This document shows, in pieces, positions 1-64,000 of a stretch of DNA of 64,000 bases. The DNA is from Microbacterium galbinum (GTDB lineage: Bacteria; Actinomycetota; Actinomycetes; Actinomycetales; Microbacteriaceae). Every line of letters begins with the position of its first letter. Position 1 is the stretch's first letter. The stretch spans positions 2,232,001-2,296,000 of the forward strand of contig NZ_JAHWXM010000001.1 of NCBI RefSeq assembly GCF_023091225.1, in the 5' to 3' direction. The position numbers were made by a program, and so were the translations under genes. Below the pieces are notes generated by a model, which was not told where the DNA came from, did not search any database, and saw nothing but the letters and a program-made list of their open reading frames with translations.

Positions 1-1
1 C

Positions 2-145
2 ACCCGCCTCATCCCGCTGACGGGTCTGACCACGCCGTTCCTCGCCGCGGGCGGTTCGTCGCTCGTCGCCAACTGGCTCATCGTGGCACTGCTGCTGCGC
101 ATCTCCGACGGCGTACGCCGCCAACCGAGGGTGGTGATCGGATGA
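2..145 (+). CDS. rodA: FtsW/RodA/SpoVE family peptidoglycan polymerase, C-terminal end only
   Basis: The last 47 codons of a gene that begins before the window. The visible end reads through the conserved [14 protein letters not shown] loop and a final membrane helix, then a short basic cytoplasmic tail. This is typical of the SEDS glycosyltransferases that polymerise lipid II. The stop overlaps the start of the next gene (ATGA), which encodes a class B transpeptidase, the usual partner of a SEDS polymerase. The following pbpA-pknA-pknB order is the elongation cluster of Actinobacteria, so RodA is favoured over FtsW; that choice is inferred from context. Most of the protein is not visible. 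Confidence 0.88.
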
Positions 146-1596
146 CCCGTGAGTTGCGTCGCCTGAGCATCGTGATGCTCTTCATGTTCATCGCGCTGTT
201 CGCCGCCACCAGCTGGATCCAGGTCGTCGACGCCGATGCGCTGGCCCAGAACGACAACAACCAGCGCACGCGCCTCGACAGCTATGAGATCCAGCGCGGC
301 TCGATCATCATCGACGGTACGAACGTCGCCACCTCCGTGCCGTCCGACGATCGCTATCAGTTCCAGCGCGTGTATGCCGACGCCGGCATGTGGGCGCCCG
401 TCACCGGATACTTCAACGCCGCCCTCGATTCCCGCACCGGCATCGAGCAGGCGATGAACGCCGATCTCTCGGGAACCGGATCGAGCGCATTCTTCTCCGA
501 GATCGAGCGCATCCTCTCCGGGCAGCCGCAGACCGGCTTCAGCGTCGAGCTCTCGCTCGATGCCGCGGCCCAGAAGGCCGCCTACGATGCGCTCGGCGGG
601 CTGCAGGGCGCGGTCGTCGCGATCGAACCCAGCACGGGCCGCATTCTGGCGATGGTCTCGACGCCCGGTTTCGACACGAACCTGCTCGCCACGCACGATG
701 CGGATGCCGCGAACGCGACGTACGACCAGCTGGTGCAGGATCCGCTCAAGCCGCTCTCCAACCGCGCGATCGCCGGCGACCTCAACCCGCCGGGCTCGAC
801 GTTCAAGCTCGTCGTTGCGGCAGCCGCCTACGCGAGCGGTGACTTCACGCCCGACTCCACGCTCCCGAACCCCGCGTCGTACACGCTTCCCGGGTCGAGC
901 AACCGCGTCTCGAACGCATGGGGAGGCACCTGCGGCGGCGGTGAGACCGTCACGATCGCCGAGGCGATCCGCCTGAGCTGCAACATCCCCATGGCCGAGC
1001 TCGCGGTGAAGCTCGGAGACGACGCGATCCGCGAGATGGCGGAGAAGTTCGGCTACAACCAGAGCTTCGAGACGCCGCTCGTCTCGACCGCCTCGAGCTA
1101 CCCGCGCGCGCTCGACGACGCGCAGACGGCCCTCTCCGGATTCGGACAGGGACAGGTCACGGCGACGCCGTTGCAGGTCGCGATGATCTCGGCCGGAATC
1201 GCGAACGACGGCCTGGTGATGAACCCGCGGATGGTCGATCAGGTGATCGGCAACGACCTCTCGGTCGTGCGTTCCTACGACGACACCGAGTTCGGCCGTG
1301 CGCTCGAGCCCGACATCGCCGACGAGGTGACGGATGCCATGGTCGCGAGCGTCTCAACGGGCGCTGCGCAGGGTGCAAGAATAGACGGGATCGACGTGGC
1401 CGGTAAGACCGGCACCGCTGAGAACGGAAACAAGCCGCACACGTTGTGGTTCACCGGCTTCGCGCCGGCGGACGACCCCGCTGTGGCGGTGGCAGTCGTC
1501 GTCGAAGACGGCGGAGGACAGGGTCAATCCGGATCCGGCGACACGATCGCCGCTCCGATTGCGAAGAAGGTCATAGAGGCGGTGCTGGGCAGATGA
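142..1596 (+). CDS. pbpA: Class B penicillin-binding protein (transpeptidase) PbpA
   Basis: A 484-residue peptidoglycan D,D-transpeptidase that cross-links stem peptides at the outer face of the membrane. One N-terminal membrane anchor (about residues 8-28) precedes a short pedestal domain and the transpeptidase domain. All three active-site motifs are present: STFK with the nucleophile Ser219, SCN at 279-281 and KTG at 422-424. The start codon overlaps the rodA stop (ATGA) and the stop overlaps pknA in the same way, so rodA, pbpA and pknA are probably translationally coupled. The length fits actinobacterial PbpA, which works in elongation and septation and in mycobacteria is linked to PknA/PknB signalling. 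Nothing looks degraded. Confidence 0.95.
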
Positions 1597-3371
1597 GACC
1601 GACGCAGGGTGTGTCGTTCGGTGGTCGTTACGAGCTGCAGTCGCGTATCGCGATCGGTGGCATGGGTGAGGTCTGGGAGGCGACGGATCACGTCATCGGA
1701 CGTACCGTCGCGATCAAGATCCTCAAGGACGAGTACATGGGCGACCCCGGGTTCCTCGAGCGCTTCCGCGCCGAGGCCCGTCACGCCGCACTCGTCAACC
1801 ATGAGGGCATCGCGAGCGTGTTCGACTACGGCGAGGAGAACGGCAGCGCCTATCTCGTCATGGAGCTCGTGCCCGGCGAGGCGCTGTCGACCGTGCTCGA
1901 GCGCGACGGCGCGCTGAGCGCCGACAAGACTCTCGACATCGTCGCCCAGACGGCATCCGCTCTGCAGGCCGCGCACGCGGCGGGTCTCGTCCACCGCGAC
2001 ATCAAGCCGGGAAACCTGCTGATCACGCCCGACGGCCGCGTCAAGATCACCGACTTCGGTATCGCGCGCATCGCCGACCAGGTGCCGCTCACGGCCACCG
2101 GTCAGGTCATGGGAACCGTGCAGTACCTGTCGCCCGAGCAGGCCTCGGGTCACCCGGCCTCCCCCGCGACCGACACCTACTCGCTCGGCATCGTCGCCTA
2201 CGAATGCCTTGCCGGGAAGCGCCCCTTCACGGGCGAGTCGCAGGTGGCGATCGCGATGGCGCAGATCAACGAGCAGCCGCCGCCGCTGCCGCCGACCGTG
2301 CCGATCCCCGTGCAGAACCTCGTGATGGCGATGATCGCGAAGAAGCCGAGCGACCGTCCGTCGTCGTCGGCCACCGTCGCACGCGCCGCCCAGGCGCTGC
2401 GCCGCGGCGACCTGAACTCCGCGGCGATCGCCGTGCCCGCCATAGCGACGGGCGGCGTCGCCGACGACGCGACGCGCATCCTCACCGCGAGTGGCGACGA
2501 CGGGGCTACCCGCGTGCTGCCGACCACGGCGCAGCTCCCCACCGGAGCCGGCGACGACGAGGCGACCGACGGCAAGAAGAAGAAGCGCAGCCCGTGGACG
2601 TGGCCGCTGGTCGCTCTGATCGCCCTGCTGGTGATCGTGCTCGGCGGAACCGTCTTCGCGCTCATGAACCAGGGCGACAGCGACGCCGACCCGACGCCGA
2701 GCACGTCGACCTCTCGCACCCCCACCCCGAAGCCCACTCCGACAGAGACGGAGACGCCCGCCCCGGAGCCGGTCGACGTCGATGCCCTGCAGTTGCCGGG
2801 TATGACGTGCGACGCGGCTCTCGCCGCCGCACGCGGTGCGGGCCTCGTCCCCAACTGCGTGACCGGAACGACCGTCGCCCCGTCCGCCGACCTCGTCGGC
2901 GCTGTCGAGCGCGTGGAGCCCCGTGGCTCGGTGGATGTGGGCAGTGACATCACGCTCTACCTCTACGCCGACCAGGCCGCGGTCGGAGCCCCGACCAACG
3001 CGCCGACGTTCTCGGGCACGTTCCTCGAGGGCGGCTCTGCGACGATCAACTGGACGGCGTTCTCCTGCCCGAACGGCACCGGAACCCTTTCCTCTTACGA
3101 GGTGACGATCACGAACGCATCCTTCGCGGGTCCCGGCCAGCCGGCCGTGACCACGAAGAGCTTCGGACCGAACGAGACCACGGCGGGAATCTCGATCAAC
3201 ACCGGCACGGCCGGGCAGGTCGTGACCGGCACCTACAAGGCGTTCTGCGGCGACCGCGAGTCCGGAAACTCCCCGCAGGGGCAGTCGACCGCCATCCAGG
3301 GAGCGGCCGTCGATCCGGGCAACGGCGACGACGGCGGAGACGGTGGGAACGGCGGGAACTCAGGCAACTGA
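1593..3371 (+). CDS. pknA: Membrane Ser/Thr protein kinase PknA with an extracellular PASTA-like region
   Basis: A 592-residue kinase starting at the ATG that overlaps the pbpA stop; an upstream in-frame extension would run inside pbpA and is rejected. The cytoplasmic kinase domain (about 10-275) has the glycine loop, VAIK lysine, HRDIKPGN catalytic loop and DFG. After an acidic and lysine-rich linker comes a single membrane helix (about 331-353). Outside the membrane lie a Thr/Pro-rich stalk, one PASTA-like unit with a likely disulfide (GMTC...PNC), an FN3-like beta domain with two cysteines, and a Gly/Asp/Asn-rich tail. Mycobacterial PknA lacks a PASTA part, so this architecture is of interest. 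It probably controls growth and division by phosphorylating cell-wall proteins. Confidence 0.93.
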   Translation: MRPTQGVSFGGRYELQSRIAIGGMGEVWEATDHVIGRTVAIKILKDEYMGDPGFLERFRAEARHAALVNHEGIASVFDYGEENGSAYLVMELVPGEALSTVLERDGALSADKTLDIVAQTASALQAAHAAGLVHRDIKPGNLLITPDGRVKITDFGIARIADQVPLTATGQVMGTVQYLSPEQASGHPASPATDTYSLGIVAYECLAGKRPFTGESQVAIAMAQINEQPPPLPPTVPIPVQNLVMAMIAKKPSDRPSSSATVARAAQALRRGDLNSAAIAVPAIATGGVADDATRILTASGDDGATRVLPTTAQLPTGAGDDEATDGKKKKRSPWTWPLVALIALLVIVLGGTVFALMNQGDSDADPTPSTSTSRTPTPKPTPTETETPAPEPVDVDALQLPGMTCDAALAAARGAGLVPNCVTGTTVAPSADLVGAVERVEPRGSVDVGSDITLYLYADQAAVGAPTNAPTFSGTFLEGGSATINWTAFSCPNGTGTLSSYEVTITNASFAGPGQPAVTTKSFGPNETTAGISINTGTAGQVVTGTYKAFCGDRESGNSPQGQSTAIQGAAVDPGNGDDGGDGGNGGNSGN

Positions 3372-3425
3372 GGGTAGCCTTTACTCCACCACACATCACG
3401 TCCAGTTGTCCCAGGGGGGTCATCC

Positions 3426-5120
3426 GTGTCCACAGAGCCACGCGTTCTCGCGGGTAGGTACCGCGTCGACGAGCTCATCGGGCACGGCGGCATGGCGAAG
3501 GTCTACCGCGGGTACGACCTGACCCTCGGGCGCGAGGTCGCGATCAAGATCCTCGATCCCGACCTGGCGCGCGACACCGCGTTCCGCACCCGGTTCCGGC
3601 TCGAGGCGCAGGCGGCGTCGCGCATGTCGCACCCCTCGATCGTGCGCGTCTTCGACGCGGGCGATTCGGCGGCGGACGCCTCGTCCGACGATCCGCCCTA
3701 CATCGTGATGGAACTCGTCAAGGGGACGCTGCTCAAGGACATCATCGCGGCCGGCCCCGTGCCCCTCGACGACACGATCCGCTACGTCGACGGCATCCTC
3801 GAGGCGCTGAACTACTCGCACCGTGCCGGCGTCGTGCACCGCGACATCAAGCCGGGCAACGTCATGGTCACGCCCGACGGCAAGGTCAAGGTGATGGACT
3901 TCGGCATCGCCCGTGCCGTCTCGGACTCCTCGTCGACGGTCGCCGAGACCACGCAGATCATCGGAACGGCCGCGTACTTCTCCCCCGAGCAGGCCAAGGG
4001 CGAGCCCGTCGACGCGCGCGCCGACCTCTACTCCACCGGCGTGGTGCTCTACGAACTGCTCACCGGTCGTCAGCCCTTCCGCGGCGAATCGCCCGTGGCC
4101 GTCGCCTACCAGCACGTCAGCGAGACCCCGGTGCCGCCGACCGAGCTCAACGAGGACTCCCCGGGCGCCCTCGATCCGATCGTGCTGCGCGCTCTCGCCA
4201 AGGACCCGTACCAGCGGTACCCGGATGCCGCGCACTTCCGCTCGGCCCTCGACGCCGCGGTCGCGGGCGAGGCTCCGACGCGCAAGCAGCTGGGCGCACT
4301 CACGAGCGAGCTCTACGGTGCCAACCCGCGCCAGGCGCAGGAGACGGCTCGATCGCTGCGCCAGCTCAGCACCGACACGACGATGGCGCGCACGCAGTCC
4401 GGCCCGCCGGTGGCGTGGATCTGGGCCGGTGTGGCCCTTCTCGCCGTGCTCATCGCCTCGGTGCTGTTCTGGGTGGTCACAATGCGTCCCCCCGAGGTGC
4501 CGCAGACCGCTCGCGTGGTGCCCGACCTGGTCGACGTCGCCTCCGACCGCGCCCAGGCCGATCTCTCCGAACTCGATCTCGAGGCGAAACTGGTGCTCGA
4601 GACGAGCTCCGACATCGCCGAGGGCAACGTCACGCGCACCGATCCGCAGGCCGGTGTCGCCGTCGCGAAGGGCGACCTGGTCACCATCTACGTCTCGACG
4701 GGTCAGGAGACGGTCGCCGTCCCGGCCATCGAGGGCATGGCGCTCGATGCCGCCCGTCAGGCACTGGCGGATGCCGGACTCGAACTCGGCACGGTCATCC
4801 AGAGGAACGAACCCGAGATCGCGGGCGACACGGTCATCGAGTCGAGCCAGCCCGCCGACGCCGAGGTCGCGCCCGGAACCGTGGTCAACCTCGTCGTCGC
4901 GAGCGGCAAGATGGCTCTCTATAACCTCGCGGGCTTCACGGTCGACGCGGCGAAGCAGGAGCTCGAGAAAATCGGTCTCGTGCCCAGCCCGGTCGACCAA
5001 GGTGAGTGCGCGCCGAAAGAGGTCCCGAACACTGTGCTGTCGATGTCCGCGGCGCCCGGTGACGTGGCGATCGGGACAACCGTCGAGCTGCGCTTCTGCT
5101 CGACCGCCCCCGCAGGCTGA
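3426..5120 (+). CDS. pknB: PASTA-domain Ser/Thr protein kinase PknB
   Basis: A 564-residue receptor-type kinase. The GTG start at 3426 is preceded by a G-rich Shine-Dalgarno (GGGGGG about 7 bases upstream); a TAGCCT box near 3374 could be its own promoter. The kinase domain (about 10-275) has VAIK, HRDIKPGN and DFG motifs. A juxtamembrane segment leads to one membrane helix (about 324-348) followed by three PASTA repeats that in this family bind muropeptides or lipid II. The last repeat carries two cysteines (GEC and RFC). The family is the central sensor for peptidoglycan state in Actinobacteria. It converges on trpG with only nine bases between the stop codons and no obvious terminator hairpin. 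Confidence 0.95.
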   Translation: MSTEPRVLAGRYRVDELIGHGGMAKVYRGYDLTLGREVAIKILDPDLARDTAFRTRFRLEAQAASRMSHPSIVRVFDAGDSAADASSDDPPYIVMELVKGTLLKDIIAAGPVPLDDTIRYVDGILEALNYSHRAGVVHRDIKPGNVMVTPDGKVKVMDFGIARAVSDSSSTVAETTQIIGTAAYFSPEQAKGEPVDARADLYSTGVVLYELLTGRQPFRGESPVAVAYQHVSETPVPPTELNEDSPGALDPIVLRALAKDPYQRYPDAAHFRSALDAAVAGEAPTRKQLGALTSELYGANPRQAQETARSLRQLSTDTTMARTQSGPPVAWIWAGVALLAVLIASVLFWVVTMRPPEVPQTARVVPDLVDVASDRAQADLSELDLEAKLVLETSSDIAEGNVTRTDPQAGVAVAKGDLVTIYVSTGQETVAVPAIEGMALDAARQALADAGLELGTVIQRNEPEIAGDTVIESSQPADAEVAPGTVVNLVVASGKMALYNLAGFTVDAAKQELEKIGLVPSPVDQGECAPKEVPNTVLSMSAAPGDVAIGTTVELRFCSTAPAG

Positions 5121-5129
5121 CCCCGGCGG

Positions 5130-5759
5130 TCACACCAGGGCGGTGAGGCCCGCCGACCGCGCCACGGCATCCGTGTCGCCGGCGAGGGCGAGCCAGTTCG
5201 CCAGCAGGCGATAGCCGCTCTCGGTGAGCACGCTCTCGGGGTGGAACTGCACACCGACGATCGGAAGGTCGCGGTGCGCGATGCCCATGACGGTGCCGGA
5301 CGCCGTGTGCGCGGTCACGCGCAGCGCCTTGGGCAGATCGGATGCCGCGACCCCGAGCGAGTGATACCGCCCGACGTCGAAGGGGGAGCGGATGCCGTCG
5401 AACAGCGCCGACCCGTCGTGCACGACCGCCGACACCATGCCGTGCATGAGCTCGGGCGCAGCGGTCACCGGGGCGCCGAAGGCCTCGCCGATCGCCTGGT
5501 GCCCGAGGCAGACGCCGAGCAGCGGCATCCGTCGTTCGGCCGCGAGTCGTACGGCATCCACCGACACTCCGGCGTCCGCCGGGGTGCCGGGGCCGGGGGA
5601 GAGGAGCAGGGCGTCGAACTCCGGAAGGAGCGCGTCGAGTTCGGCGGCGTCGACGGCGTCCGCCTCGATCATCGAGGTCTCGGCGCCGAGCTCGTGGAGG
5701 TAGCCGACCAGGGTGTGCACGAAGCTGTCGTGGTTGTCGACCACGAGCACCCGGGTCAT
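5130..5759 (-). CDS. trpG: Class I glutamine amidotransferase, anthranilate / aminodeoxychorismate synthase component II
   Basis: A 209-residue glutaminase subunit that supplies ammonia to chorismate for tryptophan (TrpG) or folate (PabA) synthesis. The start at 5759 gives the conserved MTRVLVVDNHDSF beginning; an upstream in-frame extension has no family character. The catalytic triad is visible: Cys in GVCLGHQ, and His and Glu in VQFHPES. The oxyanion loop LSPGPGTP is intact. The ATG overlaps the stop of the upstream 51-residue membrane protein gene, so the two are coupled. No synthase component I is nearby, so it may serve both pathways; the gene next to pknB in mycobacteria is named trpG, and the symbol follows that context. 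Confidence 0.9.
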   Translation of the reverse strand: MTRVLVVDNHDSFVHTLVGYLHELGAETSMIEADAVDAAELDALLPEFDALLLSPGPGTPADAGVSVDAVRLAAERRMPLLGVCLGHQAIGEAFGAPVTAAPELMHGMVSAVVHDGSALFDGIRSPFDVGRYHSLGVAASDLPKALRVTAHTASGTVMGIAHRDLPIVGVQFHPESVLTESGYRLLANWLALAGDTDAVARSAGLTALV

Positions 5760-5911
5760 TCGAGGTCGACCTCGCCGGGGTTGATGATGGGGCTGATCCA
5801 CGGGAAGACGTACCAGAACAGCCCGTAGAGGATCGCGGCGACGGCGACGAGCACGATGAGCAGGCGGATCCACCAGGGGCCGGGCAGCAGGCGCCAGATT
5901 GCGGCGTACAT
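5756..5911 (-). CDS. Small single-span membrane protein (51 residues)
   Basis: A short gene between the sortase gene (16 bases upstream) and trpG (ATGA overlap). The protein starts MYAAIWRLLPGPWW, has one strongly hydrophobic helix rich in Ile, Leu and Val, then an aromatic FWYVFPW patch and an acidic end. A GAGGAGAAAC Shine-Dalgarno lies just before the ATG. Tight packing with both neighbours supports it being translated. I do not recognise a family; tryptophan-rich ends flanking a single helix suggest an integral membrane protein, perhaps helping the sortase or the wall-synthesis proteins encoded next door, but that is only a guess from position. Confidence 0.75.
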   Translation of the reverse strand: MYAAIWRLLPGPWWIRLLIVLVAVAAILYGLFWYVFPWISPIINPGEVDLE

Positions 5912-5927
5912 GTTTCTCCTCGTGCCT

Positions 5928-6722
5928 CTAGATGGACGGTGCGGCCGGGGGCGGCGGCGGGTCGGTCAGTGCCGGGGGCGGACCCTCGGCACGGGGCTGG
6001 AAGCTCTCGAACACTCCGTAGGCGACGATGCGCTCAGCCAGCGAGTACAGGGGAGAGCACGCGGTGAGGGTGATGTAGCGCTCACCGGTCGCGACCTCGG
6101 GCATCTGCGGCACGTCGGCGAGCACGTCGGTCTGCGTCGGCTTGACGTACTCGAGGGTGCGGAAGCGGTAGGTGAACCAACCGTCCTTCGTCTCGACGAC
6201 GATCGCGTCGCCGATCTGGAGCTTGTCGAGCTGGTTGAACGGCTTGCCCCAGGTCGTGCGGTGCCCGGCCATCGCGAAGTTGCCGACCTCGCCCGGCATC
6301 TTCGAGTTCGTGTAGACGCCGATGCCGAGGTTGTCGAGCGTGCGGGCACGCGTCGTGCCGCCGTAGATGCCGTAGTTGTAGTCGGCACCGAAACGCGGGA
6401 TGTGCATCTGACCGAGCTGCTCGGTGTCGGCCGGTGCTGCGGGGATCACCGGCTCGTAATACGTCGAGCCGTCGTCGCCTTCGACGAGCGGGGGGAGCTC
6501 GGGCGTGGGACCTGCGGCCCACTCCGCCGAGACGGCCGCGCCCTCTTCGTTCTTCTGGGCGGCGATGATGATGTCGCCGATCCACATCTGCCACGCGACG
6601 AACAACAGAACGAGTACGCCGGCGGTGAGCAGGAGCTCCCCGAGAACGCTCGCGAACGTGGCGCGCGAACGTCGACGGGACCGTCGCGCGCGTCGCCCCC
6701 CAGGCACGACGGATGCAGTCAT
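5928..6722 (-). CDS. srtE: Class E sortase
   Basis: A 264-residue transpeptidase that cleaves a wall-sorting signal and joins surface proteins to peptidoglycan. A very basic N-terminus (RR-rich, 10-21) leads into one membrane helix (about 27-47); the catalytic domain is outside. His154 (MAGHRT), Cys222 (TLTACSP) and Arg231 (ERIVAYG) make the sortase triad, and a Pro-rich tail ends the protein. Class E enzymes in Streptomyces and Corynebacterium favour LAXTG signals; two proteins in this window end with LAGTG and LAVTG. It heads an operon with the 51-residue membrane protein and trpG. A TAAGAT box six bases before the ATG suggests a leaderless transcript. Confidence 0.92.
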   Translation of the reverse strand: MTASVVPGGRRARRSRRRSRATFASVLGELLLTAGVLVLLFVAWQMWIGDIIIAAQKNEEGAAVSAEWAAGPTPELPPLVEGDDGSTYYEPVIPAAPADTEQLGQMHIPRFGADYNYGIYGGTTRARTLDNLGIGVYTNSKMPGEVGNFAMAGHRTTWGKPFNQLDKLQIGDAIVVETKDGWFTYRFRTLEYVKPTQTDVLADVPQMPEVATGERYITLTACSPLYSLAERIVAYGVFESFQPRAEGPPPALTDPPPPPAAPSI

Positions 6723-6728
6723 GGCGTG

Positions 6729-6734
6729 ATCTTA
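6729..6734 (-). promoter_or_regulatory. -10 box of a leaderless promoter for srtE
   Basis: TAAGAT on the minus strand with 6 bases to the ATG and no Shine-Dalgarno, so transcription should begin at or next to the start codon. Confidence 0.55.
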
Positions 6735-6812
6735 TCCCGTCGCGCTGTGGGTGCGCCGCGACCGTCGAGGAGCGCCCCGGCATCCGCACTCGGGATCATC
6801 ACTCGATTTCGG

Positions 6813-6818
6813 TACAAT
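6813..6818 (+). promoter_or_regulatory. -10 box of a leaderless promoter for crgA
   Basis: TACAAT, a near-consensus -10 box, with 6 bases to the ATG. No ribosome binding site fits between. The sortase promoter lies back to back with it, so the two operons diverge from a short shared region. Confidence 0.6.
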
Positions 6819-6824
6819 GCTGGA

Positions 6825-7064
6825 ATGGCACGAGACCGAAAGACCGAAGAACCCGCTGTCGAGCGCGCCGAAGGCGACGCCGCTCCCAACGCCGTGTGGT
6901 TCAAGCCGGTGATGATCGGCTTCATGCTGCTGGGCCTCGCGTGGATCCTCGTGTTCTACATCTCGGGCCAGCAGTTCCCGATCCCGGGCCTCGGCAACTG
7001 GAACCTCGGCATCGGCCTGGGCATCGCGCTGATCGGTTTCCTCATGACCACGCGCTGGCGCTGA
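6825..7064 (+). CDS. crgA: Cell division protein CrgA
   Basis: A 79-residue membrane protein. After a charged cytoplasmic N-terminus come two membrane helices (KPVMIGFMLLGLAWILVFYI and a second one near the C-terminus) joined by a short loop with the family's GQQFPIPGLGNWN motif. CrgA recruits and stabilises FtsZ-ring partners such as FtsI and, in Streptomyces, delays septation. The length and C-terminal TRWR fit the family well. The ATG at 6825 is chosen because family similarity begins there and a -10 box lies six bases upstream. A strong terminator follows. Confidence 0.93.
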   Translation: MARDRKTEEPAVERAEGDAAPNAVWFKPVMIGFMLLGLAWILVFYISGQQFPIPGLGNWNLGIGLGIALIGFLMTTRWR

Positions 7065-7083
7065 GTTCAGCACCCACGACTTC

Positions 7084-7115
7084 CGAAGGCCCCTCGCTCC
7101 GGCGAGGGGCCTTCG
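7084..7115 (+). terminator. Terminator after crgA
   Basis: A perfect 14-bp stem (CGAAGGCCCCTCGC with its complement) closes on a TCCG tetraloop 20 bases after the crgA stop. There is only a short T-rich run after it (TCGTCGTT). It may work in both directions. Confidence 0.85.
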
Positions 7116-7165
7116 TCGTTCCGGGCGGGGCTGTATCCCCAGGAACTCACAAGCCGCCCACAGAG

Positions 7166-7239
7166 TTATCCACAGGTCTATCCACACCTGGGGAGAATTA
7201 CACCGGTGTTATTCACAGGTGTTAACAGAGTTGTTAACA
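7166..7239 (+). promoter_or_regulatory. Cluster of DnaA boxes plus paired TGTTAACA palindromes
   Basis: Three same-strand DnaA-box-like 9-mers lie within 52 bases: TTATCCACA (7166-7174), CTATCCACA (7178-7186) and TTATTCACA (7209-7217). They are followed at once by two TGTTAACA palindromes spaced by GAGT (7220-7227 and 7232-7239). It lies between the crgA terminator and the rhomboid gene, 32 kb from oriC. It could titrate DnaA, regulate a nearby gene, or be an accessory origin element. Confidence 0.6.
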
Positions 7240-7247
7240 ACCCCTCA

Positions 7248-8150
7248 TCAGGCCAGAATGATCAGCGGTGGAACGACGAAGACCACGACGAGCAGCACGA
7301 CCGTCAGCGCCGCCAGAGCGACGATCTGCCAGATCCGCTGCTCTCGCCGCTTCGTCTTGACGATGATGTAGGCCACGAGCGCGCCCACGACGAGTCCGCC
7401 GAGATGGGCCTGCCACGAGATGCGCCCGCCGCCGAAGAAGAGTCCATAGACGAAATTGATGCCCAGGATCACCAGGAGTCCGGTGACATTGGCTCCGATG
7501 TGGCGGCCGATGATGAGCAGAGCCGCCATCATGCCGAAGATCGCACCGGATGCTCCGACCGTCGGCTGACTCGGGTCGAGAAGGGCGACCATCACCGAGC
7601 CACCGAGACCACTGATCAGGTAGAGCGCGAGGAAGCGCACCCGCCCGAGCATGGGCTCGAGGCTCTGGCCGATCAACCACAGCGCGAGCATGTTGAGGGC
7701 GAGATGGATGAACCCGCCGTGCGCGAACACCGCCGTGAGCAGGCGCCAGGGCTGGAAAGGCGCTCCGGACAGATCGGGGTAGAGGTACGCCGCCGCGAAC
7801 ACCATCTGCTGCGTGAGCGCCTCGCCCACCCCGGGAATGAGCTGGATGAGACCGACCAACGAGGTCACCGCCAGGAGGGCGTACGTGACCAGAGGGCGTC
7901 CGCTGCGGGTGGTCCCCATGACGGCGGCCGTCGAACCGCCACCCCAGCGTCGCTCGGCGCGCTTCTGCGCGGGGGTGCGGTTCTTGCGCTCGGCCTTCAT
8001 GCACTCGGGGCAGATCACCCCGACCGCGGCGGGCGTCTGGCATTCGCCGCAGATCGTGCGCAGGCAGCGCTGGCAGAGCACGAAGCTCTGCCGATCCGGA
8101 TGCCGGTAACAGAAGTTGTCGCGATTGCTCGCGAACTCAGGCGTCGTCAT
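7248..8150 (-). CDS. Rhomboid family intramembrane serine protease with N-terminal zinc-binding domain
   Basis: A 300-residue protein. The N-terminal 50 residues hold Cys14, His17, Cys26, Cys29, Cys34, Cys37, Cys47 and Cys50 in a B-box-like zinc pattern common in actinobacterial rhomboids. About six membrane helices follow. The catalytic dyad is Ser201 in GASGAIFG and His249 in QAHLGG; the HGGFIHLALNM segment is the other rhomboid signature. Rhomboids cut single-span proteins inside the membrane; the substrate is not known. The gene converges on crgA, and the cyclophilin gene lies 21 bases upstream of it on the same strand, so the two may be co-transcribed. Confidence 0.92.
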   Translation of the reverse strand: MTTPEFASNRDNFCYRHPDRQSFVLCQRCLRTICGECQTPAAVGVICPECMKAERKNRTPAQKRAERRWGGGSTAAVMGTTRSGRPLVTYALLAVTSLVGLIQLIPGVGEALTQQMVFAAAYLYPDLSGAPFQPWRLLTAVFAHGGFIHLALNMLALWLIGQSLEPMLGRVRFLALYLISGLGGSVMVALLDPSQPTVGASGAIFGMMAALLIIGRHIGANVTGLLVILGINFVYGLFFGGGRISWQAHLGGLVVGALVAYIIVKTKRREQRIWQIVALAALTVVLLVVVFVVPPLIILA

Positions 8151-8171
8151 CCGGATCGGCGATCGCTGTCG

Positions 8172-8729
8172 TCAGGCCGCGACGATGTCGATCGACTGGA
8201 GCACGACGGGCTCGATCGGGCGGTCGCCGGCAGCGGTGGGAACCGAGCCGATCTTGTCGACGACGGCCTTCGAGGCGTCATCGGCGACCTCGCCGAAGAT
8301 CGTGTGCTTGCCCTTGAGCCACGGGGTCGGGTCGGTGGTGATGAAGAACTGCGAGCCGTTCGTGCCCTCGACCTCGCCCGTGATGGCGTTGCGGCGCAAG
8401 CCGGCGTTCGCCATCGCGAGGATGTACGGCTGGTCGAAGTTGAGCTCGGCGTTGATCTCGTCGTTGAAGTTGTAGCCCGGACCGCCGACGCCCTGACCGA
8501 GCGGGTCGCCGCCCTGGATCATGAAGTTCGGGATGATGCGGTGGAAGATGACGTCCTTGTAGAGGGGACCCTCGCCCGGCTTACCGGTCGCGGGGTTCGT
8601 CCACTCCTGGGTGCCGTCGGCGAGGCCGACGAAGTTCTTGACCGTCTTCGGGGCCTGGTCGCCGAAGAGGTTGATGACGATGTCACCGTGGTTGGTGTGC
8701 AGGGTTGCGACATGGGAAGCGTGAGGCAT
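8172..8729 (-). CDS. Cyclophilin-type peptidyl-prolyl cis-trans isomerase
   Basis: A 185-residue cytoplasmic isomerase that speeds prolyl bond rotation during folding. The start at 8729 gives MPHASHVATLHTNHGD; upstream in-frame codons have no family similarity. Characteristic segments are FHRIIPNFMIQGGDPLG, GSQFFIT and the tryptophan region PWLKGKHTIFGEV. No signal peptide is seen, so it is the cytosolic paralogue. It lies just before the rhomboid gene and the two are probably transcribed together. A GAGAAT sequence six bases before the ATG may be a weak leaderless -10 box. Confidence 0.93.
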   Translation of the reverse strand: MPHASHVATLHTNHGDIVINLFGDQAPKTVKNFVGLADGTQEWTNPATGKPGEGPLYKDVIFHRIIPNFMIQGGDPLGQGVGGPGYNFNDEINAELNFDQPYILAMANAGLRRNAITGEVEGTNGSQFFITTDPTPWLKGKHTIFGEVADDASKAVVDKIGSVPTAAGDRPIEPVVLQSIDIVAA

Positions 8730-8875
8730 ACGACCATTCTCGCAGAGCTTCCGGTGTGTTCGCCGGGTTCTCCTGCACATCTCGGGATAAGTCAAGGGGT
8801 GGGCGATTCCCTCCCCCCGTACAGACTTGTCTGGCAGGATGGGGAACCCGTACTCCACATCGACAGGAGAGCATC

Positions 8876-9400
8876 GTGAGCCTCAGCCGCAAGCGGAAGA
8901 AGCAACTGCGTCGTCTTCAGAAGGACGCGAACCAGCTCTGGGAGGCGCAGCAGGAGCTCGTCGGGCACGCTGCCGGCGTCGCCCGAGAGGCCAGCCACCA
9001 GCTCGGACACTCCTACCGGGAGCAGGTCGTGCCGGTCGTGCAGGACGCCTACAACCGTCGCGTCGCCCCCGTGGTCGACCGCGGCGTGAAGATCGGCAAG
9101 CACGTCGTCGACGACAAGGTCGTGCCGATCGTCGGAGGCGTCGTGGGCACGGCACTCAGCGCCTGGGACGTCGCCAACAACAAGCGTCACGGCATCGTCG
9201 CCCCGGTCTCGAAGAAGATCAAGAAGGCGCAGAAGGCCCACCAGAAGAAGCAGCAGCAGAGCTCGGGCCTCGGCTCGATCGTCGCGCTGATCCTCGGTGC
9301 CGCCGCAGCCGCCGCTGTGCTCTACGCCGCATGGACCGCTCTGCGTGCGGACGACGAGCTCTGGGTCGCCGACGACCCGCTCTCCGCGCCCGACGCGTGA
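8876..9400 (+). CDS. Conserved membrane protein of unknown function, basic N-terminus and one C-terminal helix
   Basis: A 174-residue protein starting with GTG at 8876, behind a clear AGGAGA Shine-Dalgarno. The first 25 residues are Lys/Arg rich (LSRKRKKQLRRLQKD) and run into an amphipathic, probably coiled-coil stretch. The middle alternates VVP and VAP motifs with glycines. A second Lys/Gln cluster (about 120-135) precedes a single Ala/Leu/Ile helix (about 138-160) and an acidic tail, so the bulk is probably cytoplasmic and tail-anchored. I do not recognise a functional family. The stop overlaps the start of the YbaK-like gene (GTGA), so they form an operon. Confidence 0.75.
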   Translation: MSLSRKRKKQLRRLQKDANQLWEAQQELVGHAAGVAREASHQLGHSYREQVVPVVQDAYNRRVAPVVDRGVKIGKHVVDDKVVPIVGGVVGTALSAWDVANNKRHGIVAPVSKKIKKAQKAHQKKQQQSSGLGSIVALILGAAAAAAVLYAAWTALRADDELWVADDPLSAPDA

Positions 9401-9894
9401 GCGCCGAACACTCCACCGACCCGCACGCGCGGGTCACCGACGCCGCCGCCGCTCGCGGTCTCGACATCGAGATCCGCGAGCGGCCGGAGGCGCGGAGCCT
9501 CTTCGAGGCAGCCGAGCTCCTGGGGCTCGACCCGTCCGGCATCGTGAAGACCCTCGTGGTCAAGCGCGCCGACGACACCTATCTGTTCGCCCTGATCCCG
9601 GGTGGACGCTCGATCTCGTGGCCCAAGCTGCGCGCCGTCGTGGGCGTGAACAAGCTGCGGCTCCCCGAGGCCGACCTGGCACTCGCTGCCACCGGTTACG
9701 AACGGGGAACCATCGTGCCGATCGGCAGCACGACCGACTGGCCCGTCTTCGCCGACGAGTCGATCGTCGGACAGCGCATCGCCATGGGAGCGGGAGCGCA
9801 CGGATACAGCCTGTTCGTCGACGCCGACGACCTCATCGCCGCCTACGGCGCCACCGTCGCCGACATCTCGGTTCCCGAGGAACCCCGGGCCTGA
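9397..9894 (+). CDS. ybaK: YbaK/EbsC family aminoacyl-tRNA deacylase
   Basis: A 165-residue protein of the YbaK/ProX fold, which hydrolyses mischarged tRNA such as Cys-tRNA(Pro). The GTG start overlaps the upstream stop by GTGA. Family features are IVKTLVVKRADDTYLFALIPGGRSI with the conserved lysine, and GYERGTIVPIG, which is the GGxSP-like loop region, followed by GAHGYSLFVDADDL. No extra domains. It converges on the Nudix gene 25 bases further on. Confidence 0.88.
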   Translation: MSAEHSTDPHARVTDAAAARGLDIEIRERPEARSLFEAAELLGLDPSGIVKTLVVKRADDTYLFALIPGGRSISWPKLRAVVGVNKLRLPEADLALAATGYERGTIVPIGSTTDWPVFADESIVGQRIAMGAGAHGYSLFVDADDLIAAYGATVADISVPEEPRA

Positions 9895-9919
9895 GCATCC
9901 GCTCGCTCGCGTGTCGCGG

Positions 9920-10342
9920 TCAGAAGATCCCGGCCATGCGCAGCGAGATGTCGACGAGCTTGACCCGCTGAAGCTCCGCGACCGCCGAGCGCGTGAACCA
10001 TCCCGCCATGTCGGTCGACCCGTCGGTCTCGTAACGCAGCTTGCCGCCCGTCACGGTCGCCCGATAGACGATGCGGAGGGTGTGCAGCGGCTGATCGGCC
10101 TTGTGCACGCGCTGGCTCGCGGGAATGACCCGGGAGTGGATGCCGAGCAACTCGCCGACCTTCACGGTGTACCCGGTCTCCTCGCGGAGCTCGCGGCGCA
10201 CGGCGTCTTCGGGAGACTCCCCGGCCTCGAGCCCTCCACCGGGCATCGTCCACGCGACGCGGCGGCCCTCGATCCAGCGCGCGAGGAGCAGGCGGTCGTC
10301 GTCGTCCGTGACGACCGCGTATGCCGCCACACGCAGGTCCAT
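9920..10342 (-). CDS. Nudix hydrolase
   Basis: A 140-residue Nudix protein. The full box is present as GGLEAGESPEDAVRRE followed by LREETGY, which supplies the metal-binding glutamates. The N-terminus MDLRVAAYAVVTDDDDRLLL is the first beta strand typical of short Nudix enzymes. Substrate cannot be told from sequence; most such small proteins hydrolyse nucleoside diphosphate derivatives. A TAGTGT box six bases before the ATG suggests a leaderless message. Confidence 0.9.
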   Translation of the reverse strand: MDLRVAAYAVVTDDDDRLLLARWIEGRRVAWTMPGGGLEAGESPEDAVRRELREETGYTVKVGELLGIHSRVIPASQRVHKADQPLHTLRIVYRATVTGGKLRYETDGSTDMAGWFTRSAVAELQRVKLVDISLRMAGIF

Positions 10343-10348
10343 TCCCCC

Positions 10349-10354
10349 ACACTA
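10349..10354 (-). promoter_or_regulatory. -10 box of a leaderless promoter for the Nudix gene
   Basis: TAGTGT with 6 bases (GGGGGA) to the ATG on the minus strand; the interval is too short for a 5' leader. Confidence 0.55.
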
Positions 10355-10478
10355 ACCGGCGCTCACCGGGGGATCTCCGCGTATGACGGATGCCGCGGGC
10401 GATCGATCACGAATCGAGAAGCCACGCGGCCCCCGGCGTCCTTACGCTGAGATCACCGCACCGATGAGAGGAGTCGTC

Positions 10479-10940
10479 ATGGCCGACGACAAGAAGACCG
10501 ACACGAAGAACTTCACCGCCGAAGAACGCGAAGCCATGCAGGCCGCCGCCCAGGAGGCCAAGGCGAAGCGCTCCCGCGCGAAGAAGACGCCCGAGGAGCA
10601 GCGCGCGGCAGGGGAGGCCGACCTGCGGGAGGCGATCGCCAAGCTGCCCGACGAGAACGACAAGAAGCTCGCCACCGCGCTGCACGAACTCGTCATGGAG
10701 GTCGCGCCCGACCTCATGCCCCGCACGTATTACGGCATGCCCGGGTGGGGGAAGGACGGCAAGGTGCTGTGCTTCTTCCAGCCCGCGAGCAAGTTCAAGG
10801 TGCGTTACGGCACGTTCGGCTTCGAGCCCATCTCGAACCTCGACGAGGGCACGATGTGGCCGACCGCCTATGCTCTGCTCGAACTCACCCCGGCGAACCG
10901 CACGCTGCTCACCGAGCGCATCCGTCTCGCCATCAGCTGA
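10479..10940 (+). CDS. DUF1801-like protein with a charged N-terminal region
   Basis: A 153-residue protein. The ATG at 10479 is preceded by AGAGGAG at a good distance; an earlier in-frame ATG at 10383 has no such site. The first 55 residues are highly charged (Lys, Glu, Ala), probably flexible or helical. The rest, from about DLREAIAKLP, resembles DUF1801 (YdhG/YjhX-like) proteins, with MPRTYYGMPGWGKDGKVLCFFQPA and the core KVRYGTFGFEP. Some members are described as intracellular iron chaperone-like; the role here is unknown. Confidence 0.78.
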   Translation: MADDKKTDTKNFTAEEREAMQAAAQEAKAKRSRAKKTPEEQRAAGEADLREAIAKLPDENDKKLATALHELVMEVAPDLMPRTYYGMPGWGKDGKVLCFFQPASKFKVRYGTFGFEPISNLDEGTMWPTAYALLELTPANRTLLTERIRLAIS

Positions 10941-10954
10941 GGCCCGCGGCGGAG

Positions 10955-10960
10955 TAGCGT
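10955..10960 (+). promoter_or_regulatory. -10 box of a leaderless promoter for the M24 peptidase gene
   Basis: TAGCGT with 7 bases to the GTG at 10968. This decides for the 10968 start over the GTG at 10959, which overlaps the box. Confidence 0.55.
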
Positions 10961-10967
10961 GGGCCGG

Positions 10968-12083
10968 GTGAGCACTCCGCCCTTCTCCTCCTCCGTATAC
11001 TCCGCCCGTCTCGAGCGAGCATCCGCTCTCGCCGCCGAAGCGGGGCTCGACGCCGTCATCGTCGGCCCCGGTCCCGACCTGCAGTACCTGATCGGGGTAG
11101 AGGGAGACACGATCGAGCGGTTGACCGCTCTCGTGATCGGGCCCGGTGTCGCGCCGACCGTGGTCGTGCCCCGCATGGAACTCGCGAAGGTGCGCAGCAC
11201 GGCGGTCGGCACGCTCGGCCTCGCGGTGTCGGACTGGGTCGACGGCGAGAACCCGTACGACCTGGTCGCGGACGCCGTCGGATCGGTGGCGCGGGTCGGG
11301 GTGTCCGATGCCCTGCCCGCCCTGCACGTGATCCCGATCGGCGAGCGCCTGGGCGTGCGTCTCGAGCTCGCGACGCCCGTGCTGCGGGAGGGTCGCATGA
11401 TCAAGGATGCCGCCGAAATCGCCGAGCTGCGTCGGGCGGGCGACGCGATCGACGCCGTGCACCGCCGCGTGCCCGAGTGGCTGCGCGCCGGTCGCACCGA
11501 ACGCGAAGTCGCCGCCGACATCGCCCGGGCCATCGTCGCCGAGGGTCACGAGACCGTCGAATTCGTGATCGTCGGGTCGGGGCCGAACGGCGCGGACCCG
11601 CATCATGAGGTGTCGGATCGCGTGATCGAAGAGGGCGACATCGTGGTCGTCGACATCGGGGGAGCGGTGCCCAGCGGCTACAACTCCGACAGCACGCGCA
11701 CCTATGCGGTTGGCGCCCCCGATCCGGAGGCGGCTGAGCGCATCGCCGTACTCGTGCGCGCGCAGCAGGCGGCAGTGGACGCCGCACGGCCCGGGGTCAC
11801 GGCATCCGAGGTCGACGCCGCCGCCCGGCAGGTGCTCGCGGATGCCGGGCTGGGCGAGGCCTTCCTGCACCGCACGGGTCACGGCATCGGCGTCTCCGTG
11901 CACGAGGAGCCCTACATCGCGCCCGGAAACGACCTGGTGCTGCGCGAGGGCATGGCCTTCAGCATCGAGCCCGGCATCTACTTCTCGGGGGAGTGGGGCG
12001 CCCGCATCGAGGACATCGTCGTGCTCACCGCCGACGGCTGCGAGCGCCTCAACACCTCCGAGCATTCCCTGCGCTCGGTCTGA
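10968..12083 (+). CDS. M24 family metallopeptidase (Xaa-Pro aminopeptidase-like)
   Basis: A 371-residue aminopeptidase P-type enzyme. The N-terminal half (to about 140) is the creatinase-like domain; the C-terminal half is the pita-bread catalytic domain. Metal ligands are visible: Asp in DIVVVDIGG, Asp in YNSDSTRTY, His in RTGHGIGVSVHEEP, Glu in FSIEPGIY and Glu in ARIEDIVV. It would remove N-terminal residues preceding proline from peptides in the cytoplasm. The GTG at 10968 is preferred because a TAGCGT -10 box ends seven bases before it; GTG at 10959 is possible with a GGAG four bases upstream. Confidence 0.9.
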   Translation: MSTPPFSSSVYSARLERASALAAEAGLDAVIVGPGPDLQYLIGVEGDTIERLTALVIGPGVAPTVVVPRMELAKVRSTAVGTLGLAVSDWVDGENPYDLVADAVGSVARVGVSDALPALHVIPIGERLGVRLELATPVLREGRMIKDAAEIAELRRAGDAIDAVHRRVPEWLRAGRTEREVAADIARAIVAEGHETVEFVIVGSGPNGADPHHEVSDRVIEEGDIVVVDIGGAVPSGYNSDSTRTYAVGAPDPEAAERIAVLVRAQQAAVDAARPGVTASEVDAAARQVLADAGLGEAFLHRTGHGIGVSVHEEPYIAPGNDLVLREGMAFSIEPGIYFSGEWGARIEDIVVLTADGCERLNTSEHSLRSV

Positions 12084-12120
12084 GCGCTCGCGCGGGGTGG
12101 GGGCGCTGGGACGGGAGAAA

Positions 12121-12570
12121 TCAACTGGCGAGTGGGTGCCAGTGGCGTTCGGTCAGCGTCGCGAGATCGACCCAGGTGCCGTCGATGATCGGGGCATCCG
12201 GAGACGCCCACACGCCGAAGTGGGCGCGCGGAGTCGGCCAGGGGTAGTCGTCCACCGGACGCTCGACGACGTTGCGCACGGCACCGACGAACGCGAGATC
12301 GGCACCGAGACCCGCCACCTCCGCGGCGAGCGCGCGGATCGCGACCGATCCGTCGAGATCGTTCGCAGCCGTCAGTCCCGTCGGGAGGTCGAGCTTTCCC
12401 GTCTCCGCCCGGGGGACGCAGAACACCTCGTCACCGCGGCGAAGGAGCAGCCTCACCATCGACATCGGGCTCGACGGACTGTCCCGCCGCACGACTTCGG
12501 CCCGGCCACCCGGCGGGAGCCACGGGGCATCCGACGTCACGCGGACGACGATCTCGTGCTCGGCATCCAT
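12121..12570 (-). CDS. Nudix-fold-like protein with a degenerate Nudix box
   Basis: A 149-residue protein. The stretch MVRLLLRRGDEVFCVPRAETGKLDLPTG resembles the strand-loop that leads into the Nudix helix, and the GAVRNVVERP and HFGVWASP segments fit later strands. However, the REXXEE glutamates are not seen where they should be (AIRALAAEVAGLG), so catalysis of the ordinary kind is doubtful. The C-terminal IDGTWVDLATLTERHWHPLAS also fits Nudix proteins. A TACGCT box six bases before the ATG suggests leaderless transcription. Confidence 0.65.
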   Translation of the reverse strand: MDAEHEIVVRVTSDAPWLPPGGRAEVVRRDSPSSPMSMVRLLLRRGDEVFCVPRAETGKLDLPTGLTAANDLDGSVAIRALAAEVAGLGADLAFVGAVRNVVERPVDDYPWPTPRAHFGVWASPDAPIIDGTWVDLATLTERHWHPLAS

Positions 12571-12576
12571 CCCGTG

Positions 12577-12582
12577 AGCGTA
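12577..12582 (-). promoter_or_regulatory. -10 box of a leaderless promoter
   Basis: TACGCT with 6 bases (CACGGG) to the ATG of the Nudix-like gene on the minus strand. Confidence 0.5.
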
Positions 12583-12605
12583 TCGGGCGGTCACGTGGTG
12601 GGACG

Positions 12606-12693
12606 CTTCGACAGGCTCAGCGACCCAGCGGACGTGCCCTGACCCAGCGGACGTGCCCTGACCGCAGGAACTGGGTCCCTGAGCCTGTCGAAG
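12606..12693. repeat. Inverted repeat with an internal tandem duplication
   Basis: CTTCGACAGGCTCAG (12606-12620) and its exact complement (12679-12693) form 15-bp arms. Between them a 19-bp unit, GACCCAGCGGACGTGCCCT, is repeated twice head to tail without change (12622-12640, 12641-12659). The arm sequence resembles repeats near 31 kb, so this is probably a REP-like intergenic element; the tandem copy looks recent. Confidence 0.75.
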
Positions 12694-12712
12694 GGCCCGC
12701 CACGAGAAAGGC

Positions 12713-12749
12713 GAAGCCGCCCTCCCCCGGGGGCGGGGAGGGCGGCTTC
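12713..12749 (-). terminator. Terminator after the GH92 gene
   Basis: A perfect 15-bp stem, GAAGCCGCCCTCCCC and its complement, with a 7-base loop, 20 bases beyond the stop of the minus-strand mannosidase gene. A CCTTTCT pyrimidine tract follows on that strand. Confidence 0.85.
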
Positions 12750-12769
12750 TGTGGGGAGTGGAGCGGGGG

Positions 12770-15700
12770 TTAGGACTCCACGCGGCGTCGGCGCAGCACC
12801 AGCACGCCACCGGCGGCGAGCAGGAGCAGCAGCACCGCGATCGCGGCGATCGGGACGGTTCCGCCGGTTCCGGCGAGCCCGTCGCCGCCACCACCGCCAC
12901 CGACCGGTGCGGCAGTGATCGTGAGAGCGCCTTCCGCGGTCAGACCGGAATCTGCTCCGACGGCGATCAGCGTGTGGGCGCCGACCTCCGCGTTCGTCGG
13001 GATCGTCACCTGGAGTCGGAATGCTCCGGACTCGTCGGCGACGGCATCCGTCAGGTGGATCGGCTCGGAGTGCAGCGTCAGCGACACGACCTCGCCCGAG
13101 GCGAACCCGCGACCGGTCACCTGCACCGTGCCACCCTGCTGAACGGTCGACGCTCCGATCACGAGCTCGGCCTCGAGCACCGGGGTGTCGCGCACGTCGA
13201 TCGTGAGAGGCGCCGACTCCGAGGCGCGGAACGCCGTGTCGTCGGCCGGCACGAACCGGGCGATGTAGGTGTGCGCACCCGAGGTCGCGATGGTGACGTC
13301 GGCCGTGGCCGTGCCACCGGTGACCTCCGCCGAGCCGACGATCTCGTCGCCCTCGAAGAAGTCGACCTTGCCGGCGGCGCCCGCGGGCTTCACCGTCGCG
13401 ATCAGCGGGATCGACTCGCCCGCGACCGGGTCGTCCGATCCGGCCGACAGCGAGACCGACGTGTTGCGCGGGGCCGTCGGGTCGACGGCCACCTGGACCG
13501 CTCCACGAGCCTCGACCTTCGAGACGTCGCCGAGCGCCACCACCGGGTGCGCGCCGTCGATGGCATCCACCGGAACCGTGATCTCGGCACTGATCGCACC
13601 GTTCCCATCGGCCTTCACGACCACCGGGGTCTCCGAGTCGATGCGCACCGACACGTTCTCTCCGGCGGCGAAGCCCGAACCCGTGATGGTCACCCGGTCT
13701 CCCGGGGCGACCGTGCCCTCGGGCACCTGGATCTCGGGGGCGTACTCGGGCTCGGGGTCGACGACCCCGATCTCGAGCTGCGCATCCGCCGACCGCACGC
13801 CGTCGTCGGCCGTGACCGTCACCGTGTAGGTGCCGGCGGTGGCGTAGGTGTGCGTTCCCGTGACCGCGCCGTCGGCGATCGTCACTTCGGCGACAGGAGT
13901 TCCGTCACCCCAGTTGACGAGTGCCGACGTCTCGCCCTGACCACCGGCGATCGTCGCGAGCGTCGCGTCGAACTCCTCGCCCGCGATCTGACCGTCGACC
14001 GTTCCGGCCGTGACGCTCAGGGGAGCGGCTGCCGTGCGGTCGCCGTCCGAGGCGAGAGCGAAGATGTGCACGCGTCCGTCGTTGAGCGAACCCGCCTCCT
14101 TCGGCATCGTGAGCGACTCGACGACCTTCGGCGCACCGTCTCCATCGACCGCCAGCGGGATGCCGGCGGTGGCGTAGATGGCGGTGTTCTTCACCGAACC
14201 CTCGGGACCCGTGCCCGAGAGGCGGCCCTCCGAGATCGTCAGCACCGTGTTGCCCTTGTAGGGGTTGCCGGATGCGCCGACCCAGTCGCCCAGGCTGATC
14301 GTCACCTGCTGCGTCGTGCCGTCGGTGAAGTGCAGCGTCGCGACCGAGTCGCGGTTGCTCTCGGTGGCGGTTCCGATGAACGCGATCTGCGTGGCACCGG
14401 TGCCGAGCGACACCTTGACCGTCTGACCCTCGCCCGTGATGTTGTCGGGCTGGCCGGCCGGGATCGCCGGCAGGTCGTAGGTCAGCGTCGTGTTCGGGAC
14501 GGTCAGGGTCTGACCCTGCACGAAGCCGTCGGCGTTGATCTTGTCGCGGAAGTACCCGTGGCCCTGCGAGTCGCAGTTCGCGGCCGTGACGCCCAGATCA
14601 CCGATGCAGACGTTGTTGAAGGCGCCGACCAGCGTCTCATCGCGGAACGCGGTCACCATCGCCGTGGTCTGGGCCACCGCTCCGGCCGAGTCCCGCACCG
14701 TGATCGCTGCCGAGTACGTGCCCGGCTTCGTGAAGGTGTGCGGTGCGCTCACCTTCCAGCCACCCAGGTCGTCGCGCGTCAGCGTCACGTCGGTCACCGC
14801 GACGCCGTCGCCGTAGTCGACCGTGACGGTGTAGCCGGAGGCATCCGTCTCGGTCCCGACGATGGTGGCGAGGGTTCCCGTGAACTCGGTGTCGACCGCG
14901 ACCCGCTGCGGCGATCCGGCCGAGATGGCGAGACCGTCGGCGGCGGATGCCGAGGCGAACAGTTCGACCTCCGAGAGCGCGAGCGTCGCGGCATCCGTCT
15001 TCAGCGTCAGCTTCACGCTCGTGAAGCCGTCCTGGTTCGCGGTCGTGAACGGTCGCGTCTGCGTGTCCCAGGTGAAGGACTGCGCCGTGCGGCTGTCGAT
15101 CTCGGTCCAGGTGGTGCCGTCGACCGAGCCCTCGAGCGTCCAGCTCGACGGCGCGTTCGCCCTGTTCGCACTCGTGAGTGTGTACTGGCCGATCGAGACC
15201 GGACCGGACTGAGACGTCCAGACGAGTTCGGCGGTGTCGCCCGTGAACGCCACGTTGGAGCTCATGTTGTCATCGACGAGCGACCCGACGGGGGTTCCGT
15301 CGGTGGCCGTCAGCACGCCGCGTCCGGCCTTCGTCGCGTCGACCAGGGTCGCGGGCACGTCGAGCTCCTCACCGAGGTCCTTCGCACCCCACGCCGAGGG
15401 CGTGTCGCTCATCGTGAAGTCGAGCGTTCCGCCCGCGCGGACGAGGTCTCCGTCGAAGGTGGTCTCGGTGATCGGGGTGCCGTTGATGCTGGCGCCCGCC
15501 ACGTAGTCCTTGCCCGCGGACGCCCCGGGGGCGTTGATGACGAGCTTCTTGCCGCCGATGTTCAGTGTCGCGCTGTCGAATAGCGGCGTACCGATCGTGT
15601 AGTCGCCGGAGCCGACCTCGAGCGGGTAGAAGCCGAGCGCCGAGAAGACGTACCAGGCCGAGAACTCGCCGTTGTCCTCATCGCCCGGGTAGCCCTGGCC

Positions 15701-18700
15701 GATGTCGTCGCCGATGAAGAGGCGGTCCTGGATGTCGCGGATCAGCTCCTGCGCACCCGAGGGGTCGCCCGCCTCGGCGAGCACGTAGGGGATGTGGTGC
15801 GCGATCTGGTTCGACATGCCGAGCATGCCCAGTCGCACGTCACGCGCCTCGCGCGCCTCGTGGATGCCGGAGTAGTCGGCCTTCTCGCGCACGGTGAGGA
15901 AGTCGTGCATCACGTCGACCAGGCCCTGGCGTCCGCCGTAGAGCGCGGCCAGGCCGTCGACGTCGTGCGGCGCGTGGAAGCCGAAGGTCCAAGCGCTCGC
16001 CTCGGTGAAGGCACCGCCCCACGCCTTCTTGTCGAAGTCGGCGCCCGAGGTCCACGAGCCGTCGGCGTTGCGCGAGGTGAACGTGCCCGCCTCCGGGTTG
16101 AACATCTCGCCGTAGTGCTCGGCGCGCGCCTCGAAGTACGTCGCCTCCTCCTTTAGCTGAGCGACGCGGTCGGCGGGGGTGTTCGGGTCCTCCGACAGGG
16201 CCTTCGCCATCTCGGCGATACCGAAGTCGTTGATGTAGCCCTCGAGACCCCACGACGCGCTCTCGTGGGTGGTGGCCTCGGTGTAGCCGAGGAAGATCGA
16301 CTGCCCGAGTCCCTTGCGGCCGACGGCGTTGGATGCCGGCAGCACGGTCGCGTTCTTCACCGCGGCGTCATAGGCCTCGAGTGCCGTGTCGGTCGAGAGG
16401 GCGCCTGCGAGGTACGCCTCGGCGAACGCGACGTCGGAGCTCGTGCCGGTCATCAGGTCGGCGTAGCCGGGAGACGACCAACGTGCGATCCATCCGCTGT
16501 CGCGGTACTGCTGCACGAAGCCGTCGACGAGTTCTTCGGTCACGTCGGGGTAGAGCATCGAGTACAGCGGCCAGGCGGTGCGGTACGTGTCCCAGAAGCC
16601 GTTGTTGACGTAGATCTTGCCGTCGACGATCTTGGCGTTGGTCTGGGTGTCGCTCGCCGAGCCGGTCGTGCCGGCCACGGGGCTCGCGTACTTGTAGACC
16701 GGGTCCGCCTCGGTGCCCGTGTTCTCGAACTGCGAGTTCGGGTACAGGTTGAGCCGGTACAGGCTCGAGTAGAGCGTGATGAGCTGCGTGTCGGTCGCGC
16801 CCTGCACGTCGTCGACGACCGAGAGGCGCTCGTTCCAGGCATCCTTCACCGCGGCGTGGGCGTCGTCGAACGAGACGTCCTTCAGTTCGAAGTCGTGGTT
16901 CTTCTTCGCCTGGTCCTGCGAGATGAACGACGACGAGATGCGCAGCTCGACCGAGCGGTCACCGGTCGTGTCGAACGAGGCGAAGCGCGCGGTGCCGTTG
17001 CGGTCGCCGACGGTCGTCGGGCCGGCCGTCGCGGGTGCGCGGTCGAAGGTGCCGTAGACGAACATGCGGGTGCGTCCGGGCCAGCCGGAACCTCCGTCGA
17101 CCCAGCCGCTGACCGTGTCGCCCGAGATCGAGAGCTTCGACGAGTTCACGAGCTGATCGATGAGGATCGAGCTCGCGTCGCCGGCGAACTCGAAGCGGTA
17201 GATCGCACCGTGGTCGGTGGCGGTCACCTCGGTGCGGATGCCGTTGTCGAAGGTGACGTCGTAGATGTCGGGCCGCGCGATCTCGTTCTCGTGCGTGAAC
17301 GTGAGCTTGCGGTCGTTCAGGTTCGAGGTCGGGTTGGCGTTCGCGGCGGGGAGCACGGCGAGCTGGTTGCGGTCGCCCATCCAGATGCTCGGCTGGTGCG
17401 AGAAACCGATGCCGTTGAGTCCGGGCTTGTTCTGCGCGTTGTTGGCGCGCTGGTACTGGTAGATCGTTCCGGTGTTGTCCGCGTTCGTCATCGGGGTGAT
17501 GAAGTTGAAGCCGTTGGGCCAAGCCGTCGCGGGCAGGTTGTTGCCGCGGGAGAAGCCACCGGTCGAGTTCGTGCCGCGGCGGGTGTCGACGTACGACACG
17601 AGTCCGTCGGAGTCATCGAGCGGGGTCGCGGCGTCGATCTCGACGTCGTCGAGCCAGCCGGTGAACGCGGTGGCCGCGGTCGGCGCCTCGATGTTCTTCA
17701 CGTCCGCGCCCGGGTGGGAGTACGTGAAGCGGATGTCTTCGACGGTGCGACCCTCGAAGGCTCCGAGGTCGACGGTGACCTTGTTCCACTGGTTGGGCCA
17801 GAGCCTGTTCGAGCGGCCCTGCTCGGTGGCGGTGACGGGGTAGCCGTACGAGTCGGTCACGCCGGGCGTCGCGGCGAGCGTGGTGCCGTCGTCGAAGGCG
17901 AGATCGACGGCCACGAAGGTGGCCGCGTACGTCTGCTCGCCGTCGAGCACGGGGAAGACGAGGTACGACAGCTGGCTGTCGCCGTCGACGATCACATCGA
18001 CGTTCTCGTAGAGGGTGGTGGTCGACGATGCGGCGCCGGCGTCGAGGTGACGGCCCGAGTACTGCACGGCCTTGGTTCCGGTGAAGCCGACGCCGGTCTT
18101 GGCGGTGTCGGACGCCGTCGGACCGTTGCCGACGACGACACGCAGGTCGCTCGCGGTCGGGGCGCCGTCGCTCACCGCGATGGGCTCGAAGTCGGCGAGC
18201 TGGATGAGGTTGGTGGTGGGCGTGCGGTTCTCGGTGATGTCGAGACGGTAGTAGAGGAACGGCGCGCTCGGCGCAGCCAGTTCGAACGTGCGGGTCTGAC
18301 CGCGCGCGGTGAACATCTCCCCGGTCCGCTCGTCGACCGGGGTCCAGTCCGTGCCGTTGTTCGAGCCCAGCACGCGGAAGTTCTTGGGGTCGCGCTCCTG
18401 CGCGTCGCCACCCGAGGTGAGCGTGTACTTCTGCAGCGGCTGCGCGGCGGTGAGCTGGTACTGCAGCCACCCCTTGTTGACGAAGGCGAGCCACTTGGTC
18501 GAGGCGTTGGCGTCGGCGGCGAACACGGCGGCTTCGTTCGGCGCGTTCTGCGCCGAGGCCGTGACACCGTTCGGCGCGATCGCGGGCAGCATGCTGCCGG
18601 GGGCGAAGCGGTCGCCGGTGATGTTGACGGCTTCACCGGTGCCCGCGAGTGCGGGCACCGCATCCGTCGATTCGAAGGACGACGAGAACGTCCCTCCTGC

Positions 18701-18814
18701 TGCAGCCGCCGCGGGGAGCGGCGTCAGCATGGCCAGGGTCACCGTCACGGCGGCGCCGGCGGCCGCCCAGATGCGACCTGCGGGTCGTGCGTTCCTCTTA
18801 CGGGGAACAGTCAT
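12770..18814 (-). CDS. Wall-anchored multidomain GH92 family alpha-mannosidase
   Basis: A 2014-residue secreted enzyme. After a signal peptide (basic start, helix, cleavage near AAAAA at about 38) comes a discoidin-like F5/8 domain (about 60-215), then a beta region. The GH92 part covers about 400-1130, with SYVDTRRGTN at its start and GDEDNGEFSAWYVFSALGFYP near 1043, the hallmark acidic motif of these Ca-dependent exo-alpha-mannosidases. Further on are a second discoidin-like unit (about 1190-1290), PKD repeats and Ig-like/IPT units. The end has LAGTG at 1980-1984, a helix and RRRR: a sortase signal of the LAXTG kind. It would trim mannan, for example from yeast or plant-litter fungi. A LacI gene diverges from it across a shared operator. 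Confidence 0.92.
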   Translation of the reverse strand: MTVPRKRNARPAGRIWAAAGAAVTVTLAMLTPLPAAAAAGGTFSSSFESTDAVPALAGTGEAVNITGDRFAPGSMLPAIAPNGVTASAQNAPNEAAVFAADANASTKWLAFVNKGWLQYQLTAAQPLQKYTLTSGGDAQERDPKNFRVLGSNNGTDWTPVDERTGEMFTARGQTRTFELAAPSAPFLYYRLDITENRTPTTNLIQLADFEPIAVSDGAPTASDLRVVVGNGPTASDTAKTGVGFTGTKAVQYSGRHLDAGAASSTTTLYENVDVIVDGDSQLSYLVFPVLDGEQTYAATFVAVDLAFDDGTTLAATPGVTDSYGYPVTATEQGRSNRLWPNQWNKVTVDLGAFEGRTVEDIRFTYSHPGADVKNIEAPTAATAFTGWLDDVEIDAATPLDDSDGLVSYVDTRRGTNSTGGFSRGNNLPATAWPNGFNFITPMTNADNTGTIYQYQRANNAQNKPGLNGIGFSHQPSIWMGDRNQLAVLPAANANPTSNLNDRKLTFTHENEIARPDIYDVTFDNGIRTEVTATDHGAIYRFEFAGDASSILIDQLVNSSKLSISGDTVSGWVDGGSGWPGRTRMFVYGTFDRAPATAGPTTVGDRNGTARFASFDTTGDRSVELRISSSFISQDQAKKNHDFELKDVSFDDAHAAVKDAWNERLSVVDDVQGATDTQLITLYSSLYRLNLYPNSQFENTGTEADPVYKYASPVAGTTGSASDTQTNAKIVDGKIYVNNGFWDTYRTAWPLYSMLYPDVTEELVDGFVQQYRDSGWIARWSSPGYADLMTGTSSDVAFAEAYLAGALSTDTALEAYDAAVKNATVLPASNAVGRKGLGQSIFLGYTEATTHESASWGLEGYINDFGIAEMAKALSEDPNTPADRVAQLKEEATYFEARAEHYGEMFNPEAGTFTSRNADGSWTSGADFDKKAWGGAFTEASAWTFGFHAPHDVDGLAALYGGRQGLVDVMHDFLTVREKADYSGIHEAREARDVRLGMLGMSNQIAHHIPYVLAEAGDPSGAQELIRDIQDRLFIGDDIGQGYPGDEDNGEFSAWYVFSALGFYPLEVGSGDYTIGTPLFDSATLNIGGKKLVINAPGASAGKDYVAGASINGTPITETTFDGDLVRAGGTLDFTMSDTPSAWGAKDLGEELDVPATLVDATKAGRGVLTATDGTPVGSLVDDNMSSNVAFTGDTAELVWTSQSGPVSIGQYTLTSANRANAPSSWTLEGSVDGTTWTEIDSRTAQSFTWDTQTRPFTTANQDGFTSVKLTLKTDAATLALSEVELFASASAADGLAISAGSPQRVAVDTEFTGTLATIVGTETDASGYTVTVDYGDGVAVTDVTLTRDDLGGWKVSAPHTFTKPGTYSAAITVRDSAGAVAQTTAMVTAFRDETLVGAFNNVCIGDLGVTAANCDSQGHGYFRDKINADGFVQGQTLTVPNTTLTYDLPAIPAGQPDNITGEGQTVKVSLGTGATQIAFIGTATESNRDSVATLHFTDGTTQQVTISLGDWVGASGNPYKGNTVLTISEGRLSGTGPEGSVKNTAIYATAGIPLAVDGDGAPKVVESLTMPKEAGSLNDGRVHIFALASDGDRTAAAPLSVTAGTVDGQIAGEEFDATLATIAGGQGETSALVNWGDGTPVAEVTIADGAVTGTHTYATAGTYTVTVTADDGVRSADAQLEIGVVDPEPEYAPEIQVPEGTVAPGDRVTITGSGFAAGENVSVRIDSETPVVVKADGNGAISAEITVPVDAIDGAHPVVALGDVSKVEARGAVQVAVDPTAPRNTSVSLSAGSDDPVAGESIPLIATVKPAGAAGKVDFFEGDEIVGSAEVTGGTATADVTIATSGAHTYIARFVPADDTAFRASESAPLTIDVRDTPVLEAELVIGASTVQQGGTVQVTGRGFASGEVVSLTLHSEPIHLTDAVADESGAFRLQVTIPTNAEVGAHTLIAVGADSGLTAEGALTITAAPVGGGGGGDGLAGTGGTVPIAAIAVLLLLLAAGGVLVLRRRRVES

Positions 18815-18887
18815 GGTTGCTCCTCAAACTCCACTGCGGTGTGTCGTTCGCCTGTCGCAGATACCGGGGGGCGGGCTGCGCGACGTT

Positions 18888-18905
18888 TATGACATCGCTG
18901 TCATA
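18888..18905. promoter_or_regulatory. LacI-type operator between the mannosidase and regulator genes
   Basis: TATGACATCGCTGTCATA is an 18-bp palindrome with 7-bp perfect arms and the central CG usual for LacI-family sites. It lies 74 bases before the mannosidase ATG and 100 bases before the regulator ATG. A second weaker palindrome, ATGACCCGTCAT, is at 18960-18971 over a possible CATAAT -10 box of the regulator gene. Confidence 0.8.
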
Positions 18906-19005
18906 GATCGAGACACTAACACAGCGGATGCCGTGGGCGGAAGATGCATCCCCCATCGGATGACCCGTCATAATGAGCAGATCGCTCGAGGCGGTAGAGG
19001 AACAG

Positions 19006-20016
19006 ATGACACCACACGAAGACGGGGCCGCACCCCGCCCCACGCTCGCGCAGGTCGCCGCACGCGCCGGCGTGAGCCTGAAGACGGCATCGCGTGCACT
19101 CGGAGGCGAGTCGTACGTCAGCGAGAAGACCCTCACGAGCGTGCTCGCCGCAGCCGCCGAGCTCGACTACCAGCGCAACGCTGCCGCGAGCCTCCTCGCC
19201 AGCGGTCGTCTCGCGGATTCGCTCGGACTCATCACCGGAGACTTCACCAACCCGTTCTACTCGGCTCTCGCCCAGGCCGTCGAAGACGAGATCCGCCCGC
19301 GCGGTATGCACCTGTCTGTGGCGAACTCCCGCGAGTCCGCCGAGCAGGAGAAGCGCGTCGCGCACGACCTCGCCGACCGGCAGACCAAGGCGGTCATCAC
19401 GGTCTCGGCGATGACCGATCACGCCGACTACGCGACGCTGCAGGCCCGCGGCATCCCGGTCGTCTTCGTCGACCGGCCGGCCGAGAATCTCGCCGCCGAC
19501 TCCGTCGTGTTCGACAACCGCGAGGGCGGGCGCCTCGTCGCCCAGCACCTGATCGATCGCGGACACCGGCGCATCGCGTTCATCGGCGACTACGCCTGGC
19601 TGCCCACCTACCGCGCCCGTCTCGCCGGCATGGGCGACGTGCTCGACGGGTCGCCGGTCGCCTGGCGCGAGCTGCTGCGCACCGACGCGCACGACGTCGC
19701 ATCGTCGCGCGAGTGCGTGCGCGAACTGCTCGCCCTCGACGAACCTCCGACCGCGATCGTCGCCGGCAACAACCGCGTGCTGCTCGGCGTCATGGAGGAG
19801 ATCGCGACGACGGATGCGCCGCCCGCCGTGATCGGCTTCGACGACCCGGAGTGGGCGACGGTGCTCGGGATCAGCGTCGTGACCGGCGACGTCGAAGAGC
19901 TCGGGCGGTCGGCCGCACGCCTGGCGCTCGCCCGCCTCGGCGACCGGACCCGTGAGCCCGAGAGCGTGGTGGTGCCGATGCGCCTGATCGAACGGACGTC
20001 GACCCGCTCACAGTGA
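19006..20016 (+). CDS. LacI family transcriptional regulator
   Basis: A 336-residue repressor. The ATG at 19006 follows AGAGG at five bases; an in-frame ATG at 18973 overlaps the probable -10 region and is less likely. The helix-turn-helix is PTLAQVAARAGVSLKTASRAL followed by a hinge, and the rest is a periplasmic-binding-protein-like effector domain (GLITGDFTNPFYSALAQAVEDE, GIPVVFVDRPAE, VIGFDDPEWA). It diverges from the mannosidase gene and probably represses it and itself, with a sugar released from mannan as a likely inducer; both points are inferred from layout and the operator. Confidence 0.92.
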   Translation: MTPHEDGAAPRPTLAQVAARAGVSLKTASRALGGESYVSEKTLTSVLAAAAELDYQRNAAASLLASGRLADSLGLITGDFTNPFYSALAQAVEDEIRPRGMHLSVANSRESAEQEKRVAHDLADRQTKAVITVSAMTDHADYATLQARGIPVVFVDRPAENLAADSVVFDNREGGRLVAQHLIDRGHRRIAFIGDYAWLPTYRARLAGMGDVLDGSPVAWRELLRTDAHDVASSRECVRELLALDEPPTAIVAGNNRVLLGVMEEIATTDAPPAVIGFDDPEWATVLGISVVTGDVEELGRSAARLALARLGDRTREPESVVVPMRLIERTSTRSQ

Positions 20017-20019
20017 TCG

Positions 20020-20077
20020 TGAGGGGTCAAGACACGCCGCAGGCGTGCAGTCGCGTGCGGCGTGTTCTGACCCCTCA
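20020..20077. repeat. Hairpin repeat, copy A, between lacI and ilvD
   Basis: Arms of 22 bases (20020-20041 and 20056-20077; 20 of 22 pair) beginning TGAGGGGTCAAGACACGCCG and enclosing a 14-base loop. Two more copies of the same arm sequence lie at 22.9 and 23.3 kb. Here it sits between converging genes and may double as a bidirectional terminator, although no U tract is seen. Confidence 0.8.
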
Positions 20078-20086
20078 GCGTCGGGT

Positions 20087-21991
20087 TCAGACGAGCGCGG
20101 ACGCCCGGCGAACCTCCTGCTCGCGCAGGGCGTTCTCGACCGCCTCGACGTCGCGCACCGCACCGCGGTCGGCCGAGGTCGCCATGGCCGCGTAGGCGCG
20201 CAGCGCCAGGGAGACGGGGCGCTGACGGTCGACGGGACGGTACCCACCGGCGTCCAACAGGCGCGCACGACGCTGCTCGAGTTCGGCCTCGCTGACCTCG
20301 AGGGTCATGCCGCGGGTGGGGATGTCGATCGAGATGATGTCGCCGTCCTCGACGAGCGCGATGACGCCGCCGGATGCCGCCTCGGGCGAGACGTGCCCGA
20401 TCGACAGACCCGAGGTGCCGCCCGAGAAGCGGCCATCGGTGATCAGGGCGCACACCTTGCCCAGTCCGCGGCCCTTGAGGAACGACGTCGGGTGCAGCAT
20501 CTCCTGCATGCCCGGGCCGCCCTTGGGACCCTCGTAGCGGATGACGACCACGTCGCCCGGCTGGATCTTCTTGCCGAGGATCTTCGCGACCGCCTCCTCC
20601 TGCGACTCGCACACCACCGCCGGGCCCGAGAAGACCAGGATCGACGGGTCGACGCCCGCGGTCTTCACCACGGCGCCGTCGACGGCCAGGTTGCCGCGCA
20701 GCACGGCCAGACCACCGTCGACCGAGTAGGCGTGGTCGACATCGCGGATGCATCCGTTCTCGCCGTCCTCGTCGAGAGCCGCCCAGCGCTCCGACTGCGA
20801 GAACGCGCTCGACGAGCGCACGCCACCGGGAGCCGCGAACCACAGATCCTTCGCGACGTCGGTCGCCTTTCCGCCACGGATGTCCCAGTCGTCGAGCCAG
20901 GCCGCGAACGACTCCGAGTGGATGGTGCTCACGTCTTCCTTCAGCAGACCGCCACGACGCAGCTCGCCGAGCACGGCGGGGATGCCGCCCGCGCGGTGCA
21001 CGTCCTCCATGTAGTACATGCGGCCGTAGGCCGGGTTCGGGGCGATCTTGGCGAGGCAGGGCACGCGACGCGAGATCGCATCGATCTCGTCGAGGCCGAA
21101 GTCGATCCCGGCCTCGTGGGCGGCGGCGAGCAGGTGCAGGATCGTGTTCGTCGATCCGCCCATCGCGATGTCGAGCGCCATCGCGTTCTCGAACGCGGCG
21201 AAGCTCGCGACCTCGCGCGGCAGCACCGAACGGTCGTCCTCGTCGTAGAAGCGACGGGTGATCTGCACCGCGACCTCGCCGGCCTTCTCGTACAGCGCGC
21301 GACGAGCGGTATGGGTGGCGAGCACCGAACCGTTGCCCGGCAGGGCGAGGCCCAGCGCCTCGACGAGGCAGTTCATCGAATTGGCGGTGAACATGCCCGA
21401 GCACGATCCGCAGGTCGGGCAGGCGTTCTCCTCGATGCGCTGGATGTCGGCATCCGACACCGTGTCGTTCGCCGCCTCGGAGATCGCGTCGACCAGGTCG
21501 AGGGTGCGCACCGATCCGTCGACCAGCGTCGCGCGACCGGCCTCCATCGGACCGCCCGACACGAACACCGTGGGGATGTTCAGGCGCAGCGCGGCCATGA
21601 GCATGCCGGGGGTGATCTTGTCGCAGTTCGAGATGCACACGAGCGCGTCGGCCTGGTGCGCGTTGACCATGTACTCGACCGAGTCGGCGATCAGGTCGCG
21701 CGAGGGCAGCGAGTAGAGCATGCCGCCGTGACCCATGGCGATGCCATCGTCGACGGCGATCGTGTTGAACTCGCGGGGGATGCCGCCCGCCGCCGAGATC
21801 GCGTCGGAGACGATGCGTCCGACCGGCTGCAGGTGCGTGTGGCCGGGCACGAACTCGGTGAAGCTGTTCGCCACGGCGATCATCGGCTTGCCGAAGTCGG
21901 CGGCGTTGACGCCGGCGGCGCGGAAGAGGGCGCGGGCTCCGGCGGCGTTGCGGCCATGCGTGACGGTGCGGGAACGAAGAGGGGTGGGCAT
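20087..21991 (-). CDS. ilvD: Dihydroxy-acid dehydratase
   Basis: A 634-residue enzyme that dehydrates 2,3-dihydroxy acids to 2-keto acids in valine, leucine and isoleucine synthesis. Cysteines for the Fe-S cluster occur in [11 protein letters not shown] and [19 protein letters not shown]. The C-terminal swivelling domain with [20 protein letters not shown] is complete. Length is as expected for the longer form of the family. It stands alone here, not with ilvBNC. An MmyB-like regulator diverges from it, so that protein might control it, but this is only positional. Confidence 0.97.
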
Positions 21992-22037
21992 GGTTCCACT
22001 TTCGTGGGACGGGACGGATGCCGGAAGACGGCGCTGA

Positions 22038-22058
22038 CACTAGTAGTGAGAGCACTAG
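22038..22058. promoter_or_regulatory. Possible operator of the MmyB-like regulator
   Basis: CACTAG occurs at 22038-22043 and 22053-22058 with a reversed TAGTG between them (22044-22048), giving overlapping palindromes. The second copy overlaps the -10 box of the regulator gene, a fitting place for autorepression. Confidence 0.5.
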
Positions 22059-22061
22059 GTT
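22056..22061 (+). promoter_or_regulatory. -10 box of a leaderless promoter for the MmyB-like regulator
   Basis: TAGGTT with 6 bases to the GTG at 22068. This supports 22068 over the in-frame GTG at 22074. Confidence 0.5.
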
Positions 22062-22067
22062 TGTTCT

Positions 22068-22898
22068 GTGGCCGTGGACGAGGAGCAGCGCAGAGAACTG
22101 GGCGCGTTCCTCCGTGCCCGGCGCGAGCAGCTCGACCGCGGCGCCTACGGCCTGCCGCCCGCGGGGCGCGGCCGCACGATCGGTCTGCGCCGTGAGGAGA
22201 TCTCGTACCTCTCGGGCGTCAGCGTCACCTGGTACACCTGGCTCGAGCAGGGGCGTGACATCAATCCCTCGCGGCAGGTGCTGGATGCCGTCGCCACGGC
22301 GCTGCACCTGACCGTGGCCGAGCACGACTACGCGCTGCGCCTGGCCGGGTTCGCACCCGCACGGCCCGGCACGGGTGAGGCGGTCGAGACCGCACCGGCC
22401 CACGTTCAGCGCTTCCTCGATGCGCTGGAGGAGCACCCGGCCTACGCACTCGCGCCCGACTGGGGCGTCGCCGGGTGGAACGCCGCTTACGAGGCGCTCT
22501 ATCCGAACGTCGCCACCACACCGCCCGAGAAGCGCAACCTGCTCTGGCTGATCTTCACCGACCCCGCCGTGCGCGACCTGCTCGACGACTGGGACGACAC
22601 CAGCCGCCGCTTCCTCGCCGAGTTCCGCGCCGAGGCGGGGCCGCGACTCGGTGACCCGCGCTATCGCGACCTCGTCGGGCGGCTGATGGAGGCGAGCCCG
22701 GAGTTCCGCGAACGCTGGGAGAGCCACGACGTGCGGGGGTTCGAATCGCGCGAACGCGTGTTCCGGCATCCGTCACTGGGCAGGCTCGTGTTCGAGCATC
22801 ACCAGCTGCGGCCGTCCGACCAGACCGACATCCAGCTGGTCGTCTACACCCCGGCGGATGCCGCCGCCCGCGCGAGGTTCTTCCGCCGGAGGGACTGA
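22068..22898 (+). CDS. Helix-turn-helix regulator with MmyB-like ligand-binding domain
   Basis: A 276-residue protein. An XRE-type helix-turn-helix lies in about 9-85: LGAFLRARREQL, then GLRREEISYLSGVSVTWYTWLEQGRDINPS, the sequence characteristic of the MmyB/RsgI-type group. The C-terminal part (about 105-270) is the MmyB-like PAS-fold domain, with WNAAYEALYP, RNLLWLIFTDP and the end segment FEHHQLRPSDQTDIQLVVYTP. Members often bind fatty-acid-like ligands and control one neighbouring gene. It diverges from ilvD. No partner oxidoreductase lies beside it here. Confidence 0.92.
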   Translation: MAVDEEQRRELGAFLRARREQLDRGAYGLPPAGRGRTIGLRREEISYLSGVSVTWYTWLEQGRDINPSRQVLDAVATALHLTVAEHDYALRLAGFAPARPGTGEAVETAPAHVQRFLDALEEHPAYALAPDWGVAGWNAAYEALYPNVATTPPEKRNLLWLIFTDPAVRDLLDDWDDTSRRFLAEFRAEAGPRLGDPRYRDLVGRLMEASPEFRERWESHDVRGFESRERVFRHPSLGRLVFEHHQLRPSDQTDIQLVVYTPADAAARARFFRRRD

Positions 22899-22908
22899 GT
22901 TCCTATCG

Positions 22909-22968
22909 GTGAGGAGTCAAGACACGCCGTGCCGAGCCGCACGCTCGGGGCGTGTCTTGACCCCTCAC
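22909..22968. repeat. Hairpin repeat, copy B
   Basis: 20-base arms (22909-22928 and 22949-22968; 19 of 20 pair) of the GTGAGGGGTCAAGACACGCC family with a 20-base loop. It separates two converging genes. Confidence 0.8.
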
Positions 22969-22970
22969 GA

Positions 22971-23240
22971 TCAGGAGTCGACGGGCTTGCCCAGCAACCC
23001 GTGCTTCTCCTCGATCTCGACCTGCTCGTAGAGGCCGGCATAGTTCTCGCGGTGGTCGGGGTCGTCGGTGAGGTTCTCGCGGATGTGCATCTCCCACACC
23101 ACGTTCTCGAACTCCGTCTCGAGCATCTCCCGCACGCGGCGGTGCAGTTCGTCGAAGACCTCGGGCGGGGCGAGGAATCCGATCGAGAGCTCGGCCAGGT
23201 CGAAGGTGCTCGCGTCGGTCAGGTCGCTGTTCTCGGTCAT
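22971..23240 (-). CDS. Small acidic protein of unknown function (89 residues)
   Basis: The protein is acidic and mostly helical in appearance, with the stretch LAPPEVFDELHRRVREMLETEFENVVWEMHIRENLT in the middle and a Gly/Lys-containing end (GLLGKPVDS). No signal peptide or membrane segment. I do not recognise a family. Codon use is like its neighbours and a TAGCCT box ends seven bases before the ATG, which supports a real, leaderless gene. It is bracketed by hairpin repeats B and C. Confidence 0.65.
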   Translation of the reverse strand: MTENSDLTDASTFDLAELSIGFLAPPEVFDELHRRVREMLETEFENVVWEMHIRENLTDDPDHRENYAGLYEQVEIEEKHGLLGKPVDS

Positions 23241-23247
23241 GCGCGCC

Positions 23248-23253
23248 AGGCTA
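23248..23253 (-). promoter_or_regulatory. -10 box of a leaderless promoter for the 89-residue protein gene
   Basis: TAGCCT with 7 bases (GGCGCGC) to the ATG on the minus strand. Confidence 0.5.
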
Positions 23254-23280
23254 GTCGCGGTACCTGCGTGTCGTCCTCGC

Positions 23281-23336
23281 GAGAGGTCAGAACACGCCGT
23301 GCCCGAGCGGACGATGACGGCGTGTCTTGACCCCTC
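23281..23336. repeat. Hairpin repeat, copy C
   Basis: 20-base arms (23281-23300 and 23317-23336; 17 of 20 pair) of the same family as copies A and B, with a 16-base loop. Unlike the others it lies between diverging genes, so it is not simply a terminator. Confidence 0.75.
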
Positions 23337-23410
23337 AGGCGCTGTGCACGGCTTCGCACCCGCGCGTCAAGTCCCTTCATCTCCGAGGGAACCGCGCGCA
23401 GAGTGACTCC

Positions 23411-23908
23411 ATGTCCACCTCCACCGACCACCGCACCGAGCCCGAGCGCACGCCGGACGGCCACCACTTCGTGATCGACGGACGGCGTTGGCGGGCGACG
23501 GATCCGTCGATCCCCGACTCGTTCCGGCAGGAGCTGGTCGACGAACTGATGGCCGCACGCCGCGCCGTCAAGGACGGGGAGACGGATGCTCGGGGGCGCG
23601 TCCAGGACGCGAAGGTCGCTCTCGGAGAGCGCGGACACCCGTGGTGGGAGCAGCGAACCGGCAGCGGGTTCGACGAGAGGATCGCCGCCGCCATCCGCAC
23701 TCTCACGCGCCGACGGGAGGGTTCGTCGATCTGCCCGAGCGACGTCGCCCGCACCGTGGGTGGCGACACGTGGCGCGATTCGATGGACGACGTGCGCCGG
23801 ATCGCCGGAGCCCTCGCCGCGCAGGGCGACGTCGTCGTCACGCAGAAGGGCGAGCCCGTGCGCATCGATCACGTACGCGGACCGGTGCGGATCAGCGCCA
23901 TCCGCTGA
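23411..23908 (+). CDS. DUF3253 domain protein
   Basis: A 165-residue protein. The ATG at 23411 is chosen; in-frame codons upstream run back into hairpin repeat C and look non-coding. The first half holds HHFVIDGRRWRATDPSIPD and a charged helix seen at the start of many small actinobacterial proteins. The second half (about 90-165) fits DUF3253: a winged-helix-like unit with IAAAIRTLTRRREGSSICPSDVARTVGG and a final GDVVVTQKGEPV beta hairpin. Function is unknown; the fold suggests nucleic-acid binding. A CAGAGT sequence six bases before the ATG may be a weak leaderless -10. Confidence 0.78.
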   Translation: MSTSTDHRTEPERTPDGHHFVIDGRRWRATDPSIPDSFRQELVDELMAARRAVKDGETDARGRVQDAKVALGERGHPWWEQRTGSGFDERIAAAIRTLTRRREGSSICPSDVARTVGGDTWRDSMDDVRRIAGALAAQGDVVVTQKGEPVRIDHVRGPVRISAIR

Positions 23909-23924
23909 GAAGTGCGCGGGACGG

Positions 23925-24458
23925 TCACTCGACCCGCTGGAGGGCGACGGCGTAGACGGTGGGAGCTCCGTCGAGATCGAGCATCACGCTCATCCCGGTG
24001 CCGGTGGTGGTGAGGTCGAAGGCGATGGTGGCGTTCGTGCACTCGATCGGTTCGGTGCTCGGGTCGCTGTCGAGTTCGCCCGCCTGGAGGGTGATGGTGC
24101 CGTCGCCGCGGCAGGCGATCTGCCCCTGGTACGTGCCGGCGGGCACCGACGAGAAGCTCGTCAGGTGGTGCGCGGAGGTGTGCTCACTCAGCCAGCCCGA
24201 GAACGTACCGGTGCCCTGGGCGTCGTCGGCCCAGGTGATGGCGGTGTTCGCCCAGTCCTTGATGTCGTCGACGGGAATCGGCAGCAGGGCCGCGTCGGTG
24301 TCGGCATCCGCGGTCGGAGTGGGCGTCGGGGTCGGGGCGGCCGAAGCGGATGCCGAGGGCGCAGGCGTCCCGGCATCCGTCGGCGCACCCGTGCACCCGG
24401 TGAAGGCGATGCCGACCGTCAGCAACGCACCGATGGTGAGTCCTCGTCTGATGTCCAT
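23925..24458 (-). CDS. Small secreted lipoprotein of unknown function
   Basis: A 177-residue protein starting at the ATG at 24458. The signal peptide (MDIRRGLTIGALLTVGIAFTGC) ends in a lipobox, with lipidation expected at the cysteine. An Ala/Pro/Ser/Thr linker with PTPTPTPT follows, then a folded domain with two cysteines (QIACRGD and IECTNAT) that could form a disulfide and a beta-rich end. Nothing points to an activity. A TAGCGT box seven bases before the ATG marks a leaderless promoter. The gene converges on the DUF3253 gene. Confidence 0.8.
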   Translation of the reverse strand: MDIRRGLTIGALLTVGIAFTGCTGAPTDAGTPAPSASASAAPTPTPTPTADADTDAALLPIPVDDIKDWANTAITWADDAQGTGTFSGWLSEHTSAHHLTSFSSVPAGTYQGQIACRGDGTITLQAGELDSDPSTEPIECTNATIAFDLTTTGTGMSVMLDLDGAPTVYAVALQRVE

Positions 24459-24465
24459 GCGTCCC

Positions 24466-24471
24466 ACGCTA
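24466..24471 (-). promoter_or_regulatory. -10 box of a leaderless promoter for the lipoprotein gene
   Basis: TAGCGT with 7 bases to the ATG on the minus strand, supporting the 24458 start over in-frame codons further upstream. Confidence 0.5.
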
Positions 24472-24621
24472 CGGAGATCGACCCACGGGATCGAGTCGAT
24501 CGCCCGCACTCGGAGGAGGTACGGAGGTTCGCTCCGACGCTCAGGTTGGGGGCGGAGGCGGGAACAGCGGCGATGGAATATCGGTGCTCTCAGAATCCGG
24601 CAGCAGACGCCCGAAGAGTTC

Positions 24622-24639
24622 TTAACAGAGTTGTTAACA
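24622..24639. repeat. Second copy of the TTAACA-GAGT-TGTTAACA element
   Basis: TTAACAGAGTTGTTAACA matches 7222-7239 exactly over 18 bases. A CCTGTGGAAA sequence follows directly, a weak DnaA-box relative in the reverse direction. Confidence 0.7.
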
Positions 24640-24649
24640 CCTGTGGAAA

Positions 24650-24682
24650 CGAGAAGGCCCCGCACTCGGCGGGGCCTTCTCG
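24650..24682 (-). terminator. Terminator of the tRNA pair
   Basis: A perfect 14-bp stem (CGAGAAGGCCCCGC with its complement) and a 5-base loop lie 18 bases beyond the tRNA-Ala gene on the minus strand. Confidence 0.85.
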
Positions 24683-24700
24683 AACTGTCTCAACACAGTG

Positions 24701-24773
24701 TGGAGCCTAGGAGATTCGAACTCCTGACATCCTGCTTGCAAAGCAGGCGCTCTACCAACTGAGCTAAGGCCCC
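24701..24773 (-). tRNA. tRNA-Ala (anticodon UGC)
   Basis: A 73-nt cloverleaf starting GGGGCCTTAGCTCAGTTGG and ending with AGGCTCCA. The anticodon loop is TTTGCAA (anticodon at 24738-24740 of the window, read in reverse), the T arm GTTCGAATC is standard, and CCA is not encoded. It follows tRNA-Ile by 25 bases, a common pair near gyrA in Actinobacteria. Confidence 0.97.
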
Positions 24774-24798
24774 GAGGGGTATTTCTTGAGTTGATGTG

Positions 24799-24872
24799 TG
24801 GGCCCACCAGGACTTGAACCTGGGACCTCTTCATTATCAGTGAAGCGCTCTAACCACCTGAGCTATGGGCCC
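24799..24872 (-). tRNA. tRNA-Ile (anticodon GAU)
   Basis: A 74-nt cloverleaf starting GGGCCCATAGCTCAGGTGG and ending with TGGGCCCA. The anticodon loop CTGATAA contains GAT (24836-24838, read in reverse); the T arm GGTTCAAGTCC is standard and CCA is not encoded. First of the two-tRNA transcript. Confidence 0.97.
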
Positions 24873-24957
24873 GTCAACCTCCGAAACTTTACCGGAGATT
24901 CGCCGAAACTCCCAATCGAGCGCGGGGACCCGGGCGAGTCCCCGCGCTCGTGGGCGG

Positions 24958-25908
24958 TCAGCGGCCCGGACGGATCGTCACGCCACCGGCCGAGAGCGAG
25001 ACCTCGATGCTGCGTCGGGCGCTCGCGGACTGCTCGACCCGAGCATCGAGGGACCCGGCGTCGACGCTCTGGGTGATGTCGTACGCGACATCCGGCACCG
25101 TGAGATCGACCGAACCCGCGCTCACCTCGACCGTCGTCCGCGTCGGGGCGGTTCCGGTCAGTTCGACATTGAGTTCTCCGGCCGAGACGCTCAGCGATGC
25201 GTCGTCGACGTCGGCGAGGACGATGTCGGCACGGCCCGCGCTCATGTCCACCGCCAGAGCGGTCGCCGACCCTTCGACATCGAGCGCCCCCGCGCTCACG
25301 TCGATGTCGAGAGCACCGAAGTCACCGACGACGTCGAGGCTTCCGGCGTCGAGCGTCAGGTCGGCGTCGATCGCGTCGGTGCGAAGAGCCTCCGGCAGGG
25401 TCAGCACGGCGACCTCGCCCTCACGGCCCCAGTCGCCGAACCACCAGTCCCAGCGATTGTCGGGACTGCGCACCACCAGTTCGTCACCGTCGCGCTCGAT
25501 GGTCCAGTCCGGGCCACGGCGGTTCGAGATGGAGAGTTCCGCCTGATCGACGTCGCCGAACTCCACACGCATGCTGCTGGCATCGGCGTCGACGGTGAGG
25601 GAGTCGATGCCGTCGACGTCGATGCCCTGCACGGTGTCACCACCCGCGTTGCTCGCGACACTGACGTTGCTCATCGCCCCGATCGCCGCCGTTCCCGCCG
25701 TACCGACGAGGGCGATTCCGCCGACCACCGCGGTGACGATCGCGATCGCGGTCACCCCGCCCGATCGTGCACCGGTACCGGCCGGCCCGCCGGGCGCGGT
25801 CGGCGGGGGTGTGGGCGGAACGGATGCCGTCGGCTGGGGCGGCGCGGATGCCGGCGGGGGAGTGAGCGGGATGTGTCCGCCCTGGTGGTCGTTCTGGTCG
25901 GTGCTCAT
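24958..25908 (-). CDS. DUF4097-type beta-repeat membrane protein, last gene of a two-component operon
   Basis: A 316-residue protein. The first 50 residues are Pro/Thr/Gly-rich and cytoplasmic, then one membrane helix (about 51-80) leads to an outer region of repeating short beta strands (VDADASSMRVEFGDVDQAELSI, SAGALDVEGSATALAVDMSAG, VSAGSVDLTVPD) of the DUF4097 putative-adhesin type. The ATG overlaps the stop of the response regulator gene (ATGA). Such proteins are often encoded beside LiaSR/DesKR-like systems and may act in envelope stress, as an output or as a signal; this is inferred. Confidence 0.87.
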   Translation of the reverse strand: MSTDQNDHQGGHIPLTPPPASAPPQPTASVPPTPPPTAPGGPAGTGARSGGVTAIAIVTAVVGGIALVGTAGTAAIGAMSNVSVASNAGGDTVQGIDVDGIDSLTVDADASSMRVEFGDVDQAELSISNRRGPDWTIERDGDELVVRSPDNRWDWWFGDWGREGEVAVLTLPEALRTDAIDADLTLDAGSLDVVGDFGALDIDVSAGALDVEGSATALAVDMSAGRADIVLADVDDASLSVSAGELNVELTGTAPTRTTVEVSAGSVDLTVPDVAYDITQSVDAGSLDARVEQSASARRSIEVSLSAGGVTIRPGR

Positions 25909-26594
25909 CGCGCCGCTCCGTTCTGGGTGGCCGGCGGGATGGGACCGCCGGTGTTCTCGATGTGGGCGAGGGCGGCGAGCACGCGGCGGTTTCCCGACTC
26001 GTCCTGCTCGAACCCGAGCTTCTGGAAGATGGAGGTGATGTGCTTCTCGACGCTCGCCTCCGAGACGAAGAGGAGTCCGGCGATCGCCTGGTTCGACTTG
26101 CCCTCCGCGATCAACGCCAGCACGGTGCGTTCGCGCTCGGTGAGCCGCAGCATCCGATCGTCGCGATTGCGCCGCGTGAGCAGCTGCGCCACCACCTCGG
26201 GGTCGAGCACGGTCGCGCCCTCCGCGATGCGCTGCACCGACTGCAGGAACTCGGCGACATCGGCGACCCGGTCCTTGAGCAGGTAGCCCAGCGGGCCGCC
26301 CTGTGCGGCGATCAGATCGGAGGCGTAGCGCTCCTCGACGTACTGCGAGAGCACGAGGAGGGCGAGCGACGGATGCGTCGACCGCAGTCCGAGCGCCGCA
26401 CGGATGCCCTCGTCGGTGAACGTCGGGGGCAGCCGCACATCGAGGATGCAGAGTTCCGGATCCGTCGTGGCGACCGCCTCGGTGAGTCCCGAGGTGTCGG
26501 GGAGTGCCGCGACGACCTCGTGGCCGGCGTCCTCGAGCAGACGCACGAGACCCTCGCGCAGCAGGACCGAGTCCTCGCAGATCAGGATGCGCAT
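25905..26594 (-). CDS. LuxR/NarL family response regulator
   Basis: A 229-residue DNA-binding regulator. The receiver domain (1-120) has the acidic pocket (Glu7, Asp8), the phosphoacceptor Asp52 (CILDVRLPP) and the lysine in GYLLKDRV. The C-terminal helix-turn-helix (about 150-210) reads LTERERTVLALIAEGKSNQAIAGLLFVSEASVEKHI. The start overlaps the end of the kinase gene by 13 bases and the stop overlaps the DUF4097 gene, so the three form one transcript. Confidence 0.95.
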   Translation of the reverse strand: MRILICEDSVLLREGLVRLLEDAGHEVVAALPDTSGLTEAVATTDPELCILDVRLPPTFTDEGIRAALGLRSTHPSLALLVLSQYVEERYASDLIAAQGGPLGYLLKDRVADVAEFLQSVQRIAEGATVLDPEVVAQLLTRRNRDDRMLRLTERERTVLALIAEGKSNQAIAGLLFVSEASVEKHITSIFQKLGFEQDESGNRRVLAALAHIENTGGPIPPATQNGAAR

Positions 26595-27850
26595 GGCACG
26601 TTCACCTCCAGGCTGGTCGGGCCGCCCTGCGGGCTCTCGAGGCGGAAGGTGCCTCCCGCGGCGAGCACGCGGTTGGCGATCCCGTCGAGTCCGCCACCGG
26701 GCTGCACCTGCGCGCCGCCCATGCCGTTGTCCTCGACGCGGGCCCAGAGCGTGTTGCCCTCGCGGATCCGCACCGTCACTCGCGCTTCGCTGGCCCGCGA
26801 GTGCTTCGCGGCGTTGGTCAGAGACTCGGCGATCGAGAAGTACATGGCCGCCTCCGCCTCACGACTGCATCGTCCGTCCATGCGGACGTCGAGCGAGACC
26901 GGGATGTGCGAGCGACCGGCGAGTGCCGACAGGGCCGCGTCGAGTCCCCGGTCGTCGAGCACCGAGGCGTGGATGCCGCGGGCGAGCTGTCGGAGTTCGG
27001 TGATGGCGGCCTTCGTGGACGTGTGCGCCTCGGCGATCAGTTCCTTCGCCGCATCGGGATCGGTCTCGATCTTCTGCTGGGCGAGCCCGAGCGTCATGCC
27101 GACCGAGACGAGTCGCGGCTGGACGCCGTCGTGCAGGTCTCGCTCGATGCGGGTGCGTTCGACGTCGGCGGCGCGCACGGCTCCCTCACGCTGCGCGGTG
27201 GTCGTGCGCACCTGCTCGGTGAGTTCGGCCTCACGGCTGCGCACCACGATCGCGAGCGACAGTGTGCGGTGGAGAAGGGCGAGACCGATCATGCCGGCGA
27301 CCGACGCGGCGATCCCGAGGATGCCGACGAGCGGGGCCCAGGCGACGAGCAGGGCGCCACCGCCGAACGGACCGACCACCGATTCCGCGGAGGTGAGGGG
27401 CGCGAAGGAGATCACGACCGACCACGCGAACGCGGCGGCGAGACGCAGCACGATGAAGCCCAGCACCACGGCGATCGCGAAGTTCGCGAGCGCCCGCCAC
27501 ATGCGTCCGTCGATCGTCTGGCGGCCGAGAGCACGGAGCCACCCGCCGAAGCCGGGCCGTTCGCGCGGCCGCAGACGCAGCGGCGCGATCGGCGTGCGGT
27601 AGAGCGCGCTCACCCGGGCGACCTCGAACCAACCGACGCCGAAGAGCGCGTAGACCAGGCCGACGAGGAAGACCACCCCGATGCCGAAGGCGAAGAGCAG
27701 TCCGAGGCCGGTTCCGAGTATCCCGCCGAGAGCGGAGAAGATGATGCCGCCGATGACGCCCACTCCCGCGAGATGCAGGATGGTGAGCGGGATCCTCAGC
27801 GGCGGCTTCACGGCCGTCGCCTGCGGCGGGGTCGCAGTCTGTGTCGTCAT
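26582..27850 (-). CDS. Sensor histidine kinase, HisKA_3 type
   Basis: A 422-residue kinase with about four membrane helices in the first half (two near 25-75 and two more near 130-215). The dimerisation helix has the phosphoacceptor His in ERDLHDGVQPRLVSVG near residue 240. The ATPase part holds the N box (ESLTNAAKHSRA) and ENGMGG-like G1 box (VEDNGMGGAQV). No extracytoplasmic domain of size, so the signal is likely in the membrane itself. It is first in the operon with its regulator; a TACCTT box six bases before the ATG predicts a leaderless message. Confidence 0.93.
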   Translation of the reverse strand: MTTQTATPPQATAVKPPLRIPLTILHLAGVGVIGGIIFSALGGILGTGLGLLFAFGIGVVFLVGLVYALFGVGWFEVARVSALYRTPIAPLRLRPRERPGFGGWLRALGRQTIDGRMWRALANFAIAVVLGFIVLRLAAAFAWSVVISFAPLTSAESVVGPFGGGALLVAWAPLVGILGIAASVAGMIGLALLHRTLSLAIVVRSREAELTEQVRTTTAQREGAVRAADVERTRIERDLHDGVQPRLVSVGMTLGLAQQKIETDPDAAKELIAEAHTSTKAAITELRQLARGIHASVLDDRGLDAALSALAGRSHIPVSLDVRMDGRCSREAEAAMYFSIAESLTNAAKHSRASEARVTVRIREGNTLWARVEDNGMGGAQVQPGGGLDGIANRVLAAGGTFRLESPQGGPTSLEVNVPCAS

Positions 27851-27856
27851 GATTCC

Positions 27857-27862
27857 AAGGTA
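27857..27862 (-). promoter_or_regulatory. -10 box of a leaderless promoter for the two-component operon
   Basis: TACCTT with 6 bases (GGAATC) to the ATG of the histidine kinase on the minus strand. Confidence 0.5.
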
Positions 27863-27994
27863 CGGGCGCGCAGATCGCGCCGACACCGAGGAACCCGGAC
27901 ACCTGGGTTCGGGTTTTCCCTACCCCCGCGCGCCCTTCGTCTCGTCGCTACGCTCCTCGCTCGGGAACCGGTCCCTGAGCGAGCGAAGAACGAC

Positions 27995-28026
27995 GAAGGG
28001 GCGGATGCCGCAGCATCCGCCCCTTC
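27995..28026 (-). terminator. Terminator after gyrA-DUF3566
   Basis: A perfect 14-bp stem (GAAGGGGCGGATGC with its complement) and a 4-base loop, 12 bases past the DUF3566 stop. It ends the gyrA transcript. Confidence 0.85.
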
Positions 28027-28037
28027 ATGAAAATCGG

Positions 28038-28442
28038 TCAGTTCGACATGAAGCCGACGAGCAGGCCGCCGGTGACCTTCACCGCGAGGTTGTAGATACC
28101 CGCGATCACGGCGCCGAGCACCGTGAAGACGATGAGGTTGAGGATCGCGACGACGGCAGCGAAGGCCATCACCTGCGGAAGTCCGACGACCTCGGTGAGC
28201 TTGAACGCGTTGTCGGTGATGCCCGCGAGGAACGAATCGGCCGTGGTCAGCACGTTCGTCGCCTGCAGCACGAGGTAGATCAGGAAGAACGACACCATCG
28301 TGACGACCGCGAGGGCCACAGCTCCGAGGAAGGAGAGCTTCACGGCCGACCAGAAGTCGACGTAGACCAGGCGCAGGCGAACCTGCTTGCCACCGGTCTT
28401 ACGGGTGGATTTCTTCGCGAGCTTGTCGGCTACCGTGCTCAT
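28038..28442 (-). CDS. DUF3566 membrane protein
   Basis: A 134-residue protein with a Lys-rich start ([13 protein letters not shown]), the conserved [19 protein letters not shown] segment and two long hydrophobic regions (about 39-62 and 92-120). It is the usual gene after gyrA in Actinobacteria, here overlapping the gyrA stop by ATGA. The function is not established; the link to gyrA is conserved but unexplained. Confidence 0.9.
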
Positions 28443-30997
28443 GCGTCCGTGCTCTCCTCGGGGGTCTCTGTCGTCTCGGTGACGTCTGCTGCGGCATCCG
28501 CCTCATCCGTGTCGTCTTCGTCGGAGAGGCCACGTTCGCCGTTGCGGGCGATCGCGAGGATCCGGTCGGCTTCCGTCGTCCGGGCGAACACCACTCCCAT
28601 GGTGTCTCGGCCCTTGGCGGGCACCTCGGCCACGGCAGAGCGTACCACCTTGCCGCTGGACAGAACCACAAGGACCTCGTCGTCTGCGGAGACGATCAGA
28701 CCACCCGCGAGAGTGCCCCGATCGTCGTGCAGCTTGGCCACCTTGATGCCGAATCCGCCGCGTCCCTGGACGCGGTATTCCTCGACGGCCGTGCGCTTCG
28801 CGTACCCGCCGTCGGTGACGACGAACACGAATCGGCCGGGGGCGGCGACGGATGCCGAGAGCAGACTGTCGCCCTCGCGGAACTTCATGCCCTTCACACC
28901 CGCGGTCGCTCGACCCATCGGACGCAGTGCCTCATCGGTGGCCTGGAAGCGCACCGACATTCCCTTGCGGCTGATGAGGAGGATGTCGTCCTCGGCATCG
29001 ACCAGCAGAGCGCCGACCAGTGCATCGTCGTCGTTCAGGCGGATCGCGATGACGCCGCCCTGACGGTTGGTGTCGTACGCCTCGAGGCGGGTCTTCTTGA
29101 CGAGACCGTTGTGCGTGGCGAGCACCAGGTACTCGGCGACCGCGTAGTCGCGGATGTCGAGGATCTGAGCGATGCTCTCGTCGGGCTGCATCGCCAGCAG
29201 GTTCGCGACGTGCGTGCCCTTCGCGTCGCGGCCGGCCTCGGGCACCTCGTAGGTCTTGGCGCGGTACACGCGACCCTTGTCGGTGAAGAACAGCAGCCAG
29301 TGGTGCGTCGTCGTGACGAAGAAGTGCTCGACGATGTCATCCGCTCGCAACTGGGCGCCCTTGATGCCCTTGCCGCCGCGGTGCTGGGAGCGGTAGTTGT
29401 CGCTGCGCGTGCGCTTGATGTAGCCGTCGCGCGTGACGGTGACGACCATCTCCTCCTCGGCGATGAGGTCTTCCATCGAGACGTCGCCGTCGTAGCCGTG
29501 CAGGATGTGCGTGCGGCGCTCGTCGCCGAACTTGTCGACGATGCCGGTGAGCTCTTCGCGGATGATCGTGCGCTGGCGGCCCTCGTCGGCGAGGATCGCC
29601 TTGTAGTCGGTGATGAGCGCTTCGAGCTCGTTCGCCTGATCGATGATCTTCTGACGCTCGAGCGCGGCGAGGCGACGGAGCTGCATCTGCAGGATCGCCT
29701 CGGCCTGGATCTCGTCGATGTCGAGGAGCTTCTGGAGTCCCTCGTTCGCCTCCTGCGTGGTCTGCGACCGGCGGATGAGCGCGATGACCTCGTCGAGAGC
29801 GTCGAGCGCCTTCAGATACCCGCGCAGGATGTGCATCCGCTTCTCGGCCTCGTTGAGGCGGAACTGCGTGCGACGCACGATCACTTCGATCTGGTGCGCG
29901 ATCCAGTGGCTGATGAACCCGTCGATCGCGAGGGTGCGGGGCACGCCGTCGACGATCGCGAGCATGTTCGCGCCGAAGTTCTCCTGCAGCTGCGTGTGCT
30001 TGTACAGGTTGTTGAGCACGACCTTGGCGACGGCATCGCGCTTGAGCACGACGACCAGTCGCTGACCCGTGCGGTCGGAGGACTCGTCGCGGATGTCGGC
30101 GATGCCCGTGATCTTGCCGTCGCGGGCGAGATCGCCGATCTTGACCGCGACGTTGTCGGGGTTCACCTGATACGGCAGCTCGGTGATGACCAGGCAGGTA
30201 CGACCCTGGATCTCCTCGACGTTGACGACGGCGCGCATCGTGATCGATCCGCGGCCGGTGCGGTACGCCTCGTGGATGCCCTTGGTGCCGAGGATCTGCG
30301 CGCCGGTCGGGAAGTCCGGGCCGGGAACGCGCTGGATCAGGCCGTCGAGCAGTTCTTCGCGGGTGATGCCGGGGTTGTCGAGGGCCCAGAGCGCGGCCTC
30401 CGACACCTCGCGCAGGTTGTGCGGCGGGATGTTCGTGGCCATACCGACCGCGATACCGACCGAGCCGTTGACGAGGAGGTTCGGGAACCGGGCCGGGAGG
30501 ACCGTCGGCTCCTGGGTCTGACCGTCGTAGTTGTCGGTGAAGTCGACCGTGTCCTCTTCGATGTCGCGCACCATCTCGAGCGCGAGCGGGGCCATCTTGG
30601 TCTCGGTGTATCGCGGGGCGGCGGCTCCCATGTTGCCGGGCGACCCGAAGTTGCCCTGGCCGAGTGCCAGCGGGTACCGCAGCGACCACGGCTGCACGAG
30701 ACGGACGAGGGCGTCGTAGATCGCCGAGTCGCCGTGCGGGTGGTACTGACCCATGACCTCGCCGACGACACGGGCGCACTTCGAGAACGACTTGTCGGGG
30801 CGGAACCCGCCGTCGTACATGCCGTAGATCACGCGGCGGTGCACCGGCTTGAGGCCGTCGCGCACATCCGGCAGCGCGCGGCCGACGATCACGGCCATCG
30901 CGTAGTCGAGGTAGCTGCGCTGCATCTCCGACTGCAGGTCGACCTGGTCGATCCGGCCGTGGTCGTGCTCGGGGACGGGGCGTTCTTCGTCAGTCAT
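28439..30997 (-). CDS. gyrA: DNA gyrase subunit A
   Basis: An 852-residue subunit that cuts and rejoins DNA while introducing negative supercoils. The catalytic tyrosine is Tyr130 ([10 protein letters not shown]). The quinolone-determining region reads [12 protein letters not shown] with Ser91 and Asp95 at the positions of E. coli Ser83 and Asp87, so no common resistance change is present. The GyrA box appears as QHRGGKG in the C-terminal beta-pinwheel, which shows a true gyrase rather than ParC. An acidic tail ends the protein. It follows gyrB after 77 bases that hold a hairpin repeat. Confidence 0.98.
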
Positions 30998-31023
30998 GTG
31001 GTTTTCGATTCCGGTCGTTCAGT

Positions 31024-31054
31024 CTTGTCGAAGCATCCGGGACCCTTCGACAAG
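31024..31054. repeat. Short inverted repeat between gyrB and gyrA
   Basis: CTTGTCGAAG (31024-31033) and its complement (31045-31054) form a 10-bp stem, continuing into CTCGGGGACCC. It resembles the arms at 12606-12693 and is probably the same REP-like family. It may modulate gyrA expression from the gyrB transcript. Confidence 0.6.
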
Positions 31055-31074
31055 CTCGGGGACCCAGGGTGGCG

Positions 31075-33198
<2,124 letters not shown>

Positions 33199-33277
33199 CT
33201 AGCCGGGTTTTCGCTCGAAATATCGCTCAACGGCCGCGTGTGGGCCTCTGAGAGGTTTTACCCCCTTGCATGGTGCC

Positions 33278-33805
33278 CTACCCGTAGGTATCGCGCGGGC
33301 CCCGCCCTGGAACGACTCTGGGACCCCATTTCCAGGAGGGGACGTCCGGTCCGATGAAGCGGAGGTTCTCGACGCCGGCATCCGGATACCGTCGTCCGAT
33401 CTCGGTGAGGATGGTCGCCCGCATGTACTGCAGGTTCTTCGCCCACGCGGTGGAATCGCACTTCACCGTCAGCAGCCCGCGCTCCAGCGAGACCGGTTCC
33501 GAGTGCTTCGCGGTATCGGCACCGGCGAGATCGGCCCATTGCCGCACGAGGTCCTCCCGGGCGAGGGTGATCTGCCAACCGGAGTCGCGGCTGAGCTTGT
33601 CGAGCACGGCGCCGAGGGCACCGGGGTCGCGGCCGGGAGCGAACGGGGCGTTCTCGTCGTCGATCGAGACGCGCTTCTTCTTGCGCCAGTTCTTGGCGCT
33701 GGGCTTGAGTCCTCGCAGACGCAGGTAGGTCGCCACCGTCTCGGGCGCTTCGGGGGCCGGTACCTCGGATGCCGGAAGGGATGCCGGATTCACGATGTCG
33801 TTCAT
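33278..33805 (-). CDS. DUF721 (DciA-like) protein
   Basis: A 175-residue protein of the family between recF and gyrB in Actinobacteria. The N-terminal part is Pro/Glu-rich and basic (KPSAKNWRKKKR); the DUF721 domain (about 65-150) includes LGAVLDKLSRDSGW, LVRQWADLAGADTAKHSEPVSLERGLLTVKCDSTAWAKNLQ. DciA proteins load or assist the replicative helicase in many bacteria that lack DnaC, and mycobacterial members interact with DnaB, so a replication role is likely. Its ATG overlaps the recF stop. Confidence 0.9.
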   Translation of the reverse strand: MNDIVNPASLPASEVPAPEAPETVATYLRLRGLKPSAKNWRKKKRVSIDDENAPFAPGRDPGALGAVLDKLSRDSGWQITLAREDLVRQWADLAGADTAKHSEPVSLERGLLTVKCDSTAWAKNLQYMRATILTEIGRRYPDAGVENLRFIGPDVPSWKWGPRVVPGRGPRDTYG

Positions 33806-34980
33806 TCGTCGCCCCCCGACCGCTCGTCGCTGATGGTTCCCGCGGTGATCCGCACGACGTGCGCATGCAGCACCTCGGGGATATCCTCCTCCACGGCCGC
33901 GGTCACCACCACCTGCTCGTAGCCCGCGGTGAGCGCAGCGAGCCGCTGACGACGGTCGGCATCGAGCTCGGCGAAGACGTCGTCGAGGATCAGCACCGGG
34001 TCGCCGGCCGGGGATTCGCTGCGCAGCAGCTCGGCCGAGGCGAGACGCAGCGCGAGCGCGACGGACCAGGATTCGCCGTGCGAGGCGTAGCCCTTCACCG
34101 GGAGCGAGCGGACGCGCAGCACCAGATCGTCTCGATGCGGACCCGTCAGCGTCAGTCCCCGGTCGAGCTCGTTCGAGCGCTTCGACGCGAGCGACGCGCG
34201 GAACTGCTCGGCGACGGCCGCCGGCGTCACGGCATCCTCGGGCGCGGTGGCGGCATCGTCTTCGTCTTCTTCGGGATCCCCGCCGCGGATCGACAGCGCC
34301 CACTCGAGCTGGGGTCGATGATCGGCGCCCGCGATCGCGGCGTACGCATCGGCGACCGGCTGCTGCAGGTCGTTGGCCAGGCGCTGGCGCGCGACGATGA
34401 TCTCGGAGCCGAGCGCGACCAGCTTGTCGTCCCAGACGTCGAGAGTGCTCAGGCCCTCACCTCGGATGCCGCGGGCCCGGGCCGACTTCAGCAGCGCGTT
34501 GCGCTGCTTGAGCACACGGTCGTAGTCCGCGAGCACGGCGGCGAGGCGAGGCGTGCGCTGGATGAGCAGCTGGTCGACGAAACGGCGGCGCGACGACGGG
34601 TCGCCACGCACGATCTGAAGATCCTCCGGGGCGAAGAGCACGACGTGCGCGTAACGCGGCAGCTCGTTGGTCTTCGACGGGGATCCGTTGATGCGCGCCT
34701 TGTTCGAGCCCTGCCGATTCACCTGGACCTCGGCGAGCACCTTACGCTCCCCGTGCGAGAGTCGCGCGCGGATGATCGCGAACTCCTGTCCGTCGCGCAC
34801 CATGGGGGCGTCGGACGAGACCCGGTGCGAGCCCAGCGTGGCGAGGAAGACCACGGCTTCGGCGAGATTCGTCTTTCCCTGCCCGTTCCGGCCGACCAGG
34901 ACGTTCGGTCCGCGGTGCAGAGCGAGTTCGGCGGTCGCGTAATTGCGGAAATCCACCAGACTCAGATGCTCCACGATCAC
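33802..34980 (-). CDS. recF: DNA replication and repair protein RecF
   Basis: A 392-residue SMC-like ATPase that helps load RecA at gaps. Walker A is GRNGQGKTN with Lys36; the signature LFAPEDLQIVRG and the Walker B region PVLILDDVFAELD are present. An acidic insert (about 235-250, EDEDD) is seen in several relatives. The GTG at 34980 is used; a TAGGCT box six bases ahead shows that the recF-DUF721 unit has its own leaderless promoter, separate from the amidase gene upstream. Confidence 0.96.
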   Translation of the reverse strand: MIVEHLSLVDFRNYATAELALHRGPNVLVGRNGQGKTNLAEAVVFLATLGSHRVSSDAPMVRDGQEFAIIRARLSHGERKVLAEVQVNRQGSNKARINGSPSKTNELPRYAHVVLFAPEDLQIVRGDPSSRRRFVDQLLIQRTPRLAAVLADYDRVLKQRNALLKSARARGIRGEGLSTLDVWDDKLVALGSEIIVARQRLANDLQQPVADAYAAIAGADHRPQLEWALSIRGGDPEEDEDDAATAPEDAVTPAAVAEQFRASLASKRSNELDRGLTLTGPHRDDLVLRVRSLPVKGYASHGESWSVALALRLASAELLRSESPAGDPVLILDDVFAELDADRRQRLAALTAGYEQVVVTAAVEEDIPEVLHAHVVRITAGTISDERSGGDE

Positions 34981-34986
34981 GGAGTC

Positions 34987-34992
34987 AGCCTA
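34987..34992 (-). promoter_or_regulatory. -10 box of a leaderless promoter for recF
   Basis: TAGGCT with 6 bases (GACTCC) to the GTG at 34980 on the minus strand. Confidence 0.55.
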
Positions 34993-35070
34993 CCTTCGGG
35001 GTCGGACATCTTCCCCGGCGGAGCCGGACCGGCGACTGCCCGAGCTGTTCGAGCAGTCGCCGGTCGTGGA

Positions 35071-36882
35071 TCACGGCAGCGGGCCGTAGAGCGACGGCGC
35101 CGTGCGGGCATCCGTCGCCTGCTCGAACGCGTACGCCAGACCGAGGAGGGTTCCCTCGTCGAAGTCGCGTCCGAGGAACTCGAGGTTCACGCCGCTGCCG
35201 GGCAGCGTCTCACCCGCGATCGTCTGCCCCATCGGCACGGTGACCGACGGCATCCCGGTGTTCGGGCTCAGCCGCATGTTGGTCCCCTGGGTCCCGTAGG
35301 CGTTCGTGCTCGGATAGACGATCGCGTCGAGGTCGAGATCCTCCATCATCTGCGTCACGAGCGTCTTGCCGGCCGCGAGCTGCACGGTGTGCGTACCGGT
35401 CTCGCCCGCCCAGCCCTGGTAGGTCGCTTCGGTGACCGCATTGCGCGCGACGTAGATCGACCGCCGCGAGGTGACGAAGCTGTTCGTCGCGAGGATGTCG
35501 GTGAGAGTGCGCGCCTCGACATCGGGGCCGAGATGCGTGGCGATGTACTCGTCGAGATCGTGGAGGAACTCGTTCGTCGACCCGGAGCCCTCGTTCAGAA
35601 CGGCGGAGAACCCGGACGGAGGAGTGATCGGCACCACGGTCGCGCCCTGCGCGGTCAGCGCTGCGGTCGCCTCGGAGAAGAGTCGCACGGTGCCGGCGTT
35701 GGTTCCCACCATCGACGAGACGTAGCCGATCCGCGCGCCCTGGAGCGCATCCGTGTCGAGGAACGAGGTGTACGACTCGGGCACGAGGCCCTCCTGTCGT
35801 GCGGTGACGGGATCGGCGTCATCGACTCCCACCACCGCATCCAGAGCGACGGCGGCATCGATGACGGAGCGAGCCATCGGCCCACCGGTGTCCTGCGAGA
35901 GAGCCAGCGGGATGATGCCGTCGCGGCTGGCCAGACCCACCGTGGGGCGGACACCGACGAGCTGGTTGTACGACGACGGGACACGGATCGACCCGCCCGT
36001 GTCGGTGCCGAAGCCGATGCCCGCGAGGTTCGCGGAGATCGCGGCTCCCGTGCCACCGCTGGATCCGCCGGCCGTCCGGGTCGTGTCGTACGGGCTCGCC
36101 ACGAGTGACGTCGCTCCCGGCTCCTGGAACGAGGAGAACTCCGAGACGAATCCGTAGGCGAACTCGTCGAGGCTGGCCTTCGCGAGGATCACGGCGCCGT
36201 CGCTGCGGAGTCCGCGCACCATCGACGCGTCGGTCGCGGTCTGGTTCTCGTTCCAGCAGGCGCATCCACCGGTGGTGACCATGTCGACCGTGTCGTAGTT
36301 GTCCTTCAGCGCGATCGGCACGCCCAGCAGCATGCTCGTCATGCCGTCGGATGCTCGGATCTCGTCGGCCGCAGCCGCATCGGCGAGGGCCTTCTGGTTC
36401 ACCGTGATGATCGAGTTGAGCGGACGGCTTCCGCCGGGCACGACCGTGCGGTCGTACGCGGCGATCCGGTCGAGGTATTCCTGCGTGATGCTCTGGGAGG
36501 TCGCGACTCCCGCATTCATCGCCGCCTGCATGTCGATCACGGATGCTTCGACGAGCTCGAAGGGACCGTCGTCGTAGATGATCCGCTGCGAGAGATCGGC
36601 GAGATCGAGGATCGTGAGCTCGCCGTCGGCATCGGTATCGAGGACGGCCACTCGGGACCAGTCCGGCGACGACGCCGTGAGGCCGAGGGATTCGGCGGCG
36701 ACGGACAGATCCGCGGCCGTCACCATCTCGTCACCGGTCACGTCGAGCTCGCTGTAGTACGGCGGGAGGCTGACGGTCGCCGGTGCCGCCGCCGTCGCTG
36801 CTCCGCTCGCCATCCCGGCCGCGACGATCGTGGAACCCACGACCGAGACGGCGGCGACGATCCGCAGGGTGGTCTTCTTCAC
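35071..36882 (-). CDS. Secreted amidase-signature enzyme with an N-terminal dockerin-like domain
   Basis: A 603-residue protein from the GTG at 36882, chosen because AGGAGAG lies eight bases upstream; an ATG at 36936 that overlaps the previous stop is the alternative and adds 18 residues. The signal peptide ends near AAATA at about 33. Residues 43-102 hold two duplicated calcium loops (Asp47, Thr49, Asp51, Asp58; Asp82, Asp84, Asp86, Asp93), the pattern of a type I dockerin. The rest is an amidase-signature hydrolase with Lys193, Ser274 (GGSSGG) and nucleophile Ser298 (GTDTGGSIR). Substrate is unknown. The gene just upstream encodes a wall-anchored cohesin protein, an obvious docking partner. 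The pair sits between dnaN and recF, where many relatives have other genes or none. Confidence 0.88.
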   Translation of the reverse strand: MKKTTLRIVAAVSVVGSTIVAAGMASGAATAAAPATVSLPPYYSELDVTGDEMVTAADLSVAAESLGLTASSPDWSRVAVLDTDADGELTILDLADLSQRIIYDDGPFELVEASVIDMQAAMNAGVATSQSITQEYLDRIAAYDRTVVPGGSRPLNSIITVNQKALADAAAADEIRASDGMTSMLLGVPIALKDNYDTVDMVTTGGCACWNENQTATDASMVRGLRSDGAVILAKASLDEFAYGFVSEFSSFQEPGATSLVASPYDTTRTAGGSSGGTGAAISANLAGIGFGTDTGGSIRVPSSYNQLVGVRPTVGLASRDGIIPLALSQDTGGPMARSVIDAAVALDAVVGVDDADPVTARQEGLVPESYTSFLDTDALQGARIGYVSSMVGTNAGTVRLFSEATAALTAQGATVVPITPPSGFSAVLNEGSGSTNEFLHDLDEYIATHLGPDVEARTLTDILATNSFVTSRRSIYVARNAVTEATYQGWAGETGTHTVQLAAGKTLVTQMMEDLDLDAIVYPSTNAYGTQGTNMRLSPNTGMPSVTVPMGQTIAGETLPGSGVNLEFLGRDFDEGTLLGLAYAFEQATDARTAPSLYGPLP

Positions 36883-36932
36883 AGTGGTGTCTCTCCTGGT
36901 TCTCGGCTTCTCTGCTCGGGTGTCGTGCGCGG

Positions 36933-37697
36933 TCATCGGGTCCTCCGTCGAACGGCGATGACGGTGCCCGACGCGATGGCGGCGATGGCTCCCGCACCGA
37001 GGATCAGCCAGGGTGCGGCATCCGCGCCCGTGACGGCGAGCGAGCCGTCCGTCGTCGTGCCCGATCCGGAACCGGAACCCGAACCCGATCCGGTGTCGGG
37101 ATCGCCGCCATCGGAGCCACCATCGGAGCCTCCGTCACCGGGCCCCGGCTCGGTGTCCTCATCGGCGGTGATCTCCACCGTCGTCGACGTGCCCGGCGCG
37201 TCGGAATCGACCGTCGACGATGCGGTGCTCGAGTCGACGATGCGTCCGTTCGCGATGTCGAGCGAGGCGTCGCCCGCCTCGAGTGCGGTGAAGGTGAGTG
37301 TGACCAGGGTCTGCGTGCCGGTCAGACCGGGTGAGGTGCCGAGCCGGGTCGCGGCGACCGCGATCTCACTGCCCGAGTCGGTCGCCGATCCGAAGCCGCC
37401 GGTCGGGAGGATCTCGCTGTCGGCGACGAACGCGAGGAGGTCGGGGTCGTAGGCGATGTCGAGCTCGTACGCGTAGGCGTCGACCAGGCCGGTGAACACC
37501 GCGCTGACGGTGATCGTGTCACCGACGGACACCGACGTCGGAGCGGCGGTGAGGGTGGCGGTTTCGTAGGAGTCGGGCACCACCACGGCCGAGGCGGGTG
37601 ATGCCGCACCGAACGCGAGGAGCGTCGCGGCCGTGAATGCGACGCCGGATGCGAGCGCTCGCAACCGGCGGAATCGGGCAGGGGGGATCTCGGGCAT
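36933..37697 (-). CDS. Cohesin-domain surface protein with a LAVTG sorting signal
   Basis: A 254-residue protein. The signal peptide ends at about ASPASA (36). Residues 45-170 fit a cohesin domain: VSVGDTITVSAVFTG, YAYELDIAYDPDLLAFV and the later GTQTLVTLTFTALEAGDASLDI strands are the recognised pattern. A Gly/Ser/Asp/Pro-rich linker follows (about 175-218), then LAVTG at 220-224, a hydrophobic helix and RRRTR, a class E-type sortase signal. It is therefore a single-cohesin scaffold fixed to the wall. The downstream gene encodes an amidase with a dockerin-like module; 50 bases separate them by the preferred start, or they overlap by ATGA. Confidence 0.87.
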   Translation of the reverse strand: MPEIPPARFRRLRALASGVAFTAATLLAFGAASPASAVVVPDSYETATLTAAPTSVSVGDTITVSAVFTGLVDAYAYELDIAYDPDLLAFVADSEILPTGGFGSATDSGSEIAVAATRLGTSPGLTGTQTLVTLTFTALEAGDASLDIANGRIVDSSTASSTVDSDAPGTSTTVEITADEDTEPGPGDGGSDGGSDGGDPDTGSGSGSGSGSGTTTDGSLAVTGADAAPWLILGAGAIAAIASGTVIAVRRRTR

Positions 37698-37733
37698 GCG
37701 GAGCGTCTTTCGTCTGGAGAGACGAGCTCGGCT

Positions 37734-37758
37734 GCACGGCTACGCGGAGCAGCCGTGC
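37734..37758. other. Hairpin between dnaN and the cohesin gene
   Basis: GCACGGCT and its complement form an 8-bp stem with a 9-base loop in the 159-base gap after dnaN. It may be a weak dnaN terminator or part of the cohesin gene leader; no U tract follows on the minus strand. Confidence 0.4.
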
Positions 37759-37856
37759 TCAGGGGGTACGGCTGACTCTCGCAGTCGGGTGTTTCGCATT
37801 CTGAGCGCTATGGTTTCCGGCGCGTAACGGCCGGAACCGGGGCTCAGCGCAGGGGC

Positions 37857-39002
37857 TCAGCGCAGCAGGAGGTTCGGCTGCAGGAGGTACTTGAACGAGT
37901 CGAGACCCGCCTGGTCGACCGAGGTCTGGCTCGTGATCAGCACCGGGCTGAGCTTGTTGGCGTTGTCGCTCGAGGTGAACGTGACGCGCACGAACTCGCT
38001 CTTCACGGCTCCGAGCGCCTCGATCAGGTACTGCGGGTTGAGGCCGAGCACGACCTCTTCGCCACCGGAGAGGATCGCGTCGACCGACTCGGAGGCGCGA
38101 GCGTGCTCGCTGCCCGAGGCATCCATCGTCACGCTGTCGCTCGAGAACGTGAACCGCAGCGGAGCCGCGCGATCGAGCACGAGGGCGACACGACGCACGG
38201 CCTCGATGAGGTCGGCGGTGTTGACGACCGCGTAGTGGTCGGTCTGCTCGGGGAACAGGCGGCGCACGGGCGGGAAGTTGCCCTTGATCAGCAACGAGGT
38301 GACGGTCTTGTTCCCCGCGGTGAACGCGATGATCTCGCGGTCGCCGGCACCCGAGAACGCGATCTGGATGGTTCCGGCGTGGCCGAAGGTCTTCCCGACC
38401 TCGACGAGCGTGCGGGCGGGGACGAGCGCGGTCTGATCCCCAGCGGATTCGCCGTCCCACGGCACGTCGCGGAGCGATACGCGGTAGCGGTCGGTCGCGA
38501 CGAGACTCAGACTCTGGCCCGATACCTCGAGCTGCACACCCGTGAGAACCGGGGTGACGTCGTCACGCGAAGCGGCGAAGCCGACCTGGGCGATCGCCGT
38601 GCCGAAGTCGTCGGCCGGGACGACACCGGAGGAGCCGGCGACCTCGGGGATCGACGGGTACTCCTCGACGGGCATGGCCGCGAGGGTGAATCGGGCGGAT
38701 CCGCAGGTGACCGTGATGCCGCCGTCTTCCTCGACCGCGATCTCGATCGGAGCGTTCGGCAGACGGCTGGCGATGTCGGAGAGCAGACGGCCGTGCACGA
38801 GGATCGTGCCGGGGGTGTCGACGGTGGCCTCGATCGTGGTGCGTGCGGATGCCTCGTAGTCGAAGGCCGAGAGGGTCAGCCCTGAACCGTCCGCCTCGAT
38901 CAGCACTCCGGCGAGGATCGGCTGCGGGTTGCGCTGCGGCAGAAGCTTGACGACGAACGACACTGCCTCGCTGAAGACATCGCGGTTGACCTGAAACCTC
39001 AC
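37857..39002 (-). CDS. dnaN: DNA polymerase III sliding clamp (beta subunit)
   Basis: A 381-residue clamp of three repeated domains that tethers polymerase III to DNA. The start is GTG at 39002 with AGGGAG ahead. Family segments include MRFQVNRDVFSEAVSFVVKLLPQRNPQPILAGVLIEA at the start and YLLQPNLLLR at the end. It lies directly downstream of oriC on the left-moving side. The usual next gene, recF, is separated from it here by the cohesin and amidase genes. Confidence 0.97.
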   Translation of the reverse strand: MRFQVNRDVFSEAVSFVVKLLPQRNPQPILAGVLIEADGSGLTLSAFDYEASARTTIEATVDTPGTILVHGRLLSDIASRLPNAPIEIAVEEDGGITVTCGSARFTLAAMPVEEYPSIPEVAGSSGVVPADDFGTAIAQVGFAASRDDVTPVLTGVQLEVSGQSLSLVATDRYRVSLRDVPWDGESAGDQTALVPARTLVEVGKTFGHAGTIQIAFSGAGDREIIAFTAGNKTVTSLLIKGNFPPVRRLFPEQTDHYAVVNTADLIEAVRRVALVLDRAAPLRFTFSSDSVTMDASGSEHARASESVDAILSGGEEVVLGLNPQYLIEALGAVKSEFVRVTFTSSDNANKLSPVLITSQTSVDQAGLDSFKYLLQPNLLLR

Positions 39003-39160
39003 GGGTGCTCCCTTGTCGTCGATCTAGGACGGTGTCGTCGGTACTGCTGCGAGGTGGGCCCACCGCAGGGCTTCCCATGCTAGCCCCAGAGACCTTCGGA
39101 TCCCTACGCCGACGGGAATCTGTCGTTCGGGGTGGTTCTCCCCACCGTCTGGTGATCGGA

Positions 39161-39420
39161 TCGCGCCTTAACCGGGTTAACTCCTTAACGGTGTTAACAG
39201 CTGTGGATACTGTGGATAACTCGGTGGATAGTAGTCGCGAGTAGGGAACTACACGCTTGTCAGTTGTGGAATCCCTGAGGAAACCGCGGGTTCGAGGCAT
39301 CCGACCGTCCGGTCCGTCCCCCGAAGTTATCCACAGGTTTGGGTCTTCGGACCTCATTCATCCCGATGTGATTCACAACCATCCACAAGTTATCCACATG
39401 TGCATAGAGGCATTTATCGG
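39161..39420. other. Chromosomal replication origin (oriC)
   Basis: The dnaA-dnaN gap (39003-39517) is AT-richer than its surroundings. Perfect DnaA boxes are at 39211-39219 (minus), 39327-39335 (plus) and 39390-39398 (plus), all TTATCCACA. Near matches are GTATCCACA at 39202-39210 (minus), TGATTCACA at 39369-39377 and CCATCCACA at 39379-39387. Next to the left-most boxes is a run of TTAAC and GTTAA units (about 39168-39200), a fair candidate for the unwinding element. The remainder, 39003-39160, holds only the dnaN leader. Confidence 0.88.
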
Positions 39421-39445
39421 ATGCCGCGGATCGTCGTCAAGTCCG

Positions 39446-39487
39446 AAAAAAGGGGGACACGACCCGCGAACGGATGCCGTGTCCCCC
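39446..39487 (-). terminator. Terminator after dnaA
   Basis: A 10-bp stem (GGGGGACACG with its complement) and 16-base loop, followed on the minus strand by six T residues, 30 bases beyond the dnaA stop. It keeps dnaA transcription from running into oriC. Confidence 0.85.
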
Positions 39488-39517
39488 TTCTCGAGGCGCT
39501 GACTGCGGTGCGAGCGG

Positions 39518-40909
39518 TCAGCGACGACCGAGCTGCGTGGTGATCTCGGTCACCTGGTTGTAGATGGAGCGACGCTCTTTCATGAGGTCGCTGATCTTCT
39601 TGTAGGCGTACATCACCGTGGTGTGGTCGCGGTTGCCGAACAGCTGACCGATCTTCGGCAGCGAGAGGCTCGTGCGTTCCCGGCAGAGGTACATGGCGAT
39701 CTGACGCGCCGTCGCGATCTGCTGCGAGCGACTCGATCCGTACAGGTCGTCGACGGTGAGCTTGAAGTACTGAGCGGTCGCCGTGATGATGTCGGTCGGC
39801 GAGATGATGTTGTCCTCCGCCGTGTCGACGATGTCTCGCAGCACCGTCTGGGCGAGGGAGATGTCGAGCGCCGAGCGGTTCAGGCTCGCGAAGGCCGAGA
39901 CACGGATGAGTGCGCCCTCGAGTTCGCGGATGTTCGACGACACCACGGTCGCGATGTACTCGAGCACCTCGTCGGGGATGTGGAGGGCCTCGCTCTGCGC
40001 CTTCTTGCGCAGGATGGCGATACGCGTCTCGAGGTCGGGCGCCTGCACGTCGGTGATCAGACCCCACTCGAATCGGCTGCGCATGCGGTCCTCGAAGCCG
40101 GTGAGGTGTTTCGGCGCGACATCGCTCGTGATCACGACTTGCTTGTTGTGATCGTGGAGGGTGTTGAAGGTGTGGAAGAACGCTTCCTGCGTCTCGGCGC
40201 GACCCTGCAGGAACTGGATGTCGTCGATGAGCAGGATGTCGACCTCGCGGTAGCGCGCCTGGAACGCGGCGCCGCGGTTGTTCGCGATCGAGTTGATGAA
40301 GTCGTTCGTGAACTCCTCGCTCGAGACGTAGCGCACCTTGACTCCCGCGTAGAGGGACTGGGCGTAGTCGCCGATCGCGTGGAGGAGGTGGGTCTTACCC
40401 AGCCCCGAGTCGCCGTAGATGAAGAGGGGGTTGTACGCCTTGGCCGGCGCCTCGGCCACGGCGACCGCCGCCGCGTGCGCGAAACGGTTGGACTGACCGA
40501 TGACGAAGTTGTCGAACGTGTACTTGGGGTTGAGGCGCGACTCGTGGCGCAGCGGCGTCGGCTGCTCCATCGGCGACTCGACGCGCACGTTCTCCTGTCG
40601 CCCGAAGTCGGCCACGGCGATGGGGGCGGTGGGCTGCTCGGCGAGCTCGTGGTTGACCACGACGCGGAAAGAGGTGACCTCTTCACCGATGTGGGTGAGG
40701 GCCTCCATGATCGGCAACCGCAGACGCTTGTTGATCTGTGCGGCGGTGAGGTCGTTGGGCACCTCGAGATAGAGGGTGGCCGACATGACCCCTGCCGGGA
40801 CGGCGAGACTCAGGAAGCCCTGCAGCTGCGGCGTGACCCGATCGTCATCGACCAGCAACTCCTGCACCGTGGTCCAGATCGGGACGTCGGGCTGGGCAGG
40901 TGAGGACAT
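39518..40909 (-). CDS. dnaA: Chromosomal replication initiator protein DnaA
   Basis: A 463-residue initiator. The ATG at 40909 (MSSPAQPDVPIWTTVQ) is the family start; upstream in-frame codons are leader. Domain I covers about 1-90, a short linker follows, and the AAA+ domain has Walker A GDSGLGKTH (about 165-172) and Walker B ILLIDDIQF. The C-terminal helix-turn-helix for DnaA-box binding contains FGNRDHTTVMYAYKKI. Domain II is short compared with Streptomyces. DnaA boxes on both sides of its promoter suggest autoregulation. Confidence 0.98.
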   Translation of the reverse strand: MSSPAQPDVPIWTTVQELLVDDDRVTPQLQGFLSLAVPAGVMSATLYLEVPNDLTAAQINKRLRLPIMEALTHIGEEVTSFRVVVNHELAEQPTAPIAVADFGRQENVRVESPMEQPTPLRHESRLNPKYTFDNFVIGQSNRFAHAAAVAVAEAPAKAYNPLFIYGDSGLGKTHLLHAIGDYAQSLYAGVKVRYVSSEEFTNDFINSIANNRGAAFQARYREVDILLIDDIQFLQGRAETQEAFFHTFNTLHDHNKQVVITSDVAPKHLTGFEDRMRSRFEWGLITDVQAPDLETRIAILRKKAQSEALHIPDEVLEYIATVVSSNIRELEGALIRVSAFASLNRSALDISLAQTVLRDIVDTAEDNIISPTDIITATAQYFKLTVDDLYGSSRSQQIATARQIAMYLCRERTSLSLPKIGQLFGNRDHTTVMYAYKKISDLMKERRSIYNQVTEITTQLGRR

Positions 40910-40958
40910 GACGCTCCGGGCGGGGATCGGTGAGGGGCTGCGAGACGCGGGTCGCCCC

Positions 40959-41068
40959 TGTGGATAACTACGGATGCCAACGGTAGTCATCGCAGCCGGG
41001 AACGGCAACCTGCCCTGGAAAATCAACGCGCGTGTTGTGTCACGCCCGGCGTTCGAGGTTGTGGATAA
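40959..41068 (-). promoter_or_regulatory. dnaA promoter with two flanking DnaA boxes
   Basis: On the minus strand TTGCCG (41003-41008) and TACCGT (40980-40985) are spaced by 17 bases. Perfect TTATCCACA boxes lie downstream of it at 40959-40967 and upstream at 41060-41068. The transcript would have a leader of roughly 65 bases. The layout fits repression of dnaA by its own product. Confidence 0.7.
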
Positions 41069-41113
41069 TGGCTGTGCGGTACTCACCGATCCACCGCGGC
41101 GAAGCGCGCAGAT

Positions 41114-41142
41114 TTGCTCTGTGCGCCGCCGCGACGTACCCT
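41114..41142 (+). promoter_or_regulatory. Probable promoter of rpmH-rnpA
   Basis: TTGCTC (41114-41119) and TACCCT (41137-41142) are 17 bases apart, giving an untranslated leader of about 80 bases before rpmH. It diverges from the dnaA promoter in the 320-base gap between the two genes; nothing else is evident there. Confidence 0.5.
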
Positions 41143-41229
41143 TAGTCGGTTGACTTATGCCTTTTCGGCAGTTCCCAAAATTGTCTCCGGTCGCAGTGAA
41201 TCCGGTGGCAGCATTCCCGGAGTGATCTT

Positions 41230-41367
41230 ATGAGCAAGCGCACCTTCCAGCCCAACAACCGTCGTCGCGCCAAGAAGCACGGCTTCCGCGCCCGTATGCG
41301 TACCCGTGCGGGTCGTGGCATCCTCGCCGCGCGTCGTGCGAAGGGCCGCACCGAGCTCTCCGCGTAA
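41230..41367 (+). CDS. rpmH: 50S ribosomal protein L34
   Basis: A 45-residue, strongly basic protein ([19 protein letters not shown]...RTELSA) that binds 23S rRNA. The sequence matches the whole L34 family from the first residue. It diverges from dnaA and is followed after six bases by rnpA, the universal order. Confidence 0.98.
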
Positions 41368-41373
41368 TCCGCT

Positions 41374-41721
41374 GTGCTCGCCCGCGCCTATCGGCTGACC
41401 CGCGGGAGCGACTACCGGTTGGTCGTTCGTCGCGGTTCACGCTGTGGCGGGGCGCGCGTCATCACCTCGATGATGACGACGGATGAGAGCAGGGCCGCGC
41501 GTTTCGGCTTCATCATCAGCAAGCAGGTCGGCGGGGCGGTGGTTCGAAACACCGTGCGGCGTCGACTCAAAGCTGTGTGCGCCGAAGCGCTGTCGCGCGT
41601 ACCCCAGGGCACGGATGTCGTCATCCGTGCCCTTCCGTCGTCCGCGACCGCGACCTACGCCGAGCTCCAGGCCGATGTCGAGCGCTGCTTCTCCCGACTC
41701 GCACCGACGGACGCGCGATGA
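41374..41721 (+). CDS. rnpA: Ribonuclease P protein component
   Basis: A 115-residue basic protein that assists the RNase P RNA in 5' maturation of tRNAs. The GTG start is six bases after rpmH. Family features are YRLTRGSDYRLVVRRG and the RNR-type motif VVRNTVRRRLKAV. The stop overlaps yidD by ATGA. Confidence 0.96.
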   Translation: MLARAYRLTRGSDYRLVVRRGSRCGGARVITSMMTTDESRAARFGFIISKQVGGAVVRNTVRRRLKAVCAEALSRVPQGTDVVIRALPSSATATYAELQADVERCFSRLAPTDAR

Positions 41722-42068
41722 CCGCGCTGCCGGCATCCTCCATCGGGACGGGACACCTGCACACGGGTGACCTGATGCGCAGCATCCCGTTGATCCCGCG
41801 CAATCTCGTGCTCGGGTTCCTCACCGGGTACCGCAAGGTGATCTCCCCGATGTACGGAGATGTCTGTGCGTACTACCCGTCCTGTTCGGCTTACGCTGTA
41901 GGTGCGGTGCAACAGCACGGTGCCGTGCGGGGAACACTGCTCTCGGCATGGCGCATCCTCCGTTGCAATCCCTGGACCCGCGGGGGCGTCGACGACGTGA
42001 AACCGCACGAACACTTCCGCCACGACCTGACCGCCCATGGTTTCGTCGTTCCCGCTCGAAAGGACTGA
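41718..42068 (+). CDS. yidD: Membrane protein insertion efficiency factor YidD
   Basis: A 116-residue protein; the ATG overlaps the rnpA stop, giving a longer N-terminus (about 20 residues) than many relatives, so a later start such as the ATG at MRSIPLI is possible. The family core is YRKVISPMYGDVCAYYPSCSAYAVGAVQQHG with its cysteines, then GTLLSAWRILRCNPWTRGGVDDV. It supports YidC, whose gene follows by four bases. Confidence 0.94.
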   Translation: MTALPASSIGTGHLHTGDLMRSIPLIPRNLVLGFLTGYRKVISPMYGDVCAYYPSCSAYAVGAVQQHGAVRGTLLSAWRILRCNPWTRGGVDDVKPHEHFRHDLTAHGFVVPARKD

Positions 42069-42071
42069 CCG

Positions 42072-43136
42072 GTGGGTCTCGACCTTCTGCTCGCCAGCGT
42101 CTCACCGTCGCCGGCCCCCTCCTCCGGAGGTTTCGATCTGATCGGAACCATCCTCTGGCCGCTCAAGTGGCTGGTCGAGCTGGTGCTCGTCGCCTGGCAC
42201 TGGCTGTTGACCGCCGTCGGCCTGCCGGCAGCGTCGGGGATCACCTGGGTCCTGTCGATCGTCGGTCTCGTCATCGTGGTGCGTGCTGCTCTGATCCCGC
42301 TCTTCGTGAAGCAGATCAAGAGCCAGCGAAAGATGATGGAAATCGCTCCTGAACTGCGGAAAGTCCAGGAGAAGTACAAGGGCAAGCGCGACCAGCTCAG
42401 CCGTGAGGCCATGAGTCGCGAGACGATGGCCCTGTACAAGAAGCACGGCACGACGCCGATGTCGAGCTGTCTCCCGCTCCTCGTGCAGATGCCGGTCTTC
42501 TTCTCGCTCTTCAGCGTGCTCAGCGATGTCACCAAGCACCACGCGGCCGGCATCGGCGGTGTGGGCCTGCTCAACGCCGAGCTCACGGAGCAGTTCTACG
42601 ACGCGAAGCTCTTCGGCGTCGCCTCGCTGCACGAGACGCTGGGCAACGCGGTCGACGCCGGCAACACCACGGCGATCATCATCCTGGTCACGCTCGTGGT
42701 GCTCATGATCGGTTCGCAGTTCTTCACCCAGCTGCAGATCATCTCGAAGAACCTGTCGCCCGAGGCCAAGACCGGCCAGGCGTACCAGATGCAGAAGATC
42801 ATGCTCTACGTTCTGCCGCTGGGCTTCATCTTCTCGGGTATCTTCTTCCCGCTCGGCGTCGTCGTGTACTGGTTCATCTCGAACCTGTGGACGATGGGGC
42901 AGCAGTTCCTCGTCATCCGCGAGATGCCGACCCCCGGATCCGAAGCAGCCAAGGCCCGCGAGGAGCGCCTCGCTCGCAAGGGCAAGGCGATCGACTCCTC
43001 GGGCAAGGTCGTTCCGATGGCCGCTTACGAGGCCGAGCAGAAGCGTCTGTTCGACGAGGCGGAGAAGGCCAAGGCCGAAGCCCCGAAGCGTCAGCAGCCG
43101 GTGGGTAAGAAGCGCGCGAAGAAGAAGGGCTCCTGA
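42072..43136 (+). CDS. yidC: Membrane protein insertase YidC
   Basis: A 354-residue Oxa1/YidC-type insertase with five or so membrane helices and no large periplasmic domain, as in Gram-positive bacteria. The hydrophilic-groove arginine region is VRAALIPLFVKQIKSQRKM; later segments include MPVFFSLFSVL and a final helix with FPLGVVVYWFISNLWTMGQQ. The Lys/Glu-rich C-terminal tail ends KKRAKKKGS, which fits ribosome contact. GTG start behind AAAGGA. The stop overlaps the next ATG (TGATG). Confidence 0.96.
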   Translation: MGLDLLLASVSPSPAPSSGGFDLIGTILWPLKWLVELVLVAWHWLLTAVGLPAASGITWVLSIVGLVIVVRAALIPLFVKQIKSQRKMMEIAPELRKVQEKYKGKRDQLSREAMSRETMALYKKHGTTPMSSCLPLLVQMPVFFSLFSVLSDVTKHHAAGIGGVGLLNAELTEQFYDAKLFGVASLHETLGNAVDAGNTTAIIILVTLVVLMIGSQFFTQLQIISKNLSPEAKTGQAYQMQKIMLYVLPLGFIFSGIFFPLGVVVYWFISNLWTMGQQFLVIREMPTPGSEAAKAREERLARKGKAIDSSGKVVPMAAYEAEQKRLFDEAEKAKAEAPKRQQPVGKKRAKKKGS

Positions 43137-43627
43137 TGAGCGAGAGCGTGACCGAGAACGTCGAGCCCACGGTGGCCGAGCTCGAGAACGAGGGCGACAT
43201 CGCCGCGGACTACCTCGAAGAGCTGCTCGACATCGCCGACATCGACGGTGACCTGAATCTCGATGTTCGTCAGGGACGTGCGTACGTCTCGGTCGAGGCG
43301 GAGGGCGACGGCCTCACCCTCCTGTCGGCTCCCGACACGGTTCAGGCGCTGCAGGAGCTCACGCGCCTCGCCGTGCAGAGCAAGACCGGATCGTTCTCCC
43401 GCCTGATCCTCGACATCGGCGGTTCGCGCGACACGCGTCGTCGTCAGCTCGAGACGCTGGTGGATGCCGCTGCAGCGAAGCTCGATGAGGGTGCGTCTCA
43501 GGCGTCGCTGCCCTCGATGTCGAGCTACGAGCGGAAGCTCGTGCACGACATCGCGGCGGAACGCGGACTCGTCTCCGAGTCGTACGGCGAGGGCGCGGAC
43601 CGTCACACGGTTCTGCGCCGTCGCTGA
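43136..43627 (+). CDS. jag: Jag family KH/R3H RNA-binding protein
   Basis: A 163-residue protein. An acidic N-terminal part leads into a KH-like domain (about 35-100) and an R3H domain (about 105-163) with LVHDIAAERGLVSESYGEGADRHTVLRRR. It is coupled to yidC by an overlap. In other Gram-positives the protein binds RNA and affects division and cell-wall synthesis, in some cases under PknB control. Confidence 0.94.
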   Translation: MSESVTENVEPTVAELENEGDIAADYLEELLDIADIDGDLNLDVRQGRAYVSVEAEGDGLTLLSAPDTVQALQELTRLAVQSKTGSFSRLILDIGGSRDTRRRQLETLVDAAAAKLDEGASQASLPSMSSYERKLVHDIAAERGLVSESYGEGADRHTVLRRR

Positions 43628-43640
43628 CATCGAACGATCG

Positions 43641-44285
43641 ATGTCGGATGTACTCGGCATGAGTGGGCTCGAGGTGGAACCAGCCGTTGCGGCCACGCTC
43701 TTCGGTGATCGGATCGACACCGCACGTGCCTTCACCGACGCCCTCGCCCGTGAAGGAGAACAGCGTGGTCTGATCGGCCCGTTGGAACTGCCGCGACTGT
43801 GGACGCGTCACATTCTGAACAGCGCGATCGCCGCACCTCTCTTCCACGGCCGTGTCGCCGACATCGGCTCTGGAGCGGGACTTCCGGGTCTGGTGCTGGC
43901 GATCGCCCGACCGGATGTGCACTGGACCCTCATCGAGCCCATGGAACGACGCGTGACGTGGTTGACCGAGCAGGTCGACGAGCTCGGCCTCGAGAACGTG
44001 GAGATCCTGCGCGCTCGCGCCGAGGATGTGGGCCGACCCGGCGCCTTCGACGTGGTCACCGCGCGTGCCGTCAGCGCTCTGCGCACACTGCTCCCTCTCA
44101 CTGCCCCGCTCGTGCGCGATGGGGGAGAGGTGACACTCCTCAAGGGGATGAACGCGGCGAACGAGATCGACGCCGCGCAGAAGCAGATCAAGAAGTACAA
44201 GCTCAGCGACGTGCGAGTGGAGGTGCTCGGTGAGGGCGTTCTCCCGGAGATCACCCGCGTGATCCGGGCCTTCGTACGCGCCTGA
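43641..44285 (+). CDS. rsmG: 16S rRNA m7G527 methyltransferase RsmG
   Basis: A 214-residue SAM methyltransferase (GidB). The SAM site VADIGSGAGLPGLVLAIARPD and the motifs LIEPMERRVTWL and ARAVSALRTLLPL fit the family. ATG at 43641 is used. Loss of this enzyme gives low-level streptomycin resistance elsewhere; the sequence here is intact. A perfect parS site starts eight bases after the stop. Confidence 0.96.
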   Translation: MSDVLGMSGLEVEPAVAATLFGDRIDTARAFTDALAREGEQRGLIGPLELPRLWTRHILNSAIAAPLFHGRVADIGSGAGLPGLVLAIARPDVHWTLIEPMERRVTWLTEQVDELGLENVEILRARAEDVGRPGAFDVVTARAVSALRTLLPLTAPLVRDGGEVTLLKGMNAANEIDAAQKQIKKYKLSDVRVEVLGEGVLPEITRVIRAFVRA

Positions 44286-44292
44286 GCGCGGA

Positions 44293-44308
44293 TGTTTCAC
44301 GTGAAACA
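44293..44308. promoter_or_regulatory. parS site 1
   Basis: TGTTTCACGTGAAACA, a perfect 16-bp palindromic ParB site just after rsmG. Confidence 0.95.
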
Positions 44309-44347
44309 TCGCATCGCCGAGGGAGGGGTCACGCCTGAGGTCGACGA

Positions 44348-44363
44348 TGTTTCACGTGAAACG
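44348..44363. promoter_or_regulatory. parS site 2
   Basis: TGTTTCACGTGAAACG, one base from consensus, 55 bases after site 1 and upstream of the acetyltransferase gene. Confidence 0.93.
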
Positions 44364-44414
44364 TCGCGCGGATTCGCTTTAGATCAGAGTGTTCGCGGTC
44401 GGGAGGGTATCGAC

Positions 44415-44858
44415 ATGGGCTGGACGTTGCGCACGAGCACATCGACCGATGCGGCGTGGATGGCCGAGCTGCGCGCCGTGGTGATGCGTCCGGATCTCGA
44501 GCGACTCGACAGGTACGACCCGACCTGGGTGCGTGAACGCTTCCTGAGGGCTTTCGTGCCGGAGAACACCTGGGTCATCGTCCTCGATGGGCGCGACGTG
44601 GGATCCGTTGCCGTTCGCGACGAGCCGGATGCCGTATGGATCGAGCACTTCTATCTGGACCCGAACGTGCAGGGCAAGGGTGTGGGGACTGCGGTGCTCA
44701 CTCACCTTCTCGAGAAGCATGACACCGGGCTCCCTTTGCGCCTCAACGTGCTGCAGGGGAGTGCCGCTCGGCGTCTCTATGAGCGTCATGGGTTCAGGCT
44801 CGAGAGCGAGGATGCCGTGGACGTCTTCATGGTTCGTGGGGGAGTGGAGTCCTCGTAG
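44415..44858 (+). CDS. GNAT family N-acetyltransferase
   Basis: A 147-residue acetyltransferase from ATG 44415, behind GGAGG at eight bases. Motif A appears as IEHFYLDPNVQGKGVGTAVLTHLL and motif B as RLYERHGFRLESED. The substrate is unknown. It is flanked by parS sites on both sides, so its promoter region may lie under ParB spreading. An upstream in-frame ATG at 44292 is part of parS site 1 and is not used. Confidence 0.9.
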   Translation: MGWTLRTSTSTDAAWMAELRAVVMRPDLERLDRYDPTWVRERFLRAFVPENTWVIVLDGRDVGSVAVRDEPDAVWIEHFYLDPNVQGKGVGTAVLTHLLEKHDTGLPLRLNVLQGSAARRLYERHGFRLESEDAVDVFMVRGGVESS

Positions 44859-44864
44859 TTCTGC

Positions 44865-44880
44865 TGTTTCACGTGAAACG
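44865..44880. promoter_or_regulatory. parS site 3
   Basis: TGTTTCACGTGAAACG, one base from consensus, seven bases after the acetyltransferase stop. Confidence 0.93.
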
Positions 44881-44910
44881 TCGGTGACTGCTTTCGTGCG
44901 TTTCTTGTGG

Positions 44911-45009
44911 GTGTGGAGGCGGCGTACTCCCTTCGTTCGCAGAGCGGGGACCCTCCCGCTTCGCGGGCCCCTCCCGATGCTCACTCCCGGGAGTACGCCA
45001 CCTCCACAC
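44911..45009. repeat. 99-bp inverted-repeat element, copy 1
   Basis: The element has 21-bp ends that are complementary at 20 of 21 positions (44911-44931 and 44989-45009), beginning GTGTGGAGG. Inside is a second hairpin with CCCGCTTCGCGGG. Copy 2 at 46718-46816 has the same length and lies in reverse orientation. It may be a small non-autonomous mobile element or a large structured repeat. Confidence 0.8.
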
Positions 45010-45069
45010 GGTGGCTTGTAGGCCTGTGCGAGCAGGGAGGAGCGGGCGCTGACGGCCTCTGGACATCTG

Positions 45070-45085
45070 TGTTTCACGTGAAACA
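45070..45085. promoter_or_regulatory. parS site 4
   Basis: TGTTTCACGTGAAACA, perfect. Confidence 0.95.
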
Positions 45086-45318
45086 TCGTTCTCGATGAAG
45101 ATCGTTATCTCCAGTGCGAAGACGTAGGGAGCGGCAGGGTTGGTCGGTTGGGTTGCGGCTCTCGAGTACTTCTCGCTCGTGCGAGGAGCGCTTGAGGCGT
45201 TGCTACCCCGCGAGTTCGTGTCGATGCTCAGGTGAGGGAGCGCACTAAGCTCGCTCAATCTGATGCAGCAGCGCGCGGAGGGCGAGTGCGTTGAGGGGCT
45301 GCTGGTGTCGGATGGCTT

Positions 45319-45334
45319 TGTTTCACGTGAAACA
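45319..45334. promoter_or_regulatory. parS site 5
   Basis: TGTTTCACGTGAAACA, perfect. Confidence 0.95.
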
Positions 45335-45568
45335 TCTGGTTAGAAAGCCCGATCAGAGGGTTTGAGGCAGCTGGTGCGCAGTGGTGGTGTTCCCTTCGCT
45401 TGTGACTTCGTTCGCTTCTTCTTGTTTCATGTGGCCCACTCGCGCAGTGATGGCGGGGGTCGCTGGGCCGCGGGTCGCGCGACGATAGGTCCTGGAGCAC
45501 CCAGTCACCTCTGCGGTCCACGTCACCTGTCGTTGCGCGTTGCGCCGTTCCCGGGGCTCTGAGGGCGA

Positions 45569-45584
45569 TGTTCCACGTGAAACA
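45569..45584. promoter_or_regulatory. parS site 6
   Basis: TGTTCCACGTGAAACA, one base changed in the left arm. Confidence 0.88.
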
Positions 45585-46068
45585 TGTGGTGCTGCGGCCG
45601 GGATAGCGACGAACAGTGGACGGAGTGTGGGGGAGGTGCGGGGACCGGTGGCGCTCGTTTCGGCCCTTCGCCTTTCGGCCCGTCGCCTTGCGCCGCGCCA
45701 CTTCGCGCCCTCCGCCCCTCCCCCCGTAGGAGAGCTCGGTGAACCGGAACGAAACGCGGCAAGCCGGCACGAAACGAGGCATGGGGATGCGAAGCGCGGC
45801 AAAGCGGGATGACGCGAAGCGGGATCGCTCAAAGCAAGACGCAGCGAGGCGAAGCGGGACGAGGGGGACGCCGGGGGGACGCGGGGAAGGGCACGGCGGG
45901 AGGCGGCGGGGCGGCGGTACGGCACGGGTGGACGGGACGGGGCGGGGTGGGGCGGGCGCCGCGTCGCGGGCTACCGCTGCCGGCTGGTGGAGTGCCTCAC
46001 TTCCGTTCGGCGGAAGCAATCGGTGATGATCAGAGCTCGAAGCGCCGCAGCTTGGGGCCATCTGACCT

Positions 46069-46084
46069 TGTTTCACGTGAAACA
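46069..46084. promoter_or_regulatory. parS site 7
   Basis: TGTTTCACGTGAAACA, perfect. Confidence 0.95.
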
Positions 46085-46361
46085 TACGATTCCTCATCGC
46101 CGAGACGGCGGCCGGGGACTGGCGAGGAGCGCGGGGAACGTGGCGAGGAGTGCGGAGCACGTGGCGAGAGAGGCGGGGAGCGTGGCGAGGGGAGGGGAGA
46201 GGGGAGAGGGGAGTGGGGAACGCGGGATGGAGATGACGAGGGAGGTACTGCGCGGGGGCGCGTAGCTGACTGTTCCTCGCTGGCGGCCCTTCGTCTCGCT
46301 TCGCTCGCTCAGGGACCGTGGGTTTCGCCCACCCCGGGCCCGCTAGACACTCATCCCCCTG

Positions 46362-46377
46362 TGTTTCACGTGAAACA
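46362..46377. promoter_or_regulatory. parS site 8
   Basis: TGTTTCACGTGAAACA, perfect. Confidence 0.95.
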
Positions 46378-46654
46378 CGCATTCAGCCGAGGCGGCTAAC
46401 ACTGCGCCTGTGCGACTCCGAGCAGTAGGCAACCAACTGACTGGTCCGCTAAGCGAGTCCCCACTACGGCTCCAGAGGAGCGCACCCGCACCTTGAGGCG
46501 GAGGTCCGGCACGTCAGCTGCAAGAGGTGCATGTCGATGAGGGCGACTCCGGATTGAGGGCACCAACTCCGACAGACGCCAGCCCGGTAGATCGCGAAGT
46601 TTGCGAGGGGTCGCCGGACCCCTGGCCACCGGTGCTCCTCCCGCCGCGCAGCAG

Positions 46655-46670
46655 TGTTTCACGTGAAACG
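46655..46670. promoter_or_regulatory. parS site 9
   Basis: TGTTTCACGTGAAACG, one base from consensus. Confidence 0.93.
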
Positions 46671-46717
46671 TTGTAGAGATGCCGACACCAACCTCGACTG
46701 ATTGACGCGATCGAGCC

Positions 46718-46816
46718 GTGTGGAGGTGAAGTACTCCCGGGAGTGAGCATCGGGAGGGGGCCGCGAAGCGGGAGGGTCCCCGTTCTGCGAACGAAGGGAG
46801 CGCTTCACCTCCACAC
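46718..46816. repeat. 99-bp inverted-repeat element, copy 2 (reverse orientation)
   Basis: 21-bp ends (46718-46738 and 46796-46816) pair at 19 of 21 positions. Read on the minus strand it matches copy 1 closely, including the internal GGGACCCTCCCGCTTCGCGG segment. Where copy 1 has GGCG in the arms, copy 2 has GAAG, changed on both sides so that pairing is kept. Confidence 0.8.
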
Positions 46817-46930
46817 CCCCAGGGGCTACTGCACCCCCACACCCCAAAGAGCACCCAGAAAACCCGAGATACAGCCCCCGGACAGCCCGAGGAACCCCAC
46901 CCTCGGCGTTCCGACGTCGGTCCAAGCGAT

Positions 46931-46936
46931 TAGAGT
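46931..46936 (+). promoter_or_regulatory. -10 box of the parAB promoter
   Basis: TAGAGT about 25 bases before the parA ATG, followed by AAAGGAG (46951-46957). The parS site in the parA start lies immediately downstream, within reach of ParB-mediated repression. Confidence 0.5.
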
Positions 46937-46960
46937 GGAACGCGGCCCCGAAAGGAGTGG

Positions 46961-47884
46961 ATGTTTCACGTGAAACAGTCCGAGAAGGCATCCCCGAGTG
47001 AATCATTCGGGATGGATACACCGCTCGCGCGGGAGCTCGCCGACCTGTCAGCTCGACGTCGTGCTCTGGAGTCCACGAAGGTGGAGTTCTCCGGAGAGAC
47101 GCGGGTGATGACGGTCTCCAACCAGAAGGGTGGGGTCGGTAAGACCACGACTGCGGTGAACGTGGCTTCGGCCCTCGCCGGACTGGGGGCGAAGGTCCTC
47201 GTGATCGACCTCGATCCGCAGGGAAACGCGTCGACGGCGCTCGGAGTTCCACACAATGCGGAGACCGCGAGCATCTACGACGTCCTGATCGAGGGCACGC
47301 CCCTCGCTGAGATCGTCCAGCAGAGCCCCGAAGATGAGAACCTCTTCTGCGCGCCGAGCACGATTCACCTCGCCGGCGCCGAGATCGAGCTCGTGGCGCA
47401 GGTCGCGCGCGAGCATCGACTGCGCACAGCACTCGACGAGTACCTCAAGAGCACGCCGATGGACTTCGTGATCATCGACTGCCCGCCGTCGCTCGGTCTC
47501 CTCACGATCAACGCGTTCACCGCGGCATCCGAGGTCTTCATTCCCATTCAGTGCGAGTACTACGCGCTGGAGGGTCTGAGCCAACTGCTCGGCAGCATCC
47601 AGATGATCCAGAAGCACCTGAACCCGGGTCTCCACCTCTCGACGATCCTGTTGACGATGTACGACGGGCGTACCCGCCTGGCGCAGCAGGTGGCCGAAGA
47701 GGTGCGCGGTCATTTCCCCGAGCAGGTGCTCGAGACGATGATCCCGCGGTCGGTGCGCGTGTCGGAAGCCCCGAGTTTCGGCCAGACGGTGATCGCCTAC
47801 GACGGTCAGTCCGCCGGCGCGATCGCGTATCGTGAGGCCGCTGTCGAAATCGCGTCGCGTGCGGCGCAGAGCAAGGAGAAATGA
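46961..47884 (+). CDS. parA: Chromosome partitioning ATPase ParA
   Basis: A 307-residue Walker-type ATPase that moves origin regions by binding DNA and the ParB complex. The deviant Walker A is QKGGVGKTT (55-63); VIDLDPQGNAST and DFVIIDCPPSLGLL follow. The first codons, MFHVKQ, are parS site 10 itself. AAAGGAG sits only three bases before this ATG; a start at Met18 (MDTPLARELADLS) is the alternative and is where family similarity begins. The stop overlaps parB. Confidence 0.95.
   Translation: MFHVKQSEKASPSESFGMDTPLARELADLSARRRALESTKVEFSGETRVMTVSNQKGGVGKTTTAVNVASALAGLGAKVLVIDLDPQGNASTALGVPHNAETASIYDVLIEGTPLAEIVQQSPEDENLFCAPSTIHLAGAEIELVAQVAREHRLRTALDEYLKSTPMDFVIIDCPPSLGLLTINAFTAASEVFIPIQCEYYALEGLSQLLGSIQMIQKHLNPGLHLSTILLTMYDGRTRLAQQVAEEVRGHFPEQVLETMIPRSVRVSEAPSFGQTVIAYDGQSAGAIAYREAAVEIASRAAQSKEK
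46962..46977. promoter_or_regulatory. parS site 10, inside the start of parA
   Basis: TGTTTCACGTGAAACA, perfect, beginning at the second base of the parA ATG and ending in codon 6. Confidence 0.95.
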
Positions 47885-48861
47885 TGGCGAAGCGCACTGG
47901 TCTGGGCCGCGGAATCGGCGCACTCATCCCCACGGCCGATCAGACGGAGCGTCCGGTCGACGTGTTCTTCCCCGGCGCGAGCATCCGTCCGTCGGAGTCG
48001 ACGACCACGACCGAGGCACCGGCCGAGGGCGCGGATGCTGCGGACCTCACCGTCGTGCCGGGAATCCACCTCGTGCAGGTCGACCCGAACAAGATCGTCG
48101 CCAACCCGCGCCAGCCGCGCACCCACTTCGACGCCGATGATCTCGCCGAGCTGGTGCACAGCGTGCGGGAGTTCGGCGTGCTGCAGCCCGTCGTCGTGCG
48201 CACCAACTCCGAGGGCGACTACGAGCTGATCATGGGGGAGCGGCGCACGCGCGCCGCTCGGGAGGCCGGCCTCACCGCCATCCCCGCGATCGTGCGCGAG
48301 ACCGCCGATGAGAATCTCCTGCGCGACGCGCTGCTCGAGAACCTCCACCGTTCCGAGCTCAACCCTCTGGAAGAGGCATCCGCCTACCAGCAGCTGCTCG
48401 AGGACTTCGGCATCACGCAGGAGGAACTCGCGACGCGCATCGGTCGTTCCCGTCCTCAGATCAGCAACACGATCCGTCTGCTCAAGCTGCCGGTGCCCGT
48501 GCAGCAGCGTGTCGCGGCGGGCGTGCTGACCGCGGGCCACGCTCGCGCGATCCTCAGCCTCGAGACGCCCGAATCGATGCAGCGCCTCGCCGACAAGGTC
48601 GTGAACGAAGACCTCTCGGTGCGCGCGACCGAGGAGGCCGCGAAGACGCAGTGGAGCAGTGGCACCAAGACGACGAAGGCGACGCCGGGAGCGCGCCGCG
48701 CCTACCTCGACGAGGTCGCCGGCAAGCTCGGGGATCGCCTCAACACGCGGGTCAAGATCTCCCTCGGATCGCGCAAAGGCCAGGTCACGATCGATTTCGC
48801 CTCGATCCAGGATCTCAACCGCATCCTCAGTGAACTCGGCGAGGAGAGCTACGGCAACTGA
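47884..48861 (+). CDS. parB: Chromosome partitioning protein ParB
   Basis: A 325-residue CTPase and parS-binding protein. ATG at 47884 is preferred over 47881 because AAGGAG ends five bases ahead and the family begins MAKRTGLGRGIGALIP. The CTP-binding part has NPRQPRTHF and GERRTRAAREAGL; the helix-turn-helix region includes ITQEELATRIGRSRPQISNTIRLLKLP and a basic dimerisation domain ends the protein. Its targets are the ten parS sites just upstream. Confidence 0.97.
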   Translation: MAKRTGLGRGIGALIPTADQTERPVDVFFPGASIRPSESTTTTEAPAEGADAADLTVVPGIHLVQVDPNKIVANPRQPRTHFDADDLAELVHSVREFGVLQPVVVRTNSEGDYELIMGERRTRAAREAGLTAIPAIVRETADENLLRDALLENLHRSELNPLEEASAYQQLLEDFGITQEELATRIGRSRPQISNTIRLLKLPVPVQQRVAAGVLTAGHARAILSLETPESMQRLADKVVNEDLSVRATEEAAKTQWSSGTKTTKATPGARRAYLDEVAGKLGDRLNTRVKISLGSRKGQVTIDFASIQDLNRILSELGEESYGN

Positions 48862-48887
48862 GCCGGATCCACCGCAGAGAACCGCGT

Positions 48888-48923
48888 CCGACCCCCTGAA
48901 TCACGGGGAGTCGGGCGCTTTTC
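48888..48923 (+). terminator. Terminator after parB
   Basis: A stem of CCGACCCCC against CGGGGAGTCGG with one mismatch, then GCGCTTTTCTC, about 26 bases past the parB stop. Confidence 0.65.
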
Positions 48924-48973
48924 TCGTCGACGGCCCTCGATGTCAAGCACCCCCGCGAGATTCTCCGGAGTTC

Positions 48974-48979
48974 TAGACT
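48974..48979 (+). promoter_or_regulatory. -10 box upstream of the sugar transporter
   Basis: TAGACT, 28 bases before the ATG; a GGGAGG Shine-Dalgarno lies between, so this message has a normal short leader. Confidence 0.45.
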
Positions 48980-49007
48980 CGCTGAGGACGACCCATGGGA
49001 GGGCAAC

Positions 49008-50456
49008 ATGTCAGCGACAGCATCCGGATCCGGCATCAAGGGGAAGGTGATCGCGATCAGCATCGCCGCGGCCCTCGGCGGATTCCTCTTCGGATTCGAC
49101 ACAGCGGTCATCAACGGCGCGGTGGATGCTCTCGCCGGCAACCAGTCGGGCTTCGACCTCGGCGCCGGCCTCAAGGGCTTCGCCGTTTCGTCGGCCCTCA
49201 TCGGTTGTGCGGTCGGCGCGTGGTTCGCCGGTCCGCTGGCGAACCGGTACGGACGCATCCCCATCATGGTCGCGGCTGCGGTCCTCTTCCTGGTGTCGTC
49301 GATCGGTTCCGGCCTGGCGTTCAGCGTCGTCGACCTGATCATCTGGCGCATCGTCGGTGGCCTGGGTGTCGGCGCGGCATCCGTCATCGCGCCGGCGTAC
49401 ATCGCCGAGGTCTCTCCCGCCAGCATGCGCGGTCGACTCGGCTCGCTGCAGCAGCTCGCGATCGTGAGCGGTATCTTCGTCGCCCTGTTGTCGGACGCCC
49501 TGCTCGCCGAGGTCGCCGGCGGCGCCGCCGAGTCGCTCTGGGGTCTGTACGCCTGGCGATGGATGTTCATCGCGGAGGCGATCCCGGCGACCGTCTACGG
49601 CATCATGGCGCTGAAACTCCCCGAATCCCCGCGCTATCTCGTGCGCAAGGGCGACATCGAGAAGGCATCCGAGGTGCTCACGACCGTCACGGGCACGGTC
49701 GATGTGAAGGCCAAGATCTCCGAGATCACCGGCACGATCGACACGGAGAAGAAGGAATCCCTGCGCGACCTGCGCGGCAACCGCTTCGGCCTCAAGCCGA
49801 TCGTCTGGGTCGGCATCCTGCTGTCGGTCTTCCAGCAGTTCGTCGGCATCAACGTCATCTTCTACTACTCGACGACGCTGTGGCAGTCGGTCGGCTTCGG
49901 TGAGTCCGAGGCGCTGCTGATCACGGTGATCACTTCCGTCACGAACATCGTGGTGACGATCGTCGCGATCCTGCTCGTCGACAAGGTCGGCCGCCGCATC
50001 ATGCTGCTCGTCGGATCGGTGGGCATGACGATCTCTCTCGGCCTCATGGCTCTCGCGTTCTCGTTCGGCACCCTCGATTCCGCCGGTGCCGTCACGCTGC
50101 CCGAGCCCTGGTCGACCGTGGCGCTGATCTGCGCCAACGCGTTCGTCGTGTTCTTCGGTGCCACCTGGGGCCCGCTCGTGTGGGTGCTGCTGGGCGAGAT
50201 GTTCCCGAACTCGATCCGCGCGGGCGCTCTCGCGGTCGCAGCGGCGGCGCAGTGGGCGGCGAACTTCTTCATCTCGACGACGTTCCCCGCGTTCGCCAAC
50301 ATCGGCCTGCCGTCCGCCTACGGTTTCTACGCGTTCTTCGCACTGCTGTCGTTCTTCTTCGTGTACTTCAAGGTCGCCGAGACCAAGGGCAAGGAGCTCG
50401 AGGACATGAGCGAAGATGTGAAGGTCGAGCGCCGACCCCGTCGCGCACGCGCGTAG
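49008..50456 (+). CDS. MFS sugar porter
   Basis: A 482-residue transporter with twelve membrane helices. Sugar-porter signatures are GGFLFGFDTAVINGA, the loop NRYGRIPIM, PESPRYLVRKG, QQFVGINVIFYYS and the second loop DKVGRRIML. It most resembles proton-coupled hexose or pentose carriers of the XylE/GlcP type; the exact sugar is not evident. A GGGAGG ribosome site precedes the ATG. It stands alone, downstream of parB, with no sugar-metabolism gene beside it. Confidence 0.93.
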   Translation: MSATASGSGIKGKVIAISIAAALGGFLFGFDTAVINGAVDALAGNQSGFDLGAGLKGFAVSSALIGCAVGAWFAGPLANRYGRIPIMVAAAVLFLVSSIGSGLAFSVVDLIIWRIVGGLGVGAASVIAPAYIAEVSPASMRGRLGSLQQLAIVSGIFVALLSDALLAEVAGGAAESLWGLYAWRWMFIAEAIPATVYGIMALKLPESPRYLVRKGDIEKASEVLTTVTGTVDVKAKISEITGTIDTEKKESLRDLRGNRFGLKPIVWVGILLSVFQQFVGINVIFYYSTTLWQSVGFGESEALLITVITSVTNIVVTIVAILLVDKVGRRIMLLVGSVGMTISLGLMALAFSFGTLDSAGAVTLPEPWSTVALICANAFVVFFGATWGPLVWVLLGEMFPNSIRAGALAVAAAAQWAANFFISTTFPAFANIGLPSAYGFYAFFALLSFFFVYFKVAETKGKELEDMSEDVKVERRPRRARA

Positions 50457-50459
50457 GCT
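50454..50459 (+). promoter_or_regulatory. -10 box of a leaderless promoter
   Basis: TAGGCT straddling the end of the transporter gene, with 7 bases to the ATG at 50467. Confidence 0.5.
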
Positions 50460-50466
50460 GGAAGGC

Positions 50467-50802
50467 ATGAGCGAGTCCGTCCCCCGTCGCGCCAGCCTGG
50501 AAGTACTGCGTGCCGAGGCATCCGACGAACTCGCCGTGATCGTGCAGGAGCGGTTGCTGGGCGGGGAGGACCCGTGGGAGTTCATGGAGGAGCTCCCCAG
50601 CATCGATGAGCTCGTCGTCTACCTGCTGCGCGCCGACAACATCAGCGCGAACGACGGCGTGCGGCCGAACGAAGCCCGGCACTACCGGGTGCTGCGGCAG
50701 ATCGCCCTCGAGTACCCGGAGCTGACGCCGGCCGTGTGGGGCCTGCTCGACGAGAAGCAGCGCTACCGCCGGTGGGACCCGACGGTCGCGGACGCCTCCT
50801 GA
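50467..50802 (+). CDS. Small conserved protein of unknown function (111 residues)
   Basis: An acidic, mostly helical cytoplasmic protein with SLEVLRAEASDELAVIVQERLLGG, DPWEFMEELPSIDELVVYLLRADN and a C-terminal ELTPAVWGLLDEKQRYRRWDP. No known domain is apparent to me. A TAGGCT box seven bases before the ATG suggests its own leaderless promoter. The GrpB-like gene follows by two bases, so they are co-transcribed. Confidence 0.75.
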   Translation: MSESVPRRASLEVLRAEASDELAVIVQERLLGGEDPWEFMEELPSIDELVVYLLRADNISANDGVRPNEARHYRVLRQIALEYPELTPAVWGLLDEKQRYRRWDPTVADAS

Positions 50803-50804
50803 CG

Positions 50805-51332
50805 ATGCCACGGATGCTCGTCGCCTACGACCCGTCGTGGCCCGAGCAGTTCGCGGATGCTGCCGCCCTGTTGCGCTCGCACGGCGACCCGGACTGGGTC
50901 ATCGAGCACATCGGTTCGACCGCGATCCCCGGCATGCGCGCGAAGCCCATCATCGACCTCGCGGTGCGGGTTGCGGATCCTGCGGACTTCGAGCGGCATC
51001 GGAGTGCGCTCGAGAGGTCGGGCTGGCGGCGGGGGAGCGCGGTGCGCAGTCACCCGGTGATGCTCCGTGAGAGGGACGGCGTGCGCACGCATATCGCGCA
51101 CTTCTTCACCGCGGCAGACTGGGATGCCGTGAACCAGAGGATCCTGCGGGACTGGCTGCTCGAGCACCCCGCGGATGCCGATCGCTACCGGCACGCGAAG
51201 TGCGATGCCGTGGCCGCCGCTGCCCGCGGTACCTCGAGCTACAGCGCCGCGAAGACCCCGGTGATCCAGGAGATCGTGGATCGCGCGCGCACGGCCCGGG
51301 GGTTGCCGCGGATCGAGGTGTCGGACAAGTAG
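50805..51332 (+). CDS. GrpB family (UPF0157) protein
   Basis: A 175-residue nucleotidyltransferase-fold protein. The core IEHIGSTAIPGMRAKPIIDLAV with the acidic Asp is the family signature, and IAHFFTAADWDAVNQRILRDWLLEHPADADRY and YSAAKTPVIQEI fit later parts. Members may transfer nucleotides to an unknown target; some relatives form the second half of dephospho-CoA kinase fusions. Start ATG 50805, two bases after the preceding gene. Confidence 0.9.
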   Translation: MPRMLVAYDPSWPEQFADAAALLRSHGDPDWVIEHIGSTAIPGMRAKPIIDLAVRVADPADFERHRSALERSGWRRGSAVRSHPVMLRERDGVRTHIAHFFTAADWDAVNQRILRDWLLEHPADADRYRHAKCDAVAAAARGTSSYSAAKTPVIQEIVDRARTARGLPRIEVSDK

Positions 51333-51375
51333 CCGCGGGGTGGGGCCTTGCACAAGCCCAGGGACCCAGCTTCTG

Positions 51376-51424
51376 TCGGGAGGGGCCCGCGAAGCGGGAG
51401 GGTCCCCGTTCTGCGAGAGAGGGG
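51376..51424 (+). repeat. Core fragment of the 99-bp element
   Basis: TCGGGAGGGGCCCGCGAAGC and the sequence after it, to CCCCGTTCTGCGA, repeat the inner part of copy 2 (46749-46790) with one change; the outer 21-bp ends are absent. It lies between the GrpB gene and trxA. Confidence 0.7.
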
Positions 51425-51477
51425 AACATCCCGGAGCCCGTCACCGAAAGCATCCGTAGAACAACGGCAAGAACGAG

Positions 51478-51510
51478 AAAGGCCGCCACCCTCCGAAGAG
51501 AGTGACGGCC
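51478..51510 (-). terminator. Terminator after trxA
   Basis: 12-bp arms (51481-51492 and 51499-51510) pair with two G-U wobbles around a 6-base loop and are followed by TTT on the minus strand. Confidence 0.75.
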
Positions 51511-51525
51511 CGAAACTTCTCAGAC

Positions 51526-51849
51526 TCAGCCGATGAAGGCCGCGAGGTCCTTCTCGAGGGCCGGCTTCGGCTTCGCGCCGATGATGGTCGTCTTGACCTC
51601 ACCGCCCTGGAACACCTTCATCGCCGGGATCGACGTGATCTGGTACTTCATCGCCAGCTCGGGGTTCTCGTCGACGTTGAGCTTGAGGATGGTGATCTTG
51701 TCGGGGTTGTCGGCCTGGATCTGGTCCAGGACCGGGGCGACCATACGACACGGTCCGCACCATTCGGCCCAGAAGTCCACGAGAATGGGACCTTCGGCCT
51801 GCAGTACGTCCTGCTCCCAGGTCGCCTGGCTCGTAGCCTGTGCACTCAT
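51526..51849 (-). CDS. trxA: Thioredoxin
   Basis: A 107-residue disulfide reductase with the active site WCGPC (Cys31, Cys34) and the cis-proline in TSIPAMKVF. Start ATG 51849 behind AAGGAGA; an in-frame extension upstream lacks family similarity. It follows trxB by 66 bases and is the last gene of the murJ-trxB-trxA run. Confidence 0.97.
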   Translation of the reverse strand: MSAQATSQATWEQDVLQAEGPILVDFWAEWCGPCRMVAPVLDQIQADNPDKITILKLNVDENPELAMKYQITSIPAMKVFQGGEVKTTIIGAKPKPALEKDLAAFIG

Positions 51850-51915
51850 CAGAGTTTCTCCTTGTTCGAGGTTCGTCGGATACAACAGCCGACCGGAGGA
51901 AAGTGTTCCCGTAGG

Positions 51916-52890
51916 TCAGGCGGTGATGATCTCGGCCGCTTCGGCGGCCGGGAACTCGACGGAGGCGTCTTCGAGGTCGGCGAGGAAGTGCTCGGCGTCG
52001 AGGGCGGCGACCGTTCCGGAACCGGCAGCGGTGATGGCCTGACGGTAGGTGGGGTCGATCACGTCGCCGGCGGCGAAGACACCGGGAACCGAGGTGACCG
52101 AGGAGCGGCCGTCGACCCAGATCGTGCCCTCGGCGGTGAGCTTCAGCTTGTCGTGCACGAGGTGCGTGCGCGGGTCGTTACCGATCGCGACGAAGAGACC
52201 GTCGAGGGGCAGTTCGCGCAGCGTGCCGTCTTCGGTGGAGCGCAGCTGCACGCCCTCGACCGAGTCCTTGCCGAGGATCTCGGCGACTTCGCTGTTCCAG
52301 ATGAACTCGATCTTCTCGTTCGCGAAGGCGCGCTCCTGCATGATCTTCGACGCGCGGAGGGTGTCCTTGCGGTGGATCACGTAGACCTTGTCGGCGAAGC
52401 GGGTGAGGAACGTGGCCTCTTCCATCGCCGAGTCGCCGCCGCCGACGACCGCGATCGTCTTCTCGCGGAAGAAGAAGCCGTCGCAGGTGGCGCACCACGA
52501 GACGCCGTAGCCGGAGAGGCGCTCTTCGCCTTCGATGCCGAGCTTGCGGTACGCCGAGCCCGTCGCGTAGATGAGGGTCTGGGTCTCGTGCACCGTGCCG
52601 CTGCCGAGGGTGACCTTCTTGACCGGTCCGTCGAGCTCGAGCGACGCGACGTCGTCGTAGACGACCTCGGTGCCGAACTTCTCGGCCTGCTCCTGGAACT
52701 TGGCCATGAGCTCGGGGCCCTGGATGCCATCGGGGAAGCCGGGGTAGTTCTCGACCTCGGTGGTGTTCATCAGCTCACCGCCGACCTCGACCGAGCTCGC
52801 GATGAGCAGCGGCTCGAGGTTCGCGCGCGCCGCGTATATGGCGGCGGTGAAACCGGCGGGGCCGGAGCCGATGATGACGACCTGACGCAT
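51916..52890 (-). CDS. trxB: Thioredoxin reductase (NADPH)
   Basis: A 324-residue flavoenzyme that reduces thioredoxin. FAD motif IGSGPAGFTAAIYAARA is at the start, the redox site is Cys133-Ala-Thr-Cys136 in SWCATCDGFF, the NADPH motif is VVGGGDSAMEEA, and the end has GVFAAGDVIDPTYRQAITAAGSG. Start ATG 52890. It precedes trxA, as in many Actinobacteria. Confidence 0.97.
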   Translation of the reverse strand: MRQVVIIGSGPAGFTAAIYAARANLEPLLIASSVEVGGELMNTTEVENYPGFPDGIQGPELMAKFQEQAEKFGTEVVYDDVASLELDGPVKKVTLGSGTVHETQTLIYATGSAYRKLGIEGEERLSGYGVSWCATCDGFFFREKTIAVVGGGDSAMEEATFLTRFADKVYVIHRKDTLRASKIMQERAFANEKIEFIWNSEVAEILGKDSVEGVQLRSTEDGTLRELPLDGLFVAIGNDPRTHLVHDKLKLTAEGTIWVDGRSSVTSVPGVFAAGDVIDPTYRQAITAAGSGTVAALDAEHFLADLEDASVEFPAAEAAEIITA

Positions 52891-52983
52891 GAAATGCTCC
52901 CTGTGAGAACTGCAATGCCATCGAATGATGTCCGACAGCTTCAACCCATGGTAACCGCGCGGCATTCCCGCGACGGGAGACGC

Positions 52984-54600
52984 TCAGCGACCGGGCAGGA
53001 AGCGCCGGGCGAGGGCTCCGGCGGCCTTCAGTTCGGGAGCGCGGAGCAGGGCGAGGATGCCGAGGTAGACGACCACGACGACGAGTCCGACGATCGCGGT
53101 ACCGAGGGCGCCCTGGAACTTGTCGGCCATCGTCCAGCCGTCGACACCGCCCAGCAGCACGAAGGCGCCCCATCCGGCGAAGCCCGCGGGGATGCCGGCG
53201 AGTGCGAAGCGGCCGATCGCGGCCATCCAGGAGCGGATCTGCAGGCCGCCGATCTTGCGGTGCAGCAGCCAGGTGGCGACGATCGTCTGCACAATGCTCG
53301 CGATCGATTGGCCGAGGGCCACGGCGGCGGCGAGCGAGGTCAGCGGGATGATGCCCGCCTCACGCAGGCCGAGAGCCCCGAGGGCCGTGCCGACGATGAG
53401 CACGCACTGGAAGATCGTGAACCAGAACGGCGTGCGGGTGTCGTCGTAGGCGTAGAAGGTGCGCTGCACGATGAACAGGATCGTGAGCGGGATGAGGCCG
53501 AACAGATAGGCGATCAGCACGAGGGCGGCCGCCTGGGCGTCGTCGGCGTTGTCGGTGAAGACGCGGGACGCGGGGATCGCGGCCGCGGCGACGGCGGCGG
53601 TGGCGGCGACGATGAAGAACAGCAGGGTGCGGATGCTCTGCGCGATGTCCGCGCGAACCTCGTCGTCTCGTCCGGCTGCCGCGTGCGCGCTGATCTGCGT
53701 GAAGTACGGGGTGCCGATCGAGAGCACGATCACCGAGTAGGGGAGCATGAAGATGAGCCAGGCGTTGGCGGTCACGGTGGCCGAGGCCCCGAGGCCCGAC
53801 ACCTCGCTCACGAGATAGCCCTGGTACATGCCGGCCGCAAGGCTCGCGAACGCCATGAGGAACGTCCATCCGGCGAGCCGGCCGACGTTGCCGAGACCCA
53901 CACCGCGCCAGCGGAAGTCGGGCTTGAGGGCGAGTCCGGTGCGGCGCCAGAACACGAGCAGCACGAGGGCCTGCAGCGCGATGCCGAGCGTGGCGGTGCC
54001 GCCGAGCACGGTGATCATCTCGGGCGTCCAGTCGGCCGCCTTGGTGGAGACCGGGCCGAAGAGGGCGCCGAGCGCGAGGAAGCCGGCGATCGAGACGATG
54101 TTGTTGACGACGGGGGCCCACGTGAAGGGACCGAAGATCTTGCGCGCGTTGAGCGCCTCGCCCAGCATCGCGTACAGGCCGTAGAGCAGGATCTGCGGCA
54201 GGCACCAGTAGGCGAGAGCGGTGGCCAGCGCCAGCGCATCATCGCTCGCCTTGCCGGCCACGAGGTGCACGAGCCAGGGCGCGGCCGCGGTGGCGATCGC
54301 GGTCACGACCACGAGCACGACGGTGCCCAGGGTGAAGAGCTTCGAGATGAAGGCGTTGCCGCCGTCGGCATCCGCGGTGGCCTTCACGATCTGAGGGACG
54401 ATCACCGCGGTGAGGATGCCGACCGAGATCAGGGAGAAGACGCTGTTCGGCAGCTGGTTCGCGTAGGTGAAGGCGTCCGCCGCCTCGGAGGCGACCGATC
54501 CCAGCACTCCGACGAGCACGATGCTGCGGAGCAGCCCCGTGATGCGGGAGACGAGGGTGCCGGCGCCGATGATCGCGCTCGCGCGCCCGAGACTGCTCAC
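52984..54600 (-). CDS. murJ: Lipid II flippase MurJ
   Basis: A 538-residue MviN/MurJ-type membrane protein with about fourteen helices. The start SSLGRASAIIGAGTLVSRITGLLRSIVLVGVLG is the family N-terminus. It moves lipid II across the membrane for wall synthesis, joining the wall genes at the left of the window in function. It lacks the long C-terminal pseudokinase and extracellular extension found in mycobacterial MviN. The ATG overlaps the stop of the large secreted protein gene upstream. Confidence 0.94.
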   Translation of the reverse strand: MSSLGRASAIIGAGTLVSRITGLLRSIVLVGVLGSVASEAADAFTYANQLPNSVFSLISVGILTAVIVPQIVKATADADGGNAFISKLFTLGTVVLVVVTAIATAAAPWLVHLVAGKASDDALALATALAYWCLPQILLYGLYAMLGEALNARKIFGPFTWAPVVNNIVSIAGFLALGALFGPVSTKAADWTPEMITVLGGTATLGIALQALVLLVFWRRTGLALKPDFRWRGVGLGNVGRLAGWTFLMAFASLAAGMYQGYLVSEVSGLGASATVTANAWLIFMLPYSVIVLSIGTPYFTQISAHAAAGRDDEVRADIAQSIRTLLFFIVAATAAVAAAAIPASRVFTDNADDAQAAALVLIAYLFGLIPLTILFIVQRTFYAYDDTRTPFWFTIFQCVLIVGTALGALGLREAGIIPLTSLAAAVALGQSIASIVQTIVATWLLHRKIGGLQIRSWMAAIGRFALAGIPAGFAGWGAFVLLGGVDGWTMADKFQGALGTAIVGLVVVVVYLGILALLRAPELKAAGALARRFLPGR

Positions 54601-56753
54601 GTGGTTTCTTTCTCTCCGGATTCGTCGAGGGCCTCAGTATCCGCCGCGGCATCCGTCTCGCCACCCTCGACCGACGACTCCCGACGTCGACGGAGCACCG
54701 TGCGGATCACGCCGCCGACGATCAGCAGCACGGCGAGACCGCCGAAGATGACGAGACCGATCGTCTCCCACTCGGCGCGCACCGCGACGCGCACCGTCTG
54801 CGGACCGTCGATCAGTGCGCCGGTGGGGCTGTAGAGGTTCAGGCGCAGATCGAGCTCGCCGCTGCCGACGCGCGCAGAGACGGGAACCTTCACCCGGGCG
54901 CTGGAGTTCGCCTGCACGACGACCTCGTTGCTGCCCTGCACCTCGAGGCGGGGGTCGGTGGGCGCGACCGTCAGGCGCAGATTGACCGGCCACGGCAGGT
55001 CGTTGCGCACGCTGAACGGGAGGTCGGCGTTGGCGCTGAGCAGCTGGATCGTGCTCGACGGGGGGATGCTGACGGCGTGGAGCGTGTCGTTCGTCGCCGC
55101 ACGGTGCACGGCGACGTTGGTGCTGAACTTCGTCTCGGGCACGCCGACCGCGATCTCGCGCAGCACGCGGATGCGCTCCCGGCCGAGCAGCACCTGCGGG
55201 TCGTCGAGGATCGTGGCGAAGGTGGCGAGCGTGCCCTCGTCGACCAGCATGTTCTGGAGAGCGCTGACGCGGAGGTCGTCGACGGCACCCGTGAGCGCGA
55301 CGCCCGCGGCAGGAGCCGAACGCACCGACGACAGGTCGAAGCCGGGGGAGTCGACCGCGGCGATCGCCTCACGAAGCGCTGCGGCGTCTCGGGTCTCGTC
55401 GCGGTCGAGGCCGACCAGGAGCGGGCCCTGCGGCGCCGCCTGCCCGGCGAAGTAGAGCTGTGCACTCGCTGCGGCGAGCCAGCGCTGCCGGGCGCCCGAA
55501 GCCGATTCGCCCGCGGCACCGGAGATCGCGGCGGAGATCGCCTCGTCGACGACGAGCAGGTCGTGCCCGTCGGTCGTCGCGTGCGCGGTGTCGACGGCAT
55601 CCGTCGCGGACGACGAGACGATCGTCGTGACCTCGCCGCCGAAGTAGGAGGTGAAAGTCGCGAGGTCTTCGGAGCGGGCGCCCGCCAACGGCCAGACGAT
55701 TCCCTCGATGGCGTCGTCGATGGTCGTGAGCGCCTCGTCGTCGGGCAGCACGGGCGCGTCGGTCGCGGAGGGCGTCGGAGACGGCGTGGAGGTGCCGGGG
55801 GTCGGCGTGGCCGTCGCCGGGTTGCTCGGGAAGTTCAGGGGGTTCACGAAGGGCGCGAGGGTCGTGGGCTGCAGCAGCTCCGGCAGCTGCGCCTGCGCCT
55901 GCACCGTCGCATCGGCGTCGCCGAACTGCAGGGCGAAGCGCTCGTTGGGGAGATCGTCGAAGCGCTCGAGCCAATCGGTCGCGTTCGCCGGCGCCGAGGT
56001 GCCGAGCACCCGGATCGCCGCGACGATCGCGGGGTCGATGGCGATCACGGCCGCCGTGCCCGAGACGCCCTCGAGAGCAGCCGTGAGAGCCCCGTCGGCC
56101 GCCGTGAGCTCGGCGAGCTCGTCGGCCGTGAGCAGCACGCCGTCGGCAGGAGTCGCGGTGATGGGCACGATCACCCCGACCTGCACGGCATCGGCGGTCA
56201 CGACGAGCACGCTGTCGGCCGAGACGTTGCGCGACACGAAGTCATCGCTGCCGACCGTGCCGGTGCTCGCTCCGCTCAGTCCCGCCCGGATCGGATAGAC
56301 ACCGGGAGCGAGCTCGGCGAGGGACTCCGGCGGGATGTCGACCGAGACGCGATCGGAGCCGCCCGCCTCGACGGCATCCGTCGCCTTCGATCCGAGCGTC
56401 TCGAACTCTCCGGGCGCCGACGTCTCATCGAGCCAGGTCGAGACGGCCGTGCCGTCGGAGAGCGGAGTGCGGTTGATCTCGACCGTGACGGTGCCGGTCG
56501 ACAGGCGGGCATCGGTGTCGTTCTGCAGCGAGAGGGATGCCGTGGCCGACGCACCCGGGGTGATCCTGCCGTGCGAGCCGATCGCGACGGAGAGCTCGAC
56601 GATGCCGGCATCCGTCGTCTCGTCGTCGCCGTCGGCCGCCATCGCCGGAGACGCGAGCGCGCCGAGACCGGCCGCGAGGGTGAACGCGGCCGCCGCGCTC
56701 GTGAGTCGCCGAAGACGCGCACGGAGGCGTCTGTCGGGGGTGCTCGCGGTCAT
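54597..56753 (-). CDS. Large secreted, single-span membrane protein (DUF6049-type)
   Basis: A 718-residue protein. The signal peptide (RRLRARLRRL, helix, cleavage near SPAMA at about 40) is followed by a long outer region with beta-rich and Ala-rich alpha/beta parts, including a Pro/Thr/Ser stretch (TPTPGTSTPSPTPSATD), an NEW1-like C-terminal beta domain and a final membrane helix (about 660-682) with RRRRES. This architecture and the place upstream of murJ fit the DUF6049 family of Actinobacteria. Function is not known; a wall-related role with MurJ is plausible. The start is ATG 56753; the open frame continues upstream only as antisense of the methyltransferase. Confidence 0.82.
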   Translation of the reverse strand: MTASTPDRRLRARLRRLTSAAAAFTLAAGLGALASPAMAADGDDETTDAGIVELSVAIGSHGRITPGASATASLSLQNDTDARLSTGTVTVEINRTPLSDGTAVSTWLDETSAPGEFETLGSKATDAVEAGGSDRVSVDIPPESLAELAPGVYPIRAGLSGASTGTVGSDDFVSRNVSADSVLVVTADAVQVGVIVPITATPADGVLLTADELAELTAADGALTAALEGVSGTAAVIAIDPAIVAAIRVLGTSAPANATDWLERFDDLPNERFALQFGDADATVQAQAQLPELLQPTTLAPFVNPLNFPSNPATATPTPGTSTPSPTPSATDAPVLPDDEALTTIDDAIEGIVWPLAGARSEDLATFTSYFGGEVTTIVSSSATDAVDTAHATTDGHDLLVVDEAISAAISGAAGESASGARQRWLAAASAQLYFAGQAAPQGPLLVGLDRDETRDAAALREAIAAVDSPGFDLSSVRSAPAAGVALTGAVDDLRVSALQNMLVDEGTLATFATILDDPQVLLGRERIRVLREIAVGVPETKFSTNVAVHRAATNDTLHAVSIPPSSTIQLLSANADLPFSVRNDLPWPVNLRLTVAPTDPRLEVQGSNEVVVQANSSARVKVPVSARVGSGELDLRLNLYSPTGALIDGPQTVRVAVRAEWETIGLVIFGGLAVLLIVGGVIRTVLRRRRESSVEGGETDAAADTEALDESGEKETT

Positions 56754-56848
56754 GAAGGTCTTCCTCGAACGCCCGGGAAGAGGGCGGAATCGTGAGTACT
56801 GACCTTGTGATTCTAGAAGGCGCGCCGGAGGAGAACCCTGAAGACGCG

Positions 56849-56854
56849 TAGAGT
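56849..56854 (+). promoter_or_regulatory. -10 box of a leaderless promoter for the methyltransferase gene
   Basis: TAGAGT with 7 bases (GACGGCC) to the GTG at 56862; this decides against the GTG at 56853 that overlaps the box. Confidence 0.5.
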
Positions 56855-56861
56855 GACGGCC

Positions 56862-58358
56862 GTGTCCGCCTCTGCCATGCCCGTTCCCGACCCGCTCGGA
56901 TGCGCTTCGCTCGCCGCCGACCTCGACGCCGCCGACCTGCGCTCCGCACCGTTGCGCCGCCTGTGGGGCGAAGAGGCCGACGACGCCCTGGCCCGCGGCA
57001 TGCGCGAGCCCATCCTGCGCGCGATCGAGGGTGACGAGAGAACTCTCGCGACCCTGGGGCGCTTCTTCGTGCTCGGGATGCCGCAGCCGCGACGCTCCGT
57101 CGAGGAGGCGCTTCCACGTCTCGGCGTCGACGGGCTGACGGCTCTCGGTCTCGCCACGGCATCCGACACCGTCGTCACGCCCACCGCGCTCCTGCGCCCG
57201 CAGTCGTTCGTCGACGCGGACGGGGTCGGGGAGTGGTGGATCGCGAGCGACCTCGACGAGGTCGCGCTCGGCACCGCGCTGCCCGCCGACCACGTGCTCG
57301 GAGTGGGCGGCGCCTCGCGCACCCTCGCCGAGATCGTCGTGCCGATCGAGGTGGAGCGCGCGCTCGACCTCGGCACCGGATGCGGCATCCAGGCGCTGCT
57401 CGTATCGCGCCGTGCCGGACGGGTCGTCGCGACCGACATCTCCTCTCGGGCCCTGGCCTACGCCGAGCTCAACGCACGACTGAACGGGATCGGCAACATC
57501 GAGTTCCGTCTGGGCAGCATGTTCGAGCCCGTCGCGGGGGAGGCTTTCGACCTGATCGTCTCGAACCCGCCCTTCGTCATCACGCCGCGCACCGAGGGCG
57601 TGCCCGAGTACGAGTACCGCGACGGCGGACTCATCGGAGACGCGCTCGTCGAACAGTTCGTGCGCACCGCACCCGCCTTCCTCACCGCGGGCGGAAGCGC
57701 CCAGCTGCTCGGCAACTGGGAGTCGCGCGACGGGGTGAAGGGCCTGGCGCGGTTGGACGCCTGGGTGCCGGGCGACCTCGACCTCTGGGTCGTCGAGCGG
57801 GAGGAGCTCTCGCCCCTCGCCTACGCCGAGCTGTGGATCCGCGACGGCGGCACCACCCCGCGCGATGCGGAGTTCACGCCGCTGCTCACCGCCTGGCTCG
57901 ACGACTTCGCCGCACGCGGGGTGACCGCGATCGGCTTCGGATACGTGCTCATCCGTCGCGGAGACGCCCCCGTGCTCCGACGCAGCGAGCACGTCGGCCA
58001 GGCCGTGTCGGGTGTGGGCGAGGCGCTGGGCCGCGGACTCGTGGCGCACGACCTGCTCGCGAGCGGAATTCCCGCGACCCTCGTCACGGCATCCGATGTC
58101 ACCGAGGCCCGGCACCTGCTGCCCGGCAACGACGACCCCAGCGTGATCGAACTGCGTCAGGGCGGCGGCTTCGGACGCACGGTGAACGTCGACCCGGCGC
58201 TCGCCGCATTCGTGGGCGCCTGCGACGGCGAGCTGACGGTCGGGCAGATCGCCGCGGCCCTCGCCGACCTCTTCGACGTTCCGCTCGCCGATCTCTGGGC
58301 CGAGCTGGAGCCGCGCATCCGGGCGCTGCTGATCGACGGGTTCCTCGCGGCGGAATAA
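56862..58358 (+). CDS. Class I SAM-dependent methyltransferase with N-terminal DUF7059-like and C-terminal domains
   Basis: A 498-residue protein. Residues to about 150 form a helical or winged domain of the DUF7059 type. The SAM domain (about 160-330) has ALDLGTGCGIQALLVSRRAG, VATDISSRALAYAELNARLNG and the target-site motif NPPF (IVSNPPFVITP), as in enzymes that methylate nitrogen on Gln or adenine and guanine. The C-terminal 150 residues include a winged-helix-like end (LTVGQIAAALADLFDVPLADLW). The substrate is unclear: rRNA guanine or a release-factor glutamine are candidates. GTG at 56862 is chosen by the -10 spacing. Confidence 0.87.
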   Translation: MSASAMPVPDPLGCASLAADLDAADLRSAPLRRLWGEEADDALARGMREPILRAIEGDERTLATLGRFFVLGMPQPRRSVEEALPRLGVDGLTALGLATASDTVVTPTALLRPQSFVDADGVGEWWIASDLDEVALGTALPADHVLGVGGASRTLAEIVVPIEVERALDLGTGCGIQALLVSRRAGRVVATDISSRALAYAELNARLNGIGNIEFRLGSMFEPVAGEAFDLIVSNPPFVITPRTEGVPEYEYRDGGLIGDALVEQFVRTAPAFLTAGGSAQLLGNWESRDGVKGLARLDAWVPGDLDLWVVEREELSPLAYAELWIRDGGTTPRDAEFTPLLTAWLDDFAARGVTAIGFGYVLIRRGDAPVLRRSEHVGQAVSGVGEALGRGLVAHDLLASGIPATLVTASDVTEARHLLPGNDDPSVIELRQGGGFGRTVNVDPALAAFVGACDGELTVGQIAAALADLFDVPLADLWAELEPRIRALLIDGFLAAE

Positions 58359-58387
58359 CCCGCGGCATCCATGCGTTCGAATACACC

Positions 58388-59446
58388 ATGAAGGCTTTCG
58401 GATTCCTCTCGTTCGGTCACTACGCCGATGTCCAGGGTTCGGCGACCCGCACCGCGGGCGACATGCTGAAGCAGACCATCGAGATCGCCGAGGGCGCCGA
58501 TGAGATCGGGGTGAACGGCGCCTACGTGCGCGTGCACCACTGGGCCCGCCAGGCCGCCTCGCCCATGCCGCTGCTGTCGGCGATGGCCGCGCGCACGAAG
58601 CGCATCGAGGTCGGCACCGGCGTGATCGACATGCGCTACGAGAACCCGTTCCAGTTCGCCGAGGAGGCGGCCGCCCTCGACCTGATCGCCGACGGACGCA
58701 TCGCGCTCGGCGTGAGCCGTGGGTCACCCGAGACGGCTCTGCGCGGCTACGAGACGTTCGGCTTCCACGACGAGGAGGATCCCGAGCGCGGCGGTGTGAT
58801 GGCCCGCGAGAAGTTCGACCTCTTCCTGCGCGCGATCGACGGCGAGGGCCTCGCCCCGGGCGACCCTCGGATGGTCGGCGCCGGACGCTACCTGCAGATC
58901 GAGCCGCAGTCGCCCACGCTCCGCGACCACATCTGGTGGGGCTCGGGATCGCGGGCCACCGCCGAGGAAACCGGGCGCAAGGGCCTCAACATGATGAGTT
59001 CGACGCTGCTCACCGAGGCCACGGGCGTGCCGTTCCACGAACTCCAGAGCGAGCAGATCGCGCTGTTCCGTGCGGCCTACAAGGAGGCCGGTCACACCGG
59101 CTCGCCGCGCGTCTCGGTGAGCCGCAGCGTCTTCCCGCTGATCACCGACATGGACCGGGCGTACTTCGGTCTGCGCAGCGAGGACAGCGGCGACCAGATC
59201 GGCATCATCGACGGTTACCGGTCGACCTTCGGCAAGACCTACGCCGCCGAACCCGACGTGCTCATCGAGCAGCTGAAGAACGACTCGGCCGTCATGGCCG
59301 CCGACACCCTGCTGCTCACGATCCCGAACCAGCTCGGCCCCGCATACAACCTGCACGTGCTCGAGTCGTTCGCGAAGCACGTCGCGCCGGCGCTCGGCTG
59401 GAAGCCGAACACCGAGGGCCCGGTGCAGGGCGACCCCGTCGTCTGA
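58388..59446 (+). CDS. LLM class flavin-dependent oxidoreductase
   Basis: A 352-residue luciferase-like monooxygenase of the TIM-barrel type. Features are MKAFGFLSFGHYADVQG, VRVHHWARQAASPMPLLSAMAARTKRIEVGTGVIDMRYENP and IADGRIALGVSRGSPE. It would use reduced FMN or F420; Microbacteriaceae often make F420, but the cofactor cannot be told from sequence. The start is 29 bases after the methyltransferase stop. Confidence 0.92.
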   Translation: MKAFGFLSFGHYADVQGSATRTAGDMLKQTIEIAEGADEIGVNGAYVRVHHWARQAASPMPLLSAMAARTKRIEVGTGVIDMRYENPFQFAEEAAALDLIADGRIALGVSRGSPETALRGYETFGFHDEEDPERGGVMAREKFDLFLRAIDGEGLAPGDPRMVGAGRYLQIEPQSPTLRDHIWWGSGSRATAEETGRKGLNMMSSTLLTEATGVPFHELQSEQIALFRAAYKEAGHTGSPRVSVSRSVFPLITDMDRAYFGLRSEDSGDQIGIIDGYRSTFGKTYAAEPDVLIEQLKNDSAVMAADTLLLTIPNQLGPAYNLHVLESFAKHVAPALGWKPNTEGPVQGDPVV

Positions 59447-59600
59447 GACGCGGCGGGCGCGGCATCCGTTCCCGGTTCGGCGTCTCGAGGGCGGGCGTTC
59501 GCCGGGGCCGGCCGGCCGTTGACACGGCGCGCGGGATGGTCGACAGTGGGTTCGCCGTGTCGGATGCCGCGGCATCCGCTCCTCGGACATCGGAGAACCC

Positions 59601-60251
59601 ATGACCCGCGTTCGCGTCGATCTCAACATCTCTCTCGACGGCTTCGCCACGACCACCGACCAGACCCCGGAGAACCCGTTCGGCGAGGACTGGGGTCGTC
59701 TCACGGCGGCGTATGCCGCGACGCGCACGTTCCGTGAGCGGGTGTTCCACGACACGAGCGGTGCGGGCACGACCGGGGTCGACGAGAAGTACGCCGCACG
59801 CTATTTCGAGAACATCGGCGCCGAGGTCATGGGCGCCGGGATGTTCGGTCTGCACGCGAACCCCGACGACCCCGACTGGCGCGGCTGGTGGGGCGACGAG
59901 CCGCCCTTCCACGCGGCGGTGTTCGTGCTCACGCACACTCCGCGCGAGCGCATCGAGTTCGCGAACGGCACGTCGTTCGAGTTCATCGACGCGGCGCCCG
60001 AAGAGGCGTTGCGACGCGCGGTCGAGGCTGCGGAGGGTGCAGACGTGCGGGTGGGCGGCGGAGCGACGACCGTGCGCGAATACCTGCGCGCGGGTCTCGT
60101 CGACGAGCTGCACGTCGGCATCACCCCGATCCTCATCGGCAGCGGCATCCGCTTGTGGGACGACCTGCGCGGACTCGAGTCCGGATACTCCGTCGCGTCG
60201 GAGACGGCCGAGTCGGGGGTCGTGCACCTGACGTTCTCGCGCGCGAACTGA
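59601..60251 (+). CDS. Dihydrofolate reductase-like (RibD C-terminal fold) protein
   Basis: A 216-residue protein of the family close to RibD reductase domains. MTRVRVDLNISLDGFATTTD is the typical first strand, and GADVRVGGGATTVREYLRAGLVDELHVGITPILIGSG the later NADPH-binding part. It is probably an NADPH-dependent reductase of unknown substrate. ATG 59601 has GGAGA ahead. The 154 bases before it hold no visible signal. Confidence 0.9.
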   Translation: MTRVRVDLNISLDGFATTTDQTPENPFGEDWGRLTAAYAATRTFRERVFHDTSGAGTTGVDEKYAARYFENIGAEVMGAGMFGLHANPDDPDWRGWWGDEPPFHAAVFVLTHTPRERIEFANGTSFEFIDAAPEEALRRAVEAAEGADVRVGGGATTVREYLRAGLVDELHVGITPILIGSGIRLWDDLRGLESGYSVASETAESGVVHLTFSRAN

Positions 60252-60298
60252 CCGCCGATCAGGCGGAAGTTCTTCTTCGCCTCGCTGGTATACCGATG

Positions 60299-60304
60299 TA
60301 GCCT
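60299..60304 (+). promoter_or_regulatory. -10 box of a leaderless promoter for the LPGTG surface protein
   Basis: TAGCCT with 6 bases (GGCGCC) to the ATG at 60311 and no ribosome site. Confidence 0.55.
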
Positions 60305-60310
60305 GGCGCC

Positions 60311-62323
60311 ATGCGCGCGAAGCGAAGCAGCATCGTCATCGGAGTCCTGGCCCTGGTGGCTGCCGTCGCGGTGGTCGCGAGCCCCGCGTCGGCCGCGACC
60401 ACGACCCAGTGGGCGACCTGGCAGCCACTGACCGGCACGAGCGGTGCGTATGCGACCTCGGTGCAGATCACTCCCGACCCGTCCATGGTCGCGATCGTCA
60501 CCAGTACCTCGCGCTCCGGCCAGGTCGGCGTGATCTCGGGCGCATCGACGTGGCTCTCGCAGGGCACCCCCGTCGGCGCGAAGTACGGATCCAGCCGGGA
60601 CCAGCCCTATCTGAACCTGCGCCCGCAGGCCGACACCCCCACCGGATCGTCGACGACGACGTACTCCTTCCTCGACCCGACACCCACCGCAGGCTGGACC
60701 TTCGTGCTCGGCGACATCGACGCCGACTCCGTGCGCATCCAGGCCACCGGTCCCGACGGACAGGCGCTCACCGCCGACGAGCTCGGGTTCCGCGGCGGCT
60801 TCAACTACTGCGCTCCCGGCGTGGTCGGCAAGCCGTCATGCACCGGATCGGCCACCGATGTGCCCACCTGGGACGACACGACCCTCACGCTGACCGGCAA
60901 CGCCGGTGCGGTCGACACCTCGGGTGCGGCGGCCTGGTTCGAACCCTCCGCTCCCATCACGACCCTGAGCTTCGTCTTCACCCGCCGCTCGGGTCTGCCG
61001 GTGTACCAGACGTGGTTCGCCTCGCTCGCGCGCGACGTCAGCGGAACCGTCGTCGACGACGCCGATGCACCGCAAGCGGATGTGGATCTCATACTGACCG
61101 ATGCGAACGGTCGGGTCGTCGCCTCGACGACGACCGGCGCCGATGGCACCTATTCCTTCCCCGGCATCCAAGGCAGCGGCGGGTACACCGTGCGAGTGAG
61201 CGCACCCGAGGGAAAGATCGCGGAAGGCCCCTCGACCCGACCCGTCGACCTCAGTGAGACGGATGCCGTCGGCGTCGACTTCGTCGTGCGCGACATCGTG
61301 CCGGTCGCGGTCTCCGGACGGGTGGTCGACGAGAGCGGCAACGGTGTCGGCGGGGTCACCGTGGTCGTCGACGGGACCGAGCTCACCGCGATCACGGAGT
61401 CGGACGGGCGGTACCTCTTCGACACCGTGCCCGTCGGTGACCACGTGGTGCGCGTCATCCCACCGGGCGGCTTCTCGACCGCCGCCGACACGCGCTCGAT
61501 CTCGGTGCCGGAGGACAGTGAGGAACCGATCACCATCCCGCCGGAAGAAGACTTCGTGCTGCTGACGAACGCCGATCTGAGTGGCGTCGTCACATCGCCG
61601 GCGACGGGTATCGGCGTGAGCGGGGCGGTGGTGACCGTCACCGACCCCGACGGGAACATCGTCGCGACGACCGTGACCCGCCCGCTCGGGGAGTACACGA
61701 TCCCGCGCCTTCCCCCGGGTGACTACACGGTCACGATCGCGCCGCCGAGCGGCTATGCGCCACTCGGACCCACCAGCGCGACGGTCGAGCTCGGCAGTGA
61801 GTCGCTGACCGACGTGAACTTCGAGCTCGCGCTGCTGGGGAGCTTCTCGGGAACCGTGCGGGATGCATCGGGTGCCCCGGTCGCCGGGGTCGCCCTCACG
61901 CTCGAGGGTCCGGGGGGAACGCGGCAGCTCGTGTCGGCGGAAGACGGCTCCTACAGCCTCGGCGGTCTCGCGCCGGGAGACTACGTCCTGACGGTCGTCC
62001 CGCCCGAGGGCACGCAGGCGGTCGACTTCGCGCGCCGCTCGTTCGGTTTCCTGCCACAGGGCGGCGGCACCGTCATCGCCCAGGACTTCGTGCTCGCCGC
62101 GGTCGTGGTCGAGCCCAGCCCGTCGCCCGATCCTGACCCGCCGACGACGCCCGTCGTACCGCCGGCGCCGGGCACGGGTGGTGCGGGCACCGGAACCCTC
62201 CCCGGAACGGGCCTCGGCCCCGAGACCTTCGCGTGGGCGGCCGGCGGAGCAGTCGTGCTGCTGCTCGGTGCGACGCTGCTCATCGTGTCGCGTCGGCGGG
62301 CGCGCGGTCGCGACGAGGGGTGA
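60311..62323 (+). CDS. Wall-anchored surface protein with CnaB-like repeats and LPGTG signal
   Basis: A 670-residue protein. A signal peptide (cleavage near ASPASA at about 29) precedes an N-terminal beta domain with a Cys pair (NYCAPG and PSCTGS). Four carboxypeptidase-regulatory or CnaB-like units follow (about 240-330, 330-420, 420-510, 510-600), each with SGTV/SGRV...DG.Y.F...G.Y.V. A Pro/Ser linker leads to LPGTG at 630-634, a helix and RRRARGR. It is a likely adhesin or stalk protein fixed by a sortase. The class E sortase in this window favours LAXTG in relatives, so another sortase may serve it. Confidence 0.88.
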   Translation: MRAKRSSIVIGVLALVAAVAVVASPASAATTTQWATWQPLTGTSGAYATSVQITPDPSMVAIVTSTSRSGQVGVISGASTWLSQGTPVGAKYGSSRDQPYLNLRPQADTPTGSSTTTYSFLDPTPTAGWTFVLGDIDADSVRIQATGPDGQALTADELGFRGGFNYCAPGVVGKPSCTGSATDVPTWDDTTLTLTGNAGAVDTSGAAAWFEPSAPITTLSFVFTRRSGLPVYQTWFASLARDVSGTVVDDADAPQADVDLILTDANGRVVASTTTGADGTYSFPGIQGSGGYTVRVSAPEGKIAEGPSTRPVDLSETDAVGVDFVVRDIVPVAVSGRVVDESGNGVGGVTVVVDGTELTAITESDGRYLFDTVPVGDHVVRVIPPGGFSTAADTRSISVPEDSEEPITIPPEEDFVLLTNADLSGVVTSPATGIGVSGAVVTVTDPDGNIVATTVTRPLGEYTIPRLPPGDYTVTIAPPSGYAPLGPTSATVELGSESLTDVNFELALLGSFSGTVRDASGAPVAGVALTLEGPGGTRQLVSAEDGSYSLGGLAPGDYVLTVVPPEGTQAVDFARRSFGFLPQGGGTVIAQDFVLAAVVVEPSPSPDPDPPTTPVVPPAPGTGGAGTGTLPGTGLGPETFAWAAGGAVVLLLGATLLIVSRRRARGRDEG

Positions 62324-62416
62324 GGCATCCGTTCTTCGCGTTCACAACTCCTGAGAATTTGGGCGTTCAAGGCCGGATTCGATGTGTTCGGAGTGCTGAA
62401 GCAGTTTTCTCCGGAG

Positions 62417-62893
62417 TTATGGACGCCCGGCCGGGTGCACCAGCCGGAACAGCTCGCACACGACCGGCATATCCGGCGCGAAACCCCGCGGATTCTCGGA
62501 GTGCGCGCGCCAGTACCGCTCGTGCGCGGCGCGCCAGTACTCGAGCGTGCGGTCGCCCTCGCCCTCGGCGTGGGCATGCGCGGCCTCGACCTCGTCGAAG
62601 GGGACGATGCGGATGCTCGTCGTCTCGATCACCGCGCGCGGTGCTCCGGTGCCGTCGAGGATGATGCTCAGCTCGCCCTCGACGGGGAGTGGATCGCCTG
62701 CGGCTTCGTAGTCCCAGACCGACGAGGCGGTCCCCGTCTTGATGCCCTCGAGCACCAGGGCCAGCAGGTCATCCGCGTGCGCGGGGGTCGCGCCGAAGGC
62801 CCAGGCCAGGGGCACGGCGGTGGGAAGCTCCGGATGCTCCGACCGCACCTCTTCCCAGAACGAGGCGAGGGCGGTGGGGTCGGCGGTGATCAT
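62417..62893 (-). CDS. ASCH domain protein
   Basis: A 158-residue protein of the ASCH fold. The key segment is LALVLEGIKTGTASSVWDYEAAGDPLPVEGELSIILDGTG, with the GxKxxT pattern and beta strands of the family; the C-terminal ERYWRAHSENPRGFAPDMPVVCELFRLV is usual for this subgroup. ASCH proteins are thought to bind RNA or modified nucleosides. A TAGGCT box lies six bases before the ATG. Confidence 0.88.
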   Translation of the reverse strand: MITADPTALASFWEEVRSEHPELPTAVPLAWAFGATPAHADDLLALVLEGIKTGTASSVWDYEAAGDPLPVEGELSIILDGTGAPRAVIETTSIRIVPFDEVEAAHAHAEGEGDRTLEYWRAAHERYWRAHSENPRGFAPDMPVVCELFRLVHPAGRP

Positions 62894-62899
62894 GACCTC

Positions 62900-62905
62900 A
62901 GCCTA
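62900..62905 (-). promoter_or_regulatory. -10 box of a leaderless promoter for the ASCH gene
   Basis: TAGGCT with 6 bases (GAGGTC) to the ATG on the minus strand. Confidence 0.5.
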
Positions 62906-62914
62906 GGCATCCGA

Positions 62915-64000
62915 TCAGGAGGCGGGCGGCCCGAACAGCTCCTCGCCGTGCTCGTGCAGCAGACGGTAGGCATCGGCGAACGTCTCGGGGTCGGGCTCTC
63001 CGGGCTTCCCGTAGCGCGACAGCAGCAGTCCGAGGAGTCCCCGCGCGGGCGGTGTGAGGGGCTTCATGCCGGAGGGGTCTCCCGGCTTCGGCTCGAGCTC
63101 TTCGGGGTTCGGCGGCGTGTAGGCGGGAGTCGTGACGGGCCAGTCCGAAGGATGCCGCGGCTGATCGAGGTTGATGGCCTCGAACAGCGTGTTCGCCGAG
63201 GCGTCGCGGTCGTTGAGAGGCTTCAATCCGTGGAGCCGCGAGAGAGTGGCGGTGACGGTGCCGTGATGCATCTCGTCGTGCACGATCGTGCCGCGCTTCG
63301 TGTACGCCGACACGGCGATCGCGGGAACGCGGCATCCGAGGCGGTCGAAGGTGAACCCCATCTCGCCGGCACCGGTGTCGGCGGTCGGCTTGGTCGCGGC
63401 GGGCGGCGGCACGTGGTCGTAGCATCCGCCGTGCTCATCGAAGGTGATGAGCAGCAGGGTGTTGACCGCGTTCGACCCCTTCGGTGAGGCGCTCGTGCGC
63501 ACGGCCTCGTAGATGTCGTGGATGAGCCGGTCGCCGGCGCGCACGTCGGAGATCGCACTGTCGTAGACCGGCTCTCCGTCGACCGTGCTCTCGCGGGGCG
63601 AGCCGAACGGCGGGTGGAAGTCGTTGTGGTCGTAGACCATGCGCGGCTCGATGAACGCGTAGGCGGGGAGGGTGCCGTTCTTCGTGTCGGCGTAGAAGTC
63701 CTCCATGGTGCCGAAGTGGTCGGTGCGCCAGTACTTCTCGAGCACGGCGGCATGCAGCATCCCGGTGAACGAGACGAGCTGCAGCTTGTCGATGTAGATC
63801 TTCCAGCTCAGCTTCTTCTCTTCGAGCCGGTTGAAGACGGTCGGGGCGGCGGGCGCATCGAGCCACTTCTTGTAGCCGCCGCCTGCCTGGTTGGTGACGA
63901 AGCCGTGCGAGGTCGACGCGTGGAAGAAGGAGCGGTTGCAGAAGGTCTGCGAGGGCACGCCGGCGTACCAGTGGTCGAAGACCGCGAACTCGCTCGCGAG
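62915..64000 (-). CDS. Phospholipase C / phosphoesterase family protein, C-terminal part
   Basis: The last 361 residues of a phosphoesterase of the bacterial phospholipase C and acid phosphatase A (AcpA) type; the start lies beyond the window. The visible stretch reads FDHWYAGVPSQTFCNRSFFHAST, a conserved start of the catalytic core, then FIEPRMVYDHNDFHPP and LLLITFDEHGGCYDHVPPP, which hold metal ligands, and GCRVPAIAVSAYTKRGTIVHDEMHH. Such enzymes are exported and cleave phosphate esters of lipids or small molecules. The gene lies 21 bases upstream of the ASCH gene, which nevertheless has its own -10 box. Confidence 0.9.
   Translation of the reverse strand, partial: LASEFAVFDHWYAGVPSQTFCNRSFFHASTSHGFVTNQAGGGYKKWLDAPAAPTVFNRLEEKKLSWKIYIDKLQLVSFTGMLHAAVLEKYWRTDHFGTMEDFYADTKNGTLPAYAFIEPRMVYDHNDFHPPFGSPRESTVDGEPVYDSAISDVRAGDRLIHDIYEAVRTSASPKGSNAVNTLLLITFDEHGGCYDHVPPPAATKPTADTGAGEMGFTFDRLGCRVPAIAVSAYTKRGTIVHDEMHHGTVTATLSRLHGLKPLNDRDASANTLFEAINLDQPRHPSDWPVTTPAYTPPNPEELEPKPGDPSGMKPLTPPARGLLGLLLSRYGKPGEPDPETFADAYRLLHEHGEELFGPPAS

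Follow-up and report, generated by a model that had tools for sequence, protein, structure and literature searches.

A predicted surface-display unit in Microbacterium and its relatives that pairs a wall-anchored cohesin with a dockerin-bearing amidase

Cohesin and dockerin domains, which form the two sides of a binding pair, have been described chiefly from multi-enzyme cellulosomes. We analyzed a window of 64,000 nt from Microbacterium galbinum (GCF_023091225.1, contig NZ_JAHWXM010000001.1; genome of 3.57 Mb, completeness 100), in which two overlapping genes on the minus strand, the cohesin gene first, lie between dnaN and recF. A first-pass annotation had described a 254-residue cohesin protein with an LAVTG motif directly upstream of an amidase, and the open reading frames bear out this arrangement. 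The question raised by the locus is to what use a single cohesin and a single dockerin are put in an actinobacterium. The features on which our answer draws are these:

36933..37697, minus strand: gene encoding P0001, the anchored cohesin protein of 254 aa (open reading frame, PF00963)
37587..37697, minus strand: Sec-type signal peptide, residues 1-37 of the cohesin protein (sequence, cleavage site by eye)
37176..37541, minus strand: cohesin domain, residues 53-174 (PF00963, E 4.4e-10; the fold of the homologue L086 matches solved cohesins)
36936..37040, minus strand: sorting signal (residues 220-254), made up of LAVTG, a hydrophobic stretch and an RRRTR tail (sequence; NF058582 19.7 bits, below cut-off)
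36942..36946, minus strand: GGAGG, Shine-Dalgarno-like, within the 3' end of the cohesin gene (sequence)
36933..36936, minus strand: ATGA overlap of amidase start and cohesin stop (sequence; kept in relatives)
35071..36936, minus strand: gene encoding P0002, the dockerin-amidase of 621 aa (open reading frame, PF01425 E 4.1e-77)
36784..36936, minus strand: N-terminal extension and signal peptide, amidase residues 1-51 (sequence, cleavage site by eye)
36882, minus strand: alternative GTG start at amidase residue 19, with AGGAGA upstream (sequence)
36580..36744, minus strand: dockerin domain (residues 65-119), whose two calcium loops span 36709-36744 and 36604-36639 (PF00404; ligands kept in relatives)
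35092..36564, minus strand: amidase-signature catalytic domain, residues 125-615 (PF01425 E 4.1e-77; alignment to 1m21)
5928..6722, minus strand: class E sortase, likely the anchoring enzyme (232.7 bits with NF033747, cut-off 160)

The domains of the two proteins

In the protein scan the cohesin domain passes the Pfam cut-off with ease (PF00963, 40.4 bits against 24.1, E 4.4e-10), and the assignment made at first pass holds. A PDB sequence search with the window cohesin returned no significant cohesin (3l8q came at E 0.2); in an AlphaFold2 model of its relative L086, the cohesin block (pLDDT 91-98) has cohesins as its top Foldseek and VIA matches. The most conserved spots of the cohesin lie in or beside strands 3, 5 and 6 and in a TRLGTSPG stretch; the strand means of conservation differ little (1.93-2.6 bits, with loops averaging 2.71), and we set this comparison aside as evidence.

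A linker rich in Gly, Ser and Asp joins the cohesin domain to the LAVTG at residue 220, which is followed by a hydrophobic stretch and RRRTR, i.e., the layout of a class E sortase substrate, and which the NCBIfam LAVTG anchor model scores below its cut-off (19.7 bits against 27). In Actinobacteria from soil and fresh water, class E sortases use LAXTG as their signal, according to the excerpted text of PMC5148588; the genome has two sortase matches. Among 91 non-redundant separate cohesins, 83 have a sorting motif within the last 45 residues, with LAxTG in 69, and 8 are without a recognisable one. A divergent subfamily (L058, L060, L061 and L067), whose amidases are 42-44% identical and have a cohesin partner of their own, includes two cohesins (L060 and L061) that end in a membrane segment; anchoring would seem to be kept in this subfamily despite the missing sorting motif.

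The dockerin is N-terminal in the amidase and abuts the catalytic domain without a linker. Its loops, located by pattern, are residues 65-76 (DVTGDEMVTAAD) and 100-111 (DTDADGELTILD); two dockerin-like calcium loops had been placed at residues 43-102 by the first-pass annotation, a span that agrees with a count starting from the internal GTG at residue 19. The type I dockerin model PF00404 falls 2 bits short of its cut-off in the protein scan (20.8 bits against 22.9, E 4.6e-4) and passes it in the genome search of the same stretch (25 bits); the relatives P0089 and P0102 reach 26.1 and 27.6 bits. Each of ten calcium-ligand positions in these loops is retained by 82-88 of 88 non-redundant relatives, a set chosen by the first-loop pattern, so that the first-loop figures are partly selected and the second-loop figures are free of this selection. 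A profile of 36 dockerin segments matched EF-hand proteins of the PDB by sequence, calmodulin first, with no dockerin among the best 60 of 199 matches; these matches fit a calcium-binding pair and by themselves would not single out dockerins. Residues 10-11 of the loops bear on whether a dockerin has a single or a dual binding mode, and since the two loops differ there, our guess is that this dockerin would have one mode and not two.

The closest solved enzyme is a peptide amidase (PDB 1m21/1m22, 5ac3; E 1.3e-75), presumably that of Stenotrophomonas maltophilia. K211, S292 and S316 of the window amidase align with the catalytic Lys, Ser and Ser of 1m21, positions that we take to be the Lys-cisSer-Ser triad of the amidase signature family. 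The match to 1m21 begins only at residue 125 of the window amidase, and that enzyme has no counterpart of the dockerin. With a peptide amidase as the nearest solved enzyme, one might guess at a candidate role in deamidating peptides at the cell surface, either to supply nitrogen or to edit wall peptides. The client is at any rate an amidase and no carbohydrate enzyme, in line with the non-cellulosomal use suggested at first pass.

Gene order, overlap and distribution of the pair

The amidase start and the cohesin stop share an ATGA, with the GGAGG five bases upstream, a detail absent from the first-pass annotation. A scan for promoters and terminators found nothing. When 120 amidase loci are pooled (several genomes being counted twice), the cohesin gene comes first in 104, the amidase gene in 4, the two lie on one chain in 4 (these include L053 and L086, which are the same genome, and the frameshifted L115) and no cohesin is in view in 8; in 104 of the 112 loci with a cohesin in view it is thus first and overlaps or adjoins the amidase gene. 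At the stop site of 88 non-redundant cohesin-first loci, a different set from the 88 relatives of the calcium-ligand counts, the overlap reads ATGA in 76, GTGA in 9 and CTGA in 3. An ATG or GTG hence overlaps the cohesin stop in 85 of them, the overlapping triplet is within the open amidase frame in 86, and a GGAGG-like word precedes it in only 36. Because the overlap is so conserved, it argues for coupling by termination and reinitiation, which would yield matched amounts of both products.

At E<=1, a search of the M. galbinum genome finds exactly one cohesin match and one dockerin match, adjacent to each other, and we therefore arrive at one scaffold with one client, as the first-pass annotation had it. 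Where a cellulosome would have a multi-cohesin scaffoldin, this genome has a single cohesin; where it would have dockerin-bearing glycoside hydrolases, the only dockerin match is on the amidase.

The pair recurs among the relatives of the window genome. In a genus sample of 149 genomes (matches at E<=0.01), a cohesin is found in 19, a dockerin in 21 and either in 26, of which 23 carry the pair when their loci are read (24 loci, one of them fused); a cohesin or dockerin match without the amidase is seen in G109, G071 and G137. In an order sample of 297 genomes, with the amidase threshold at E<=1e-100, 17 have the amidase and all 17 have a cohesin with it, encoded next to it in 16 and on the same chain in one. 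Pfam alone missed the order-sample cohesins of G113, G214 and G431, which a profile built from the relatives' cohesins recovered with E values between 2e-40 and 2e-27. This order sample also has cohesin matches below the cut-off, without the amidase, in giant frames of G176 and G396, and dockerin matches without it at five places (G155, G184, the second match of G191, G311 and G385). In a phylum sample of 386 genomes (E<=0.01), 7 have a cohesin and 12 a dockerin, and besides the window genome both domains are found only in G800, in one frame of 2,158 residues.

A set of named loci, the best 80 of 178 relatives from a scan of GTDB genomes, is biased, because the first sequence of its query was a fusion that includes a cohesin; the order sample is unbiased. 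In this set 72 of the 80 loci have a cohesin, 7 of the other 8 end at a contig edge at the amidase, and the nearest locus is that of Microbacterium galbinum SSW1-36 (L101), with an amidase 99% identical. The eighth, L129, considered as a free dockerin-amidase, was rejected: a deletion running from near the cohesin gene start into the first dockerin loop removes the cohesin and part of that loop, which makes it a broken locus. The pair is present in at least 15 genera: Microbacterium, Cellulosimicrobium, Demequina, Isoptericola, Mycetocola, Glaciihabitans, Cellulomonas, Curtobacterium, Leifsonia, Frigoribacterium, Oerskovia, Okibacterium, Herbiconiux, Georgenia and Oceanitalea. In Demequina L103 the cohesin is split over two frames.

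As for the place of the pair in the window, the distance between the ends of the dnaN and recF matches is 39-370 bases in all 11 other Microbacterium genomes compared, against ~2.9 kb here; the gap is ~1.0-1.1 kb in three genomes from other families of the order, and in two dnaN had no match at threshold. In the amidase tree, the pairs located between dnaN and recF group as a single clade of 8 leaves (support 0.998), and the placement is shared by 2 of 18 cohesin loci, the window apart, or by 7 of 82 loci in another count. One clade, together with the short gap in the 11 other Microbacterium genomes, makes this a single insertion whose place is functionally uninformative, and a functional meaning of the position was rejected. 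The insertion between dnaN and recF, to which the first-pass annotation had drawn attention, stands, its position being incidental.

Natural fusions, docking and rival readings

Four natural fusion proteins (P0162, P0164, P0165 and P0166) unite the partners in both domain orders. P0162, from an isolate genome (L053, the same as L086), and P0165 run from cohesin through dockerin to amidase and have no anchor. In P0166 the cohesin is followed by a sorting signal with a membrane segment, a second signal-like segment and the dockerin-amidase, and P0164 (L073) has the opposite order, dockerin-amidase-cohesin with an LAVTG anchor at its end. Assembly errors are possible for P0164 to P0166, which come from metagenome contigs. 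All four have Pfam matches to cohesin and amidase, and only P0164 has a Pfam dockerin match at E<=0.01; both loops are readable in P0162 and P0166, and three of the four fusions keep the loops. In P0165 half of the dockerin is missing and the amidase domain has its full length, so the amidase may fold without the dockerin. Fusion in both orders is what would be expected of partners that work as one. A further candidate, L115, was rejected as a fusion, since its LASTG-membrane tail lies in another frame, which points to a frameshift or a sequencing error.

Two computations bear on docking itself. AlphaFold2 was given a part of the natural fusion L086, with a correctly aligned set of sequences (67 cohesin rows plus 10 dockerin rows, the first of 74); both domains folded (pLDDT 84.1, pTM 0.61), with a relative pose of low confidence, which we take neither to establish docking nor to rule it out. 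A mirror-tree comparison of 74 non-redundant pairs gave correlations of 0.29 for cohesin with dockerin, 0.38 for cohesin with catalytic domain and 0.47 for dockerin with catalytic domain; the partial correlation of cohesin and dockerin given the catalytic domain is 0.14 (reached by 3 of 2000 permutations), and that of cohesin and catalytic domain given the dockerin is 0.29. Being significant yet not specific, it was set aside as evidence of binding. The comparison omits L103, for its short cohesin match, and six loci in which the dockerin pattern found none (L136, L115, L067, L060, L061 and L058). Inspection by eye shows both loops in L136 and also in L058, L060, L061 and L067, where the first loop begins with E instead of D; the second loop of L115 is lost.

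Our preferred reading, which we consider quite probable, is a dedicated two-protein surface-display unit, translationally coupled, in which one wall anchor docks one enzyme via calcium. The domains, the overlap, the anchor signal, the sortase gene, the uniqueness of the two matches in the genome, the conserved adjacency and the fusions speak for it. We infer that it would operate as follows: ribosomes finishing the cohesin gene would restart at the overlapping ATG, so that anchor and enzyme would be made together; the signal peptides would export both proteins; a class E sortase would join the cohesin protein to peptidoglycan at LAVTG; and the N-terminal dockerin of the amidase would bind Ca2+ and dock on the cohesin, thereby holding an active, peptide-amidase-like enzyme on the wall. 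Several observations weigh against this reading: the low-confidence pose, the closer tracking of the cohesin with the catalytic domain than with the dockerin in the mirror-tree comparison, the protein-scan score of the dockerin below its Pfam cut-off, the Pfam dockerin match at E<=0.01 in just one fusion, and the 8 of 91 cohesins that have no recognisable sorting motif. The loops kept in three of the four fusions count against such a unit as a pure tether, because a fused chain no longer needs docking, unless docking takes place within or between such chains.

The same retained loops would suit another, rather unlikely reading, in which the EF-hand pair is a structural, non-docking calcium-binding part of this amidase subfamily and the co-operonic cohesin surface protein binds something else. 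A dockerin that abuts the catalytic domain without a linker, the want of a confident docked pose from AlphaFold2, and a dockerin profile that matches calmodulin-type EF-hands, with no dockerin among its best 60 of 199 matches, would all be consistent with this. However, the two domains are known halves of one binding pair, the sole ones found in their genome, and neighbours there; the cohesin accompanies the amidase in 17 of 17 amidase-bearing genomes of the order sample; and fusions exist in both orders, one of which (P0165) has a full-length amidase with half a dockerin, so folding may not need the dockerin.

The remaining alternatives accept docking and differ from the display unit in what the anchor does. 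That the cohesin serves as an all-purpose receptor on the wall, open to undetected divergent dockerins or those of other cells, with the amidase as one of several clients, is very improbable: the genome offers a single dockerin at E<=1, and the order of the genes is nearly uniform (104 of 112 loci cohesin-first and overlapping or adjoining, 4 amidase-first, 4 on one chain), even though scavenging scaffoldins are discussed for Paenibacillus guangzhouensis in the excerpted text of PMC11557425 and some genomes have dockerin matches unrelated to the amidase (G071, G137, G191, G385 and G155). We likewise give very little credence to the pair being membrane-held or released with LAVTG unused. The LAVTG anchor model does score below its cut-off, and the cohesins of L060 and L061 in the divergent subfamily do end in a membrane segment from which the motif is absent; yet LAxTG ends 69 of the 91 cohesins and is the class E sortase signal (PMC5148588, in excerpt), and the window itself encodes an enzyme of this class.

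Known systems and what the pair would mean

Non-cellulosomal cohesins and single sortase-anchored cohesins are already known. In glycoside hydrolases of Clostridium perfringens (PDB 2jh2, 2vo8, 2w1n), the non-cellulosomal cohesin forms part of a carbohydrate enzyme, whereas the Microbacterium cohesin makes up a short anchored protein by itself and has an amidase for a partner. Another known non-cellulosomal case is the Archaeoglobus fulgidus cohesin 2xdh, and a survey of non-cellulosomal cohesin and dockerin modules was reportedly made by Peer et al. in 2009. ScaE of Ruminococcus flavefaciens likewise has a single cohesin and is anchored covalently to the wall by a sortase via LPXTG, as given in the excerpt of PMC2930009; it serves as the anchor of an entire cellulosome, by way of ScaB and CttA, whereas here one cohesin faces one enzyme.

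No cohesins or dockerins are reported for three cellulomonad genomes in the excerpted text of PMC3544764, or for Cellulosimicrobium cellulans F16 in that of PMC4562250; the pair is present in other Cellulomonas species (L121, L154, L157) and in other C. cellulans strains (L114, L116, L118). A screen of 305,693 genomes required a multi-cohesin protein and a dockerin-bearing glycoside hydrolase (PMC11557425, in excerpt), so that a single-cohesin amidase pair would fall outside it. Among the matches listed for the open-access literature, a scope that leaves most subscription papers outside, no paper deals with a cohesin/dockerin-amidase pair; none combines cohesin domain, dockerin and Microbacterium, and none combines dockerin and peptide amidase.

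Beyond the display unit of M. galbinum, we tentatively entertain the possibility that many members of one actinobacterial order have, in place of a scaffold for many enzymes, a binary, translationally coupled cohesin-dockerin joint that splits a wall enzyme into anchor and catalyst. Calcium or the anchor could then control where or whether the enzyme works, the linker-free junction would let docking affect activity, and the joint would have been fused covalently more than once, in both orders. If the display unit is real, it would be about the simplest natural use of cohesin and dockerin, with one anchor, one enzyme and one operon; and if the pair binds, these actinobacteria would offer dozens of naturally matched pairs for studies of display and of the evolution of specificity.

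Single-chain fusions of cohesin and dockerin-amidase

Natural fusions of the two partners are seen in more than one configuration. In Microbacterium sp. 2FI (locus L053, with L086 from the same genome; L086:4501-6807), cohesin, dockerin and amidase are joined, in this order, in one chain that is devoid of an anchor (P0162), and a similar chain, in which half of the dockerin is absent, is encoded on a metagenome contig (P0165). Another configuration, found in a genome of family f20 (L073:45-2984, forward strand; P0164), has a single chain that runs from dockerin through amidase and cohesin to an LAVTG anchor; L069 is the second locus of this family.

A divergent subfamily and irregular loci

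Four loci (L058, L060, L061 and L067) constitute a second, divergent subfamily of the cohesin/amidase pair, with an amidase identity of 42-44%. At L060 and L061, the cohesin ORF extends beyond the cohesin into a terminal membrane segment, without an LPXTG motif. Both subfamilies coexist in one sampled genome (G136; loci L047 and L067). In Microbacterium sp. MYb45 (L129:4310-4800), the dnaN-recF interval carries a deletion to which the greater part of the cohesin gene and the beginning of the amidase gene (its 5′ end) have been lost. An actinobacterial-type dockerin-amidase also occurs on a short contig labelled Stenotrophomonas maltophilia P13 (L140), which is probably contamination.

Cohesin and dockerin matches in large frames

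Cohesin matches were also recovered in frames of ~2,130-2,210 residues belonging to another actinobacterial family (L170, L171 and L172), the last of which additionally displays a dockerin match. Dockerin matches are likewise present in frames of 1,241-2,254 residues at L062, L065, L082, L083 and L085, where neither a pair-type amidase nor a cohesin was found within the fetched stretch; the genome holding L082 has the cohesin/dockerin-amidase pair as well.
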